Below, in pieces: positions 1 to 54,149 of a DNA stretch of 54,149 nucleotides. Location: contig VXNP01000153.1 of NCBI GenBank assembly GCA_009840525.1, forward strand, positions 1-54,149. Direction: 5' to 3'. The notes under the pieces were generated by a model. The model saw only the letters and a list, made by a program, of their open reading frames with translations, was not told where the DNA came from and did not search any database. The translations under genes and the position numbers were made by a program. Each line of letters starts with the position of its first letter. Within the stretch, counting starts at the first letter, position 1. Origin of the DNA: Gammaproteobacteria bacterium (GTDB lineage Bacteria; Gemmatimonadota; Gemmatimonadetes; Longimicrobiales; Gaopeijiaceae).

Positions 1-121
1 TCAATGACCTCAATCAGATGTGAATCCGCTAGACAATGCCCGTCCGGCACCAGCAGTTTCGCAACGTGGACATCGTCACCCTGAGGGTTGCCCCTGATCG
101 GCAGGCGGGGGAACGGCGCTG

Positions 122-1156
122 ATGCGTTCGAGTGTTGACTCACGTCGACGTCGGCCGGCTGGCATCGCCGCGCTGATCCCTGTCCTGCTTCTCGTGGCCA
201 CCGCCTGTTCGCCTTCCCCGGATGGCCGTCCGGGGAGCAGATCGCTCGTCCTTGCGCACTTCGTGCCGCCGCTCAGCACCGTGAGATCCGGGGTCGTGAT
301 CCCGTTCTCGGAACGACTGGAGCAGGTGTCGGGAGGCAGGCTGACGGCGACGGAGTACATGGGGGGCGCCCTCGGATCGGATCCCCGGAGATACTATTCC
401 ATGCTGCTCCAAGGAGTGGCGGACATAGCCATGGTGATCCCGGGGTACACCGCCGTGACGTTCCCCAGGACGACACTGAGCGCCTATCCCGGGGTTTGCG
501 GCACCGCGATCGAATGCACGGCCGCGCTCCAGCGCGCCGGCCCGGTCCTCGAGCAGGAGTACGAGGCGAAGGTGCTGGCGCTGTGGTCCACCACTCCCCC
601 CGTGCTCCTCACCCGCGAAAAGCCCGTCCGAAGGCTCGAGGACCTGCAGGGGCTCAAGCTGAGGGTCTCGTCGCGCATCGAGATGCCCTTTGTCGAAGCA
701 CTGGGAGCGACCCCGGTGATGCAGCCGGTCTCGGAGATTCAGCAAAACCTGCACACAGGCGTGATCGACGGCGTCGTGATCACCGCAGGGGGCATTTCCG
801 CGTATCAGTTGCAGGAGCCGGCCGAATACCTCACCACCTGGCTGCCTCTCTCCGCGACTCCCTTTTCGCTGCTGATGAATCGCGGCGCCTACGAGTCCCT
901 CACCGCACAGGAGCAGGGCTGGCTGGACGAGGCCGCGGCCTCCTGGCTGTCGGAGTCGGGGGGGCAGGCGTACGAACTCGCCGGGGCACGCGGCCTCCAG
1001 ATCGCCCGCGACGCGGGTGTCGAAATCATCGATCTCTCCGAGGAAGAGAAGGCGCGTTTGCTGGAGGCGGTCGCTTATGTCTACCAGGCGCAGCTCTCCC
1101 GCAGGATCGGCGACGCAACGGTGGCCGAGATCATCGATCTCTTCCGCGGCAATTGA
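122..1156 (+). CDS. dctP: TRAP transporter substrate-binding lipoprotein (DctP family)
   Basis: This 344-residue protein is the extracytoplasmic solute receptor of a TRAP transporter, which captures an organic acid and hands it to the DctQM membrane pair. A basic N-terminus (RRRR at 9-12) precedes a hydrophobic stretch and a lipobox VATAC (Cys29), so it is probably membrane-anchored. The rest has the family's layout, including RLEDLQGLKLRVSS in the middle, the segment where DctP proteins carry the Arg that binds the substrate carboxylate, and a helical C-terminus. Its TGA overlaps the TTG start of the next gene (TTGA), implying translational coupling. The substrate cannot be read from sequence. 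Family assignment is firm. Confidence 0.93.
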   Translation: MRSSVDSRRRRPAGIAALIPVLLLVATACSPSPDGRPGSRSLVLAHFVPPLSTVRSGVVIPFSERLEQVSGGRLTATEYMGGALGSDPRRYYSMLLQGVADIAMVIPGYTAVTFPRTTLSAYPGVCGTAIECTAALQRAGPVLEQEYEAKVLALWSTTPPVLLTREKPVRRLEDLQGLKLRVSSRIEMPFVEALGATPVMQPVSEIQQNLHTGVIDGVVITAGGISAYQLQEPAEYLTTWLPLSATPFSLLMNRGAYESLTAQEQGWLDEAAASWLSESGGQAYELAGARGLQIARDAGVEIIDLSEEEKARLLEAVAYVYQAQLSRRIGDATVAEIIDLFRGN

Positions 1157-1698
1157 CGGCATTCGACCAGGACCCGGCTCCAGACCGCAGTCCGGTCGAC
1201 GAGGCGCTTCGCCGGTGGCTGACAGCCGCGGTCGCCGTCACCGGGGGCGTGGCGCTGCTCCTGCTCCTGGGCGTGACCGTGGTCGAGGTCGTCGCGCGCC
1301 ACCTCTTCGGCGCTCCACTGCTGGGCGCGGAGGATCTCACCTCCATGGGCCTTACGGTGCTTGTGGCCGCCGCGGTGGTCTGTGCGGCCCAGGAGGGAAC
1401 ACACGTATCCGTCGAACTCATCGAACGCTTTGCGGGCCGTCGCGTCACGCGGGCAACCGACGCGCTCGCGCGGGTCCTCGGGGCCGCGGCAGCCGCGGTC
1501 ACGGCCTTCGCCCTATTCGCCAACGGCAGTTGCGGGATCGAGTGCGGCGAGGTCACCGGCACCATCGCCATCATGCACACGCCGTTCTACTACGCGCTGG
1601 GCGCATGCATGGCAACCTACTCGCTGTTGCTCGCGTCCCGGCTGATTCAGGGGCGAGCCTCGCGTGAGGAGGACGACTCCCGGGCCAGGGGCATCTGA
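1153..1698 (+). CDS. dctQ: TRAP transporter small permease (DctQ family)
   Basis: This is the small four-helix subunit of the TRAP transporter, 181 residues if translation starts at the TTG that overlaps the dctP stop. I chose this start because it lies just before the first membrane segment, forms a TTGA overlap and gives the usual DctQ length. Hydrophobic segments lie at about 20-40, 57-75, 97-115 and 130-150. VVEVVARHLFG after the first helix is typical of DctQ. The ATGA at its end overlaps the dctM start, so the three genes form a tight operon. The start codon is the only real uncertainty. Confidence 0.88.
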   Translation: MTAFDQDPAPDRSPVDEALRRWLTAAVAVTGGVALLLLLGVTVVEVVARHLFGAPLLGAEDLTSMGLTVLVAAAVVCAAQEGTHVSVELIERFAGRRVTRATDALARVLGAAAAAVTAFALFANGSCGIECGEVTGTIAIMHTPFYYALGACMATYSLLLASRLIQGRASREEDDSRARGI

Positions 1699-3002
1699 TG
1701 GAGGGGTCCGCGGCCGCATTGCTCGGCGTCGGCGCCCTCTTCGTCCTTCTGCTCATCCGCGTGCCCGTCGGGCTCTCGATGCTCATCGCGGGCGCGGCCG
1801 GCATCGCGCTGATCCGGCCCCAGGCGGTGCTCGCCGTCATCGCGGGCGAGACGTTCGCGGTGTCATCGCGCACCGCGCTCACCATCATCCCCCTCTTCAT
1901 GCTGATGGGGAGTCTGACCGTGGCCTCGGGGATGAGCCGGGACCTTTACCTCGCGGCCAACCTCTGGCTGGCCCGCATCCGGGGCGGCCTGGCCGCGGCA
2001 TCGATCGTCGCGTGCGCGGGCTTCTCGGCTCTGTCCGGCTCGTCGCTGGCCGCCGCGCTGACCATGGGGCGCGTCGCGCTGCCCGAAATGCGGCGCTTCA
2101 ACTACGACAAGTCGCTCGCGGCCGGGGCCGTTGCGGCGGGCGGCACCCTTGGCATCCTGATTCCGCCTTCGGCCGGGCTGGTCCTGTACGGCATCCTCAC
2201 CGAGCAGAGCATCGGCCGCCTCTTTATGGCGGGATTGCTTCCCGGCATCCTGCTCGCGGCGTTCTTCGTCCTGACCGTCGTCATCATCGCAACCCTTCAT
2301 CCCGAGCGGGCGCCGAGGGGAGAGCCGGAGCACGCACCGGGGAAACGAGGGCGCACGCCTGCGGGGGCCTGGTGGATCCTGGGCCTCGCCGTCGTGACTC
2401 TCGGCGGCATCTACGCGGGAGTCTTCTCCGCGATGGAAGCGGCGGGCGTGGGCGCGTTTCTCGCCCTGCTCGCGGCGCTGGCGCGTCGTTCGCTGACCCG
2501 CGATGCCCTCGCCGAACTCGTCCTTTCGACCCTGCGGGCGTGCGGCACGGTCTTCCTGATCCTGATCGGGGCCTACGTCTTCAAGGTGTTCCTGGGCTTC
2601 ACCGGAACACCGTTCGCAATGGCGCGCTGGGTGGGCGATCAGGGATGGTCAGGGCCCCAGGTGGTGGCGCTCGTGCTCGCGATGTTCATCGTGCTGGGCA
2701 CCTTCCTGGACGGGTTTGCGATCCTCGTTCTGACGATTCCGCTGGTTCAGCCGATCCTCACGTCACTGGGCGTCGACATGATCTGGTTCGGCGTGATGAT
2801 CGTCATCACGCTGGAGATGGGGCTGATCTCGCCGCCCGTAGGGCTGAACACGTTCGTGGTCAAGGTCGTGGCCCCGGACGTTCCCATGGGTGCGATCTTC
2901 CGCGGCATCATCCCGTTCTGGTTCGCGATGCTCGCGATGCTGGTGCTGCTGGCCCTCGCGCCCGGGATCGCAACGTTCCTGCCGCAGGCGATGTTCGGGT
3001 AG
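1698..3002 (+). CDS. dctM: TRAP transporter large permease (DctM family)
   Basis: This is the large, roughly 12-helix channel subunit of the TRAP system, 434 residues, which is standard for the family. The signature GILIPPSAGLVLYGILTEQS near residue 150 and the terminal ITLEMGLISPPVGLN motif are characteristic of DctM. It couples Na+ flow to uptake of the substrate presented by DctP, through a complex with DctQ. The start overlaps the dctQ stop by four bases. It ends 52 bases before the convergent toxin gene, and I see no convincing terminator hairpin in the gap. Confidence 0.95.
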   Translation: MEGSAAALLGVGALFVLLLIRVPVGLSMLIAGAAGIALIRPQAVLAVIAGETFAVSSRTALTIIPLFMLMGSLTVASGMSRDLYLAANLWLARIRGGLAAASIVACAGFSALSGSSLAAALTMGRVALPEMRRFNYDKSLAAGAVAAGGTLGILIPPSAGLVLYGILTEQSIGRLFMAGLLPGILLAAFFVLTVVIIATLHPERAPRGEPEHAPGKRGRTPAGAWWILGLAVVTLGGIYAGVFSAMEAAGVGAFLALLAALARRSLTRDALAELVLSTLRACGTVFLILIGAYVFKVFLGFTGTPFAMARWVGDQGWSGPQVVALVLAMFIVLGTFLDGFAILVLTIPLVQPILTSLGVDMIWFGVMIVITLEMGLISPPVGLNTFVVKVVAPDVPMGAIFRGIIPFWFAMLAMLVLLALAPGIATFLPQAMFG

Positions 3003-3054
3003 GCGGTTCCCCGCACCGGCGTGGACCCGAAACGGGCGCTTTGAGCACGATCCG

Positions 3055-3468
3055 TCAGCGTTCGCAGTCGCTCTCCGGCTCCACGAGCTCCAGTTCCGTG
3101 TGTCGGGCGATCATCTCGAAGTCGCGGTTGCGGGCCAACAGCGGACGGCCCTCGTCGATGGCGCTGGCCGCGACCATGCAGTCAACCATGGAACGGATCG
3201 TGCGTCCGGCGCGGCGGCAGGTGCGGTAGACGAGGGCGCCCTGCTGGAAGTGTCCCAGCGAATCCGGGACGAGGATTTCGAAGCGGGAGATCAACTTGAG
3301 CAGCTGACGCGCCTCGGGCTCCGTTCGGCATCCCGCCAGCAACTCCATCACCACGGAGGCTGGCGTGGCGATGGGTCGGCCCGCCCGGACCGCGTCATCC
3401 AGGAACAGGTCGAAGGCGCTCTCCGTACGCCGCAGGTATTCGACCCACGCCGAGGTGTCGACGATCAC
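3055..3468 (-). CDS. vapC: PIN-domain ribonuclease toxin (VapC-like)
   Basis: This 137-residue PIN-domain protein is probably the toxin of a VapBC pair, a Mg2+-dependent RNase. The acidic catalytic residues are visible: Asp4 in MIVDTSAW, Glu42 in VVMELLAG, Asp96 in [10 protein letters not shown] and Asp116 in NRDFE. Length and the short N-terminal strand are typical of VapC. Translation starts at a GTG that overlaps the antitoxin TGA (GTGA), so the toxin is coupled to and follows its antitoxin, the usual arrangement. Nothing suggests inactivation. The RNA target is unknown. Confidence 0.9.
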
Positions 3469-3878
3469 CAGATGTCAGGGGGGCGATCCCGGCGCATCTC
3501 GTCCAGATCCCCGTCCCAGCCGACCCCACGCATGGCGAGCGCCTCCTCCTTCGTCATCGGCACGATCGCCTGACGCAGGACCGCCTCCTTCACGGCCGCG
3601 GTCCAATTGCGAAGCCCGTAGCGCTGTCTGACCGCCTCCAGATCGGCTTCGGGCAGCCTGACTTCGAGGCTGACGAACGGGTAGTGGGCGGATTCGGGGG
3701 CGTGGTATTCCGGGCGGGCTTCCCGCACCGCGGCCGCTCCCCCGCGCAACTCGCGCTCCCGCGCTTCGCGCAGCGTCCTCCGGACCCACGCGGATACGGT
3801 GACGCGATTCCGCTTTGCGGCATCGCGGATCTCCTCGAGTTCCGCCTCGGACAGCACCACCTGCAGCCTCTTACTCAT
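3465..3878 (-). CDS. vapB: VapB-like antitoxin with two ribbon-helix-helix units
   Basis: The antitoxin is 137 residues from the ATG at 3878. I prefer this start to an ATG 33 bases upstream because the protein then begins with the beta strand [10 protein letters not shown] of a CopG-like ribbon-helix-helix (residues 3-40). A second strand-helix-helix unit (residues 69-105, [15 protein letters not shown] and following) leads into [12 protein letters not shown], the tail typical of VapB antitoxins, which wraps the PIN toxin. Two RHH units in one chain are unusual, since most VapB proteins have one and are about 70-90 residues. There is no Shine-Dalgarno sequence before the ATG, which sits in a palindrome. 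Confidence 0.82.
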
Positions 3879-3894
3879 GATATGAGTATGATAT
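3873..3894. promoter_or_regulatory. Candidate VapB operator overlapping the antitoxin start
   Basis: A perfect inverted repeat ACTCAT-gat-ATGAGT (3873-3887) contains the antitoxin start codon. ATGATAT occurs twice, 11 bases (one helical turn) apart, at 3877 and 3888. This suits a dimeric RHH repressor that autoregulates its operon. The patch is AT-rich within GC-rich DNA. The minus-strand TATCAT just upstream of the ATG could be a -10 element of a leaderless transcript, but no good -35 is visible. Confidence 0.55.
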
Positions 3895-4001
3895 ACTGAT
3901 CCGGGGGACACGAAAAGGGGCGGGGATACGAAAAGGGGCGGAGATCGTTTCCGGGCGCGACGGTTCGCGGGGCGGGGAGGGATCCGGCGAGCGAGCCGGT
4001 G

Positions 4002-5297
4002 CTAGTCGTGAGCCCGATGGTCCGTGAAGCGGCGCGCCTTGACCGGAAACCTCGGGAGAGTGCCGGCGGGCACGGCCAACACCTCCGCCCGCAGCCCCAT
4101 CCTGTCGCCCATTGCGTTTGCCAGGAGGGCCCGGATGCGGTCGGCGTCGCCGGCCCAGAGTTCCACTCGCACCTCGATGTCGTCGCGGGTGCCGCGCCCA
4201 CGGACATCCACGGCGAACTCGCGGACTTCGACGAAGCTCCGAATGACATTCTCAACCGCGCCGGGATAAAAGGCCACGCCCTGGACGGTCAGTTTCTGGT
4301 CCAGCCGGCCCTCCACCCCGCCCTGCAGGCGACGGTACCCGCTACCGCACCGACACGGCCCCGTCTCCAGCCTCCCGACGTCGCCGGTCCTGTAGCGGAT
4401 CACCGGCATGCCGGCGCGGCCAAGGTTGGTGATGACCAGCTCCCCTTCCCGGGAGGGGCTGTGCGTCCCCGGATCGATCACCTCGAAGATGAACTCGCTC
4501 TCGTTGAGGTGGAGGCCTTCCCGGACCTCGCACTGGAACCCCCACGCGCCCACCTCGGTGGCTCCCGCGTGGTCGAACACTCTGGCACCGAACGCGTCCT
4601 CCAGCCGCGCCCTCGTCGCCGGCAGGCTCGCACCCGGTTCGCCGGCGTGGATGTTGATCCGCAACGCGGACCCGGCCAGATCCACCCCTGCCTCTGCGGC
4701 GACCTCGGCCATGCGCAGAGCATGCGTAGGTGTGGATACGAGAACGGTCGGCCGCCAGGCCATGATCGCTTCGACCCTGGTCCGCGCCGACATGCCGCCG
4801 CCCGGCAGAATCAGGCAACCCAGATGCCGCGCGCCCTCGACGCCACTCCATGTCCCGAGAAAGGGGCCGAAGGAAAAGGGAAAGAAGACGCGGTCGGCCG
4901 CAGTGACGCCCGCGGCCCGGAACACCTTCGCCCAGCACCGGCCGAACCATGCCCAGCTCTCGGCATCGTCGAGCCAGCACAGCCCCTGCCCGGTCGTGCC
5001 CGAGGTGTGGTGCTCCTGTATGTAGTGCTGCGGAGGGAAGGTCGGCAGCGTCCCGTAGGGCGGCGTGCGTGACTGGTCCGCGGCCAATTCGTCCCTGGTG
5101 GTGAACGGCAGCTGACGGTAGGCATCCATGCCGGTCAGATCGGCGGCGCACTCCAGCCCGGCCGCGGTCAGCTTCTTCCGGTAGAACACGTTGCTCCGCA
5201 GGACCGGCTCCAGCATGGCGCGCAGCCGGCGGAGTTGCTCGCGCTCGAGGGCGGCCCGGTCGAGCCGTTCCCCACTTTCTCCTGCCTTTCGATCCAT
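4002..5297 (-). CDS. Phenylacetate-CoA ligase-like adenylate-forming enzyme
   Basis: This is a PaaK/CapK-type acyl-adenylate-forming enzyme of 431 residues from the ATG at 5297, the normal PaaK length. An upstream in-frame extension looks non-coding. The P-loop-like core motif TSGTTGQ is at 98-104 and the RTGD adenylate motif is near residue 330, followed by a small C-terminal lid domain containing GRLDQKLTVQGV. Such enzymes activate aromatic or other carboxylic acids with ATP, usually for CoA thioesterification. No phenylacetate genes are nearby, so the substrate is open. It is divergent from the Tat lipoprotein/amidase pair and behind it lies the toxin-antitoxin operon. Confidence 0.85.
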   Translation of the reverse strand: MDRKAGESGERLDRAALEREQLRRLRAMLEPVLRSNVFYRKKLTAAGLECAADLTGMDAYRQLPFTTRDELAADQSRTPPYGTLPTFPPQHYIQEHHTSGTTGQGLCWLDDAESWAWFGRCWAKVFRAAGVTAADRVFFPFSFGPFLGTWSGVEGARHLGCLILPGGGMSARTRVEAIMAWRPTVLVSTPTHALRMAEVAAEAGVDLAGSALRINIHAGEPGASLPATRARLEDAFGARVFDHAGATEVGAWGFQCEVREGLHLNESEFIFEVIDPGTHSPSREGELVITNLGRAGMPVIRYRTGDVGRLETGPCRCGSGYRRLQGGVEGRLDQKLTVQGVAFYPGAVENVIRSFVEVREFAVDVRGRGTRDDIEVRVELWAGDADRIRALLANAMGDRMGLRAEVLAVPAGTLPRFPVKARRFTDHRAHD

Positions 5298-5554
5298 TTC
5301 CCCGTGGCGCAGCGTTGATCCGGCGGGTCGTCGCGGGCGGCAACCTACCCGGGGGGGCATTCCCACGTCAAACGACGGGGTGAGGCAGGGAACCACACAT
5401 CGGCATCGCGGGGCTGGATATGCCGCCAGGCTCCCCGTAGGTTGCGGCGAATGACAATAAGGGGCGCGGATCGGACGCCGGGCGTGTGACGTCGCAACGC
5501 CGGATCCCGCGATCACCCCGATGTCCTTCACAGTCATGTCCAGGAGTCCCGTCC
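5298..5554. other. Divergent intergenic region with a spaced inverted repeat
   Basis: This 257-base region separates the ligase from the Tat lipoprotein/amidase operon and should hold both promoters. A 9-bp inverted repeat, GCAACCTAC at 5340-5348 and GTAGGTTGC at 5437-5445, is separated by 88 bases. It might bring regulator sites together, or it may be chance. I see no strong -35/-10 pair. Confidence 0.3.
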
Positions 5555-5836
5555 ATGACCATGGATCGCCGAAAGTTCACCGCAGTCGCCGGCGCAAGCG
5601 CGATGGCGCTGGCGTGGGCGCAGGCCTGCACCGAAGTGGCCGAGACCGGCGAGGTCTCGACCGCGACCGCCAACACGCTGCTCGACCACCAGGGACCCCG
5701 GGGCATCTACGAGGACGCCGCGGAGCTGGAGCGGCTGAAGGCGGCCATCGCCAACATGGTCAACGTGCAGCGGACGCTGCGCGATTTTCCGCTCGACCCC
5801 GACGAGCCCCCCCTTCTCGTCTTCTGGAGGGGCTGA
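5555..5836 (+). CDS. Small Tat-signal lipoprotein preceding an amidase
   Basis: This 93-residue protein starts at an ATG with a good Shine-Dalgarno sequence (AGGAG at 5542, eight bases upstream). MTMDRRKFTAVAGAS is a short twin-arginine motif (RRKF), and the hydrophobic segment ends in WAQAC (Cys25), so it may be a Tat-exported lipoprotein. The mature part is short, with DFPLDPDEPPLL near the C-terminus, and I do not recognise a domain. The stop lies three bases before the amidase ATG, so the two are cotranslated and may work together, with this protein perhaps a membrane anchor or small partner. The function is not known. Confidence 0.78.
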   Translation: MTMDRRKFTAVAGASAMALAWAQACTEVAETGEVSTATANTLLDHQGPRGIYEDAAELERLKAAIANMVNVQRTLRDFPLDPDEPPLLVFWRG

Positions 5837-5839
5837 GCT

Positions 5840-7309
5840 ATGCAGGAATCGACGTTTTTCCTGACGGTCCGCGAACTGGCCGACCTCCTCGCCGACGGCT
5901 CCATCAGTTCGGTCGAGCTGACCGAAGCCTACCTCGCGCGCGCCGAGGAGCTGGACGTACCCCCCTTCGAGCTGCCCAGCGAGCCCCGCACCGACCACGA
6001 CGGCAAACTTGCCACCATGGTCACCATCGCGCGCGACCACGCCCTCGAGTCGGCCGCGCAGGCGGACCAGGAACTGGCGGCGGGCAATCGCCGCAGCATC
6101 CTGCACGGGATCCCCTACGGCGTGAAGGATCTGCTCGACACCAGCGGCATCCGCACCACCTGGGGCTCGGGCATCTTCCGCGACCGGGTGCCGGACCGCA
6201 ACGCAGCGGTCATCGACATGCTCGAAGGGGCGGGCGCCGTGCTCATGGCGAAGAACTCGCTCGGGGAGTTCGCGGGCGGCAACACCAGTTCGGCGCTCAA
6301 CCCGTGGAAGCTCGACCGCACCAGCTTCGGCTCCTCCAGCGGGACGGTGTCGGCGGCGGTAGCCGGCCTCATCGGCTTCGGAATCGGCACGGAGACGGGC
6401 GGCTCCATAGTATTTCCGGCCTCCGCGGTGGGCGCGTCGGGACTTCGGCCCAGCTTCGGGCGGGTCAGCCGCTTCGGCTGCATGGCGCTCTCGTGGAGCC
6501 TGGACAAGATCGGTCCCGTCGGGCGCTCGGCGGAGGATTGCGGCCACATCCTCCAGCACATCGCCGGCTACGACGCGCGCGACAACAGCACCGTCGACCG
6601 CCCGTTCGTTTTCCGCGCGGACCCGGGCGCCATGCGCGGGCGGCGGCTGGGCGTGCACCGGCCTGAATTCCTGCTCTCGGGCTCGGAGACCACCCGGCGC
6701 GTGTTCCAGGAGGCGCTCGACGTGTTCGAGCAGATGGGCGTGGTGCTGGAGGATGTGGAGTTGCCCCTCCGGCCCACCGGCGCGCTCTTCACCACTATCG
6801 TCACCGTGGAGAGCGGCACCAACTTCAAGGCGCTCTTCGATGACGGCAGCGCGGCCAACATGTTCTCGTTCAACGAGGACCGGCGCGCGGGTTGGATGGC
6901 CGGGCGCATGCTGCCCGCCGCCGACTATCTGACGGCCCAGCGCATCCGCAACCAACTGGTGCGCGAGACCGATGACATCCTCTCCCGCTACGACGCGGTC
7001 ATCGCCCCCACCTGGCCCAACGGCGCCGCCATGCGCGAGGTGAGCGAGGGCTGGCCGATCCCGGCGCGCAATGAGTGGGAGCCTCCCGACGACGTCAGCC
7101 TGGCCACACCGCGCCTCAACTACATCGCCAACCTGGTGGGGCTTCCGGGGCTGGCCATCCCGTGCGGATTCGACGAGGAGGGGCTGCCGCTTTCGCTGCA
7201 GATCTGCGGCTCGTCGATGGACGATCAGGCAGTGCTGGATCTGGGAATGGGCTATCAGCGCGAGACGGACTGGCACCGGCGGCGGCCGGAGTATCCCTGG
7301 AGGGAGTAG
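5840..7309 (+). CDS. Amidase (amidase-signature family)
   Basis: This 489-residue enzyme hydrolyses a carboxamide or related bond by the Ser-cisSer-Lys mechanism. The triad is visible: Lys96 in GVKDLLD, the cis-Ser in GSSSG (164-168) and the nucleophile Ser189 in TETGGSIVFPAS. Length matches single-domain amidases. It lacks an obvious signal peptide, although the preceding gene encodes a Tat lipoprotein. It is not a clear GatA, since no gatB or gatC is nearby and the C-terminal half diverges, so a catabolic amidase is more likely. The substrate is unknown. Confidence 0.92.
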   Translation: MQESTFFLTVRELADLLADGSISSVELTEAYLARAEELDVPPFELPSEPRTDHDGKLATMVTIARDHALESAAQADQELAAGNRRSILHGIPYGVKDLLDTSGIRTTWGSGIFRDRVPDRNAAVIDMLEGAGAVLMAKNSLGEFAGGNTSSALNPWKLDRTSFGSSSGTVSAAVAGLIGFGIGTETGGSIVFPASAVGASGLRPSFGRVSRFGCMALSWSLDKIGPVGRSAEDCGHILQHIAGYDARDNSTVDRPFVFRADPGAMRGRRLGVHRPEFLLSGSETTRRVFQEALDVFEQMGVVLEDVELPLRPTGALFTTIVTVESGTNFKALFDDGSAANMFSFNEDRRAGWMAGRMLPAADYLTAQRIRNQLVRETDDILSRYDAVIAPTWPNGAAMREVSEGWPIPARNEWEPPDDVSLATPRLNYIANLVGLPGLAIPCGFDEEGLPLSLQICGSSMDDQAVLDLGMGYQRETDWHRRRPEYPWRE

Positions 7310-7393
7310 GACCCGACGGGAATAGAGGCCGGATCGCTGACTCAGACAGCGTCAGCGCGGCGTTCCACGGGGTTGCAGGCGGGCTCTGATCTC

Positions 7394-8641
7394 TCAGTTT
7401 CGGTCCAGATCGAGCACCCGCGGATGCTCGACGTCGAGTTCGTCCCGGTAGACGCCGAGTACGAAGTCCATCCCGATTTGCATGACCGAGAGGTCGGCTG
7501 GAATCTCGACGCCACCCAGCCACGCGCCATCGGGACCCAGCACCTGCCAGGTTTCCGGTCCGTCGCGTTCATTCGGCGCCAGGAACGGTCTCAGCCAGAT
7601 CGCGCCGGTCGGGTCCACCTTCATGTCCGCGTAGGCCGGCCGCCGGTCGGGGACGGGCATGTCCTGAAGGAACTCCAGGTTCATGGGACGGACCTCGGTG
7701 GGATCCTCCGGCATGAGTGCCTCGCGTTCCCTTTCAAACGCGTCGGCTGACAGCTCCAGGGAATATCCCGGGATTCGAAGGATACGAGCCGGAGCGCCGT
7801 CGGCCGTCCACTCCTCGACCTGCATGTCGATGGCGTCGCCCAGGAGGATCCTCCCCGCGTGCGTGGCCACGAAGGCGTCGCGACCGAAGAGAGGAGGACC
7901 GGCGAAGGCCCCGCCACCGCTACTGACGTGCATGAAGACCTCGTTGCCGGCCGTCACGCCGATGCTGTCGGCCGATTCACCGGCCGCGTCGACGCGGAAC
8001 AGTCCGCCGGGCTGCCTGAGGATGGCGCTCTCGCCCTCATATCCGAACATGAAGCGGGTACGCGTTTCGACGACGATTTCGCCATTCCCCAGATGAGCCA
8101 CCGCGTTCGATTCGGCGATCACACCGGACGGCAGAGGCACGCTGAAGGTCCCAAGCAAGGCCAGGTCCGGCGCGAAGAAGGTCACGCGCCCGTTCGCATC
8201 CAGGACGATCAGCGAATCGCCGGCGTTGTCGAATCCCACGATCGCACGGAACTCACCGGGACCATCCCCTTCGCCGCCCAGGGAAGCAGTGTGGCTGCCG
8301 TCGGCCGAATACAGCCGGACCTCGTTCGAACTCCCGTTGGCGACGGCCAGCGACCCGTCGCTCAGCCGCCTCATGCCCCGAACCTGGAAGAACTCGTGAT
8401 TCGGCCCCGCGCCGGACGCCGACAGGTCCAGGACTGGCGCCGACTCGACGCGCCACCCGTCCGAGTCCGACCAGAGCGGTCGCGTGGATTCGACGATCTC
8501 GATGCCCGCGCTGTCCCCAACGGTCGTGGACGGAGCATCGCCCTGCCCGCCGTCGCCGGCGCATGCCGCGCCGAAGATCAGGAACAAAGCGGGGAGGACT
8601 CGATGACCGTGGCGCCCGATGGGCTCGACCTCATGCCTCAT
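7394..8641 (-). CDS. Six-bladed beta-propeller lipoprotein
   Basis: This 415-residue protein begins with a signal peptide ending in the lipobox FGAAC (Cys27), so it is probably a surface or periplasmic lipoprotein. The mature part is a run of beta-rich repeats of the type 'LSDGSLAVANG' and 'GDSLIVLDANGRVTFF', the pattern of NHL-like/six-bladed propellers. The motif LGGEGDGPGEFR is typical of these proteins. They usually bind ligands or other proteins and have no defined reaction. It is followed downstream by a convergent amidase and preceded by the dehydratase gene, which is on the same strand 20 bases away. Confidence 0.8.
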   Translation of the reverse strand: MRHEVEPIGRHGHRVLPALFLIFGAACAGDGGQGDAPSTTVGDSAGIEIVESTRPLWSDSDGWRVESAPVLDLSASGAGPNHEFFQVRGMRRLSDGSLAVANGSSNEVRLYSADGSHTASLGGEGDGPGEFRAIVGFDNAGDSLIVLDANGRVTFFAPDLALLGTFSVPLPSGVIAESNAVAHLGNGEIVVETRTRFMFGYEGESAILRQPGGLFRVDAAGESADSIGVTAGNEVFMHVSSGGGAFAGPPLFGRDAFVATHAGRILLGDAIDMQVEEWTADGAPARILRIPGYSLELSADAFEREREALMPEDPTEVRPMNLEFLQDMPVPDRRPAYADMKVDPTGAIWLRPFLAPNERDGPETWQVLGPDGAWLGGVEIPADLSVMQIGMDFVLGVYRDELDVEHPRVLDLDRN

Positions 8642-8661
8642 GATCGTTCGATCCACGGGTT

Positions 8662-9672
8662 CTAGTTCCAGGAGCGCCCCCGCATCCCCTCCACGTCCAG
8701 GTTGCCGCCGCTCAGCACACATACGGTGCGGGTTCCCGCGGGCGCATCGACAAGCCCCTGAAGCAGGGCTCCGACCGGAGCTGCGGCGGCGCCCTCGACC
8801 ACGACCTTGGCCCGCGTCATCAGCCACAGCATCGCATCGAAGATCTGCGAGTCCGGCAGGGTGACGATCTCGTCGACGAAGCGCGAGACCACGGAGCAGG
8901 TGTGGTTGCCGACCTTCCGGACGCGAAGCCCGTCGACGTGGCAGTCGACCTCGTCGAGGACCACGCTCGCTCCCGCCTCCACGCTGCGCTTCATCCCCGG
9001 GGCCCCGGAGGACTCCACCCCGATGATCCGGACCTCCGGGTTGACGGATTTGGCCGCCATCGAGACGCCCGAGATGAGCCCGCCGCCCCCGATGGGCACG
9101 ATCAGGAGTTCGGTCTCCGGGAACTGGTCCATGATCTCGAGCCCGAGGGTCCCCTGTCCTGCGATCAGCTCCGGATCGTCGAACGGGTGGATGTAGGTCA
9201 GCCCCTCGGCTTCCACGAGTTCCAGCGCCTTCTCGTTGGCCTCGTCCCAGATGCTGCCGTGGAGGACGACGCGGGCCCCGTAGCCTTCGGTGGCGGCGAT
9301 CTTGGAGCGGGTGGCGTTTTCGGCCATGACCACCACCGCGCGCACGCCGTACTGGCGCGCCGCGAGGGCCACGCCCTGGGAGTGGTTGCCCGCCGAGGAA
9401 CAGATGACGCCGCGGGCGCGCTCCTCCTCGCTCAGCCGCGCGATCTTGTTCAGCGGGCCGCGCAGCTTGTAGGAGCCGCCCCGCTGGAAGAGTTCGGCCT
9501 TCAGGCGCACGTCCAGCCCGCACTCCTCGCTCAGCGATCGGCTGGTCAGCATGGGTGTGCGGTAGACGTAGGGCGCCACGTTCCGGTAGGCGGCTTCGAA
9601 ATCGGCCCGGTTGAGGGTGAGGCCGTTGCCGTTGGCGAGGGGCCCGGGCGCCGTGGTGTCCCCCTCCTTCAT
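8662..9672 (-). CDS. Threonine/serine dehydratase-like PLP enzyme
   Basis: This 336-residue fold-type II PLP enzyme resembles catabolic threonine ammonia-lyase (threonine to 2-oxobutyrate plus ammonia). The Schiff-base lysine is Lys69 in GGSYKLRGP. SSAGNHSQG (92-100) binds the substrate carboxylate and the glycine loop GGGGLISG holds the PLP phosphate. It has no ACT regulatory domain, so it is the short TdcB-like form and not biosynthetic IlvA. Serine racemase is an alternative function within the same family. The downstream neighbour on the same strand encodes a propeller lipoprotein, which gives no pathway hint. Confidence 0.88.
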   Translation of the reverse strand: MKEGDTTAPGPLANGNGLTLNRADFEAAYRNVAPYVYRTPMLTSRSLSEECGLDVRLKAELFQRGGSYKLRGPLNKIARLSEEERARGVICSSAGNHSQGVALAARQYGVRAVVVMAENATRSKIAATEGYGARVVLHGSIWDEANEKALELVEAEGLTYIHPFDDPELIAGQGTLGLEIMDQFPETELLIVPIGGGGLISGVSMAAKSVNPEVRIIGVESSGAPGMKRSVEAGASVVLDEVDCHVDGLRVRKVGNHTCSVVSRFVDEIVTLPDSQIFDAMLWLMTRAKVVVEGAAAAPVGALLQGLVDAPAGTRTVCVLSGGNLDVEGMRGRSWN

Positions 9673-9742
9673 GTTCCCGCCCGGCCGGGGAGGATGCCGG
9701 TACCGCTGAACAGCGCATGGTGCATGGAACGACTCCGGCGTG

Positions 9743-9758
9743 TTGAGCCAGTGCTCAA
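9743..9758. promoter_or_regulatory. Palindrome upstream of the dehydratase gene
   Basis: TTGAGC-cagt-GCTCAA is a perfect 6-bp inverted repeat 70 bases upstream of the dehydratase start, in the 150-base gap after the EamA gene. It could be an operator. The arms are too short, and no T-run follows, for a convincing terminator. Confidence 0.35.
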
Positions 9759-9822
9759 TGAGCGGGATGGGAAGGCCGCCAAGTGACCCGACGTTGGCGT
9801 TGGGCCGTCCACAATAGGCAGG

Positions 9823-10758
9823 TCACCCGGCCAGCGCCAGCAACCCGATGCCGGCGAAGACGAGCAGGGCTCCGATGGTGCGAATACGTCCGAACCGCTC
9901 TCCCAGAAGGAGCCATCCCGCCAGCGCCCCGAAGACGATGCCCACCTCGCGCGCGGCTCCGGCGTAGCTGATGGGGGCGATCTGGAAGGCCCGGAGAACG
10001 AGTGCGTAGGCCACCAAGGTCATAACGGCGATCATCGCGATGGGACGGAAGTGCGTGCGCAGGACCCGAAACGTCCGCTTGCCGTCACGGGCCGCCAGCA
10101 TCCCCACGAACGCCAATCCGGAGATCCCGAACACGAGCACGAGGTACGGCAACGGGAGCCATTGCCGGACCGCCGCACCATCCAGGGTGGAGTACACGGA
10201 GATGAAGAACGCGACCAGGAAGGCGGATCCCGAGCCCCGCGCGTGGGCGCGCAACTGGCGCCAACGACGTCTGGCGGGCGTTCGGATGGAGGAATCGGAC
10301 CCGGGGCGGACGTCATTCCCCGCTCCCGCCCTCGCCCCGGCGACACGCGACCACAGGGGCGCCCCGCCGAGCACGATCAGCCCGCAAAGGATCGTCGCGA
10401 TCCCGAGCACTCCGCCCGGCGAGGGTCGCTCGCCCAGGAAGAGGACCGCCCACAGGGCGAGCATCGCGGGGGCCGTCCCGCGCGCGACCGGATAGACCAG
10501 CGAGAAATCGCCGTCTCCGTACGCCCGCGCCAGGCACCCGTAGTACGCCACGTACACGACCGCGCTCGCGCCCACGAAGGGCCACACCCCCGCCGGAGGC
10601 GGCCAAGCGGGCACCAGAGTCGGGATGAACACGACGGCACCGAGCAGCATCGCCCACGCCGCGACCAGAACCCGCTCGGTGGAGCGCTTGAGGATCAGGT
10701 TCCACGAGGCGTGCAGGAGTCCTGCGGCGAGGACCAGGGCGAGGGCGGTTACGGGCAC
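9823..10758 (-). CDS. EamA/DMT-superfamily transporter
   Basis: This integral membrane protein of 311 residues has about ten hydrophobic helices in two EamA repeats. I place the start at the GTG at 10758, right before VPVTALALVLAAGLLHASWN, because the longer frame overlaps the upstream gene and begins with arginine-rich, non-membrane sequence. An AAGGAG lies 11 bases upstream. Members export metabolites such as amino acids. LLHASWNLILKRS near the N-terminus and the C-terminal EVGIVFGALAGWLLLGERFG are typical. A charged cytoplasmic loop near residues 145-185 separates the two repeats. Confidence 0.87.
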   Translation of the reverse strand: MPVTALALVLAAGLLHASWNLILKRSTERVLVAAWAMLLGAVVFIPTLVPAWPPPAGVWPFVGASAVVYVAYYGCLARAYGDGDFSLVYPVARGTAPAMLALWAVLFLGERPSPGGVLGIATILCGLIVLGGAPLWSRVAGARAGAGNDVRPGSDSSIRTPARRRWRQLRAHARGSGSAFLVAFFISVYSTLDGAAVRQWLPLPYLVLVFGISGLAFVGMLAARDGKRTFRVLRTHFRPIAMIAVMTLVAYALVLRAFQIAPISYAGAAREVGIVFGALAGWLLLGERFGRIRTIGALLVFAGIGLLALAG

Positions 10759-10807
10759 GGCGTGGATCGCTCCTTCAGTGCGGCGGGTCCGTCTTGGCAG
10801 GGCACGG

Positions 10808-11611
10808 CTATGCGAAGCGCGCGCCCATCCACTCCTTCCAGACGGCCTCGCCGCGGGCGGCCGCCACCGGGCCGTCGCCACCGTAGAGGTAGATGCTCAT
10901 CACCACGGTCGCCCGCTCCGCGATCTTGTAGGCACTCGCCGCCGCGATTCCCGGAGCCGGCCGGTCGAGCCGGAACAGCACGCAGGGCTGACGCCCGCCG
11001 GGCCGATTCTCCGCGAGAACGCCCGCGAGGTCTCCGCTGCCCGAACCGGGGAGCGCCCATGAATCGCCGGGCGTGAGCCCGCCGGAGGCGAGCGCGCCGG
11101 AAAGCGCGGTCCAGGTCTCCTCCACGGACCCGTCCATTTCGCCGTACGCCCGGACGATCGTGGCACGCCGGCCCCTGAAGTGGGTGAGGTACAGCCCCAG
11201 GATGGCGAGGGCCTGCGGCCAGCCGGCTTCGAAGTTCCTGAGCTGGTCGTCCCAGTCGTCGGTGCTGGCGAAGAGGCTGTGCACCACGCGGACGAGGCAG
11301 CGGCCGCCGGCGCGCGCCTCGATGGTCCACTCGGTGGCCGTCGGCGGCCCGTCCGCGCCGCAGTCCCTGCCCTCGTGGCGGAATCGGTGCGGCGGGTCCC
11401 ACCCGGTCACCTTCGCGGGGACGTGGTCCATCTGCGAGTCGGTGTGGTACCGGAGCGTTCCCCCGATCCGCTCGTCGACATCCGTCGGATAGAACCACGA
11501 CGAGATGCCGGGGCCGGTGGCGATGGCCTCCCAGACTTCCTCCGGGGATCCGGGAACCTCGGCCTCGGCCTGGATCGAACGGTGGCCGGATGGATCGTGC
11601 TTGATGCTCAT
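10808..11611 (-). CDS. SRPBCC/AHSA1-domain protein
   Basis: This 267-residue protein has an SRPBCC (START-like) ligand-binding fold in residues 10-140, seen in VPGSPEEVWEAIATGPGISS followed by WFYPTDVDERIGGTLRY. This is the AHSA1 pattern. The second half is less conserved, with EETWTALSGAL near residue 175. Its ATG overlaps the stop of the winged-helix regulator upstream by four bases. Regulator/AHSA1 pairs of this kind are common and are often autoregulated together, but the ligand is unknown. Confidence 0.85.
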   Translation of the reverse strand: MSIKHDPSGHRSIQAEAEVPGSPEEVWEAIATGPGISSWFYPTDVDERIGGTLRYHTDSQMDHVPAKVTGWDPPHRFRHEGRDCGADGPPTATEWTIEARAGGRCLVRVVHSLFASTDDWDDQLRNFEAGWPQALAILGLYLTHFRGRRATIVRAYGEMDGSVEETWTALSGALASGGLTPGDSWALPGSGSGDLAGVLAENRPGGRQPCVLFRLDRPAPGIAAASAYKIAERATVVMSIYLYGGDGPVAAARGEAVWKEWMGARFA

Positions 11612-12210
11612 GATGCCTCCTGGGCGGATGGATCCCCCGGCGCCGGATGGGCGACGACCACCAGGCGGTGAAGCCGTCCGCCGGGGGCGGAATCGTCGTG
11701 ATGGCGCCGGACCAGTTCGGAAACCGCAGCGACCAGCTCCTCGCTGAACCGGGCGCGGGCTTTCGGAGACCGGAACCGGATCTCGGTGTCGATGGAAAGG
11801 GTGGCGAGCCGTTTTCCCGTTTCGGCCGAACGGCGCAGCAGCGCGCTCCCCTCGCGCACGATGCGCGCAGCGAGCGCAATGAGGTAGCTCGCGGACAGCC
11901 GGTCGCGCGTCCGCTCCGGGTCACTCGCCACCGGCCCGAGCGCCGCCGGACTCACCACGTAGGAGCGGGCGGTCGCCACCAGCAGGCGCTCGGTCAGGCC
12001 GCCCCACCGGCGTTCCTCGGCGACCCGCACGAGCCCGTGCTTCTCCAGCGCCCGGAGGTGGTAGTTGACCTTCTGCCGGGGGAGTCCGAGCCGGGCTGCG
12101 AGCGCGGCCGCCGAGGCCGGCTCCACCAACTCGGAAAGGAGCCGGGCCCGCTTCGGGTCCAGGGTGACGACCGCGGCGGCGGGCTCCTCGATTACGGCAA
12201 CGTCGAGCAT
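11608..12210 (-). CDS. ArsR-like winged-helix transcriptional regulator
   Basis: This 200-residue regulator carries a winged helix at about 18-80, with recognition-helix region ALAARLGLPRQKVNYHLR, followed by a larger alpha-helical domain. I place the start at the ATG at 12210. A longer frame from 12246 would run through a strong promoter and operator. The ATG is seven bases after the -10 element, so the mRNA is probably leaderless, and no Shine-Dalgarno sequence is present. It is coupled to the SRPBCC gene downstream. Repression of its own operon through the 12226-12247 palindrome is a reasonable inference. Confidence 0.87.
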   Translation of the reverse strand: MLDVAVIEEPAAAVVTLDPKRARLLSELVEPASAAALAARLGLPRQKVNYHLRALEKHGLVRVAEERRWGGLTERLLVATARSYVVSPAALGPVASDPERTRDRLSASYLIALAARIVREGSALLRRSAETGKRLATLSIDTEIRFRSPKARARFSEELVAAVSELVRRHHDDSAPGGRLHRLVVVAHPAPGDPSAQEAS

Positions 12211-12217
12211 GGCTGGA

Positions 12218-12247
12218 ATAAAAGCCTTGACAAGTTTGTTTGTCAAG
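12218..12247 (-). promoter_or_regulatory. Leaderless promoter overlapped by an operator
   Basis: Read on the minus strand, -35 TTGACA (12241-12246) is followed after 17 bases by -10 TTTTAT (12218-12223), and the regulator ATG lies 7 bases further on. A perfect 8-bp inverted repeat CTTGACAA-n6-TTGTCAAG (12226-12247) covers the -35 and most of the spacer. A dimeric regulator bound there would block RNA polymerase. Confidence 0.75.
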
Positions 12248-12344
12248 AGCCTCGTAATGGATCCGGCACCCCGCCCAGGAGCGCCAGCGGGATGCCGAGG
12301 AGAAAACCGGGCATCGCCCGCGAAGATCCAGGAGTTCCAGTCCA

Positions 12345-12418
12345 GAAAAATATAATTATTATTGCGTTGATGTGTAATTGATAGTCATCTTTATTGTCAC
12401 TCCTCACATATTATGAAC
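12345..12418. other. AT-rich intergenic patch
   Basis: About 70 bases dominated by A and T lie at the 3' end of the flavoprotein gene, in strong contrast with the GC-rich surroundings. They include runs such as ATATAATTATTATT. No gene, clear hairpin or promoter is apparent. The patch may be a transcription-end region of the long operon or a relic of inserted DNA. Confidence 0.4.
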
Positions 12419-13850
12419 TGTGATGGTCAGGTGTGCGGAATATCGCCTTCTCAAGAAACGGGTTGCGGAACACACCCCGTGGGTCGAATCCCTTGCATAC
12501 CGCTCTGAATTCCCGGATCCCGGGATAACTGCGCTCGACCTCTCCCGAATTCAGGGGGAACCACTTCCCCCAGTGCAGGCGGGCATTGAAGAGGAGCGCC
12601 ATGGTGGTTGCGAGGAATCGGGCGACGTTCTGAAAGGGCAACCGTGGCTCGGTGAAGGTGATGAGGCTGATTGCGTACCAGTCGTGCTCTTCCATGCCGT
12701 GACAGGATGCCATCGAGATCAGCGTGTCGTCAGGAGGGACACGTCGGACGCAGATCGGATAGTGATGGCTGTAGGATCCGCGAACTTTCTCCAGTGCATC
12801 CTGCATGTCCAACGCCCGGATCCGGTCGTGTACGCTGGCCGATACCTCGTAGGCGGCGTTGTCGGCCGCGCGCAGAACCTCCGACACGACGTCAAGGGCC
12901 GGCCTGAGCTTCGCGCGCTGCACGAAGACTTCCATCTCCAGATGACGGAAGAGGTCGTGGCGCATAAGGAGCTGCCGGTCGCTGCGGTCGGTGACCTGCC
13001 ACTTAGGGAAGATGCAGGCGGGGAGAAGATGCCGATACAGGATGTCCACCGTGCGCCGGCTTCGCAGCAGCGAGGCGGTGAGCTTGATGCCCAGATGAAG
13101 GAGGAGGTCGATCACGATGAGCCAGTAGGCCCGGTAGAGCATGGCAGCGCCCGACCGGCGGTTGTCCGGGGCAACGCTCCGCTCGTGCTCCAGGTACGCC
13201 CAGGTGTGCGGGATGAGGTAGAATTGCTGCAGGGGCGCGGCTGATTCGTTGTCAAGGACGGCGTCCAGATCCGGGTGCCAGACGCATCGTTCGTGAACGT
13301 AGTACTGCGGCACGCACCGAAGAGTGACTTCCAGGACGATCCCGAGCGCCCCAACTGAGCATCGGGCCGCCCGCAGGGCCTGGCCGGAATCGACGATGCG
13401 CACTTCCGCCTTCCCCACCGAGCTGTAGCAAGCGATGCGCATGGATTCGACGTAGTGGGACATCGAGTGCCGTCCCGATCCGTGGGTTCCCGTGGCGACC
13501 GCGCCTGCCACGGTCTGGCGGGCGATCAGGCCAACCGACGGGAGGGTGAGGCCGCGGAGTGCGAGATGCGCGAGGAGCTCGGCGATTCGGCATCCCCCGC
13601 CCACGGCGACCCGACGGCGATCCGAGTGAACGCGTATCCACCGAAGGTGGCGCAGATCCATGAGCGCATCGGATGTCTCGATGCCCCCGTTCCAGGAATG
13701 GCCCGCGCCGATGACGCGGACGGTCCCGGTCCGGTGTTCGTCGAGGATGCACAACACGTCCTCTTCATCCCTGGGCAGGTATCGCTTGCGTGGGCGGAAG
13801 CGAATGTTGCCGCCGAAGTTGCGGACGTGCGATATGCCTTTCGGCTGCAC
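12411..13850 (-). CDS. FAD-linked sugar-lactone oxidase-like protein
   Basis: This 479-residue flavoprotein belongs to the FAD-binding PCMH/ALO family (D-arabinono- and L-gulono-1,4-lactone oxidases). The N-terminal FAD domain shows GAGHSWNGG (48-56) and the GTHGSG motif near residue 120, and a C-terminal ALO-like domain ends the protein. No His is seen at the usual covalent flavin position, so attachment may be non-covalent. It begins two bases after the oppF stop and is the last gene of the long Opp operon, suggesting oxidation of a sugar-derived product of the imported compound. The exact substrate is unknown. Confidence 0.82.
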   Translation of the reverse strand: MQPKGISHVRNFGGNIRFRPRKRYLPRDEEDVLCILDEHRTGTVRVIGAGHSWNGGIETSDALMDLRHLRWIRVHSDRRRVAVGGGCRIAELLAHLALRGLTLPSVGLIARQTVAGAVATGTHGSGRHSMSHYVESMRIACYSSVGKAEVRIVDSGQALRAARCSVGALGIVLEVTLRCVPQYYVHERCVWHPDLDAVLDNESAAPLQQFYLIPHTWAYLEHERSVAPDNRRSGAAMLYRAYWLIVIDLLLHLGIKLTASLLRSRRTVDILYRHLLPACIFPKWQVTDRSDRQLLMRHDLFRHLEMEVFVQRAKLRPALDVVSEVLRAADNAAYEVSASVHDRIRALDMQDALEKVRGSYSHHYPICVRRVPPDDTLISMASCHGMEEHDWYAISLITFTEPRLPFQNVARFLATTMALLFNARLHWGKWFPLNSGEVERSYPGIREFRAVCKGFDPRGVFRNPFLEKAIFRTPDHHSS

Positions 13851-13852
13851 GG

Positions 13853-14650
13853 CTAAGACCGCCCGGGCCTTCTGGGCAGCGAAGACAGAAGCGCGCGCGT
13901 ATACGGATGCCCCGGTTCGCGGAAGAGTGCATCCGCCGGAGCCATCTCGACGATCCTGCCTTCATTCATGACCGCGACCCGGTCGCACAGGTGCCTGACC
14001 ATCCTCAGATCGTGCGAAATGAAGAGATAAGTCAGCCCGAACTCTTCCTGAATATCCGCGAGAAGGTTGACGATCTGGGCCTGGATGGAGATGTCGAGCG
14101 ACGAAATGGGCTCGTCGCAGATGATCAGGTCGGGCTTCAGGGCGAGGGCACGCGCGATTCCGACCCGCTGGCGCTGGCCACCCGAGAACTCGTGCGGCAG
14201 GCGTCCGGCGAGCTTCGGATCCAGCCCGACGATGCTCATGAGTTCCCCGACCCGGTTCTGTCGCTGCCCGCGGGTCATGCTCATGTGCTCGAGCAGGGGC
14301 TCGGCGATGGAGCGGCCGACGCTCAGGCGCGGATTCAGCGACGAATGAGTGTCCTGGAAGATCATCTGCATGCGCGGACGAAGTGCGCGTAGCTCCGCCG
14401 GGGACGCAGCCGTCAGATCGATGCCGTCGAAGACGATGCGCCCCGACGTGGGCTCGGTGAGCCGAAGGATGGCGCGGGCGACGGTGGTTTTTCCGCAGCC
14501 GCTCTCTCCCACCAGGCCCAGCGTCTCGCCGCGATTCAGTCGGAAGCTGACGCCGTCGACCGCGCGCACCGACCCGGTCCGGCGCTGCATCGTTCCGCGC
14601 CGCACGGGGAAGTGTTTCTTCAGGTCCACGACTTCGAGGAGGGGAGTCAT
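13853..14650 (-). CDS. oppF: Oligopeptide/dipeptide ABC transporter ATPase (OppF/DppF type)
   Basis: This 265-residue ABC ATPase powers import of peptides or related solutes together with OppD. Walker [10 protein letters not shown] is at 48-56, the Q-loop in [13 protein letters not shown], the signature SGGQRQR near 157 and Walker B LIICDEP follow, and the H-loop is in ISHDL. The start ATG overlaps the oppD stop (ATGA). It is shorter than the usual 310-330 residues because it ends at [10 protein letters not shown] and lacks the C-terminal oligopeptide-ABC extension with its cysteines. OppD retains that extension, so one Opp subunit still has it. Confidence 0.92.
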
Positions 14651-15642
14651 CCGTCCCACCAGCAGGCAGCGCGCGCTTCCTTCCCGGCCGGTAGCAGGGG
14701 CGGCCGCTCCTCGCCGCAGCGGTCGAAGGCGTGCGGACATCGCGCCGCGAATGCGCACCCCTCGGGAAGCCGCGTCATGTCGGGCGGCTGACCCGGAATC
14801 GCAGTCAGGTGCCCTCCGCCTTCCCCGCCGAGCGCGGGCAGGGAGGCCAGAAGGCCCCGGGTGTAGGGATGGGCCGGCGCGTCGAACAGGCGCCGGGCTC
14901 CGGCGGTCTCCACGATGGACCCTCCGTACATCACCGCGACCCGGTCGGCCAGGTTCGCCACCACGCTCAGATCGTGGGTGATCCAGATCATCGCCATCTC
15001 GCGCGTTGCCCGCAGCTCGGAAACCAGGTCCAGAATCTGCGCCTGGATTGTGGCGTCCAGCGCGGTGGTCGGCTCGTCGGCGATGAGAAGGCTGGGCTCG
15101 CAGGCCAGCGCGATGGCGATCATGACCCGCTGGCACATGCCGCCGGAGAACTGGTGCGGGTAGTCGTCGAACCGGGAGGCGGGGCGCGGGATCCCTACCG
15201 ATTCGAGCAGCTCGATGGCGCGGTTGCGGGCGGCGCGGCGCCCCAGACGGAGGTGCACCTCCAGGCTCTCGGTCAGTTGCCGGCCGATGGTGAGCACTGG
15301 ATTGAGGGATGCGCGCGGGTCCTGAAAGATCATCCCGATCTCGGGTCCGCGCACACGTCTCATCTCTTCATCGTCGAGCCCCAGCAGGTCCCGGCCCTTG
15401 AAGCTCACCTCGTCGGCGCGGACGCGGGTGCGGTGCGGGGGAAGCAGGCGGAGCACGGAGAGCATGGAGGCGGTCTTGCCGCACCCGCTTTCGCCCACCA
15501 GGGCAAGCGCCTCGCCCCGGCGGACGGAGAAGCTCACGTCGTTGACCGCATGCACGAGGCCCCGGTCAGAGAGGAACCGCGTATGGAGGCCACGAACCCG
15601 GAGCAGGTCGAGGGAAATGTCTCCGGGAGGCTCGGGTGTCAT
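14647..15642 (-). CDS. oppD: Oligopeptide/dipeptide ABC transporter ATPase (OppD/DppD type)
   Basis: This 331-residue ATPase pairs with OppF. Walker [12 protein letters not shown] is near 50-60, the signature SGGMCQR near 165, Walker [13 protein letters not shown] follows, and the H-loop is in WITHDLSVV. The C-terminal extension [18 protein letters not shown] is the cysteine-rich segment typical of Opp/Dpp ATPases. Four-base overlaps join it to the oxidoreductase gene upstream and to oppF downstream, so all three are translated together. The rest of the transporter (OppB, OppC) is encoded 5 kb upstream in the same operon. Confidence 0.94.
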
Positions 15643-16853
15643 GAGGGGAAGCCCGTTTCTTCATCGGAGCGCCCGACATTCTCGGCGATCTGTCGCCGAG
15701 CAGAGCCCGCATCGGCATCGGAGCGCCCCTCGCCCGTGTTGGTGTTGACAGGCGGCGCGGACACGCGGAAGCGCTCCTCCATCTCACGCAACGCGACCCA
15801 TCCCCTTCTCTGCGCTGACTCGATGCAGGCCTGAACGACGAGAAGCGTCTTTAGATGATCGCGGGCGGTGGTCACGGGCTCGGCTTCGTCGCGGACGGCG
15901 CGCAGGAACTCGGCCAGCAGCTCGCGCGTGTCGTCGATGAACGCCGTGCACGGCGCGAGCGGCTCCGGGACCGGGATCTCCGCTTCGGCGTCTCCCTTGA
16001 AGTTGCTGCCGCGGAGTCCGAGGCCACGATCGAAGTCGACGCGGACCAGGTCCTCGAACTGCTCGTGCTGAATCAGGGCCCCGTCCTCGAACTCCGTGCG
16101 CCAGCGGAAATCCATGCGATTCCAGGCTGCGGTCCAGGTGCCCAGGTAATTCGCGCGCACTCCGTTCTCGAAGCAGAAGAGCACGGAGACGCAGCAGTCG
16201 TCCTCATAGGTGCTCCACGACGGCCGCCAGGTGTCGCACACCAGCGACTCGACCTCAGCGTCGTAACAGTAGCGCAGCAGGTCGAAGTGATGGATGCTCT
16301 GCTCCAGCAGCATTGGATGCGCCATCGTCATCACGTAATCGTTCAGGTCGTGGCGGTTGCCGTCCCGCTGGCGGTGGTAGGTGAAGTGCCCGTAGCTGAG
16401 GGCGCCGAGGTCGCCGCTCAGGGCGTAGTGTCGGATCCGCTGTGACGTCGGGAGGTAGCGGAAGTTCATCCCGATCAGGAGATGACGTCCCGCGTCGTCG
16501 GCCCTGGCGATGAGGTCCAGGACTTCGTCCATATCGTCCGAGAGGGGCTTTTCGCAGAGGACGTCGAGGCCCCGGTCGAATGCCTGGCGCACCAGGGAAT
16601 GGTGGCTGTCAGGCGGGGTGGCGATGACGACTGCGTCGGCCCCGATGCGGGTGAGGGCCGAAGCGAAGTCGCGTTCAACCGGGGCGTCGGGTGCGCGCTC
16701 GTCCCGGGCTCGCCGCGCACGTGCTTCGTCAAGATCCACGATGCCGGCCAGTGTCGCGTCCGGGGCCTCGGCGATGACGCGTGCCCATTTGGCGCCGCGG
16801 ACGCCCGCGCCCACTAGCAGCACGCGCACGTTCTCGGTCCCTGCCGGAGACAT
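15639..16853 (-). CDS. Gfo/Idh/MocA-family oxidoreductase
   Basis: This NAD(P)-dependent dehydrogenase is 404 residues from the ATG at 16853, which I prefer because MSPAGTENVRVLLVGAG leads straight into the Rossmann strand. An ATG 33 bases upstream is possible. The nucleotide motif GAGVRGAKWA and the catalytic motif CEKPLSDDM are visible, followed by a C-terminal dimerisation domain. Members oxidise or reduce sugars, inositols and their derivatives. Its stop overlaps the oppD start, so it is part of the Opp operon and probably acts on the imported compound. Confidence 0.9.
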   Translation of the reverse strand: MSPAGTENVRVLLVGAGVRGAKWARVIAEAPDATLAGIVDLDEARARRARDERAPDAPVERDFASALTRIGADAVVIATPPDSHHSLVRQAFDRGLDVLCEKPLSDDMDEVLDLIARADDAGRHLLIGMNFRYLPTSQRIRHYALSGDLGALSYGHFTYHRQRDGNRHDLNDYVMTMAHPMLLEQSIHHFDLLRYCYDAEVESLVCDTWRPSWSTYEDDCCVSVLFCFENGVRANYLGTWTAAWNRMDFRWRTEFEDGALIQHEQFEDLVRVDFDRGLGLRGSNFKGDAEAEIPVPEPLAPCTAFIDDTRELLAEFLRAVRDEAEPVTTARDHLKTLLVVQACIESAQRRGWVALREMEERFRVSAPPVNTNTGEGRSDADAGSARRQIAENVGRSDEETGFPS

Positions 16854-16905
16854 CAGGGCGCCCCATCCCGTGGGGAGGAGCTCCACGGCGGAAGCGAGCC
16901 CGATT

Positions 16906-18120
16906 TCACGACTGTCGCGTCCTTTCGACGAAACGCTTCATCCGCCCCAGGGCCTCTTCCATGGAGGTGTACGGCGAAAGCAGCGTGATGCGGATGTGCC
17001 GGTTGGCGGGATCCGCGAACATCGTGCCCGGGAAAACCATCACCTCCTCTTGCCGCAGCAGCTCAAGGCAGAAGGTCTCGGCGTCGAGCCCCGTGCTCGA
17101 GATGTTGGCGTAGACGTACATGCCGCCGCCCGGCCGGCCATACGAAATCCCCATGCCGTCGAGGCTCCGAAGTACGAGGTCGAGCCGCCGCTCGTACTCG
17201 GCCAGCATCGAGGCCACCGCCTCGTCTCCACGCTCGAGCGCGGCGAGCGCCCCACGCTGGAGGGCCGGAGGCGTGCAGATGCTCAGCGTGTGCTTGATCT
17301 CGACGGCGGGCTCCATGAACCACGCGGGCGCGGCCAGGTAGCCGATGCGCCACCCGGTCATGGCGTACGCCTTGGAGAAGCCGTTCACCGTGACCGTCCG
17401 GCCGAGCAGGTTGCCGAAGGTGCCCAGACTGACATGCTCCCGCCCGCCGAAGATCAGCTTCTCGTAGATCTCGTCGGAGATGACGAGGAGATCGTGCTGC
17501 TCGGCGAGCAATGCGATGCGCGCCAACTCCTCGCGCGGCGTAAGGCCGCCGGTGGGATTGTTCGGGTTCGCGATGACGAGGAGCTTCGAGCGCTCCGTCA
17601 GGGCGTCGCGGATGGCGTCCGCCCTGAGCGCGAAGTCGTCCTCCTCCAGGGTCGGCACCTCGACCACCCGGCCACCGGCCAGGTTGACCATGTAGTCGAA
17701 GGCGTTGAAGCGCGGGGCCTGGAGCACCACTTCGTCGCCGGGATCGACCAGCGCCAGGATCGAGATGAGGAGCGCTTCCTGAACGCCGTTGGTGACGATG
17801 ATCTGGCTGGCCGGATAGTCGAGGCCGTTGTCGCGTTTGAGCTTCCCGGAGATGGCCTCGCGGAGTTCGGGGAGGCCCGGCGGGGCCGTATAGTGGGTAT
17901 AGCCACCCGCCAGGGCTTCCGCCCCCGCCGCGACGATGTCGGGTGGCGTGTCGAAATCGGGGTCGCCCCGGCCAAGCGCGATGATGCCGTCGAGGCCGGC
18001 GGACAGCTTGAGCATCCGCGTGCGGAAGCTCGATTTCACGCTGACCGCGCGGGCGGCCAGATGGGATTCGCGGACAGCCTGGGGCATCGGAGTCACGCCC
18101 TGCGTCGGTGACTGGGGCAA
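16906..18120 (-). CDS. Class I/II aminotransferase (PLP)
   Basis: This 404-residue aspartate-aminotransferase-family enzyme (fold type I) has ANPNNPTGG, a conserved pocket motif, and the PLP lysine in NGFSKAYAMTGWRIGY near residue 250. RHIRITL near the C-terminus supplies the arginine that binds the substrate carboxylate. It transfers an amino group between an amino acid and a 2-oxo acid, but which amino acid cannot be read. It lies 52 bases upstream of the oxidoreductase and seven bases after the amidohydrolase, inside the Opp operon. Together they suggest nitrogen release from an imported amino compound. Confidence 0.92.
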   Translation of the reverse strand: MPQSPTQGVTPMPQAVRESHLAARAVSVKSSFRTRMLKLSAGLDGIIALGRGDPDFDTPPDIVAAGAEALAGGYTHYTAPPGLPELREAISGKLKRDNGLDYPASQIIVTNGVQEALLISILALVDPGDEVVLQAPRFNAFDYMVNLAGGRVVEVPTLEEDDFALRADAIRDALTERSKLLVIANPNNPTGGLTPREELARIALLAEQHDLLVISDEIYEKLIFGGREHVSLGTFGNLLGRTVTVNGFSKAYAMTGWRIGYLAAPAWFMEPAVEIKHTLSICTPPALQRGALAALERGDEAVASMLAEYERRLDLVLRSLDGMGISYGRPGGGMYVYANISSTGLDAETFCLELLRQEEVMVFPGTMFADPANRHIRITLLSPYTSMEEALGRMKRFVERTRQS

Positions 18121-18127
18121 ACGCGCA

Positions 18128-19384
18128 TCACACCGCCCCGGCCGATACCGGCGGTCGCGCGTAAAGGCAGCTTCCGCGCACGAAGGTCATCTGCACCCGT
18201 TCCAGGTCGCGGAGATCGTCGAGCGGGTTGCCGTCCACCACGATCACGTCCGCTTCCTTGCCCTCCTCCAAGGTCCCGATGCGGTCATCGAGCCGGTTCA
18301 TGATCGCTGCCTCGCGGGTCGCGCTCATGATGGCCGCGTGGTTGTCGGCGACCACGCCCACCTCGATCATGAAGTCCATCTCCGGCACCACCACGCCGTG
18401 GCGCACCGCAGGGCTCCCCGCGTCCGTCCCGAACACGATGCGCACCCCGGCGCGCGCGGCTCTCAGCAGCCCGTCGTAGCGGCTCTTGTCGGCGACCAGC
18501 CGCTGGCGCTCCCTGATCTTCCATTCCGGGATGTTGTACTTGCGCGCGATCTCCGGCTTCGACTGGAGCAGGACGGGCGAGAAGGTGGTGATGATGGGAA
18601 CCCCGCGCTCGACCAGCTTGCCGATGGTCCGGTCGGACATGCTGCCGCCGTGCTCGACCGTGTCGATGCCGAAGTCGACCGCGCGCTCGATGCAGGCGTC
18701 GAAGGTGGCGTGGGCGGTGATGGGAAGGTTGCTGCGATGGGTCTCGTCGACGATGGCCTCGAGTTCCTCGTCGGTGAACTCCAGGAGGTCGTGGCACATC
18801 ATGATCTTGATGAGGTCGGCCCCGTCCTTGACCTGGTCGCGCACGGCGCGCCGCATCTCGTCGGCCCCGGTGGCCTCCCGGCAACACCAGTAGGTGTGGC
18901 CGCCGGTCTGGACGATCGCCTCGGCGACGATCAGCAGGCGCGGGCCCGCGAACACCCCCTGCTCCACCGCCTGCTTGGCGAAGGAACCGCTCCGGTTCAT
19001 GCCCAGGTCGCGCACCAGGGTGATCCCCGCGCGCAGGCAGGCGAGCATGTTGGCGGCCGCCTTGTAGGCGCTGATCTCGGGTGCGTCTCCGAGCGACTGG
19101 GCGGCCAGGTCGTGTATGCCGTCCCAGGCCAGGTGGGCGTGGCTGTTGATCAGCCCGGCCAGGATGGTCCCGCCCGTTTCGACCACCGCGCGCCCATCTC
19201 CTGCGGCCCCACCACCCTCGCCTACCGACGTGATCACACCGCCCTCGAGGGCCACGTGACCGTTTTCGATCACCTCGCGCCCGACCCCGGTGATCACCCG
19301 GCCCCGTAGCGTCACCGACGCGGGTTCCCTCGGGGCCAGGTCCTGCAGGACCGGCTGGAACTTCCAGGCTGGTGCTTCGGGCAT
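18128..19384 (-). CDS. Metal-dependent amidohydrolase
   Basis: This 418-residue amidohydrolase-superfamily protein resembles imidazolonepropionase- and prolidase-type enzymes. The metal-binding HxH is in GLINSHAHLAWDG, a putative carboxylated Lys lies in the middle (DLIKIMMCHD), further His ligands are in PITAHATFDA and TVEHGG, and the metal Asp is in FGTDAGSP. These enzymes cleave C-N bonds of amides, dipeptides or cyclic imides. It sits between the TIM-barrel protein and the aminotransferase with gaps of only 12 and 7 bases, so it fits a route that hydrolyses, transaminates and oxidises an imported compound. Confidence 0.9.
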   Translation of the reverse strand: MPEAPAWKFQPVLQDLAPREPASVTLRGRVITGVGREVIENGHVALEGGVITSVGEGGGAAGDGRAVVETGGTILAGLINSHAHLAWDGIHDLAAQSLGDAPEISAYKAAANMLACLRAGITLVRDLGMNRSGSFAKQAVEQGVFAGPRLLIVAEAIVQTGGHTYWCCREATGADEMRRAVRDQVKDGADLIKIMMCHDLLEFTDEELEAIVDETHRSNLPITAHATFDACIERAVDFGIDTVEHGGSMSDRTIGKLVERGVPIITTFSPVLLQSKPEIARKYNIPEWKIRERQRLVADKSRYDGLLRAARAGVRIVFGTDAGSPAVRHGVVVPEMDFMIEVGVVADNHAAIMSATREAAIMNRLDDRIGTLEEGKEADVIVVDGNPLDDLRDLERVQMTFVRGSCLYARPPVSAGAV

Positions 19385-19396
19385 GGTTTCTCCTCC

Positions 19397-20803
19397 TCAG
19401 ATCCCCAGCTCCGCGAGCGCCCTGGCACCTCCATCGAGGTTGGTGAGCTTCATGCTCGCGTAGTTGGGCGAGTAGATGACGCCGGCGGCTCCCGCCCCGT
19501 ACGCCGCGTGCACGCTCTCGTAGACGATCTCGGGGGTACAGGCCGCCTGATCCGGGGTGGAGCGGGGCGCGTCCACGCCGACGCCCATCAGCACCGGAAG
19601 CTCCCCGTCCAGCGCCTCGATCGTGTCCCGGCACTGCCCGCCAACATAGCTCGCGGGCGACATGCCCACACCGAGCAGCTCATCCCACGGCGCCTCGCCG
19701 AGTCCCAGAATCCGGTACATGATCGGCGTCAGCTCCGCGGGCGCCAGGTCGCGCAAAAGGGACGCGTGCAGCTGCGTCATCTCGTTGATGTAGATGCCGC
19801 CCGACTGATGCTGATAGGTGATCGGCTTCACCCAGTCGGCGTAGTCCTTCGTCTCGGCCCACGGCCACTGCGCCTTGCGGAACGGGTTGAAGTGGTTGCG
19901 GTTCCACACGTTGAGCCCGAACTCGAGCGCCGGATCGCACCATTTGACGAGGCCGTAGAGCTCGCGGTCCAGGTCCTTGTTGCGCTCCACCCAGTGCCGC
20001 TCCAGCAGCAGGAACTCGGGATTGTCGAGGAGAACGCGAAGGCCGGTGATGAGCGCGCCGTCCGTGAAGCGCTCTCCCGCGCGCGCGTTCCTGAAGTAGT
20101 CGTGAAGCGCCGCGCACGCCCGTCGCGCGGCCTCGGCATCGACCCCGGCCCGGTCCATGCTCGCGAGGCAGTGCGGGCAGAAACACCCCGGCGCCATCCC
20201 GGTGACGAGCTGGTCCAGAGGGCTGCGGCGCTCGTTGCACCACATGATGCCGTCGATGTCGTAGCTCCGGCAGTGATCCTCGATGAGCGCGTGCCACCAG
20301 CCCCGATAGTCGGGATGCTCGAGACACGGGGCGCCACCGATCCGGCCCAGGTAGTCCACCTCCATGAGCTGCACCAGGTTGGGGATCTGCACGGTGTTGG
20401 CCGAACCGTGTCCCGCGTACTTGAAGAGGGGCTCCATCAGCTCCGGAATCACCTTCATCCCCCGCTCCCGGGCACCGGGAACGACCATCTCCAGGATGTC
20501 CCGTCCGCGCATCGCCTCGTCCGGCGCGCGGAAGTTGGTGACGCTGGTGTTGCGGTAGAACTCGGGATGATGCGCGAGATAAGACCCGCCCTGGACCTCG
20601 AGCGGCTCCGGGACGCCGTGGTCGGGCCATCCGTCGAGCTTCCACGAGATGCTGCGCCCGATCTTGAGCCCGAGCCAGCTCACGGTTCCCAGAAAGACCA
20701 CATTCACGCCCACGCGCTGCTGCAACGTGTCCAGCACGGCGTCCACGCCCTCGTCCACGAAGCTCGCGGGCCCGATCTGGACTCCTACGCACCTGTCGCT
20801 CAC
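19397..20803 (-). CDS. TIM-barrel glycoside-hydrolase-like protein
   Basis: This 468-residue protein has alternating strands and helices with acidic C-terminal strand ends (IDGIMWCNE, GLNVWNRN) like the (beta/alpha)8 barrels of glycoside hydrolases and their relatives. There is no signal peptide, so it is cytoplasmic. A CFCPHC motif near residue 215 resembles a metal- or structure-binding pair and recurs in this type of protein. I cannot assign a CAZy family. The context is the Opp operon, where it would act on an imported glycoside or related substrate. I am sure it is a real gene, and less sure of the activity. Confidence 0.7.
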   Translation of the reverse strand: MSDRCVGVQIGPASFVDEGVDAVLDTLQQRVGVNVVFLGTVSWLGLKIGRSISWKLDGWPDHGVPEPLEVQGGSYLAHHPEFYRNTSVTNFRAPDEAMRGRDILEMVVPGARERGMKVIPELMEPLFKYAGHGSANTVQIPNLVQLMEVDYLGRIGGAPCLEHPDYRGWWHALIEDHCRSYDIDGIMWCNERRSPLDQLVTGMAPGCFCPHCLASMDRAGVDAEAARRACAALHDYFRNARAGERFTDGALITGLRVLLDNPEFLLLERHWVERNKDLDRELYGLVKWCDPALEFGLNVWNRNHFNPFRKAQWPWAETKDYADWVKPITYQHQSGGIYINEMTQLHASLLRDLAPAELTPIMYRILGLGEAPWDELLGVGMSPASYVGGQCRDTIEALDGELPVLMGVGVDAPRSTPDQAACTPEIVYESVHAAYGAGAAGVIYSPNYASMKLTNLDGGARALAELGI

Positions 20804-20828
20804 GGTCGATGATTCTCCTCTTCTCTCA

Positions 20829-20875
20829 TACTGGTGTCTACTGATGACTTACCGATGATCTACTGGTGTCTACTG
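20829..20875. repeat. Two 15-bp direct repeats between oppC and the TIM-barrel gene
   Basis: TACTGGTGTCTACTG occurs exactly at 20829-20843 and 20861-20875, 32 bases apart, in the 88-base gap between the oppC stop and the next gene. The region is less GC-rich than its surroundings. It could be a regulatory or mRNA-processing site between operon halves, or slippage. Confidence 0.5.
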
Positions 20876-20891
20876 GAGATATGTCGGGCGC

Positions 20892-21716
20892 TCACCGCCC
20901 CTTCAGCCTCGGGTCCAGCATCTCCTGCAGGCTGTCGCCCAGGAGATTCGTGGCCATGACCACGGTGAATATGGCGAGCCCGGGGAAGGTGGAAATCCAC
21001 CACGCCCGCCCGAGCACGTCCCGTCCCACGGCAACCATCAACCCCCACTCCGGCGTCGGGGGCTGCGCGCCCAGTCCCAGAAAGCTCAAGCCTGCGCCGA
21101 CCGATATCGCGTGTCCGAACTCGAGCGTCGAGAGCACGAGCAGCGGGATCGCCGTGTTCGGGAGGACGTGCCGCAGGATGATTCTGAGGTCCGGCACGCC
21201 CAGGAGCCGGGCCGCGTCGATGTATTCCTGCTCGCGCACGGTCAGCACCGTCCCCCGCACAAGGCGAGCGTAGCGCGGGATCGTGGACACGCCGACCGCG
21301 ACCATGACGTTGGTGATGCTAGGGCCCAGGGCCGCGATGACGACAAGGGCCAGGAGGATGCCGGGAAAGGCCAGCATCGCATCCACCATGCGCATCAGCA
21401 CGGTGTCCACCGTGCCGCGGTAGTAGCCGGACACGAGCCCCAGCGCCGAGCCCAGCACCGAGCCGATGACGACGCTGATGAACCCGAGGATGAGCGACAC
21501 CCGCGCGCCGTAGATCACGCGGCTGAACACGTCCCTCCCCAGCCGGTCCGTCCCGAACCAGAACTCCGCGGACGGCGCCTCGCGTGCCCCCGAGACCGTG
21601 ACCAGCGGATCATGCGGCGAGCCCAAGGCGGCGAAGAAGGCCAGCAGCACCCATCCCGCGAGGATGCAGCTCCCCGCGATGAAACCCGGGGTCAGGGTCC
21701 GGCCCGCGACCGTCAT
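20892..21716 (-). CDS. oppC: Oligopeptide/dipeptide ABC transporter permease (OppC/DppC type)
   Basis: This 274-residue inner-membrane permease has about six helices. The cytoplasmic EAA loop that docks to the ATPases is visible in REQEYIDAARLLGVPDLRII, and an N-terminal OppC segment precedes the first helix. Its start lies just downstream of a 32-bp tandem duplication that places an 11-codon micro-ORF between it and oppB. It forms a heterodimer with OppB. It is followed by 88 bases with repeats and then the TIM-barrel gene. Confidence 0.93.
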   Translation of the reverse strand: MTVAGRTLTPGFIAGSCILAGWVLLAFFAALGSPHDPLVTVSGAREAPSAEFWFGTDRLGRDVFSRVIYGARVSLILGFISVVIGSVLGSALGLVSGYYRGTVDTVLMRMVDAMLAFPGILLALVVIAALGPSITNVMVAVGVSTIPRYARLVRGTVLTVREQEYIDAARLLGVPDLRIILRHVLPNTAIPLLVLSTLEFGHAISVGAGLSFLGLGAQPPTPEWGLMVAVGRDVLGRAWWISTFPGLAIFTVVMATNLLGDSLQEMLDPRLKGR

Positions 21717-21756
21717 GCCGGGGTCACCGTGCGGCCCGCGATGCTCATGCCGGGGT
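21686..21756 (-). repeat. 32-bp tandem duplication across the oppB-oppC junction
   Basis: Two 32-base units (21725-21756 and 21693-21724, 26 of 32 positions identical) plus a short third start (21686-21692) occur in tandem. Each full unit begins ACCCCGGC and contains ATGA. The period is not divisible by three, so the three frames meeting here differ. Confidence 0.7.
21713..21748 (-). CDS. Possible 11-codon micro-ORF between oppB and oppC
   Basis: The duplication creates an ORF encoding MSIAGRTVTPA, near-identical to the OppC N-terminus MTVAGRTLTPG. Its ATG overlaps the oppB TGA and its TGA overlaps the oppC ATG, so ribosomes could pass through it by stop-start coupling. Whether it is translated is not known, and no further role is apparent. 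Confidence 0.35.
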   Translation of the reverse strand: MSIAGRTVTPA

Positions 21757-22689
21757 CGCGTCCCGAACGCGCGGATCGAGCCAGGCCGCCAGCAGGTCCA
21801 CGAGCAGGTTTACGAGGACGTAGGCAGTGGCCATGAACAGGACGATTCCCTGTACCAGCGGATAGTCCTTCCAGAGAATCGCGCTCACCACCAGGCGGCC
21901 CAGCCCGGGGCGGCTGAAGACCGTTTCTGTCACGACCGCGCCCGCGAGCATGGCCCCAAACTGGAGCCCGAGGATGGTAAGAACCGGGAGGAAGGCGTTC
22001 CGGAGCGCGTGCCGCAGATACACGATCCGCTTGGGCAGGCCCTTCGCCCACGCCGCGCGCACGTAGTCTTCGACCAGCACCTCAAGCAGCGAGGCCCGCG
22101 TCAGCCGCGCGATCACCCCCGCGGACAGAAGCCCCAGCGACAGGCTCGGGAGCACGAGCGAGCGGAGGCCCTCCGAGCCCGCCGGCGGGAACCACGGCAG
22201 CCAGAATGCAAACACGAGGATCAGCAGGAGACCGAGCCAGAAGAGCGGCAGCGATACCCCCGCGTAGGCGAGCACCCGGCTGAACCCGTCGATCCATGAG
22301 CCCTGTTTGAGCGCGGCCATCACGCCCGTGGTCACCCCGATGATCACGGCGAACAGGATGCCGCCCAGGCTGAGTGCGAGCGTCGAGCCCAGGCGGTCGA
22401 GGATCAGGTCGAGGACGGGTGCGCGCAGCCGGACCGAGGTTCCCAGATCGGTCGTCACCGCGCCCCGCAGGAACCGGCCGTACTGCACGTACAGCGGGTC
22501 GTTAAGCCCCATCTCCTCGCGCAATTGCTCTTGCCGCTCCGGTGTCACCGATCCGCTCTCGGCCCCGGAGAGCATCAGCTGCACGGGGTCGCCAGGGAGG
22601 GCGTGCATGATCGAGAAGACCGCCACCGACACCAGGAGCAGCACGATCCCAAGCTGGGCTATGCGTCCGGCGAGGTAGTTGGCGAACAT
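21745..22689 (-). CDS. oppB: Oligopeptide/dipeptide ABC transporter permease (OppB/DppB type)
   Basis: This 314-residue inner-membrane permease has six helices and heads the long minus-strand operon. Its N-terminus (LAGRIAQLGIVLLLVSVAVF) and the motif HALPGDPVQL are standard for OppB. The cytoplasmic ATPase-docking loop is in EDYVRAAWAKGLPK, which matches the EAA consensus. It pairs with OppC, OppD and OppF from the same operon. No substrate-binding gene is in this operon. The 160 bases before it, shared with the divergent SRPBCC-like gene, should carry the promoter, but no obvious one is visible. Confidence 0.94.
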   Translation of the reverse strand: MFANYLAGRIAQLGIVLLLVSVAVFSIMHALPGDPVQLMLSGAESGSVTPERQEQLREEMGLNDPLYVQYGRFLRGAVTTDLGTSVRLRAPVLDLILDRLGSTLALSLGGILFAVIIGVTTGVMAALKQGSWIDGFSRVLAYAGVSLPLFWLGLLLILVFAFWLPWFPPAGSEGLRSLVLPSLSLGLLSAGVIARLTRASLLEVLVEDYVRAAWAKGLPKRIVYLRHALRNAFLPVLTILGLQFGAMLAGAVVTETVFSRPGLGRLVVSAILWKDYPLVQGIVLFMATAYVLVNLLVDLLAAWLDPRVRDATPA

Positions 22690-22849
22690 GCGTGGTTTGG
22701 CGGCAGTCCGGCGTGTGGCGGTGGTGGTTTTTCCGGCGGGAAACTACCGTGCGGCATGGGCACGTGCGAGAATCACCGCGCCCCAGCGACATCGGCGTCG
22801 CAGGCAGCTCCAAGCGGAAACTCGGAATCTCGAAACGGAGAACAAGGGA

Positions 22850-23770
22850 GTGAGTCAGGACGAAACCCGCATTTCCGAAGAAGAGGCACGCGCACTCTGG
22901 CACCGTGCGGCCGAGTTGCAGGCCGAGGCTGCTCGCCGTCTCGAAGAGCGTTCGCGGCAGTCGGCTCCGCGGGGGCGTCCCTCCGACACGCCGGAGGTTG
23001 AAGGGTACCGCCTTGCGGATGTCCGGGCCGCTGCCGAAGAAGCGGGAATCTCGCCGGCGTTCGTCGATCATGCGCTCGTGGAGGCTCGCAATCGGGCGCT
23101 CGCCGAAGGAGGCCAGGCCCGGCCATCAAGGATGGCAGCCCGGTTCCTGGGCCAACCGCCGCTTGCGCTCGAGGTCTCCCGGGTGATCCACGCACCGGCG
23201 GAGGAGGTCTACCGCGCCATGCAACGGATCCTCCCGGAGGACCCGTTCCGCCTGAGCCTTGTCGATCAACACGGAGGCGACCTGCTCGACGGAGGCATAC
23301 TGGTCTTCAACGTGCCCGCATACTCCTACTCGACGACCCCGGGAGATCAGTCGTTCGCGTACGAGATGGCGTTCGTCGACCTCAAGCAGCTGCTTTTCAG
23401 CCTCCGGCGCGTGGACACCGATCCGCCTGAGACCGAGTTGACCGTTCGCGGGAGCTTTATCCACAGCCACAAGCTCAATATGTGGGTCGGGGGCGGCTTC
23501 TCCGCGGTGGTCGCGTCGTTGAGCGGTGTCGGTGGCGCGTTTGCCGCCGCGGGCGCGGCCGCCGCCCTCGGGATCGGGGGTATCGCGGCCGGTGTGGCGG
23601 TACTGGGCTTCCTTGCCGGTGGAGCGGCAGGCGGTGGGCTGGCGACGCGGGGCTGGCGCGCGCTGTATCGTTACGGGTTGCGTCGCGGGGAGAAGACGAT
23701 CGGCAACCTGATCGGCTCGATCGTCGCCGACATCGAGACCGGCGGAGGGTTCTCAAGCCCGCGGTTCTGA
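22850..23770 (+). CDS. SRPBCC-like protein with glycine-rich membrane segment
   Basis: This 306-residue protein starts at a GTG with GGAG nine bases upstream. A longer frame exists but its N-terminus looks like non-coding translation. An acidic-basic helical N-terminus (ISEEEARALWHRAAELQAEA) precedes a motif YRLADVRAAAEEAGISPAFV, which I recall from many proteins of this kind. Residues 110-220 look like an SRPBCC fold (ALEVSRVIHAPAEEVYRAM). A Gly/Ala-rich stretch near 235-270 may be membrane-embedded. The function is unknown. It is divergent from oppB, so the two may share a control region. Confidence 0.65.
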   Translation: MSQDETRISEEEARALWHRAAELQAEAARRLEERSRQSAPRGRPSDTPEVEGYRLADVRAAAEEAGISPAFVDHALVEARNRALAEGGQARPSRMAARFLGQPPLALEVSRVIHAPAEEVYRAMQRILPEDPFRLSLVDQHGGDLLDGGILVFNVPAYSYSTTPGDQSFAYEMAFVDLKQLLFSLRRVDTDPPETELTVRGSFIHSHKLNMWVGGGFSAVVASLSGVGGAFAAAGAAAALGIGGIAAGVAVLGFLAGGAAGGGLATRGWRALYRYGLRRGEKTIGNLIGSIVADIETGGGFSSPRF

Positions 23771-23871
23771 GATCCCTCGGCGGCATCATGCGAGTACTGA
23801 AGGTCGACTATCCGGGTGCCGGATCCCCTCGCTCGCCGGCGACGGTCTACGCTATGCGCCTCCTTCGCCAT

Positions 23872-25260
23872 CTAGCTTTCCGTCGAAAGCGCCCCCACCA
23901 GCTCCCCGATATCCCCCAGCTCGTCCACCCGCTCAAGGGCCTCCAACGCCCCATCAATGCCCACATCGCCCATCACGAGGCTCGCGCAGTCCCGGAACTT
24001 CGCGTGCAGTTGCTCCCGGCTCAGGGGCCGCTCCGGGCCGCCGGGATAGGTGTCGGCCTCGGTGTGGAGTTCGGTGCCGTCGCGGAGGCGGACGTCGATG
24101 GCGCTGCGCATGCGGTCGTAGCCGCGCGCGTCGATGGCCTCGTCGAACTGGACCGTCACCCGGCGCATCATGTCGGCCGCCTCCTCGGAGAGGACGAAGT
24201 CGTCGTGGAACTCGCGGATTCCGGCCCGGCGCCGGAGGACCATGCTCGAGAGGACGAAGGGAATGCAGAACTTGGCCTCCAGTTCGTTGGTGGGGACGGG
24301 ATAGCGCAGGGGCTTCAGGATGTTGTGGCCGGCGCGGAAGGTGATGCCGGCGATGTCTTCCGGCGCGAGGTCGTGCCCGGTCACGAGTTCGAGCATGGCG
24401 GCCATGCTGGGGTGGCCGAGGCTTCCCGAGGGGAAAGGCTTCACGGACACGCCGGGGTCGAGCAAGGTGTAGGGCGCGCCCAAGGCGCCGACCAGCCGCT
24501 CGGGCTCGAAGCCGCCGCCGAACACGCGGAAGAAGCCCCACGGCGCCTCCAGCGCATCGTTCCCGGCCGTGAACCCGCGTGCGGCAAGCTCGACCGCCAC
24601 GATGCCGTTCTCGGCGGCGCGTCCGGCGTGGAGCGGCTTGGTCATGGTGCCGAACCCGAGCCGGATCCCGGACGAGAGGCTCGCCGCGATGCCGAGCGCC
24701 ATGGCGAGGTCGTCCGCCTCCAACCCGGCCAGCTTGGCGGCCGTCGCGCAGGCCCCGAGCGTGCCGATGGTCGCGGTCGAGTGGAACCCTTCCCGGTAGT
24801 GCCGGGGATCGATCGCCTCGGCGATCTTGCACTCCACCTCGAAGCCGATGAGGAACGCCTCCAGGAACTCGGCGCCCGTGGCTCCGATCCGTTCCGCCAT
24901 CGCGTAGCCCGCCGAGAGCGGCGCCACCGTGGGGTGGGTGAGGAGTCCGAAGATGCGGTCGGGGGCGTTCGAGAGCTGCGTGTCGTCGAAATCCATCGCG
25001 TGGCCCGCCGTGCCGTTGGCGCGCGCCGCGAGCGGGGCCGGGGCGCGGGTGCCGGGCAGCCCGAGGACGGTCGCCTCCGCGTGCCCCCCCTGGGCGGCGA
25101 TCTGGTCCTGCACGATGCGCGAGCAGGTGTCCGTGGACCCGGCGAGGATCACGCCCGTGCCGTCCAGCACGCAGCGCCGCCCCTCGCTCAGCAGCCGCTC
25201 CGGGAAGTCTCGGATGTTCGTTTCGAGGATGAAGTCGATGACCGCGCGCGTCGCGCTCAC
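23872..25260 (-). CDS. MmgE/PrpD family protein
   Basis: This 462-residue protein belongs to the MmgE/PrpD family, which includes 2-methylcitrate dehydratase and related dehydratases/isomerases. The N-terminal all-alpha domain with NGTAGHAMDFDDTQ and the C-terminal domain with HPSMAAMLEL are recognisable. Its start overlaps the stop of tctA by four bases, so it is coexpressed with the TctCBA transporter. This suggests it processes an imported tri- or dicarboxylate such as a methylcitrate-like acid. The precise reaction is not determined. Confidence 0.88.
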   Translation of the reverse strand: MSATRAVIDFILETNIRDFPERLLSEGRRCVLDGTGVILAGSTDTCSRIVQDQIAAQGGHAEATVLGLPGTRAPAPLAARANGTAGHAMDFDDTQLSNAPDRIFGLLTHPTVAPLSAGYAMAERIGATGAEFLEAFLIGFEVECKIAEAIDPRHYREGFHSTATIGTLGACATAAKLAGLEADDLAMALGIAASLSSGIRLGFGTMTKPLHAGRAAENGIVAVELAARGFTAGNDALEAPWGFFRVFGGGFEPERLVGALGAPYTLLDPGVSVKPFPSGSLGHPSMAAMLELVTGHDLAPEDIAGITFRAGHNILKPLRYPVPTNELEAKFCIPFVLSSMVLRRRAGIREFHDDFVLSEEAADMMRRVTVQFDEAIDARGYDRMRSAIDVRLRDGTELHTEADTYPGGPERPLSREQLHAKFRDCASLVMGDVGIDGALEALERVDELGDIGELVGALSTES

Positions 25261-26753
25261 TCTTGCTCCTTTGCCTGTCGTTTACCGGAAACGAGACGGT
25301 TCCTGATCGCCGGGGCCGCGAAACTGACCACCGCCAGCGCGAGCAGCACCAGGCCGATCGGACTCTCGAGGAAGATGGTGTGCGAGCCCGACGATAGCGT
25401 CAGGGCCCGCCGATAGTTGGTCTCGATCATGGGACCGAGGATGAGGCCGAGCACGGCTGGCGCCAGCGGATATCCGGCGCGCAGCATGGCGAAGCCGACG
25501 ACCCCGAAGAAGAGCGCCACCCAGGCGTCGGCCGCGTTCCCGCGCAGGGCGAAGACGCCCACGAGCGAGATGGCGACGACCAGCGGCATCAGGATCGACG
25601 GGCGCAGCCGCACGACGCGCGTCCACAGGGGGATCCCCAGGCGCCCCACCGCCAGCATCAGCAGCACCGCCACCAGGAACCCGGCGTACAGCGCGTAGAC
25701 GAGCTCGGCGCGCTCGGCCATCAGCAGCGGGCCCGGCGCAACGCCCTGCACGGTGAGGCCGCCGAGCAGCACGGCGGCGCTGGCCGACCCGGGAATCCCC
25801 AGCGCGAGAAGGGGGATCATGGCGGCGCCCACGCAGGAGTTGTTCGCCGCTTCGGGCGCCGCGATGCCGGCCGGCACCCCCGTCCCGAACCGCTCCCGGT
25901 CCTTCGAGACGCGCCGTTCCTCGTTCCAGGCCACGATCGAGGCGATCGTTGCCCCGGCGCCGGGGATGGCCCCGATCACGCCGCCGATCGCGGACCCGCG
26001 CAGAATCGTGCGCCAGAGCCCGAACAGCTCGCGGGCCTTGGGCAGCGCCCCCGTGATGCCGGCCCCGGGCGCCGTCGCTTTGCGTCCGCCGGCGGCCGCC
26101 TTCAGCGCCTCGGCGATGGCGAAGAAGCCGATCAGCATCGGCACCAGCCCGAGCCCGTCCATGAGCATGTTGGTGCCCAGCGTGAGCCGCGGCGCCCCCG
26201 TGAGCACGTCCAGCCCGACGAGGAAGAAGACGAGTCCCAGCAGCGCGCTGATGATCCCCTTCAGAGGATCGCGCCCCACGAGGTTCGCGACGATGGAGAG
26301 GCCGAACACGCCGAGCCCGAAGTACTCCGCCGGCCCGAAGGCGATCGCCGCCCGCGAGAGCGGCCCGAGCGCCAGCACCAGGAGAATCGTCCCCAGGAGC
26401 CCCCCGCTCATGGACGAGAAGAGGGAGATGCCCAGCGCGCGCCCCGCCTCGCCCCGGCGCGTCATGGCGTAGCCGTCGAAGGTCGTCGCGAGCGCGGGCG
26501 AGCTGCCCGGAACCCCGATCGCGATCGCCGTGATCGATCCGCCGTACTCCGCCGCCATGTAGATCGAGACCATCATCAGGAGCGCCGGCGTCGGGTCGAG
26601 CGCGAAGGTCACCGGGAGGACGAGCGCGAGTCCCACCGTCGAACTCAGCCCCGGCATCGCCCCCGCGAACACCCCGAGCAGGCTGCCCGCGAGCAGCGCG
26701 GCGAGGTTCCCTGGCTGGAGCGCCGTCAGAAGACCGTCGAGGAAGGCCGTCAC
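25257..26753 (-). CDS. tctA: Tripartite tricarboxylate transporter permease TctA
   Basis: This 498-residue membrane protein is the large subunit of a tripartite tricarboxylate transporter, with about 11-12 helices. The signatures GLSSTVGLALVLPVTF and YMAAEYGGSITAI are clear and length is typical. It uses an ion gradient to import a carboxylate delivered by TctC. It is preceded by tctB (16-base gap) and followed by an overlapping MmgE/PrpD gene. Confidence 0.96.
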   Translation of the reverse strand: MTAFLDGLLTALQPGNLAALLAGSLLGVFAGAMPGLSSTVGLALVLPVTFALDPTPALLMMVSIYMAAEYGGSITAIAIGVPGSSPALATTFDGYAMTRRGEAGRALGISLFSSMSGGLLGTILLVLALGPLSRAAIAFGPAEYFGLGVFGLSIVANLVGRDPLKGIISALLGLVFFLVGLDVLTGAPRLTLGTNMLMDGLGLVPMLIGFFAIAEALKAAAGGRKATAPGAGITGALPKARELFGLWRTILRGSAIGGVIGAIPGAGATIASIVAWNEERRVSKDRERFGTGVPAGIAAPEAANNSCVGAAMIPLLALGIPGSASAAVLLGGLTVQGVAPGPLLMAERAELVYALYAGFLVAVLLMLAVGRLGIPLWTRVVRLRPSILMPLVVAISLVGVFALRGNAADAWVALFFGVVGFAMLRAGYPLAPAVLGLILGPMIETNYRRALTLSSGSHTIFLESPIGLVLLALAVVSFAAPAIRNRLVSGKRQAKEQE

Positions 26754-26769
26754 GCGCCGCGTCGCCCGG

Positions 26770-27375
26770 TCAGAACCCGGTCGGCAGCGGCACGCCGAGC
26801 AGGACCATGAACACGAGGTAGATGAACCCGGCGAAGGCGAGCGGCACCGAGACCATCGTCCGCCACGAACGCTCGCCCGTCAGCCACATGAGGCCCACGA
26901 CGAGGAGCGGCACCGAGAGGACGGTTCCGAGCGGCGGCCAGATGAGGAGGAAGGTCGCGATCCAGGCTACGGCGATCCACACTCCGAGGAGCGGGGTTCG
27001 GCTCCCGGTGCCCTCGCCCGCGGCGGAGTCCGAGGAAACGTTTCCGCGGGAACGTGCGGCGCCCGCGGAAGAGTCCGAAGAGACGTTTCCGCGGGAACGC
27101 CCCACGCCCGATTCGTCGCCCGAGCCGCCAGCCGATCCATCGCCCGCCCCTCTCTCCCTGGCACCGCGCCAGCCTCGGATCGCGAGCGAGGCCGCGCAGG
27201 CGATCAGGAGCACCGCGAGCAGCCGGGGGAAGAAGGCCGGCCCCGGCGCACCGTCGGCGAGCGAAGGAGGATAGCCGCGCGAGTCGAGCAGGACCGCGGC
27301 TCCGATGGCGGCGAGCAGCCCCGTCTCCGTCAGGAGGCGCAGCGGAGGGCTCCCGCGCGCGGAGCGGCTACCCAT
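26770..27375 (-). CDS. tctB: Tripartite tricarboxylate transporter small permease TctB (with repeat-expanded linker)
   Basis: This 201-residue protein has the four helices of TctB, about 12-28, 44-60, 128-150 and 170-195. The ATG at 27375 overlaps the tctC stop (ATGGGTAG), so the start is well supported. The cytoplasmic linker between helices 2 and 3 (about 65-110) is expanded by a near-perfect 15-residue duplication containing RGNVSSDS twice. TctB proteins are usually about 150 residues, so this linker explains the extra length. It is unlikely to be needed for transport, but may vary between strains. Confidence 0.88.
   Translation of the reverse strand: MGSRSARGSPPLRLLTETGLLAAIGAAVLLDSRGYPPSLADGAPGPAFFPRLLAVLLIACAASLAIRGWRGARERGAGDGSAGGSGDESGVGRSRGNVSSDSSAGAARSRGNVSSDSAAGEGTGSRTPLLGVWIAVAWIATFLLIWPPLGTVLSVPLLVVGLMWLTGERSWRTMVSVPLAFAGFIYLVFMVLLGVPLPTGF
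27016..27099. repeat. 45-bp tandem repeat within tctB
   Basis: A 39-base block recurs at 27016-27054 and 27061-27099 (period 45, a multiple of three), with GACGTTTCCGCGGGAACG in one copy and one change in the other. It encodes a repeated RGNVSSDS linker. Confidence 0.85.
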
Positions 27376-28417
27376 CCAGGAATCCCAGCCGTCGCAGCAG
27401 GTCTCGGCTGGTCGTGACTTCCTCCGCCATCCAGGCCCCGAACGCGTCCGCATCCTCCATCGTCGCGAACTCGAGGGCGGCGCGCTCCATGTACTCCTGG
27501 AACCCGGGATCGTCGATCGCGGCCATGAGACGGGTGCGGATGTCGGACCGCGTCCCGGGGTCCAGCCCCGGCGGGCCCACCACCCCCCGCCAGTGGACGG
27601 GCTGGAGGTCGTAACCCTGGTCCGCATAGCTCGGGGTGTCCGGGAGCGCCTCGACGGGCATCGCGGTCCCAAGCACGCGCATCGTCCCCGCGCGCAGGTG
27701 CTCGCGCACGACGTTGTAGTTCGTGTGCGCCGCGTCGGTGTGGCCGCCGAGCGCCGCGACCACCGCGTCCGCCGACCCCTCGTAGGCGATCCAGCGGATA
27801 TCCGGATCCTCCGCCGCCGCCCGCAGCCGGGCGAAGCCGAGGAAATGGGCTGACGCGGCCCCGAACCCGGACACCGACACCTCGCCGGGCCGGGCGTGGG
27901 CGGCCTCGAACAGGTCTCCCAGCGTGCGGAAGGGGCTGTCGTCCCGCACCGCGACGAGGAAAGGATCGATCTGGATCCGGAGGATGGGCGTAAAGTCCTC
28001 CGGTGCGAACGGGATCCGCCCGGTCGCCATGTTCACCGTGCCGCTCGCCGTGAACACGCCCAGCACGTGGGGGTCCCCCGCGCGGCCCTGCATGTACTGC
28101 ATGCCAGCGGCCCCGGCCCCGCCCTGCCGCGTCATCACGGTCACGCGCTGCCCGCCGAAGTGCGGCGGCGCGGCATCGGCCAGCGCCCGCGAGAGGAGGT
28201 CAGAGGGCCCGCCGGGGGTCGCCCAGGAGACGATCTCGATGGGGCGGCTGGGGAATGCGGCGTCCTCCCCGCGTGAGGAACACGCAGCGGAGCCCAGCAG
28301 GACGAACGCGACGGCGAGGAGGCGGGGGAGGCTGGATGCGGACCGGGGCTCGCAGTTGCGCGAAAGGGCTGCGGCTTCGGGCCGAGGTGACGATGCGGTC
28401 GTTGGTCGATGTTTCAT
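27368..28417 (-). CDS. tctC: Tripartite tricarboxylate transporter substrate-binding lipoprotein TctC (Bug family)
   Basis: This 349-residue protein starts at the ATG at 28417. Its N-terminus is unusually long and charged before the hydrophobic segment, and the lipobox LGSAAC gives Cys46, so it is a lipoprotein. Bug-family features follow: PIEIVSWATPGGPSDLLSRALA near the start of the mature domain and the C-terminal RTRLMAAIDDPGFQEYM. It captures a tricarboxylate-like acid for TctA/TctB. Its stop overlaps the tctB start. An ATG 36 bases upstream is also possible but less likely. Confidence 0.92.
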   Translation of the reverse strand: MKHRPTTASSPRPEAAALSRNCEPRSASSLPRLLAVAFVLLGSAACSSRGEDAAFPSRPIEIVSWATPGGPSDLLSRALADAAPPHFGGQRVTVMTRQGGAGAAGMQYMQGRAGDPHVLGVFTASGTVNMATGRIPFAPEDFTPILRIQIDPFLVAVRDDSPFRTLGDLFEAAHARPGEVSVSGFGAASAHFLGFARLRAAAEDPDIRWIAYEGSADAVVAALGGHTDAAHTNYNVVREHLRAGTMRVLGTAMPVEALPDTPSYADQGYDLQPVHWRGVVGPPGLDPGTRSDIRTRLMAAIDDPGFQEYMERAALEFATMEDADAFGAWMAEEVTTSRDLLRRLGFLDG

Positions 28418-28679
28418 GCGGGGAATATGAGGTTCTCGTCGGGAGTCGGCCACCGGGAGGATTGGAGGGGGCTCGACGCGCTGGACCGTTTCGCAGTCCG
28501 TTCCATAGCCGCGCTGCCGCAGCGCTTCCGCCCACCAGACCCGGCCATTCGCCGCCGGTTATCGCGACGATGTCGTTGTTATGGACTTTGCAACTGCGCG
28601 TCGATCATGAAAAAAAATCGCACGTGACGAACTGATCCCTTAGATTGGTGCCGAATCCGATATTGGCCCGAGGGGCGTG

Positions 28680-30680
28680 ATGAGATTTCCCGAAGAACTG
28701 CTCCTGCTGCTACACAGCGAAGAGTCGGGCTATTTCGTGGCCATCCCCGAGTGGAGGATGTCTTGCGCGATGGCGGGCGGGGTACTTCTGGACCTCAGCC
28801 TGGAGAACCGCGTCGATGCCGACCTGGACTCGCTTGTTCTGGTCGACCCCACGCCAACCGGAGATTCCCTGCTGGATCCCACGCTGGAGGAGCTTGCCCG
28901 GGAAGAGAAGGTCCGTGCGCCGCGGTACTGGGTCGAGCGCATCGCCCGGCGGGCTGACGAGATCAGTGACGAGGCAATCCGCCGCCTGGTGGACAAGGGG
29001 ATCTTCGAGTCCGAGGCCGGCGGATTTTGGACACTGTCCAAGAAGGTGACGCGAACCGGCCACTACCCATTGGTGGACGGGACGGCCGGGGAGGAGATCA
29101 AGAGCCGGGTTTTCCGCGCGCTCTTCGACGGCGAGGTCCCGGAACCACGGGACGTGGCCCTCATCGGCCTTGTCAACTACTGCGGCGGTTTCCGGGCCAT
29201 GCTGGAGCCCGAGGAATACGAGGAAGCCGAGGGGCTCATCGAATTGTGGAGCGGAATGGACCTGATCGCGCGGGCGATCGCCATGGCCGTGCGCGACTCC
29301 TACCTGCCCCCCCAGAGCATGCGCGCCGCGCGACGCCGTCCGATGCCCGGGGTCAGCCTCTGGGACATGATCCGCTCGAAGTCGTTCAGGTCCGGCAACC
29401 TGCCGAAGTTCGTGGCGGAAACGGCCAGCGAGCTTGGACCGGTCTTCCGACTCAACGTGCCGGGCCGCAACATGGTGGTGCTCGCGGGCATCGAGACCAA
29501 CCGATGGGTCGCCAAGAAAGGGCGTTCCCACCTGCGGACCCGGGACTATCTGGAGGACTTTCAGGCCGAGTGGGGAACGGCACGGTCCATCGCCAGCATG
29601 GACGGAGCCGATCACTTCCGCATGCGCAGGATCGTGCGGGCCGGCAATTCCCAGTCGGTCGTAAAGGACCGGCTGGACGAAGTGTTCGCACTCGGACGGC
29701 GCTCGTTCGACGGATGGGGCATCGGGAAAGTGCTGCCGGGGGAGATGGCGTGCCAGAGGTTGCTCGGCGAACAGATCGCCCCACTCAGCGTGAGCATGGA
29801 GCCTTCCGGCATCCTCGACGACCTGCTCAAGTTCGAGTACCGGGCGCTGCTCGTCCACGGGCATCGGATGCTGCCCCGGTTCATGCTGCGCACGCCTCGA
29901 ATGAGGCGCTACAAGAAGCGCGTGCTGGAGCTGTACGCCCGGATCCACGCGTCCCACACGCCGGGCCAGCGGGAGGGCAAGCGGCGCGATCTGGTTGATG
30001 ACCTGATGGACCTGCACCAGGCCGATCCCCAGTTCCTGCCGGAGACCGACCTCGGATTCGCGTTCATCGCACCGATCATCGCGGGTCACTACCTCGGGAG
30101 CGCGATGGCGTTCGCGGTCTACGAGCTGCTGAAGAACCCGGGCTGCCGGAAGCAAATCGCGGCCGAAGCGGACGCGCTGTTCGAAGGCGGAGACCCGGCC
30201 GCCGAGGACCTCGACGCCTCGGCGACCGACGCGACCCGCCGGTTCGCCATGGAGGTGCTTCGGCTGCATCCGGTGATACCGGTGCACATGCGTACGGCGA
30301 TGAACTCGTTCGAAGTCGAGGGGATCGAGGTGCCGGCGCACAGCACGGTGCTGGTCGCGTTTCCCGCGACCCACTACATGGAGGAGTATTTCCCGGACCC
30401 GGAAACGTTCGACATCGACCGCCATGCGGAGCCCCGCAACGAGCACCGGCAGACCGGCGCTTACGTGCCCTTCGGCGTCGGCACGCACGTTTGCGGGGGA
30501 CAAGGCTGGACCCGGTTCCAGATGGCGGCCAACCTGCTGCTGGTCGCCCGTCACCTGGAACTCGAACTGGTGCCCCGCGACTACCGGCTCAAGCTGAGTT
30601 CACTGCCCAAGACGTGCCCCGACAGGAACTTCAAGTTTCGGGTGACCGGACACCGGCATCCGCTCGAACCTGCCACGTAG
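28680..30680 (+). CDS. Fusion protein: GPP34 domain plus cytochrome P450
   Basis: This 666-residue protein starts at an ATG four bases after AGGGG (a GTG directly before is possible). Residues 2-205 match the GPP34/GOLPH3-like domain, with PEELLLLLHS, GGVLLDLSLENRV, VDPTPTGDSLLD and the helical YPLVDGTAGEEIKSRV; in eukaryotes this domain binds phosphoinositide membranes. Residues 225-660 are a cytochrome P450 with ExxR (EVLR near 527) and the heme loop FGVGTHVCGGQ, Cys605. The usual I-helix (A/G)Gx(D/E)T is replaced by AGHYLGSA, with no acid-alcohol pair. A bacterial P450 needs redox partners, and none are adjacent. I infer a membrane-tethered or lipid-directed P450. Confidence 0.88.
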   Translation: MRFPEELLLLLHSEESGYFVAIPEWRMSCAMAGGVLLDLSLENRVDADLDSLVLVDPTPTGDSLLDPTLEELAREEKVRAPRYWVERIARRADEISDEAIRRLVDKGIFESEAGGFWTLSKKVTRTGHYPLVDGTAGEEIKSRVFRALFDGEVPEPRDVALIGLVNYCGGFRAMLEPEEYEEAEGLIELWSGMDLIARAIAMAVRDSYLPPQSMRAARRRPMPGVSLWDMIRSKSFRSGNLPKFVAETASELGPVFRLNVPGRNMVVLAGIETNRWVAKKGRSHLRTRDYLEDFQAEWGTARSIASMDGADHFRMRRIVRAGNSQSVVKDRLDEVFALGRRSFDGWGIGKVLPGEMACQRLLGEQIAPLSVSMEPSGILDDLLKFEYRALLVHGHRMLPRFMLRTPRMRRYKKRVLELYARIHASHTPGQREGKRRDLVDDLMDLHQADPQFLPETDLGFAFIAPIIAGHYLGSAMAFAVYELLKNPGCRKQIAAEADALFEGGDPAAEDLDASATDATRRFAMEVLRLHPVIPVHMRTAMNSFEVEGIEVPAHSTVLVAFPATHYMEEYFPDPETFDIDRHAEPRNEHRQTGAYVPFGVGTHVCGGQGWTRFQMAANLLLVARHLELELVPRDYRLKLSSLPKTCPDRNFKFRVTGHRHPLEPAT

Positions 30681-30727
30681 GACTTGCAGAGCCCGCTCCC
30701 GCGTCCCATGGCCGCGCCGGTCCGCCT

Positions 30728-33085
30728 TCATCCCCCCGGCACCAGCGGCCATACGAGCGGGAGCACGGTCAAGACCACCGCAAACACCAGGAGGAACAGC
30801 GGGAATCCCGCCTTTATGAAATCGACGAACCGGTATCCGCCGAAACCCATCACCAACAAGTTGACCGGATGTCCCACCGGGCTCATGAAGGCGCAGGAGC
30901 TCGCTATCGCCACCGTCATCATCAGAGCCTGAGGCGAGAACCCTTCGCTGGCGGCGGTGCTGAGTGCAATGGGCGACATGAGTACCGCCACCGCCGCAGT
31001 CGGCATTACCTGAGCTGAAAGAGCGGTGATCAGGAACAGTCCCGCCACCACTGCCAGAGGACCAAAGCCGGCTATGGACCCCAACACCGTCTCGGCCACC
31101 AGCGCGGCAGTTCCGGATTCCTGCATCGCCAGTCCCAGGCTGAGCATCCCCGCGATCAGGACCACTGCTTTCAACTCTATGCACCGATAGGCCTCTTCCA
31201 TGTTGAGGCAACCCGTCAGCACCATCAGGACCGCTCCGATCGGCGCCGCGACATAGATCGGCAGAAGGCCCGAGACCACCGCGGTCAGGACGCCTGCCAT
31301 GATCAGGGCGCTGACTGGAGCCTTCCGGCTTCGCACCACCTCCGCCGCTCCTTCGGTCATGACGAGGAAGTCCGGGTTTTCCACCAGGCGCGCGAGCTTG
31401 TTCCTGTCGCCATAAAGCAGAAACGCATCACCCGGGAGCAGTTTCATTTGCCGGAGCCCACTCCGGTATATTTCTCCATTCCGCCATATCGCAAGGATGG
31501 AAACACCGTAGTTCTCACGGAAATTGAGTTCCTCGATTGTCCTTCCCGCGAATGTCGTGCGTGGAGATAGCGAAGCCTCGGCCAGGCCGACGGTGTCGGA
31601 CTCCAGTCGGCTCACGTCCAGGGGACGATTATCGCCCACCGTCAATTCCTGGAGCGCCCGCAGGATCCTGAGATCCTCGATTCGTCCCCGGAGCAGGAGA
31701 ACGTCCCCTCCCTCGAGTATTGTATCCGGATCCGGCATGAGAAGCTCTTCATCAGCCCGCAGGATGCCCACAACCGTCAGGCCGAACGCATCGGCCAGCC
31801 GGGTTTCCGCGAGCAGTTGACCGGCCAGCAGCGATTCATCCGAGATTCTGACGCTTTGAATCCTGCGTTCCATCTGGTAGTGGGAAATCAGGTCTCTTGC
31901 CGACAGCAAATGAATCGCTCCAAAGGTCTTGTCCCCCTCCAGCGCGGCGAGTCGCCCGCTCTTCATCGCGACCACCAGGCGATCCCCTGCAGCAAGAGTC
32001 ATCAGTCGCAATCCCGTGCGATGTACCCGATCACCCCGCACAATTGCGAGAACATGCAGGCCACGAGTCTGGCGCAGATTCGCCTTTCGAACCGTCTGCC
32101 CGATCAGCGGCGAACCTTCCGCCAACTCCAGTTCCGCTACCTCGACGGAGGCATCTGTAATCCGCTCAAGAGCCCGATCTCTCGACTCGATCTCCAGATG
32201 CTTCCATGCGCGCAAGCCTTCGAACCGCTCCAGGGTTCCTTCAACGACCATCTCGTCTCCCCCGCTCAGAACGAAGTCCGGGCCGGGAGCGAGGATCATC
32301 TGCCCGCTTCGTTGCACGGCGACCACGTTCAGACCCAGGGCCTGGCCCAACCGGCTTTGCTGCAACGTCTTGCCTGCCAGAGTCGAATGCCTGGGCGCTT
32401 TCAGCATTCCGACCAGGCCACCCAGGCCGTAGAGTCCCCCCAGATCCGCCGGAGCCGATTCCTTCTTCGGATCCCGGTTCGGAAACAGCCGCCGCCCCAG
32501 GAAGGTCATGTAGAGGATTCCCGCAGCAAGCGCCGTCAACCCGACCGGCGTGAACGAGAACATCCCGAACGGCTCAAGCCCGGCATCCCGCAACGCCCCG
32601 TTTACCAGGATGTTCGGCGCCGTTCCGATCAAGGTCGTCATCCCGCCAAGCAAGGATCCGAAGGCCAGCGGCATGAGCAGTTTGGATGGCGGCGTCCCTA
32701 TGCGGCGGGCCATGTCCAGCACCACCGGCAGCATGAGGGCGGTGATCCCGATGTCGTTCATGATTCCCGACAAGAGGCCCACCGTGGCCATCATCACCGC
32801 AGTGAGACGGCCGACTCCACTACCCGATGCCGCCAGAACCCGTTGGCCGATGAAACGAGCGACCCCGGTCCGCGCGAGCGCTCCGCTCAGGACCAGGACC
32901 GAAGCGATTGTGATGACCGCTTCGTTGGCGAAGCCCATGATCGCCTCCTCGCCATCGAGGATGCCTGCCACCACGAGCCCCAGCATCACCATCAACGCCA
33001 CCAGATCCACCCGGACCTTTTCGGTGACGAAGAGGACCACTGCGGCTGCGAGGATCCCGCCGACTAAGAGAACCTCCAGGTTCAT
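30728..33085 (-). CDS. SLC13-family permease with four RCK_C domains
   Basis: This 785-residue protein is from the ATG at 33085. It has a split membrane domain (helices at about 5-205 and 585-785) of the DASS/SLC13 type, with TTLIGTAPNILVN and TAAVAVLMSP as the hairpin motifs that bind the anion and Na+. The middle (about 220-560) holds four consecutive TrkA-C-like (RCK_C) repeats, each starting with xAGxT/xIGQT plus a GxxVxAI-type strand and ending in GD or GGD. Family members carry di/tricarboxylates or sulfate, and the RCK_C domains probably sense a ligand. It converges on the P450 gene with a 47-base gap. Confidence 0.9.
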   Translation of the reverse strand: MNLEVLLVGGILAAAVVLFVTEKVRVDLVALMVMLGLVVAGILDGEEAIMGFANEAVITIASVLVLSGALARTGVARFIGQRVLAASGSGVGRLTAVMMATVGLLSGIMNDIGITALMLPVVLDMARRIGTPPSKLLMPLAFGSLLGGMTTLIGTAPNILVNGALRDAGLEPFGMFSFTPVGLTALAAGILYMTFLGRRLFPNRDPKKESAPADLGGLYGLGGLVGMLKAPRHSTLAGKTLQQSRLGQALGLNVVAVQRSGQMILAPGPDFVLSGGDEMVVEGTLERFEGLRAWKHLEIESRDRALERITDASVEVAELELAEGSPLIGQTVRKANLRQTRGLHVLAIVRGDRVHRTGLRLMTLAAGDRLVVAMKSGRLAALEGDKTFGAIHLLSARDLISHYQMERRIQSVRISDESLLAGQLLAETRLADAFGLTVVGILRADEELLMPDPDTILEGGDVLLLRGRIEDLRILRALQELTVGDNRPLDVSRLESDTVGLAEASLSPRTTFAGRTIEELNFRENYGVSILAIWRNGEIYRSGLRQMKLLPGDAFLLYGDRNKLARLVENPDFLVMTEGAAEVVRSRKAPVSALIMAGVLTAVVSGLLPIYVAAPIGAVLMVLTGCLNMEEAYRCIELKAVVLIAGMLSLGLAMQESGTAALVAETVLGSIAGFGPLAVVAGLFLITALSAQVMPTAAVAVLMSPIALSTAASEGFSPQALMMTVAIASSCAFMSPVGHPVNLLVMGFGGYRFVDFIKAGFPLFLLVFAVVLTVLPLVWPLVPGG

Positions 33086-33128
33086 TGGTGCCGGTCCCGG
33101 TTGTATGGATGAGTGGATGGCGTGGGCA

Positions 33129-33395
33129 TCAGGCCGCCTTGGGGCTGAACTGCTGGCAAGCACGGGCCGGGGTCATGTACCCGTGCCGCTGGAGGAGCCA
33201 ACCGTTGTTGTAGCGCTCGATGAAGGCCCCCATCACCTCTCTGGGCTCCTCAAGGGTTTCGAAGACGTGCAGATAGATGCCCTCCGGCTCGCCCACGAAG
33301 GCCGGTGCGGAGCGGATGCCAGGACATCGGATCTCGGCCTGGAACTCCTTGCCCTGTACTGCGAGCCCCAAATCATCCTGCTCCTGCCATTGCAA
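33129..33395 (-). pseudogene. Remnant of an integrase-core transposase
   Basis: This 88-codon frame resembles the C-terminal end of an integrase-core (IS3-like or IS481-like) transposase: APAFVGEPEG, then FETLEEPREVMGAF and ERYNNGWLLQRHGYMTPARA. The roughly 20 residues normally found between EPEG and the FETLEE helix (usually NGV.ERF.RTLKE) are missing, so it carries an internal deletion. No terminal repeats or upstream transposase portion are visible. It is a decayed insertion-sequence fragment in the gap between the SLC13 gene and the small membrane protein. Confidence 0.75.
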
Positions 33396-33553
33396 TCATC
33401 CCATCCCTTGCGGATCCGTCAACCAAGATAGACAGCGTACGCCTCGGAGGCTTCGGAATCGAAGGTGATCGAGCGGGTGATCGGCACAGAACGGAATCGC
33501 TTGGCCGCCCCCACCACGGACTTGCGGCTACCGCAACCGACGAGTCGAACCCC

Positions 33554-34012
33554 TCATCCTTCCTGAAGCGACCCCGTCTCCTCACCGGACCCCAACGCGC
33601 GCCCCGCCTTGCGCGCGACCAGCAGGCTGGCCACGCCTCCTCCCGCACCGAGGAGCGGCAGAATGCTGAACGGGACGATGGCGCCGCCGTTGGGCCAGTC
33701 CCCCCAACTGCCGCCCACAACGAGTCCTGCCAGCAGGAGGCCGCCCAGCACGCCCACCGAGGCGACCCGTGAGTAGGAAAGCTCGTCCAGCGAGCGGCCG
33801 CGCGCCGCGATCGCCAGGATGGCCGAGAAGCTCGTGCCGATCCCGGCGCCCCAGACGGCGCCCGCGACGATCATGAAGCCCAACTCATCCTCGGCGCCGG
33901 GGAAGAACACCGCACTCACCAGGGCGACCAGAGAGAAGAACGCCGCGCCGATGGCGCCGAAGGTCAGCCCCATCCCGAGGACACCGCGGATAACCCTCTT
34001 CCAACGCGACAT
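33554..34012 (-). CDS. Small integral membrane protein, unknown function
   Basis: This 152-residue protein starts at MSRWKRVIRG (ATG at 34012) and has about four hydrophobic segments near 10-35, 45-70, 85-103 and 112-135. It contains many Gly and Ala residues and ends in a charged tail (ARKAGRALGSGEE). I recognise no domain. An in-frame upstream extension looks non-coding. It is divergent from the single-helix protein that follows, with about 115 bases between. Confidence 0.62.
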   Translation of the reverse strand: MSRWKRVIRGVLGMGLTFGAIGAAFFSLVALVSAVFFPGAEDELGFMIVAGAVWGAGIGTSFSAILAIAARGRSLDELSYSRVASVGVLGGLLLAGLVVGGSWGDWPNGGAIVPFSILPLLGAGGGVASLLVARKAGRALGSGEETGSLQEG

Positions 34013-34126
34013 GGCGAACGTCCTGCTTGTGGTGAAATTGATGCCACCCGAGGATACCTGCGGTACGATCAAGCGTGCAAACGGGTTCCGTTGCTTCCAG
34101 GTCCACCCCCGAAAGGCTTGCAGCTA

Positions 34127-34849
34127 ATGCCGGACGACAGTTCCAAGGAAACGCAGACGCCGCGTGAGGCCGACGACGAAAGCGGGCCTCCCGATTCCCC
34201 CGGCGACGCACGGGGTGGAGGCCGCGTGACCCATCGCATCCCCTTCGGCCGTCTTGCGCTCGAGTTCGTGGTGATCGTGGTCGGCGTTCTCGTCGCCCTC
34301 GGCTTCGATCAGTGGATGACCTCCATCGACGACCGCCGACTCGTCAACGAGACGCTCTACGCCCTGGCCGCGGAAATCGCCGAGAACACGGTCACCCTCG
34401 ACCGTCGCATGGCCTATCACGACCGGATCCTGCCGGAGCTCGTCGAGAATCAGCGGGCTGCCGAAAGAGGCGAACGCCAGAGCATCTCGATCAGCGGAGC
34501 ACTGCCCGAAGGACTCGGGCTCACGCCGTTGAGGAGCACGGCGTGGGAGTTGGCCAGCGTGACCGAAGCCGTGCGGCACTTCGATTTGCCCATTCTCTCC
34601 ACGCTCTCGCTCACGTACTCCCTTCAGGAATCGCTCCACGAGTACGATCGGATCGTTTCCGCCGGGATCATCCAACCGCAGTTCTTCGCGGCCACGGACC
34701 AGCCCGGCCCGATCATCTACCTCGGCGTCATGGTAACCGACGTTCGGGCACGGGAGGACGAGCTTGGGCGATTCTACGCCGAGACGCTGCGGCATGTGCG
34801 CCAGCAGTTGGGAGATCCCGAGGCTGGCAGGGTGATCGAGATCCGTTGA
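34127..34849 (+). CDS. Single-pass membrane protein, unknown function
   Basis: This 240-residue protein begins with a hydrophilic, Asp/Pro-rich N-terminus, then one membrane helix (about residues 45-62, FVVIVVGVLVALGFDQW), and a soluble C-terminal helical domain of about 175 residues. The pattern 'LEFVVIVVGVLVAL...LYALAAEIAENT' recurs in many uncharacterised bacterial proteins that I cannot name. No catalytic motifs are visible. It is followed by a 39-base gap before the convergent selenoprotein gene. Confidence 0.65.
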   Translation: MPDDSSKETQTPREADDESGPPDSPGDARGGGRVTHRIPFGRLALEFVVIVVGVLVALGFDQWMTSIDDRRLVNETLYALAAEIAENTVTLDRRMAYHDRILPELVENQRAAERGERQSISISGALPEGLGLTPLRSTAWELASVTEAVRHFDLPILSTLSLTYSLQESLHEYDRIVSAGIIQPQFFAATDQPGPIIYLGVMVTDVRAREDELGRFYAETLRHVRQQLGDPEAGRVIEIR

Positions 34850-34888
34850 CGGAAGGCGCATAGTATCATCGCTGTCCGCGCCATAGTA

Positions 34889-35425
34889 TCACCCCTCATC
34901 CCCGGAAATCAGCCTCCGCAGCACCGCATCCACCGCATCCTCCGCGAGCTGATCGAGTTCGTCGGGGCGGCGGTTCTGGACCGGGTGGGGCACCCACACG
35001 ATCTCCGGCTCGAAGCCGAGCGAGGGGATCTGGAAGGAGGCCGCCTCGCGGAAGGCGGTGGTGGCGATCAGGAGGCCGGGGAGGCCGCGATCGTCGAGGG
35101 CCTTGATGTCGTGCAGACCGCACGATACGCACGACCCTCAGTCGGCGAGCGCCTCCACGACCACGTCGGCGCCGGCGGCGATGTCGTCGAGGATCGCGTT
35201 CGTGGCGGGCTTGGCGTTGGTCGGCTTCGCGAAGCGCGCGGTGGCGATGCCCCGGGCGTGGAGCCGTGTCTCGAGGCAGTCGAGGAACTCGTCGGCGCGG
35301 GACTTGCCGATGTCGAAGAGCGCCACCGTCCTGCCGTGCAGCGACGCAGGGGGCTTGCGCCGCGGGCGCGTTGCGGGCGCGGTCTCGGAGGTGGGGTCGT
35401 GCAGGGTGACGGCGGATTCGGTCAT
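34889..35425 (-). CDS. UGSC-family selenoprotein, Sec at codon 96 (in-frame TGA)
   Basis: Read through the TGA at 35138-35140, this is a 178-residue protein containing the motif ALAD-U-GSCVSCGLHD. I recognise it as the UGSC family, named for the Sec-Gly-Ser-Cys motif. Homology continues on both sides of the TGA in the same frame, up to a TGA at 34889, so it is not a pseudogene. A hairpin immediately downstream of the UGA has a GGUCU apical loop at bases 22-26 (UGA's U = 1). I counted the same spacing for E. coli fdhF. The start overlaps the upstream gene's stop (ATGA). Its two cysteines (CVSC) plus Sec suggest a redox role. The function is unknown. SelA, SelB, SelD and tRNA-Sec must lie elsewhere. 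Confidence 0.9.
35109..35125 (-). promoter_or_regulatory. Bacterial-type SECIS hairpin within the selenoprotein gene
   Basis: On the minus strand TCGTGC (35120-35125) pairs perfectly with GCACGA (35109-35114) around the loop GGTCT (35115-35119). A second copy of TCGTGC at 35129-35134, with its preceding G, could pair with the same 3' arm. The loop and its distance from UGA match fdhF, which binds SelB. Confidence 0.85.
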
Positions 35426-36867
35426 TCGGTGATCTCTCTGGTGACGGGGTGGGATTCCTCGAACAGGCGACCCCCCGGCCAGCCCGACAGGACGGCCGAG
35501 AACAGCCCGGCGGGACCCCCGGCGCGCACTAGCAGAAGGGCACCGGGATGGAACTTGGGGATGCGCTGGCCCGCGCGGGAGGGGGGCATTCCCTCGGCGA
35601 CGCCGTCGGCGCCCGCGGCCACCTTCTCGCCCGGGAGCAGCAACTCGTCGTGGAGCGCGCTGGTGATCCGGGCTCGGTCCCATCCCGCCTCACGGTAGAT
35701 GGCGTAGTGTTCGGGTGACAGGACCAGAACGGCGGCCGCCCACTCGCACAGCTTGGGGTGTCCCACCGCCTGCAGCCCCATGGCCAGGGAGCGGGTGAGT
35801 TCGCCTGGCGCGCGCGCCTTCTGGTCGGTCACGCCCTGGATTCCGTCGCCGGCGAACACCGTCACTGCGCTCCTTCCGGCAGCTATTCCGCGCGAGGCGG
35901 CCAGCGGTTCCCAGCCATCGTCGCCCTCATCCTCCGCGAAGCAGAACGTGTACTTGCCCGGAGAGCCCAGCGTCGCGCGGTCGATTTCGCCGGGCCGCCC
36001 TCCGCCCACGTTGCGGACCACGAGGTTCACCGCGCGGCCGATGGTGGCGTTGGCCCGGTTCCCCTGTCCGAGCGCGTTGAGTCCGGAGTTCATGCCGATG
36101 CGCTTCGCGATGGGGCCGTTGACGATGATCACCGGGCTCGAGAAGCAGGTGCTGCAGGTGACGCCGTGCAGGGTGAACCCCGGGTCCAGGGCAGCCTCGA
36201 GGGCCGTCAGCACGACCGGCATGTATTCGGGGCGGCACCCGGCCATGACGGCGTTGATGGCGACCTTCTCGACGGTGCAGGGCGCCAGCTCGGGGGGGAC
36301 CCGGCCGATGATCTCGTGCGGGTCGCGGCGCGTGCCGCCCAGCATGCGCAGGATGCGCTCGGGCGTCGGCGGGACGACCGGGAGGCCGTCGCTCCAGCCG
36401 CGGTCGTAGCACGCCTCGATTGCGTCGGCGCCGGGCGCGACCTCGACCGTGCGGGCGCGGATTCCGGTTTCGCCGAAGCGCACCCGCAGGGCCTCCCCGA
36501 CCCCCGGCTCCACCGAACGGGAGCCACAGCCGGGCCGGTGGAGCGGCAGTCCCGCGCCCAGCGTGGGGATGGCCGTGAGCGCACGCCAGTCTTCGCGACT
36601 CCAGCCCACCGTGCGGCCGGTTTCCGCACCGCCCTCCAGCCGGATCAGCGTCGGCACCGTCTCGACGGCGAGGTGGAAGGAGCGCTCAAGGGCGCGGTCG
36701 TCCACGGTGGCGGCGGCGAGCCCGGGGCCCAGGAAGGCGCCGTCGTCCTGCCAGCAGATGGTCAGCGGATGGCCGGCCTGGTGGATCTCGGCGAGGACGG
36801 GCACCGCCAGGTGGCAGGTCTCGCACTCGTCCTTCACGACGGCGACGTAGGTGGCGGATTCGGACAT
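35422..36867 (-). CDS. Thioredoxin-like protein encoded with the selenoprotein
   Basis: This 481-residue protein begins with a thioredoxin-like domain (about 1-95): VKDECETCHLAVPVLAEI, CxxC at Cys15 and Cys18, with VETVPTLIRLEGG as the cis-Pro strand. A separate domain follows (about 150-470), with CYDRGWSDGLPVVPPT and a second motif CSTCFSSPVIIVNGPI near 245, both Cys-bearing. I cannot name the second domain. The operon with the UGSC selenoprotein suggests the two exchange electrons. It lies just downstream of the convergently unrelated ATPase gene on the same strand, three bases from its stop. Confidence 0.78.
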   Translation of the reverse strand: MSESATYVAVVKDECETCHLAVPVLAEIHQAGHPLTICWQDDGAFLGPGLAAATVDDRALERSFHLAVETVPTLIRLEGGAETGRTVGWSREDWRALTAIPTLGAGLPLHRPGCGSRSVEPGVGEALRVRFGETGIRARTVEVAPGADAIEACYDRGWSDGLPVVPPTPERILRMLGGTRRDPHEIIGRVPPELAPCTVEKVAINAVMAGCRPEYMPVVLTALEAALDPGFTLHGVTCSTCFSSPVIIVNGPIAKRIGMNSGLNALGQGNRANATIGRAVNLVVRNVGGGRPGEIDRATLGSPGKYTFCFAEDEGDDGWEPLAASRGIAAGRSAVTVFAGDGIQGVTDQKARAPGELTRSLAMGLQAVGHPKLCEWAAAVLVLSPEHYAIYREAGWDRARITSALHDELLLPGEKVAAGADGVAEGMPPSRAGQRIPKFHPGALLLVRAGGPAGLFSAVLSGWPGGRLFEESHPVTREITE

Positions 36868-36870
36868 CCT

Positions 36871-38049
36871 TCACACCGCCTCGGTCCGGAAGAACGAATC
36901 GGGGCCCCGAATCCGCGTCAGCGGCAACGCAGTGATCCCTTCCGCGACCGGGAACTCACGGTTGCCGGGATAGACCACCCAGAGATGTGCCAGCTCGAGA
37001 TCGTTCATGACGACGCGCATGGACTTCGTGGTGCGGGGCGTTTCCGTGCACTTGAACTCGAAGCCCCACCGTCGGCCCCGGCGCAGCAGGAGGAGGTCCA
37101 GTTCCGCCCCTCGCTGGGTTCCGTAGAAATACGCGTCGCGCTGGCCGTGGGCGATCAGAGTCTGCTCCAGGGCGAAACCCTCCCAACTCGCCCCGTACGC
37201 GGGATGCACGGCGAGCTCGTGGCTCTCTTCGAGGCCGAGGAGGAAGTGCAGAATCCCACTGTCGCGCAGATAGACCTTGGGTGACTTCACCAGCCGCTTG
37301 CCCAGGTTCGCGAACCAGGGACGCAGGACGCGGATCATGAACGCGCCCTCCAGGAGATCGCGGTAGCGGTTGACGGTTCGCGCGTCCGTGTCCATGGAGC
37401 GCGCCAGGCGCGAGGCGTTCCAGGTCTGGCCGTGCACGTGGGCCAGCATTCTCCAGAAGCGGCCGAGCGCGGCGGGCGAGACGGTCGATCCCAGTCCCGC
37501 GATGTCACGCTCCAGGAACGTTCGCGAGAACGACTCCATCCATCGCGTCCAGGCACCCGCCGAGCGGGCCTGATACGCTCGGGGAAAGCCGCCGCGCATC
37601 CAAAGCCGATCGAGAGAGTTCGGTTGCACCTCCTCCAGCGAGAAGCCGGTCGCGTCCACGAAGAGGATTCTCCCCGCCAGCGACTCCGACACTCCCTTCA
37701 CCAGATCCCAGGAGGCGCTGCCCAGGAGCAGGAAGACCGCCTTCCGCTCCGGGTCGTCGCACACGGGCCGGAGGGTCTCGAAGAGCTGCGGGAGGCGTTG
37801 CACCTCGTCGATCACGACCAGTCCCTCGCGGTGCCCCAGCAAGCGGGCTGGAGTCCGAACGAGCGCCTCCCGGTCGGTGGCCACCTCGAGGTCGAAGATG
37901 GTGGCGGGGCCGGGCCAGGACGCCGCGATCTCGCGGGCCAGCGTGGTCTTGCCGACCTGGCGGGCACCCAGCAGGGCCACCGCGGGGGATTCTGCGAGGC
38001 CGCGGGTGATCTGGGTGGTCAATGCGGCGCGAGAGATAGTTTGTTGCAA
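36871..38049 (-). CDS. ATPase with DUF4143 domain
   Basis: This AAA-type ATPase is about 392 residues if it starts at TTG 38049, which places QQTISRAALTTQITRGL directly before the core as in relatives. A frame from ATG 38124 would add 25 Cys-containing, unconserved residues. Walker A GARQVGKT is at 28-35 and Walker B VVIDEVQ near 82. The C-terminal DUF4143 region has AELDLLLLRRGRRWGFEFKC, a nuclease-like (PDDEXK) fragment whose catalytic residues D and E-x-K are kept. Such genes are scattered in bacteria, frequently as mobile or defence-related neighbours. Function is not established. Confidence 0.82.
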   Translation of the reverse strand: MQQTISRAALTTQITRGLAESPAVALLGARQVGKTTLAREIAASWPGPATIFDLEVATDREALVRTPARLLGHREGLVVIDEVQRLPQLFETLRPVCDDPERKAVFLLLGSASWDLVKGVSESLAGRILFVDATGFSLEEVQPNSLDRLWMRGGFPRAYQARSAGAWTRWMESFSRTFLERDIAGLGSTVSPAALGRFWRMLAHVHGQTWNASRLARSMDTDARTVNRYRDLLEGAFMIRVLRPWFANLGKRLVKSPKVYLRDSGILHFLLGLEESHELAVHPAYGASWEGFALEQTLIAHGQRDAYFYGTQRGAELDLLLLRRGRRWGFEFKCTETPRTTKSMRVVMNDLELAHLWVVYPGNREFPVAEGITALPLTRIRGPDSFFRTEAV

Positions 38050-38269
38050 TTTCGTCTTTCCATAGCATGATTTACAACAATCTAGTCCGCTCGCTTGGTC
38101 GTCCGCAACACCAAGCTGCCCCAAGTGACCAACCCCGGGGTCCCCACCGCAAGGCGGCCACTGCCTGTTGCGCGGCAGCGAAACCGCGCAATTTGCCCGG
38201 TGCGTTCGACCACCAATAACCCTGATTCGCGACGGATCCTGTTCCGACAGCCCAAGGGAGGAGGAAAAG

Positions 38270-39883
38270 ATGGCCAGGAATACTCTTGGGGCGTTGGCTC
38301 TGCTGCCACTGTGGATGAACTCTGCGGCGGCTCAGGAGTTTCCGCCGGGATACGTCGACCCCTGGCCCCTCCTGGCTGCTGCCGCCGAGGAAATCGGCGA
38401 AGCGAATCTCCGCTGCATCACCTTTTCGGGTAACGGGTACAGCGGAGCCGTCGGTCAGACGTTCGAGAATGCCGTGAACGTGGACTGGCCGCGGATCGGC
38501 AACCTGTTCAACTACACCCGAAGCATCGACTGGGAGACCCGGACCAGCGTCGAGACCTTCGACCGCGAACCGGGCATCAGTCCGGCCGCGTGGAAGTACG
38601 GCCTGGGCTGGGAGGGGGGCACGCCGACTCAGCGGGAAAGGCGGCAGACCCATGTCGTGAGCGGCGACCATGCCTGGCACATCGATGGGGACGGAGAGCC
38701 CGTGGCGGTTCCGCCGGATCTCGCGGAGCTGTACCAGCTCGATCTCTGGCTCAATCCTCCCGGCTTCATCAAGGCCGCGCGCCTGCCCGGGGCCGATCCC
38801 GTCGCCTTCTGGCGCTGGGAGCAGATCGAGAAGGGGCGGGACGGGAACGTGGTCCGCCCCGAGAAGATGCACGTCGTGGCGATCACGATGTTCGGCAAGT
38901 ATCGCGTGGACGCGACGATCAATCCGCAGAACCAGATCCAGCGGATCAAGACCACGGTCAACGAACCCGCGCTCGGCGATTTCAACATCGAGCACGAGTC
39001 GACGGAACAGACGACCTTCGGCGACGTGAAGTGGCCGATCGCGTGGCACTCGCACCATGGCTGGGACGACAACTGGCAGTTCTACCGCCAGAGCACGGGT
39101 CACAACGGCTACGGCGGCCGGTTTCCGGATGTGCAGCCCAATGTGTGCCCGGATCCGGGCCCCGTGCCTCCGGCAGTCGCGGAGGCGTCGTTTGAAACGG
39201 AGGTGACCGTCACCGAGATGGCGGACGGCGTCTATCTCCTGGGCGGGAGCCCGGCGAACAGCTACATGGTGGAATTCGACGAGTTCGTTGCCGTGTTCGA
39301 GGCCCCGGGAAACGAGGAGCGGAGCCTCGCGGTCATCGAGGAGATCGTCCGTCTCGCACCCGGAAAGCCGATCCGCTGGATCATCACCTCGCACGCGCAC
39401 TTCGACCACATCGGCGGGCTCAGGACCTACCTGCACATCGGGTCGACGGTCGTCACGCACATGATCAATCTCGATTTCCTGAACACCGACGTGCTGGCCT
39501 ACGAGCCGCGCACCGTGGAGCCCGACATCGTCTCCATGTGGCCACCCACGGAGTTGGCCGAGGGCTACAACTACGAGGCGGTCCAGGAAAACTATGTGAT
39601 CACCGACAACTCCCGGATCCTTCGCGTCTACTACGTTCAGCCGCTGCGGCACGTCTCGGGGATGCTGATGGCCTACCTGCCGGAGGAGGGCATCGCCTTC
39701 GAAGCGGATCTCTTCGACACGCACGAGCCCCCTCGGGCGGCGCAGCTTCCGGCGATGCGGAGCTTCTACAACCAGATCGAGAGGATGAGGCTGGAGGTGA
39801 CGACCGTAGCGCCCGTCCACGGAGAGCCGGTGCCCTGGTCGGAGTTTGTGGCCGCGCTGAATTCGCTTGAGCGCAGGGATTGA
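38270..39883 (+). CDS. Secreted metallo-beta-lactamase-fold hydrolase
   Basis: This 537-residue protein starts at an ATG preceded by GGAGG with normal spacing. A signal peptide ends in NSAAAQEF, so it is exported. The N-terminal half (about 25-300) is of unknown fold. The C-terminal MBL domain has the zinc motif HAHFDH (375-380), then a further His in HVSGMLMAYL, the bridging Asp in FEADLFDTHE and the terminal His in VAPVHGEPV. Family relatives hydrolyse diverse esters, lactones or sulfates. The substrate is unknown. The unusual N-terminal domain is the main novelty. Confidence 0.85.
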   Translation: MARNTLGALALLPLWMNSAAAQEFPPGYVDPWPLLAAAAEEIGEANLRCITFSGNGYSGAVGQTFENAVNVDWPRIGNLFNYTRSIDWETRTSVETFDREPGISPAAWKYGLGWEGGTPTQRERRQTHVVSGDHAWHIDGDGEPVAVPPDLAELYQLDLWLNPPGFIKAARLPGADPVAFWRWEQIEKGRDGNVVRPEKMHVVAITMFGKYRVDATINPQNQIQRIKTTVNEPALGDFNIEHESTEQTTFGDVKWPIAWHSHHGWDDNWQFYRQSTGHNGYGGRFPDVQPNVCPDPGPVPPAVAEASFETEVTVTEMADGVYLLGGSPANSYMVEFDEFVAVFEAPGNEERSLAVIEEIVRLAPGKPIRWIITSHAHFDHIGGLRTYLHIGSTVVTHMINLDFLNTDVLAYEPRTVEPDIVSMWPPTELAEGYNYEAVQENYVITDNSRILRVYYVQPLRHVSGMLMAYLPEEGIAFEADLFDTHEPPRAAQLPAMRSFYNQIERMRLEVTTVAPVHGEPVPWSEFVAALNSLERRD

Positions 39884-39891
39884 CGGGCACT

Positions 39892-40662
39892 CTACCCCGG
39901 CAACCTCAACGACACATGCAGGTGGTCGGCCGTGCCCACGTGGCGGAGCGTGTGAAAGCCCATCGACCGGAAGGCGAGTTCCGCCGTTAGGTTCCGCCAT
40001 TCGGGCCGGTTGATGGTGCGAAGATCCAGCGCGTGCACGAATCCGTCGTCCTGGCGGAAGTGCAGTGAAGACTCGTTGGCCGGGAGCCCGGCACGAGCGT
40101 AGAAGTCCGGAGTGCGGTCGGCGTCGGTGATCACGGCGTCGGCGTCCGCCAGGACGAAGACCGACACGCCCATCCGCAACAAAGGATGAAGGGCCGAGTA
40201 CTCGGCGCGCACCTTTTCCGACTTCACGTTGCCGCCCGCGATGACCACCAGCGAGTAGAGCACGAACGCGGCGGCACCGAGGCCCGCGATCCGAATCGCG
40301 AACTTCCTGAGCCACTTCCCTGCCCCCAGGCGCCGACTCGCGGCCCACGCGTAGCACGCCAGGAGCAGCGCGGTGGCGGCGGTCGAGACGGCCAGCGAGG
40401 ACCATGCCCCCAGCCCCCACTGCTGGTAGGCGAAGACGCCTCCACGAACGAGGAGGATGAACGGGAACACCGCGAGCAGGACGGCCGTCACAGCCAACCG
40501 CACGAATCTCCGGAGGAAACGCCGCGGTTTCGGCCGGCCGCGCCGGTTCGTCGGCTGCGGTCCGGTGGCGGCCCCAGGTCCGGTCCCCGCCCCTCGTCCC
40601 GTGGCCGCCCCAGGTCCCGTCCCCGCCCCCGCGCCCGGATACTCGACTCTCAGATCACTCAC
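39892..40662 (-). CDS. Membrane protein with a possible M15-peptidase-like tail
   Basis: This 256-residue protein begins with a Gly/Ala/Thr-rich N-terminus made of a 12-residue repeat, then basic residues (RRFLRRFVRLA) and about three membrane helices (55-75, 88-108, 125-145). The C-terminal 100 residues include SLHFRQDDGFVHALD and HVGTADHLHVSL, resembling the SxH...AxD...HxH zinc motif of M15 peptidases. If folded so, it could be a membrane-anchored peptidoglycan-type peptidase. This is inference from short motifs. It ends nine bases from the convergent MBL gene. Confidence 0.6.
   Translation of the reverse strand: MSDLRVEYPGAGAGTGPGAATGRGAGTGPGAATGPQPTNRRGRPKPRRFLRRFVRLAVTAVLLAVFPFILLVRGGVFAYQQWGLGAWSSLAVSTAATALLLACYAWAASRRLGAGKWLRKFAIRIAGLGAAAFVLYSLVVIAGGNVKSEKVRAEYSALHPLLRMGVSVFVLADADAVITDADRTPDFYARAGLPANESSLHFRQDDGFVHALDLRTINRPEWRNLTAELAFRSMGFHTLRHVGTADHLHVSLRLPG
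40562..40633. repeat. 36-bp tandem repeat encoding the Gly/Ala N-terminus
   Basis: Two near-identical 36-base units (40562-40597 and 40598-40633) encode, on the minus strand, the repeated GAGTGPGAATG unit of the membrane protein. Confidence 0.8.
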
Positions 40663-40774
40663 ACGTCCTCCCGTGACGCTGGCCTTTCTCCGTGCCTACG
40701 GAGAACGTCGCGCCTTGTGCCGTGATCCGCGGCGATATCTGATTCGCCTGCACTCCAACAGCGGAAAGACCGGC

Positions 40775-41692
40775 TCAGATGCCCGGAAGTGATGCAGTCA
40801 TGCCCGCAAGTCCCAGAGGGGCCGCCGTGCGCCGCCATTCGCGCGGCGTCTGGCGGAACTGGCGACGGAACTCCCGACTGAACTGCGACGGACTGGAGTA
40901 TCCGACCCGGAATGCAGCCGTGCTCACGTTCGCGCCTTGCGCGATGAGTCTGGCTCCCTCGTTGAGCCGAAGCGCCTTTACGAATTGGAGCGGAGAAAGC
41001 GAGGTCGCGGCCTTGAAGCGCCGGTGAAAGACCGCTTTGCTCATCGCCGCCCGGCGCGCCAGCTCGTCGATCGACAGGGACTCGGCCAAGTGCTCCCGAA
41101 TGTGTTGCAGCACGCCGGCGATGCGTCGGTGTGGTCTGCGGTGGCCGCGAATAATCGGGCCGGCCGGGCCCCGAAGCATCGTGAACAGCAGCTCGCGGAG
41201 TCGAGCCCCGCCGAGAACCGCGAGGAGAACCGGATCCGCCAACGCCTCGAGCAGCCCTCTGACCGCACTGCGAAATGCCGGGTCACAGGGCACTGTGCCA
41301 AAGCCACCGAAGTCGTCGGCGGCGCCCGATGACACCTGGACCCCATCAGCCGCTTCGAAGGCCAGACAGACTTCCGCCACCGTGCGGGTCTCGAAGCTGA
41401 CCAGCATACCCAACAGCGGTTCCTCCGCCGAGGCTTGCGGAACATCGCCCTCCACCGGCAGCGGAATAACACTGCAGAAGTACCTGCTCGGATCGTACAC
41501 ATGGGCCGCGCCGTTGAAGAACGCGCGCTTGGTTCCCTGCAGGACGATGCACGCGCTCGGCGGGTAGATGCCCGGAAGTCTCGGGACCGGTCGGCTCGCA
41601 CGAAAAAGGGTGACGCCATCGAGCGGCGTTGTCACCGTCCCGTCCGTGGCGACGAGGCGTTGAAACAGCTCTCGAAGAGAGGGATCGTTCAT
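40775..41692 (-). CDS. AraC-family transcriptional regulator
   Basis: This 305-residue regulator has an N-terminal AraC_N-type sensor domain (residues 20-180, SRPVPRLPGIYPPSACIVLQ) and a C-terminal double helix-turn-helix (about 205-300). HTH motifs include ESLSIDELARRAAMSKAVFH and ARLIAQGANVSTAAFRVGY, followed by SSPSQFSREFRRQFRQTP, the classic AraC signature. It is divergent from an alpha/beta hydrolase gene 169 bases away, the usual position for a regulator and its target. The effector is unknown. Confidence 0.94.
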   Translation of the reverse strand: MNDPSLRELFQRLVATDGTVTTPLDGVTLFRASRPVPRLPGIYPPSACIVLQGTKRAFFNGAAHVYDPSRYFCSVIPLPVEGDVPQASAEEPLLGMLVSFETRTVAEVCLAFEAADGVQVSSGAADDFGGFGTVPCDPAFRSAVRGLLEALADPVLLAVLGGARLRELLFTMLRGPAGPIIRGHRRPHRRIAGVLQHIREHLAESLSIDELARRAAMSKAVFHRRFKAATSLSPLQFVKALRLNEGARLIAQGANVSTAAFRVGYSSPSQFSREFRRQFRQTPREWRRTAAPLGLAGMTASLPGI

Positions 41693-41861
41693 GTGGAACG
41701 GAGGATCGAGGAGATGACAGGCAAGAACTAATCATAGCGGAAGTGAGACGATTAGGCAAGTATTTGAGAGGATCAGGTCTTCCAGGCATGATGCCGCGTC
41801 AGGTATCTTTCAGGTTACACACCTGCCCCTGCGGCATTCACACCAACCGAGGAAGCCCGAA

Positions 41862-42809
41862 ATGACACAGCGAACATTCTCGCCCGGCCGGAACGACCTC
41901 GTCTTCTCCAGCCAGGACCACGCACTCGCGGGACACCTGTACCTTCCCGGCGACTTCGACCCTGCGAAGCCTCTTCCGGCGGTCGTCTTTTCCGGTCCCT
42001 TCAACCAGATCAAGGAACAGACGGGCGCCGTCTACGGCAGGGCACTGGCCCGGCGCGGCTACTCGGTGCTGGTGTTCGATCACCTGGGCTACGGGGAAAG
42101 CGAAGGAGGGGTCAGAAACAACGAGCATTCGTTCATCAAGATGGAAGGCATCCGCGATGCGATCAGTTTCACGTGCGCGCTGCCGTTCGTGGACCGCAGC
42201 CGCGTTTTCGGGCTGGGCGTTTGCGCGTCGGGAGGCTACATGGCGCTCGTCGCCACCACCGACAAGCGCCTCAACGCGGTCGCCACCGTTTGCGGGATGA
42301 TGAGCAACAAGGCCAGCTACTTCGAGACCCTGGACCGCGAGACCGTTACCGCCCTGATCGCGGGGGCGAATGCGGCTCGCCAGAAGTACTACGAGACCGG
42401 TGAGATCGACTATGTGGACGCGCTGGGGTTCGAGACTCTGGACCTCGCTTCGCTGGCGCCGAACTCCACTCAGGCCGAGGGATACGACTACTACATGACC
42501 CCCCGGGCGGGCGCGGAGACCTATCCCGGGTACAGTCACATGTCGCCGGGATTCATGCTCGAGGCACCCATGCTGGCCGACGCGATGACGTATGCGCCGT
42601 ACCTGTACACCCCCTACCTCGGCATCTATGGCGAGCTGGCGATGGCAGACACCGGCCCGCTGACGGTAGGCTACTACGACGCCGCCTCCGATCCGAAGGA
42701 GCTCTGCGAGGTGCCGGGCGCTTCCCATGTCTCGCTGTACGACGACGAAGCGCACGTGGATGTGGCCGCCGAGCGGATGCACGAGTTCTTCGGAAAACAC
42801 GGAGGTTGA
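41862..42809 (+). CDS. Alpha/beta hydrolase with a Cys nucleophile position
   Basis: This 315-residue alpha/beta hydrolase has an oxyanion region near VVFSGPFNQ, VFDHLGYGES and the nucleophile elbow GLGVCASGGYM, where Cys121 replaces the usual Ser. The acid and terminal His are probably in GYYDAAS and GASHVSLYDDE. It may be a hydrolase for an ester, lactone or dienelactone-like substrate. Genes next to AraC regulators of this kind are common. It is likely regulated by the divergent regulator. The chemistry is a guess. Confidence 0.85.
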   Translation: MTQRTFSPGRNDLVFSSQDHALAGHLYLPGDFDPAKPLPAVVFSGPFNQIKEQTGAVYGRALARRGYSVLVFDHLGYGESEGGVRNNEHSFIKMEGIRDAISFTCALPFVDRSRVFGLGVCASGGYMALVATTDKRLNAVATVCGMMSNKASYFETLDRETVTALIAGANAARQKYYETGEIDYVDALGFETLDLASLAPNSTQAEGYDYYMTPRAGAETYPGYSHMSPGFMLEAPMLADAMTYAPYLYTPYLGIYGELAMADTGPLTVGYYDAASDPKELCEVPGASHVSLYDDEAHVDVAAERMHEFFGKHGG

Positions 42810-42894
42810 TGGCGATCCTGTGCGGCGCGCCGTGAGCACCGGACGCGCCGTTTCGGGTGGAGATCCGCACCAGCGACGCGGAACGTCTGCCCAG

Positions 42895-42956
42895 TTGACA
42901 TGCAAGCCCATGCTTGCGTATCATCAAGCCTTGACATGCAAGCGAACACTTGCGTA
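42895..42956 (+). promoter_or_regulatory. Tandem promoters with repeated dyad operators before the ArsR gene
   Basis: Two 26-base copies at 42895-42920 and 42931-42956 (period 36) each begin TTGACATGCAAGC and end CTTGCGTA. The inverted repeats GCAAGC/GCTTGC and GCAAG/CTTGC are embedded in them. Each copy supplies a TTGACA -35. The first has TATCAT 18 bases on. The second has a poor -10 (TAACCC) followed six bases later by the GTG start, suggesting a leaderless transcript. Confidence 0.7.
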
Positions 42957-42966
42957 ACCCTGGTAC

Positions 42967-43332
42967 GTGGACATCTATCGCGCGATCGCTGACCCCACCA
43001 GGCGGGCCATCCTGGATGAACTCGTCGACCGGTCGGGTCAAACGCTCTTCGAGCTCTGCGCGCGCCTGATCATGAAACACGGCATCGGCTCCTCGCGGCA
43101 GGCGATCTCCCAACACCTGGATGTCCTGGAATCCGCCGGCCTCATTCGCACGAGGCGCGAAGGGAGGTCGAAGCTCCACTGGTTCGAGGGCGCGCCGCTG
43201 AAGGGCATCGGGGAGCGCTGGCCGATCTCGACAGACCGGGACGAATCGCAAGACCAGGACGCTTCACAAGACCGGGACACTTCACCAGACCCGCACACTT
43301 CACACTCAACCGACGAGGACATCGAGAAATGA
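42967..43332 (+). CDS. ArsR-family winged-helix regulator
   Basis: This 121-residue protein starts at GTG 42967, just after the tandem operators. MDIYRAIADPTRRAILDEL is the classic ArsR N-terminus, and the recognition helix lies in SSRQAISQHLDVLE. No metal-binding cysteine cluster is apparent, so it is likely the SRPBCC/VOC-associated subtype. A low-complexity C-terminal tail (about 92-113) is made of six-residue repeats DxSQDx. Its stop overlaps the VOC gene start (ATGA). It probably represses its own operon. Confidence 0.9.
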   Translation: MDIYRAIADPTRRAILDELVDRSGQTLFELCARLIMKHGIGSSRQAISQHLDVLESAGLIRTRREGRSKLHWFEGAPLKGIGERWPISTDRDESQDQDASQDRDTSPDPHTSHSTDEDIEK

Positions 43333-43724
43333 GAATCAGCGCGACCAGCGTCATGGTAGACGACCAACAGAAGGCGCTTCGCTTCTACACGGAAACGCTG
43401 GGCTTTCAGTTGAAGCACAACATCCCTCTCGGAGAGCACTCCTGGATCACCGTGGTATCCAAGGAAGCGCCCGAGGGAACGGAATTGGTGCTCGAGCCCG
43501 ATGCCCATCCCGCAGCGCGCCCGTTCAAGAAGGCCCTTGTGGAGGACGGGATCCCGTTTACCGGCTTCGCAGTCGATGATGTCGAAGCCGAGTACGAGCG
43601 CCTCGTGGCAAGCGGCGTGCGCTTCGTTCAGCCGCCAACCGACCTCGGGCCCGTCATTACCGCAGTTCTCGACGATACATGCGGCAACCTGATCCAGATC
43701 ATGGAGGAGAAGGGCCAACCGTAG
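43329..43724 (+). CDS. VOC-family (glyoxalase/bleomycin-resistance-like) protein
   Basis: This 131-residue single-chain VOC protein starts MRISATSVMVDDQQKALRFY, with the standard TETLGFQLK and a C-terminal DTCGNLIQIME pattern. It should form a dimer with metal sites at its interface, where a His and two Glu are typical. It is coupled to the upstream ArsR gene, as in regulator-VOC pairs thought to handle a reactive or toxic small molecule. The substrate is unknown. ATGA overlap supports the start. Confidence 0.9.
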   Translation: MRISATSVMVDDQQKALRFYTETLGFQLKHNIPLGEHSWITVVSKEAPEGTELVLEPDAHPAARPFKKALVEDGIPFTGFAVDDVEAEYERLVASGVRFVQPPTDLGPVITAVLDDTCGNLIQIMEEKGQP

Positions 43725-43895
43725 ATCGACTCGCTGAGGGTCGGCAGCGGACGCGCAGTCGCACCGCGCCCGTGCGTTAGCGCGAGCGAAACCAACCCAC
43801 CGGGCACTTCCGTACGCCTTCCAGAGTGCGCGAGCCCTCCCGCATAGGACGGGCGGGCCGCTTCAGGCGCGAATCAGGCGGGAGGCACCGGTCGC

Positions 43896-44990
43896 ATGAG
43901 CAGGGGCGCAAAGGTAGTTGTCGGCACGATCGTGGTCGGGGGCCTGGGCGCCTCGGTGTTCGCAGTGCTTGCGGCCGCGGGCGGTGCCGAGACCGAGGTG
44001 GACACCGTCGCTGTGGAGAGGGGTGAGATCGTGGACCGCGCCCTCGCGGTCGGACGCATCGAACCGCTCGTCGAAGTGAGCGTGAAGTCGCAGCTCGCGG
44101 GCGTCGTGCGGCGGATGTTCAAGGAGCCCGGCCAATACGTCCGGCAGGGTGAGCCTCTGCTCGAAGTCCAGCCCAACCCGACGCCGATCGAGCTGGTCGA
44201 GGCGCGTCGCAACATCGAACTGCGCGAAATCGAGTTGCAGCAACTCGAGAGGCGCCGCGATCGGCTGGCTGCGTTGCGCGACCAGGACCTCGCGTCGGAA
44301 GAGCAGTTCGAGGACGCCGAATACTCGCTCAACGAAGTCACGCTCCAGCTCCAGATCGCCCGGGAGCGCCTGGCCCTGCTCTCGGAAGGCCGCGTGACCA
44401 TCGGAGACGAGGCCGTGGAGACGGTCATCCAGAGCCCCATCCAGGGCTTCATCCTCGAGAAGATGGTGGAAATCGGAGATCCCGTGGTCCCGCTCACGAC
44501 CTTCCAGGAAGGGACCGTCCTGATGACGATGGCCGAGATGGACGAACTGCTCTTTCGCGGCACGGTCGATGAAATCGACGTGGGCCGGCTGGCGGAGGGA
44601 ATGCCGGTCGAAGTTACGATCGGGGCGCTTCCCGACACGCGCGTCGAGGGGCGGCTGACGAGGATTTCGCTCACGGGACGCGACGAGGAGAACGCGACCA
44701 TCTTTCCGGTCGAAATCGCGGTCCTGCCCGCGGAGGGCACCTTGCTGAGAGCGGGCTATTCGGCGAACGCCCAGGTGATCATCGAGCGCCGCTCGGACAT
44801 CCTGATCATCCCGGAGCGCGTGGTGAGGTTCGAGGAGGAGGGAGCGTTCGTGACGGTTCGCACGGGACCCGACGAGACCGAGGAGCGCGAGATCAGGACG
44901 GGTCTCAGCGACGGGATCAGCGTCGAGGTGCTCGACGGCCTGGCGGAGGGCGAGCGCGTCATGGAGCCCCCGCGGCGCGAGATCACCTAG
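43896..44990 (+). CDS. HlyD/MacA-like periplasmic adaptor
   Basis: This 364-residue membrane-fusion protein has an N-terminal membrane anchor (residues 8-28), a biotinyl-lipoyl-like segment (VKSQLAGVVRRMF), a coiled-coil hairpin (about 95-150, RNIELREIELQQLERRR), the returning lipoyl half (VIQSPIQGFILEKMVEIGDPV) and a beta-barrel domain. It links an inner-membrane permease to the outside or an outer-membrane factor. GGGAGG lies 10 bases upstream. The next two genes encode MacB-like permeases. No outer-membrane factor or ATPase is nearby. Confidence 0.9.
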   Translation: MSRGAKVVVGTIVVGGLGASVFAVLAAAGGAETEVDTVAVERGEIVDRALAVGRIEPLVEVSVKSQLAGVVRRMFKEPGQYVRQGEPLLEVQPNPTPIELVEARRNIELREIELQQLERRRDRLAALRDQDLASEEQFEDAEYSLNEVTLQLQIARERLALLSEGRVTIGDEAVETVIQSPIQGFILEKMVEIGDPVVPLTTFQEGTVLMTMAEMDELLFRGTVDEIDVGRLAEGMPVEVTIGALPDTRVEGRLTRISLTGRDEENATIFPVEIAVLPAEGTLLRAGYSANAQVIIERRSDILIIPERVVRFEEEGAFVTVRTGPDETEEREIRTGLSDGISVEVLDGLAEGERVMEPPRREIT

Positions 44991-45012
44991 GGCCGCGGGC
45001 AGAGGAGACGCC

Positions 45013-46245
45013 GTGAGGCTGGTCGACGCTGTCCGGCAACTGTGGTCGGATCTTTCCGCCCAGCGTCTGCGCACGGTCCTGACCATACTCGGGATCACCT
45101 GGGGCACGGTGGCGGTGGTCGTTCTGCTCGCTTTTTCGGTCGGGCTCGAACGGCAGACCATCAAGAGGTTTCACGGGCTGGGCGACCGGATCGTTGTGCT
45201 CTTCGGCGGACGCACCACGCTGGCCCACGCTGGGTTCAGGGAGGGGCGAACGATTCGGTTGCGCGAAGAGGATGCCCGGATCCTGGCCCGCCAGATCCCC
45301 GACATCACGATGATCAGCCCGGAGTACTCGACGCGCGAAGCCCCCGTCCGCCGCGGCCGGAACGGAGTGAATCCCAATATCACCGGCATTCATCCCGTGT
45401 ATGGCGAGATGCGGAACGTCATCCCGCTGCCGGGCGGCCGATTCATCAACGAGCGGGATCTGGAAGAGCGCCGCCGCGTCGTCTTCCTCGGCGACGAGGT
45501 CGCTCGCGTCCTGTTTGGCGACGCGGACCCCGTTGGCGAACAGGTCAGGGTCGGGGATTCGCCATTCACCGTGATCGGCGTGCTCCAGCCCAAGATCCAG
45601 AACAGCTCCTACAACTCGCGCGACGAAGACCGGGTGTTCATTCCGGCGAGCACGCACGCGGCTCTTTTCGGCTCGCGCTTCGTCTCGAACCTGGTCTACC
45701 GGACGGCGGACGCCTCGCGCACCGAGGCGGTTGAGGAGCGAGTCTACGAAGTGCTGGGCAGGAAGTACCGCTTCAGTCCACGGGACGAGGACGCGCTTCA
45801 GGTCTGGGACACGGCCGAATGGGAGCGCATGTTCGGCTTCCTGTTCCTCGGGTTCAAGCTCTTCTTCGCGATCGTGGGCAGCTTCACGCTCAGCGTCGGC
45901 GGGATCGGCGTCGCGAACATCATGTACATCGTCGTGCACGAGCGCACGCGCGAGATCGGGATCAAGCGCTCGGTCGGCGCGACCCGAAGGTCCATCCTCT
46001 GGCAGTTTCTCGCGGAGAGCGTCCTCATCGTGGCTGTCGGGGCCGCGCTCGGCGTGCTCGTATCGGCGGGGCTTGTGAAGGTGGTGTCTCTGTTCCCGAT
46101 GAACGACATCGTGGGCACGCCCGTGATCTCGCTCCAGGTGGCCGCCGTGACGATGGCGCTGCTGGCGTTCGTCGCGATGCTCGCCGGCTGGTTGCCCGCT
46201 CGTCGCGCCGCGGCGCTGGATCCCGTCGAATGCCTCCGTCACTAG
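45013..46245 (+). CDS. MacB-like ABC transporter permease 1
   Basis: This 410-residue permease starts at GTG 45013 with AGGAG five bases upstream. One N-terminal helix (near 17-45, LRTVLTILGITWGTVAVVVL) precedes a large periplasmic MacB_PCD domain (about 50-255) and three C-terminal FtsX-type helices, including VGGIGVANIMYIVVHERTRE. This is the MacB/FtsX type that drives mechanotransmission rather than classic transport. There is no fused ATPase domain, so a separate ATPase is required. It lies 22 bases after the adaptor gene. Confidence 0.91.
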   Translation: MRLVDAVRQLWSDLSAQRLRTVLTILGITWGTVAVVVLLAFSVGLERQTIKRFHGLGDRIVVLFGGRTTLAHAGFREGRTIRLREEDARILARQIPDITMISPEYSTREAPVRRGRNGVNPNITGIHPVYGEMRNVIPLPGGRFINERDLEERRRVVFLGDEVARVLFGDADPVGEQVRVGDSPFTVIGVLQPKIQNSSYNSRDEDRVFIPASTHAALFGSRFVSNLVYRTADASRTEAVEERVYEVLGRKYRFSPRDEDALQVWDTAEWERMFGFLFLGFKLFFAIVGSFTLSVGGIGVANIMYIVVHERTREIGIKRSVGATRRSILWQFLAESVLIVAVGAALGVLVSAGLVKVVSLFPMNDIVGTPVISLQVAAVTMALLAFVAMLAGWLPARRAAALDPVECLRH

Positions 46246-46316
46246 CGCCGGCGTGCCGCACCCGCGGGGTGGTCCTCGCCCTCGCGGTCGCGCTCCCTGC
46301 TCCCGCAGTCTGACCG

Positions 46317-47561
46317 ATGTGGAAGATCCTCCTCGCAGACGTTCTCGGTGACCTGCGGGCCAACCGCACCCGCAGCTTCCTCACCATCTTCGCGATGGTG
46401 TGGGGCACGATCTCCATCGTTTTGCTGCTTGCCTTCGGCCGGGGGCTCCGAACTCAGGTTTCGGAGGGCCTGCTCAATGCGGGAGAGCGAATCTTCATGG
46501 TCTACGGCGGCCAGACGAGCCTCGAGCACGAGGGTCTCGCGCAGGGACGCCGGATACGGCTGCGGGAAGATGATCTCGACCTGGTCCTGCGTGCGGTCCC
46601 GGAGTTCGAGTTCGGCAGCCCGTCCTACGGGCGCGGCAGGACCCATCTCAAGGCGGGCGAGAACCAGACCACGACCTACATGGAGGGCGTGAACCCGATC
46701 TTCTCCGAGCTGCGGCGCATGTTCCCCGCTCCCGGCGGACGGTTCATCAATCAGCGCGACCTGGATCAGAGGCGGCGCGTGCTCTTTCTGGGTGACGAGA
46801 TCGCGGCGCGCCTGTTCGGCGACACGCCACCCGTGGGACAGACCGTCCTGCTCGACGGGCTCTCCTTCCGGGTGATCGGCGTGATGGAATCCAAGTTCCA
46901 GGATTCGAGCAACAACGGTCCGGACGAGAACCGCGCCATCATCCCGGCCTCGACGTTCCGGAGCATCTATGGCAACGAATTCGTGAGCCACCTCCTCGTG
47001 CGGCCGCGCACCGTCGCGGACGCCCCGTTCGCCAAGCGGGAGATGTACCGGGTCCTCGGTGGCCGGCACAGGTTCGATCCGGCGGACGAGCGGGCGCTCA
47101 GCATCTGGGACTTCATCGAGGATGAGAAGGTGGTGGGTCAGATCGGCTACGGCATCCAGGTATTCCTGGGGCTGGTCGGCGCCTTCACGCTGCTGGTCGC
47201 CGGGGTCGGCGTCGCGAACATCATGTATGTCGTCGTGCGTGAGCGGACGCGGGAGATCGGCATCAAGCTCGCCGTGGGCGCGCGCCGACGGCACATCGTC
47301 AGCCAGTTCCTGTCGGAAGCGATCGTCATCACGGTCGGCGGGGGCCTGCTCGGACTCGCCATCGCCTCGCTCCTGGTGATCGGCATAGACAGCCTTCCCA
47401 GCGACAACCCGGCCCTGGAGTACATCCTGAACCCGAAACTCTCGCTCCCGATCGCCTCGATCTGCGTCGGCATGCTCATGGCGATCGGGCTCGTGGCTGG
47501 AATTCTGCCTGCGCGCAGGGCGGCGCGGCTGGATCCGGTGGAGTCGCTGAGGTACGAGTAG
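46317..47561 (+). CDS. MacB-like ABC transporter permease 2
   Basis: This 414-residue paralogue of the preceding permease has the same architecture: N-terminal helix with RSFLTIFAMVWGTISIVLLL, MacB_PCD domain (for example MFPAPGGRFINQRDLDQRRR), and terminal FtsX helices with VAGVGVANIMYVVVRE. The pair probably forms a heterodimer. It is 71 bases downstream of permease 1. It also lacks an ATPase domain, and none of the neighbours is an LolD/MacB-type ATPase. It converges on the substrate-binding gene. Confidence 0.91.
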   Translation: MWKILLADVLGDLRANRTRSFLTIFAMVWGTISIVLLLAFGRGLRTQVSEGLLNAGERIFMVYGGQTSLEHEGLAQGRRIRLREDDLDLVLRAVPEFEFGSPSYGRGRTHLKAGENQTTTYMEGVNPIFSELRRMFPAPGGRFINQRDLDQRRRVLFLGDEIAARLFGDTPPVGQTVLLDGLSFRVIGVMESKFQDSSNNGPDENRAIIPASTFRSIYGNEFVSHLLVRPRTVADAPFAKREMYRVLGGRHRFDPADERALSIWDFIEDEKVVGQIGYGIQVFLGLVGAFTLLVAGVGVANIMYVVVRERTREIGIKLAVGARRRHIVSQFLSEAIVITVGGGLLGLAIASLLVIGIDSLPSDNPALEYILNPKLSLPIASICVGMLMAIGLVAGILPARRAARLDPVESLRYE

Positions 47562-47607
47562 AGGGGGGCTCAAGCCACCTTGGGGCTCTCCAAGGCCAGC
47601 TCCGCCA

Positions 47608-49248
47608 CTAATCCCTCACTAACCTCGCATTGTGCACAAAGTAGAACTGTCCCTCCGACATCAGCTCGAAATCGCGCACCTCGTCTGACACGGCGTAGAA
47701 GATCGGCTCGCTGAGGGTAGGCAGCATCAGCGCGTTCTCCATGATGATCCGCTGCGCTTCCTGCGCCAGTTCGCACCGGGCTTCCCGGTCCGGGATGGTC
47801 CGGAGCTGACCTACGAGCCGGTCCAGTTCCTCGTCGACAAAACCGGTCCAAGCCCATCCCCCGACCACGTCGTGGGCCGAGTTCCAGAGCATGTCCATCA
47901 GCAGGGGATCGGGGCTGCGCTGGCGCTCGTACATCAGGTCGAAGTCGCGGTTGTTGACCATCTCGAGCTGCACCGGGCCGGGCACGATCTCGATGGCCAC
48001 TTCGATGCCGACCGCGCGCCACTGGGCCTGGATCGCCTCTCCCATCTCCTCGCGGTCGAGGATCGTCCAGCGCACGCGCAGCGGGGTGCCGTCCTCCACG
48101 CCGGCGATGCCGTAGGCTTCGCGGATGCCGTCGCCGTCGCGGTCCGTGTACCCGGCCTCCTCCAGAAGTTGGCGCGCGGTCGCGGGGTCGTGCGGGTAGA
48201 GGTCCGCGTTCCCTTCCCAGTAGCAGGGATGGACCGTGTTCAGGGGGCCATCGGATGACAGAAAGTGCCCGTCGTAGAGCAGATCGTTGATGGCGGGCTG
48301 ATCGGTTGCGTACAGCACGGCCTGCCGGACCCTGAGGTCGCTGAAGGGTGGGCGCCGCACGTTCATGACCATCTGGAGCCCCGTTCCGGCCTGGTAGCCG
48401 GTGAGCAGCGAGAAGCCCTCCGCATCGCGGTAGTCATCGATGTAGGCCGTGGGCAGATTCATGGCGATATGGGCATTCCCCGTGCGGACGATGTTGCCCA
48501 GGACCGCCTCCTCGCCGATGAAGCGGATGGTCACGCGCTCGACCTTGGCCGGGCCCGGCTCCCTGCTGATCGAGTTCCAGCCGCCGTAGCCGTCCCAGCG
48601 CCGCACGGTCACATGGTCGTTGGGCACCCACTCCTCCAGCAGAAACGGTCCCGCGCCCACCAGATGGCGGTCGAACTCCTCGATGCCCCACTGCTCCGCA
48701 GCCGTTGGAGACCAGATGGGGACCCTGCGGAAGGCGTCGAGGACCGTCACCCACGGCGCCTCGTAGTGGAGCGTGACGGTGGTGTCGTCGACGACCTCCA
48801 CCCGTTCGACCGGCCCGACGTGGGCCGCCATCTCCCCCGAGCGCGTCGCCGGGTCCAGGATGCGTTCGACGTTGTACTTGACGGCTTCCGCGTCGAAGGG
48901 CGTGCCGTCCTGGAACACGACCCCGCTCCGGAGGTTGAACGTCCACTCGTCCGCGACAGCGTTGGAGGACCAGCTCGCGGCCAGCGCCGGATGGAATTCG
49001 CCGTCCGGCCCGAGGATCAGCAGCGGATCCGTGATCTTGTAGTCGATGAGCCACGCCGTCTGGTAGGGCTCGATGTGGCCGTCGAGGGAGGCGGGTTCGC
49101 GGGCGGCAGTCCAGGCGATGATGAGTTCGTCGGCGGCGGCGCCCGGGCCGGACGCTCCACCCTCGCACGCGAGCAAGGTGACGGCGAGCAGTCCCACGGC
49201 CCCCGGCCGCAGGAGAGCTTCCAGGATCCCTGACGCTATATCGGCCAA
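47608..49248 (-). CDS. Peptide-type ABC substrate-binding lipoprotein (SBP_bac_5 family)
   Basis: This family-5 solute-binding protein is 546 residues from a TTG at 49248. No ATG is suitable, and GAGG lies five bases upstream. The hydrophobic leader ends with LLAVTLLAC (Cys28), so it is a lipoprotein. The core is characteristic: EWTFNLRSGVVFQDGTPFDAEAVKYN, VRQAVLYATDQ and DPATARQLLEEAGY. It binds peptides or similar compounds for OppBCDF-type systems. Its own operon has only the AtoE gene upstream. The OppBCDF genes 25 kb away lack a binding protein, so it may serve them. Confidence 0.92.
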   Translation of the reverse strand: MADIASGILEALLRPGAVGLLAVTLLACEGGASGPGAAADELIIAWTAAREPASLDGHIEPYQTAWLIDYKITDPLLILGPDGEFHPALAASWSSNAVADEWTFNLRSGVVFQDGTPFDAEAVKYNVERILDPATRSGEMAAHVGPVERVEVVDDTTVTLHYEAPWVTVLDAFRRVPIWSPTAAEQWGIEEFDRHLVGAGPFLLEEWVPNDHVTVRRWDGYGGWNSISREPGPAKVERVTIRFIGEEAVLGNIVRTGNAHIAMNLPTAYIDDYRDAEGFSLLTGYQAGTGLQMVMNVRRPPFSDLRVRQAVLYATDQPAINDLLYDGHFLSSDGPLNTVHPCYWEGNADLYPHDPATARQLLEEAGYTDRDGDGIREAYGIAGVEDGTPLRVRWTILDREEMGEAIQAQWRAVGIEVAIEIVPGPVQLEMVNNRDFDLMYERQRSPDPLLMDMLWNSAHDVVGGWAWTGFVDEELDRLVGQLRTIPDREARCELAQEAQRIIMENALMLPTLSEPIFYAVSDEVRDFELMSEGQFYFVHNARLVRD

Positions 49249-49310
49249 CCTGACCTCAACCGGCGCCCCCAAGCCCCCTCCTCCTAAGTGCGCAATGCGC
49301 CCGGAACCCC

Positions 49311-50720
49311 TCAATACGGCAGGAAGAACAGCGCCAGCGCGATGAAGGGGACCAGCAGGATCATCATCGTGATGCCGTAGCCGAACATGTCGCGGGCGCG
49401 CAGGCCCGTGATGGCGAGCAGCGGGATCGCCCAGAACGGGTTGAACAGGTTGGTGTGCGCGTCGCCCACGGCGTACGCGGCGATGGTCTGGCCGTGCGGC
49501 ACCCCCAGTTCCGCCCCTGCCTGCATCATCGGGCCCCCGACGATGGCCCATTCGCTCCCCGCGGAAGGCACGAAGACGTTCAGGACGCCGCCCGTGATCC
49601 ACGTCACCACCGGGAAGACGTCGGGGTTGGCGGCCGAAATGTCGAGCAGGCTCTGCGTCATCGTCTCCACGAGGCCGGTCCCGGTCATGATCCCGACGAT
49701 CCCCGCGTAGAAGGGGAACTGGAGGATGATGCCGGCGCTTCCCTTCACGGCGTCGGTGAACTCGTCCTGGTACTTGGAAGGGCTGATGAACAGGAGCATC
49801 CCGATCATCAGGAACCCGAAGTTGAAGACGTTCAGGTCAAGCGCGCCCATCGGGTCCGTCACGAATTCCCGTACCAGCATCACGACGCCCGTCAGAGCGA
49901 TGATTCCGCCGAGGATGCGGCTATGGTTGATGCGGTCGGCCGGGCTCGGCTTGGCGATGGCCGGCTTGGGGGGACGAGTGTCCTCCGCATCGGCTGCATC
50001 GGGAACGTAGCGCGCGATGCCCCGGCAATTCCGGTCCGGCGGGGCGAGCAGATAGAGCATCAGGCACCCGTAGGCCAGCGCGAGCGCCGTGAGCAGCAGC
50101 GGATAGGGATGGAAGACCCACTCGCTGGCGGGGATCACCCGGTCGACGATGCCCATCTGCATGAACACGTTGTTGTCCGTCGCCTGCAGGAGGCCCGCGG
50201 AGCTGGACATGCCCCATCCCCAGGTCAGGCTCATGCCCATGTATCCGGCCACGGCGAGCAGCGGATAGTGGACGGCCATGCTCCTGCGATGCGCCACCTT
50301 TCCCATCTCGCGCGCGAGGATGGCGCCGAAAATGAGCCCGAGACCCCACGAGATCCATCCCGTCAGCATCGAGCCCACGCCCACCAGCACCACCGCCTGG
50401 CGCCCGTTCCGTGGGAGGCGCACCAGCCAGAGTATTCCCCGCTTCACCACCGGGTGGTACGCCACCACGAAGCCGGTCACCAGGATGATGACCATCTGCA
50501 TGGCGAAGGTGAGCAGAACCCAGAAGCCGTCGTACCAGGCGAAGGCGATCTCGGCGGGGCTCGATCCCTCGGACAGCCACGCCGTCACGGCGGCGACATA
50601 GGTGAGGATGATGGCGAACAGGAACGGGTTCGGCATCCATCGTTCGACGAAGTCCGCGATGACCTCACCGAACTTCTGTACGGGCGTAAGCTTCGGCTCT
50701 CCGGCGCTGGTCTGGGTCAA
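49311..50720 (-). CDS. Short-chain fatty acid transporter (AtoE family)
   Basis: This 469-residue membrane protein has about 12 helices and belongs to the AtoE/SCFA transporter family, which takes up short-chain fatty acids such as butyrate or acetoacetate. Diagnostic stretches are FADFVERWMPNPFLFAIILT-like in the first 50 residues, NNVFMQMGIVDRVIP and the C-terminal PSAGSEWAIVGGPMM followed by QTIAAYAVGDAHTNLF. The MTQTSAGEPKLTP leader is cytoplasmic. It ends 62 bases before the substrate-binding lipoprotein gene on the same strand. Confidence 0.9.
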   Translation of the reverse strand: MTQTSAGEPKLTPVQKFGEVIADFVERWMPNPFLFAIILTYVAAVTAWLSEGSSPAEIAFAWYDGFWVLLTFAMQMVIILVTGFVVAYHPVVKRGILWLVRLPRNGRQAVVLVGVGSMLTGWISWGLGLIFGAILAREMGKVAHRRSMAVHYPLLAVAGYMGMSLTWGWGMSSSAGLLQATDNNVFMQMGIVDRVIPASEWVFHPYPLLLTALALAYGCLMLYLLAPPDRNCRGIARYVPDAADAEDTRPPKPAIAKPSPADRINHSRILGGIIALTGVVMLVREFVTDPMGALDLNVFNFGFLMIGMLLFISPSKYQDEFTDAVKGSAGIILQFPFYAGIVGIMTGTGLVETMTQSLLDISAANPDVFPVVTWITGGVLNVFVPSAGSEWAIVGGPMMQAGAELGVPHGQTIAAYAVGDAHTNLFNPFWAIPLLAITGLRARDMFGYGITMMILLVPFIALALFFLPY

Positions 50721-50963
50721 GGCGCTTCCTCCCTCTGGCGTCCTCGGAGTTCAACTCGCCCGCGGGTCCCGGCTGCGGGACGGCAACCCGGCAACATACG
50801 GAGCGCGTTGCCCCGGGGACAGTAAAGCGCGGGCGGGCAGCGCACTTGCGGCGGGACGCGCTCTTGCCCGGAGGGATGCGCGGGAACACGATGGAAGGAT
50901 TCCCGACCCGCCATCTCATCGCCCGGCGGGTGCGGTTTTGTCCCGGCCGGAAGAGGTGGCCCC

Positions 50964-52118
50964 ATGACCGTTCGTAAGAAGCTCCCGGGTGTCGCGTCTC
51001 TCGTCATCACCGTCGTTACCGCCGGTCTCATCGTCATGACGATGACGTGCGCGGCTCCGGACGCCGCCGACTCTCCGGCCGCCGTTGATTCCTCCTCCGG
51101 GATGCCGGATGGAGTCCCGCAGTTCGAGCCCGTGGAGGGGTGGTTTCAGTTGCCCGAAGGCTTCGAGTGGGGGCAGGTGATCGGCCTCTTCGCCGACGCC
51201 CGGGGACACGTCTGGACCTCCAGCGGCAGCCAGATCGGGGAATGGGACACCGAGGGGAACCTGTTGCAGTCCTGGAGCGCGGCCGGCCCGGACGGCAACT
51301 GGAGCACGATCCACGGCCTCTTCGTGGACCACAACGATTTCGTGTGGACGAACGCGCGAGAGAGCCAGATGACGCTCAAGTTCACGCGTGACGGAGAGCA
51401 CGTGATGACGCTGGGACGCTTCGATGAAACGGGGGGCAGCAACGACCCCACGCTGATGGGGCGTCCCGCCGAGATCTGGGTGGATCCGGAGGACAACGAG
51501 GTCTTCATCGCCGATGGATACGGCAACCGGCGCGTGATCGTGTTCGATGGGGAGAGCGGGGAGTACCTGAGGCACTGGGGCGCGTACGGGGAGCAGCCGG
51601 ACGACGACTACGAGTGGGATCCGATGTCGGGTGAACCCTCACAGCAGTTCCAGACCGCGCACGGGATCTTCGGGTCCCGGGACGGACTCATCTACCTCGC
51701 GGACCGGGCCAACAACCGGATCCAGGTCTTCCGGCAGAGCGGCGAGTACGTGATGGAGAAGATCGTGCGACCGTTGTGTCCGCCCGAGGGTGATCCGGTG
51801 CCGGACTGCGGAGGGTCAGCCACCTTTTCGGTCGGTTTCTCGCCCGACGAGGCACAGACCTGGCTCTACGTCGCCGACGGGGGCTCGCATGTGATTCTGG
51901 TCCTGCGGCGCTCGGACCTGGAGGTGGTGGACGAGTTCGGCGGGCCGGGGGTGGGTCCCGGGGAGCTGGGTCGGCCGCACAACCTGTCCATGGATCCCCA
52001 GGGGAACATGTTCGTGGCCGAGGCAGCGGGGCCGTGGATCTTCGACGCCGCGGGGGACAGCGTCCAGGCCGGATTCCGGGCGCAGAAGTTCGCGGTGCTC
52101 GGGGCGGGCGGGAGTTGA
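50964..52118 (+). CDS. NHL/six-bladed propeller lipoprotein
   Basis: This 384-residue protein has a signal peptide with an atypical lipobox ending VMTMTC (Cys29). The mature region consists of NHL-like repeats such as 'LFADARGHVWTSSGSQIGEW' and 'GIFGSRDGLIYLADRANNRI', with four or more visible, as in peptidylglycine-type propellers. No catalytic residues stand out, so a binding role is likely. It is followed 13 bases later by the PIG-L gene, with which it may be co-transcribed. Confidence 0.82.
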   Translation: MTVRKKLPGVASLVITVVTAGLIVMTMTCAAPDAADSPAAVDSSSGMPDGVPQFEPVEGWFQLPEGFEWGQVIGLFADARGHVWTSSGSQIGEWDTEGNLLQSWSAAGPDGNWSTIHGLFVDHNDFVWTNARESQMTLKFTRDGEHVMTLGRFDETGGSNDPTLMGRPAEIWVDPEDNEVFIADGYGNRRVIVFDGESGEYLRHWGAYGEQPDDDYEWDPMSGEPSQQFQTAHGIFGSRDGLIYLADRANNRIQVFRQSGEYVMEKIVRPLCPPEGDPVPDCGGSATFSVGFSPDEAQTWLYVADGGSHVILVLRRSDLEVVDEFGGPGVGPGELGRPHNLSMDPQGNMFVAEAAGPWIFDAAGDSVQAGFRAQKFAVLGAGGS

Positions 52119-52131
52119 GCGGAGCGCTGTG

Positions 52132-54074
52132 ATGACTGATTGGGACATCGCGAGGCGCGCGGCGGCGGTCGGTCTTGCATTTCTGGCCCTGGCTGGCCCC
52201 GTCGGCCTCGCGGCCCAGTCGACGGACGGCGCGCCCGGGCTCGATCGGGTGCTGGCGTTCCCCGCTGCGGTGGCCGAGGAGCGGCTCGATCCCGACCGGG
52301 GCGCGATGGGGGCCTGGCAGCGCATCCTCAAGCTCGGCACGACCGCGAGCCTCCTCCATGTGACCGCCCATCCCGACGACGAAAACTCGGGCATGCTCAC
52401 GTTCGCCAGCCGCGGCTGGGGGGCGCGCACCGCACTTCTGAGCCTGAACCGGGGTGAGGCCGGCGCCAACGCGATCGGCCCCGAACTCTTCGACGGCCTC
52501 GGGTTGATCCGCACGCGCGAGCTGGTCCTGGCCGGCCGCTACTACGGCCTGGACGACCTCTACTTCACCACGGCCGTGGATTACGGCTACTCCAAGTCGG
52601 TCGAGGAAGCCTACCGGAGCTGGGACCCGGAAGCCGTGCTGGAGGACATGGTGCGGGTGGTGCGCCTGAACCGCCCGCTGGTGGTGGTGGCCCGATTCCA
52701 CGGGTCGAGACGCGATGGACACGGACACCATCATGCTTCCGGATTGCTGACGCCGGAGGCGGTGGAGGCGGCTGCGGATCCGGCGCGGTTCCCGGGACAG
52801 ATCGGGCAGGAGGGGCTCAGGCCGTGGCGGGTGCTGCGCACCTACCGCGGCGGGATTCGCGTGGACGAGCCATTTCACGTGCAGGTGGACGCCCGCGGGG
52901 AGAGTCCGTGGGTCGGTACCAGCTTTCAGGCATGGGCCAGCCGGGGGCTCGGTCTCCAGCGCTCGCAGACGGCGGGACGGGTGCGCGTCGGGGGCGGGCT
53001 CTATCGATACGAGCTTCGGGATGGGGGCGGGAGCACGGATGGGAGCGGGTCGGCGGACGCGCGCGGGCGCGGCGATGAAGCTTTGCCCGCGAGTCAGGCC
53101 GAGGAATCCTTCTTTGCCGGCCTGGACACTTCGCTGAACGGGCTCCCCGCTCTGCTGGGCGAGCCGGTGAGCCCGGAGACCAGCGCGTTGCTGGCGCGGC
53201 TTCAGGGACTGGTCGATGAGGTCGCCGCCGGGTTCGACTTCCGTGCTCCGGGACAGTCCGTACCGGATCTGGTGCGGGGTCTCGGTCTGTTGCGGTCCGC
53301 GATTGCGTCCTCGATGGGCGCACCCGAGACCCAGTTCCAGTTGCGGCTGAAGGAACGGCAGGTCGAAGACGCCATCGCCGCCGCGAGCGGCCTTCTCGTC
53401 GAGGCGGGACTGCCGGGTGGGGCGAGCGGCGCGGTGGTTGTGCCCGGCCAGAGTCTGGCGGTCGGAATCGCGGTCGAGGTGACCGTGGCGGCAGGTGTCG
53501 GGGTCTCGGAGGCCCGGGTCGTCGACCGGGCCGGGGTCGTGGTGGGGCGGACTTCCGACTTCGCTGCGACAGGGAGCGGCTTTGCGGCCGAGACGGAGCT
53601 GCGCATGCCCGAGGTGGATGCCGATGCGGACGCCGAGGCGAGGGCGGCCGCCCCCTACTTCGCCCGCGACGGGATCGCCCAGAACCACTACCAGGTGGCG
53701 GATTCGGCGGACCTGCACCTTCCGTGGCGGCGACCCGCCCTGTCGGTTGCCGTCGACCTGGTGGTGGAGGGGACAACCATAGTGTACACCGTCCCCGTCA
53801 CCGCCCCGGTGCCCCGCCTGCCGTACGGGTCGGTGACGCGCCCGGTCGAGGTGCTGCCCGCCCTTTCGGTTGTGGTCGACCCCCCCGTGCGGGTGGTTCC
53901 CGTGGAGGTGCCGGCCGCGCCACCCGGCGACGCGCAACCGGGCAGTCCCACCGCCACATCCGACGGCCCCACCGCGCCGGCGAACGGACAGCCGGGCCGC
54001 CCCACCACCACATCCGACCGCCCGGCCGCCTCGGCGAGCCCCCAGGCGGTCGCCATTCCCATCCAGGTGCGCGT
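52132..54074 (+). CDS. PIG-L/LmbE-family deacetylase, truncated by the contig end
   Basis: This zinc-dependent de-N-acetylase starts at an ATG (GGAG seven bases upstream). A signal peptide ends in AGPVGLAAQS, so it is exported. The PIG-L domain (about 70-250) has AHPDDE (79-84) with the metal Asp and His, RRTRE-like LIRTREL, and GHGHHHASG near 195-205. A long C-terminal beta-rich and Pro-rich extension follows. The real sequence probably runs only to about 54074; the last residues before the apparent stop at 54141 come from adapter sequence. The true C-terminus is missing. Confidence 0.83.
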
Positions 54075-54149
54075 CTGTATGATATACAAAACGTACGCGT
54101 CCGGAGATGATAGGCGTGTAGAACTCGGTGGTAGACGTTAGAATAAAAA
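54075..54149 (+). other. Adapter-derived sequence at the contig end
   Basis: The last 75 bases align without gaps to the Nextera transposase end and i5 tail: 33 bases (22 matches), an 8-base index-like stretch (54108-54115), then 34 bases (27 matches) with GTGTAGA, CTCGGTGGT and terminal AAAAA. The comparison relies on the adapter sequence as I remember it. The mismatches look like sequencing errors. Confidence 0.85.

Follow-up and report, generated by a model that had tools for sequence, protein, structure and literature searches.

A UGSC-family selenoprotein gene and its upstream neighbour as a very probable two-part enzyme with likely kinship to glycine reductase

What does an in-frame TGA mean in the middle of an otherwise continuous gene, and what might the protein that contains it do? 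These questions are raised by a locus within the 54,149-nucleotide stretch of DNA analyzed here (the window), in which a gene on the minus strand at positions 34889–35425 runs from a start ATG at 35425 to a terminal TGA at 34891–34889 and, when read through an internal TGA, specifies a product of 178 amino acids and a stop. The internal TGA lies at codon 96 (35140–35138, minus strand), as the first-pass annotation had claimed, and the gene coordinates given there are exact; the residue stands within the motif AD-U-GSCVSC. That annotation had also placed the protein in the UGSC family, which is confirmed by a match to PF24696 of 122.1 bits (E = 3.4e-35; gathering score, 25 bits) that aligns residues 8–172 with positions 2–170 of the 172 in the model. 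The score against the UGSC_fam equivalog model NF041046 is 115.8 bits, 9 below the naming cut-off of 125, and the protein is therefore assigned to PF24696 and not to the equivalog. Its nearest named relatives come mostly from Gemmatimonadota MAGs, and a sequence search of the PDB with UGSC returned no convincing relative.

UGSC selenoproteins were described no later than 2008 (PMC2398784), and that account ranks them with the most abundant selenoprotein families of bacteria in aquatic metagenomes. In 2016, a survey covering over 5,200 organisms recorded 33 UGSC genes in 26 of these (PMC5029168), and the family appears, without a function, on a 2026 list of 119 prokaryotic selenoprotein families (PMC13188914). 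The family as described (PF24696/NF041046) shares with the window protein the same domain, the U/C-G-S-C motif and a selenocysteine encoded by UGA with a SECIS, but carries no assigned partner or function, both of which are proposed here. The window gene is a new member of this known family and is ordinary for it; the system that surrounds the gene is not.

The UGA at codon 96 is almost certainly read as selenocysteine, as proposed when the TGA was first noticed, since the triplet is kept in all homologues from genome contigs, a conserved hairpin follows it, and the genome contains selA, selB, selC and selD. The TGA is present at the Sec codon in 80/80 of these homologues, which represent Gemmatimonadota and Alpha-, Beta- and other proteobacteria, and in 81/81 sequences when the window gene is counted. 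Exactly one in-frame TGA is also found in 50/50 other UGSC matches from the phylum (395 genomes drawn), one of which is weak and partial. Elsewhere the residue is Cys, as in the CGSC forms of Natrinema, Arthrobacter, Embleya and Variovorax. The suggestion that the TGA arose through sequencing error or a pseudogene lesion, or is a genuine stop followed by a fortuitous frame, has nothing in its favour and deserves next to no credence, given that the TGA falls at the same codon in every one of the 81 sequences, that both protein and hairpin are conserved past it, and that the Sec machinery is present. Pseudogene and sequencing error are ruled out by this conservation, and homologues ending at the TGA with no continuation did not occur. 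The genome to which the window belongs comprises 3.99 Mb and is 98% complete, and all four components are found in it: SelA (E = 8e-131), SelB (over its cut-off, with a match that spans 340/581 positions and lies near a contig end), SelD (E = 6e-92) and tRNA-Sec (68.3 bits, anticodon UCA).

The SECIS hairpin follows directly after the TGA. Its apical part (35109–35125, minus strand) consists of a stem formed by bases 16–21 and 27–32, counted from the U of UGA, and a GGUCU loop at bases 22–26 (35119–35115), in agreement with the first-pass annotation. The spacing in E. coli fdhF serves as the comparison for GGUCU at these bases. Among 75 distinct UGSC sequences, the stem pairs 16/32, 17/31, 19/29, 20/28 and 21/27 are invariant, and pair 18/30 is G-C in 50, G-U in 15, A-U in 10 and A-C in none, a covariation with a Fisher p of 4e-6, uncorrected for the relatedness of the sequences. 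Both letters of pair 18/30 are synonymous third codon positions, and synonymous-codon identity in the UGSC gene peaks in windows starting at codons 99–102. An Rfam scan of the whole window gave no match. The expectation that automatic annotation mishandles such genes is borne out on a plasmid of Acidovorax sp. T1, where the annotated CDS of a TGA-containing UGSC homologue is a 291-base 'hypothetical protein' and breaks off at the Sec codon.

These results support the first-pass interpretation of the gene, but three things were overlooked there: the neighbouring gene as a likely functional partner, the selenoprotein form of this partner in other bacteria, and the relation of the UGSC domain to GrdB/PrdB. 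Directly upstream lies an open reading frame of 481 amino acids (35422–36867, minus strand), whose stop shares the letters ATGA at 35425–35422 with the UGSC start. Nearly all of the 80 loci show the partner just upstream of UGSC and in the same orientation, the exceptions being two loci that start inside UGSC and L093, in which the partner is 8 kb off; the ATGA overlap of stop and start recurs in 51/75 loci. The C-terminal domain of the partner is joined to UGSC by an open linker in 16 betaproteobacterial ORFs, and a partner match adjoins UGSC in 6/6 plasmid records that contain it, haloarchaea and actinobacteria among them. The pair is also present in a cultured organism, Reyranella aquatilis KCTC 52223. 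Because of the adjacency, the fusions and the plasmid pairs, UGSC most likely works with the partner, and judging from these sequence patterns the two very probably make up a two-part enzyme. In its available part, the account of the GOS survey (PMC2398784) reports a cysteine-containing domain, 'Unknown_1', fused to UGSC in aquatic bacteria, which is probably the partner C-terminal domain; that part mentions neither a thioredoxin domain, nor a Sec form, nor the neighbour relation. Just upstream of the partner is an AAA_14/DUF4143 ATPase gene (36871–38124, minus strand), which was not observed to recur as a neighbour.

The partner protein has no match in Pfam or NCBIfam, and a sequence search of the PDB with it found no relative. 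A fold search of its model shows that the partner begins with a predicted thioredoxin-fold domain (residues 1–100; 36568–36867, minus strand) bearing a CETC motif (Cys15, Cys18): thioredoxins are retrieved at Z about 10 across 83–100 residues, and PF13098 weakly matches 16/34 partner members. In the class of genome G396, a partner with the thioredoxin domain was found in G396 alone of 229 genomes. The C-terminal domain, from about residue 126 to 481 (35425–36492, minus strand), forms a family of its own that is marked by the motifs WxDGLPVVPPT, NAVMAGCxPEY and GxGxxANxxIGR; since the matches in the fold search were filled by the thioredoxin domain, its fold is not claimed to be new. Invariant cysteines are also present in the partner.

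One position of the partner appears to be a second selenocysteine site in other genomes. The window protein contains Cys114 there (PG-C-GS; 36526–36528, minus strand), and across 73 loci the codon is TGA in 13, TGC in 52 and TGT in 8, with no other codon. The 13 TGA-form partners (PG-U-GS) are all betaproteobacterial. Synonymous identity over codons +5 to +11 is 0.955 in the TGA form, the top window of the gene (gene mean, 0.562; sd, 0.097), and 0.498 in the Cys form. A hairpin of seven pairs with one bulge and a CGGGGU loop occupies bases 16–36 of the TGA-form genes, and its pairs are kept in 13/13, with one compensatory change from G-C to A-U in L112. As 35/500 shuffles reach a single covarying pair, that pair carries little weight alone, and the case for a selenoprotein rests on the exchange of Cys and Sec together with the synonymous constraint. 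It is proposed on these grounds that the partner in 13 betaproteobacterial genomes is a selenoprotein with a SECIS-like hairpin. The PG-U-GS family is missing from the 119 selenoprotein families listed in 2026 (PMC13188914) and, judged by that list, would be a family so far unlisted, which would enlarge the known set by one. Standard annotation shortens UGSC and partner genes or leaves them 'hypothetical'.

The kind of reaction that such a pair might catalyze is suggested by a distant relation to glycine reductase. When UGSC members are scanned singly, 34/35 weakly match the GrdB model TIGR01917 (best E, 4e-5) and 29/35 weakly match the GrdF model (best E, 8e-6); the window protein scores 13.3 bits against TIGR01917, for which the curated cut-off is 602.2, and only its residues 82–152 match. 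Alignment by hhalign with a GRDB-family set, made up of proteins that were gathered from the same genomes and translated across their TGA codons, places Sec on Sec, with UGTCTRC against UGSCVSC, and the GxP and HP motifs match. A broader alignment of UGSC gives a probability of 93.1% and a score of 54.5, again with Sec on Sec, compared with a best score of 25.4 among 21 unrelated control families. The homologous stretch covers only about 70 residues, and the N-terminal part of GrdB is missing in UGSC. Taken as profile evidence, these matches make a remote homology highly likely between the UGSC domain and the domain that carries Sec in selenoprotein B of the glycine, sarcosine, betaine and D-proline reductases.

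GrdB, GrdF and GrdH (TIGR01917, PF07355) and PrdB resemble UGSC in having UG[ST]CxxC after a strand, GxP/HP downstream and a link to thioredoxin. In contrast to these proteins, UGSC lacks the remainder of GrdB, is accompanied by a partner without detectable GrdE homology, and has undergone a large paralogous expansion in betaproteobacteria. The partner gave no match to PF09338 (GrdE/PrdA type), and hhalign of its C-terminal domain against real GrdE (PF09338) returned a probability of 0.6%; the candidate view of this domain as a GrdE homologue was dropped because no profile homology was detected. Numerous GRDB/PrdB-like genes occur in alpha- and betaproteobacterial genomes (L174–L203), where PF07355 sees them only up to the Sec codon; in 27/28 examined, a TGA lies no more than two codons from where the PF07355 match ends.

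The paralogues are abundant in betaproteobacteria, with up to 35 UGSC copies per genome (nearly all, among the matches listed, with one TGA) and up to 33 matches per genome for the partner C-terminal domain alone, counts that derive from drafts without quality figures and are possibly inflated or split. UGSC copies adjoin C-terminal domain copies in 20 regions from betaproteobacterial genomes, and most paralogous pairs have no thioredoxin domain. Such copy numbers suggest many substrates, one per pair, and would make some unstudied betaproteobacteria unusually selenoprotein-rich. Thioredoxin genes are found beside some pairs: a plasmid of Arthrobacter sp. ERGS1:01 carries the row trxB-trxA-partner-UGSC, in which the partner is without a thioredoxin domain, and in Variovorax sp. 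SRS16 trxB is near a partner-UGSC pair. Only two records show a thioredoxin or TrxB gene in direct line with the pair, and relatives of such genes by other pairs are few. The same Arthrobacter plasmid (L209, 1507–2322) encodes a Cys-form UGSC fused to a NifU-like C-terminal domain.

The AlphaFold model of UGSC (pLDDT 90.5) is made up of five alternating strand-helix units, matches flavodoxin, CheY and lumazine-synthase-like folds, and has Sec96 where the helix following strand 88–94 begins. The modelled fold speaks against a thioredoxin fold, and the fact that thioredoxin is missing from the list of matches is no proof of this. The point bears on the main rival interpretation, in which UGSC and its partner are an ordinary thiol-disulfide/peroxide redox couple with no carbon-bond chemistry and the thioredoxin domain of the partner reduces a selenenyl-sulfide formed on UGSC by peroxide or disulfide. 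Such a couple would make use of the CxxC of the thioredoxin domain and the UxxC of UGSC, and PMC2398784 proposes that UGSC acts in redox chemistry and probably adopts a thioredoxin-like fold. It is nevertheless judged unlikely, as the strand-helix alternation and the fold matches of the model disagree with it, the Sec of UGSC aligns with that of GrdB, the thioredoxin domain is missing from most paralogous pairs, and the number of copies per genome, up to 35, is easier to reconcile with diverse substrates than with a general antioxidant.

A thioredoxin-dependent selenoreductase, with Sec as the nucleophile, is instead preferred with moderate confidence. The window gene would supply the selenocysteine subunit and the 481-amino acid upstream gene the other subunit. 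First, the C-terminal domain of the partner would hold a small substrate, whose carbon or other electrophilic center would be attacked by the selenolate of Sec96, located in UGxC at the helix start after a strand. The resulting selenoether or selenenyl-sulfide would then be resolved by the UxxC cysteine and electrons from thioredoxin, delivered either by the partner's own thioredoxin domain with Cys/Sec114 as a relay or by free TrxA. Overall, the substrate would be reduced or reductively cleaved in a reaction that depends on thioredoxin. Within this scheme thioredoxin is the likely electron donor, and carbon-heteroatom cleavage via an Se-C intermediate is put forward tentatively. Glycine reductase itself takes electrons from thioredoxin and breaks an Se-C bond (PMC10298544).

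It has to be considered whether Sec acts as a ligand and not as a nucleophile, with the pair handling a metal, metalloid or selenium compound for detoxification or delivery. Several recent selenoprotein families have been proposed to be metal binders (PMC13188914), and the invariant cysteines of the partner would suit such a role; this possibility is considered very improbable, since no metal transport or resistance genes recur beside the pair in the crude gene calls and the environment of the Sec site is GrdB-like. The selenoreductase reading finds a parallel in farB/farE of Cloacibacillus porcorum, likewise a two-gene pair with a GrdB-like selenoprotein, there joined by a non-pyruvoyl partner. 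For that pair, loss of a leaving group from a small carboxylate has been proposed, the GrdB-like protein cleaving the C-F bond of fluoroacetate with displacement of fluoride (PMC10838667). In contrast to the UGSC pair, whose partner belongs to a different family, farB/farE are GrdB/GrdE homologues from an anaerobe. Together, the fixed partner, the link to glycine reductase and the supply of thioredoxin give UGSC a testable biochemical hypothesis. In its fullest form, the proposal envisages numerous two-part selenoreductases that depend on thioredoxin and share ancestry with glycine reductase, expanded to dozens of copies per genome in some betaproteobacteria with one small substrate per copy, a thioredoxin-bearing partner that is an unlisted selenoprotein family, and in some bacteria an electron relay of two selenocysteines within a single enzyme; this form is regarded as evenly balanced.

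Gene calls based on the longest ORF produce many antisense ORFs in this GC-rich DNA, and neighbour statistics beyond the pair are therefore not taken as evidence. A link to TctC/Bug tripartite tricarboxylate transporters, candidates for which are present in 20/20 betaproteobacterial regions yet not above background, was dropped because each of the genomes concerned contains no fewer than 115 such candidates, and some as many as about 1,000. The window has a TctC-type tripartite tricarboxylate receptor gene of its own (27371–28453, minus strand). Close to it, on the plus strand at 28677–30677, is a 667-amino acid ORF that combines GPP34 (Golgi phosphoprotein 3; residues 5–205) with cytochrome P450 (residues 419–635) in an unusual-looking fusion.

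Follow-up and report, generated by a model that had tools for sequence, protein, structure and literature searches.

The closest described counterpart of the sequence discussed here is not a gene, but a laboratory construct. In a tagmentation library of the Nextera type, a read that runs off the end of its insert into the i5 arm meets the mosaic end, a linker, an 8-base index, the complement of P5 and finally poly-A, in that order; the i5 primer, linker and mosaic end oligos are those given in PMC6791352. The second point of comparison is the PIG-L (GlcNAc-PI de-N-acetylase) family, Pfam PF02585, with which the gene at the end of our DNA shares its domain (residues 76-211). The window, by which we mean the whole stretch of DNA that was analysed, is 54,149 bases long and is the entire contig C124 of genome G000. 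Its final 75 bases, 54075-54149, are therefore also the final 75 bases of the contig, and they carry the parts of an i5 read-through in the same order, at the same spacing and of the same length, without gaps. They depart from it by about 27% substitutions, which is probably why trimming failed. That this tail is low-quality Illumina read-through from a Nextera library that was never removed, and that it falsely truncates the PIG-L gene, is about as close to certain as we are prepared to go. The finding is an artefact and holds no biological novelty. The features are as follows.

52129..54075, plus strand: genuine 5' part of a PIG-L deacetylase-family gene, 649 codons (PF02585; homologues; joined open reading frame)
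54022..54075, plus strand: 54 bases matching the terminus of contig C30 exactly (C30:27987-28040, minus strand; BLAST)
54076..54141, plus strand: false 3' end of the open reading frame, 21 artificial codons (650-670) plus a spurious TAG stop
54075..54093, plus strand: Nextera mosaic end CTGTCTCTTATACACATCT, 13 of 19 bases agree
54094..54107, plus strand: Nextera i5 linker GACGCTGCCGACGA, 9 of 14 agree (oligo sequence: PMC6791352)
54108..54115, plus strand: i5 index slot TGATAGGC, 5 of 8 agree with the reverse complement of S517 TCTTACGC
54116..54144, plus strand: reverse complement of the Illumina P5 primer, 22 of 29 agree; 3 mismatches to a 21-base P5 pattern
54145..54149, plus strand: poly-A, base-called beyond the end of the library molecule, 5 of 5

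The i5 read-through matches the tail at 49 of 67 defined positions (18 mismatches). Shuffling the tail 20,000 times gave a chance level of 16.5 +/- 3.5 and a maximum of 30, and the next best site for the adapter on either strand of the window scores 32. The gapless 75-base fit to transposase end, 8-base index and i5 tail that had been proposed from the letters alone in an earlier note is thus borne out. The tail points outward, ending on the last base of the contig, and its GC content is 43% against 67% for the window. A 21-base P5 pattern allowed 3 mismatches recovers it from the whole 4-Mb genome. Runs of A comparable to the one that closes it also lie behind the adapter at contigs C120, C122, C3 and C127. 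The Nextera i7 arm was tried as well and fits this contig end far more poorly than i5, at 25 of 63.

The open reading frame at 52129-54141 enters the tail and takes its stop, a TAG at 54139, from within it. Its PF02585 match (E 1.7e-13) scores 51.6 bits, above the curated cut-off of 28.2. We also considered the mycothiol enzymes Mca and MshB as its identity, and rejected them at 24.8 and 24 bits against NCBIfam equivalog cut-offs of 277 and 224. The other 310 codons of the gene are found elsewhere in the genome, on contig C30. A BLAST search of the genome with the end of the window returned the terminus of C30 at 100% identity over 54 bases (E 3.5e-21), and this overlap sits at the very end of that 28,040-base contig. 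Identity stops exactly at 54075. From 54076 the two contigs diverge, C30 staying in frame with coding sequence that is GC-rich and unrelated to the tail. An overlap followed by divergence at the point where the adapter begins supports the adapter reading. As a separate observation, C124 and C30 are neighbours in the genome, and their 54-base exact overlap allows the two to be joined.

Joining them gives an open reading frame of 959 amino acids, long for a PIG-L family product and carrying a C-terminal extension. The joined protein is 86-94% identical, over essentially its full length, to homologues at 11 loci. Most of these are in metagenome-assembled genomes of related Gemmatimonadota, and not all are independent, some being one genome present in both collections. 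From residue 601 to the end, a stretch that spans the junction, identity to relatives is 87-93%; for the part of the gene in the window, homologues in the best same-genus genomes are 84-91% identical. The window's own version of the protein agrees with relatives only to about residue 650, which makes residues 650-670 (CMIYKTYASGDDRRVELGGRR) artificial, together with the TAG at 54139. The claim that the PIG-L gene is falsely terminated therefore stands, and in related genomes the homologues follow the C30 reading, not the tail. Two details needed adjusting. Artificial residues had been put at about 22, and there are 21. Genomic sequence had been said to end at 54074, which holds, but 54075 serves equally well: that base is a C in the adapter and in C30 alike, so the last genomic base is one or the other, with 54075 common to genome and adapter.

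In this Gemmatimonadota lineage the PIG-L gene is an ordinary one, and it is not the origin of the tail. Two records titled Gammaproteobacteria, JAPPJO010000082.1 and VYDD01000125.1, each encode a PIG-L protein that shares 91-96% identity with the Gemmatimonadota one, which suggests that the records are misnamed.

Could the tail simply be a genuine, AT-richer end of the PIG-L gene that happens to look like adapter? The frame does stay open for 21 codons into it. Against this, the fit of 49 of 67 lies far above chance, C30 supplies the true continuation and its reading is the one that homologues share, the C-terminal 310 residues are conserved in relatives, and our BLAST search of the genome found no second copy of the tail. 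We give this explanation next to no probability.

The adapter reading can also be judged from the rest of the assembly. We sampled 127 of the 310 contig ends of the genome as short stretches and scored them against two library-specific adapters. Error-rich Nextera tails were found at 14 of the 127, the end of C124 included (about 1 in 9), a count made with adapters that carry an index inferred from some of these same ends. All 14 outscore every control, whether a shuffled end (2,540 of them) or an interior stretch (708). When 108 ends were compared without regard to the index, largely the same list emerged, with most of the same ends ranked first. The earlier note had spoken of adapter read-through, and the equivalent tails at 13 other sampled ends, whose index bases indicate a single library, agree with it. 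Those 13 stretches are L082, L096, L072, L094, L041, L010, L098, L194, L013, L102, L108, L110 and L037. The i5 arm is seen at C19, C120, C9, C118, C80, C122, C136 and others, the i7 arm at C3 and C127. At the left end of the window no adapter scored above controls. Contig by contig, i5 or i7 tails also end C19, C120, C9, C118 (which has them at both ends), C122, C136 and C127, and stand at the starts of C80, C3, C133, C135 and C114.

An adapter from a TruSeq library has as slim a chance of being correct as a genuine gene end. Its P5 part is common to TruSeq and Nextera, and largely through that shared part TruSeq i5 reaches 37 of 67 at the end of C124, compared with 49 for Nextera. The first 33 bases are Nextera-specific, however, with mosaic end and linker fitting Nextera, and at C19, C80, C9 and C120 the Nextera mosaic end or linker is nearly intact. 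Least probable of all is a real junction, whether a strain variant or a transposon end inserted in the gene: the Nextera mosaic end is engineered and derives from the Tn5 end sequence, so something Tn5-like could in principle exist in nature, but the fit runs on through a synthetic linker, index slot and P5 primer found in no natural transposon, the i7 arm turns up at other contig ends, and nothing inside the window scores comparably.

With Nextera read-through as the preferred reading, the tails have something to say about the library itself. The indices S517 and N712 are both listed in PMC7589761. Taken jointly, the i5 slots of eight ends match S517 at 40 of 64 positions (runner-up i5 index, 23 of 64), and the i7 slots match N712 at 17 of 21 (runner-up, 10 of 21), with N712 exact at one end. 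By itself the C124 end agrees with the S517 complement at just 5 of 8 index bases, and S517 is most likely its i5 index. A single library predicts one index pair on unlinked contigs, which matches the pattern seen, and the index positions point to one library with i5 S517 and i7 N712.

The errors are just as telling. Where the tails differ from the adapter consensus, the change is a transversion 203 times and a transition 12 times, T to G being the commonest. Natural divergence is usually transition-rich. In two-dye Illumina imaging a transition (A-G or C-T) requires both channels to be wrong, while a single channel lost or gained yields a transversion; the T to G change is the loss of one dye. 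The excess of transversions fits base-calling noise, unlike evolutionary divergence, and suggests, without proving it, that the instrument was a two-dye one and that the read ends were of very low quality.

How might such a tail have come to be assembled? A short insert, shorter than the read length, would have ended at about base 54074, and the read would have continued into the adapter, passing mosaic end, i5 linker, i5 index and P5 complement before reaching poly-A, with some 27% of bases miscalled. Those errors probably hid the adapter from exact or near-exact trimming. The assembler would then have extended the contig into adapter and broken the PIG-L gene there. The 54-base overlap of C124 and C30 resembles a fork in the k-mer graph, in which one contig would be the adapter branch and C30, starting 54 bases upstream, the other. 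Forks of this kind may not be general: one is seen at C124/C30, and the adapter-bearing ends of C120, C19 and C118 have no exact overlapping partner contig in this genome.

The significance is one of data quality only. As assembled, the PIG-L gene breaks off at residue 649 of 959 and acquires a false C-terminus, and the break between C124 and C30 can be explained by the adapter tail. Elsewhere in the genome at least 13 further contig ends need trimming before annotation, and near-exact adapter screens overlook such error-rich tails. We found nothing directly on point in titles or abstracts when looking for reports of this problem in metagenome-assembled genomes. On balance we lean towards the view that error-rich, untrimmed adapter tails are a recurring reason why genes and contigs are broken in public assemblies of this kind, and an under-detected one. 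A search of 395 genomes of the phylum for the first 33 bases of the adapter, with at most 3 mismatches, hit 8 of them, and several of the matches lie no more than 90 bases from the start of a contig. G000 is absent from the eight: its tails are too error-rich for the 33-base test, which means that the true rate in the phylum is higher than 8 in 395. The eight genomes with Nextera i5 sequence are G105, G245, G256, G085, G029, G088, G230 and G103 (L179-L188); in G256 and G085 several contigs each carry it, and G105 has an exact 33-base copy.
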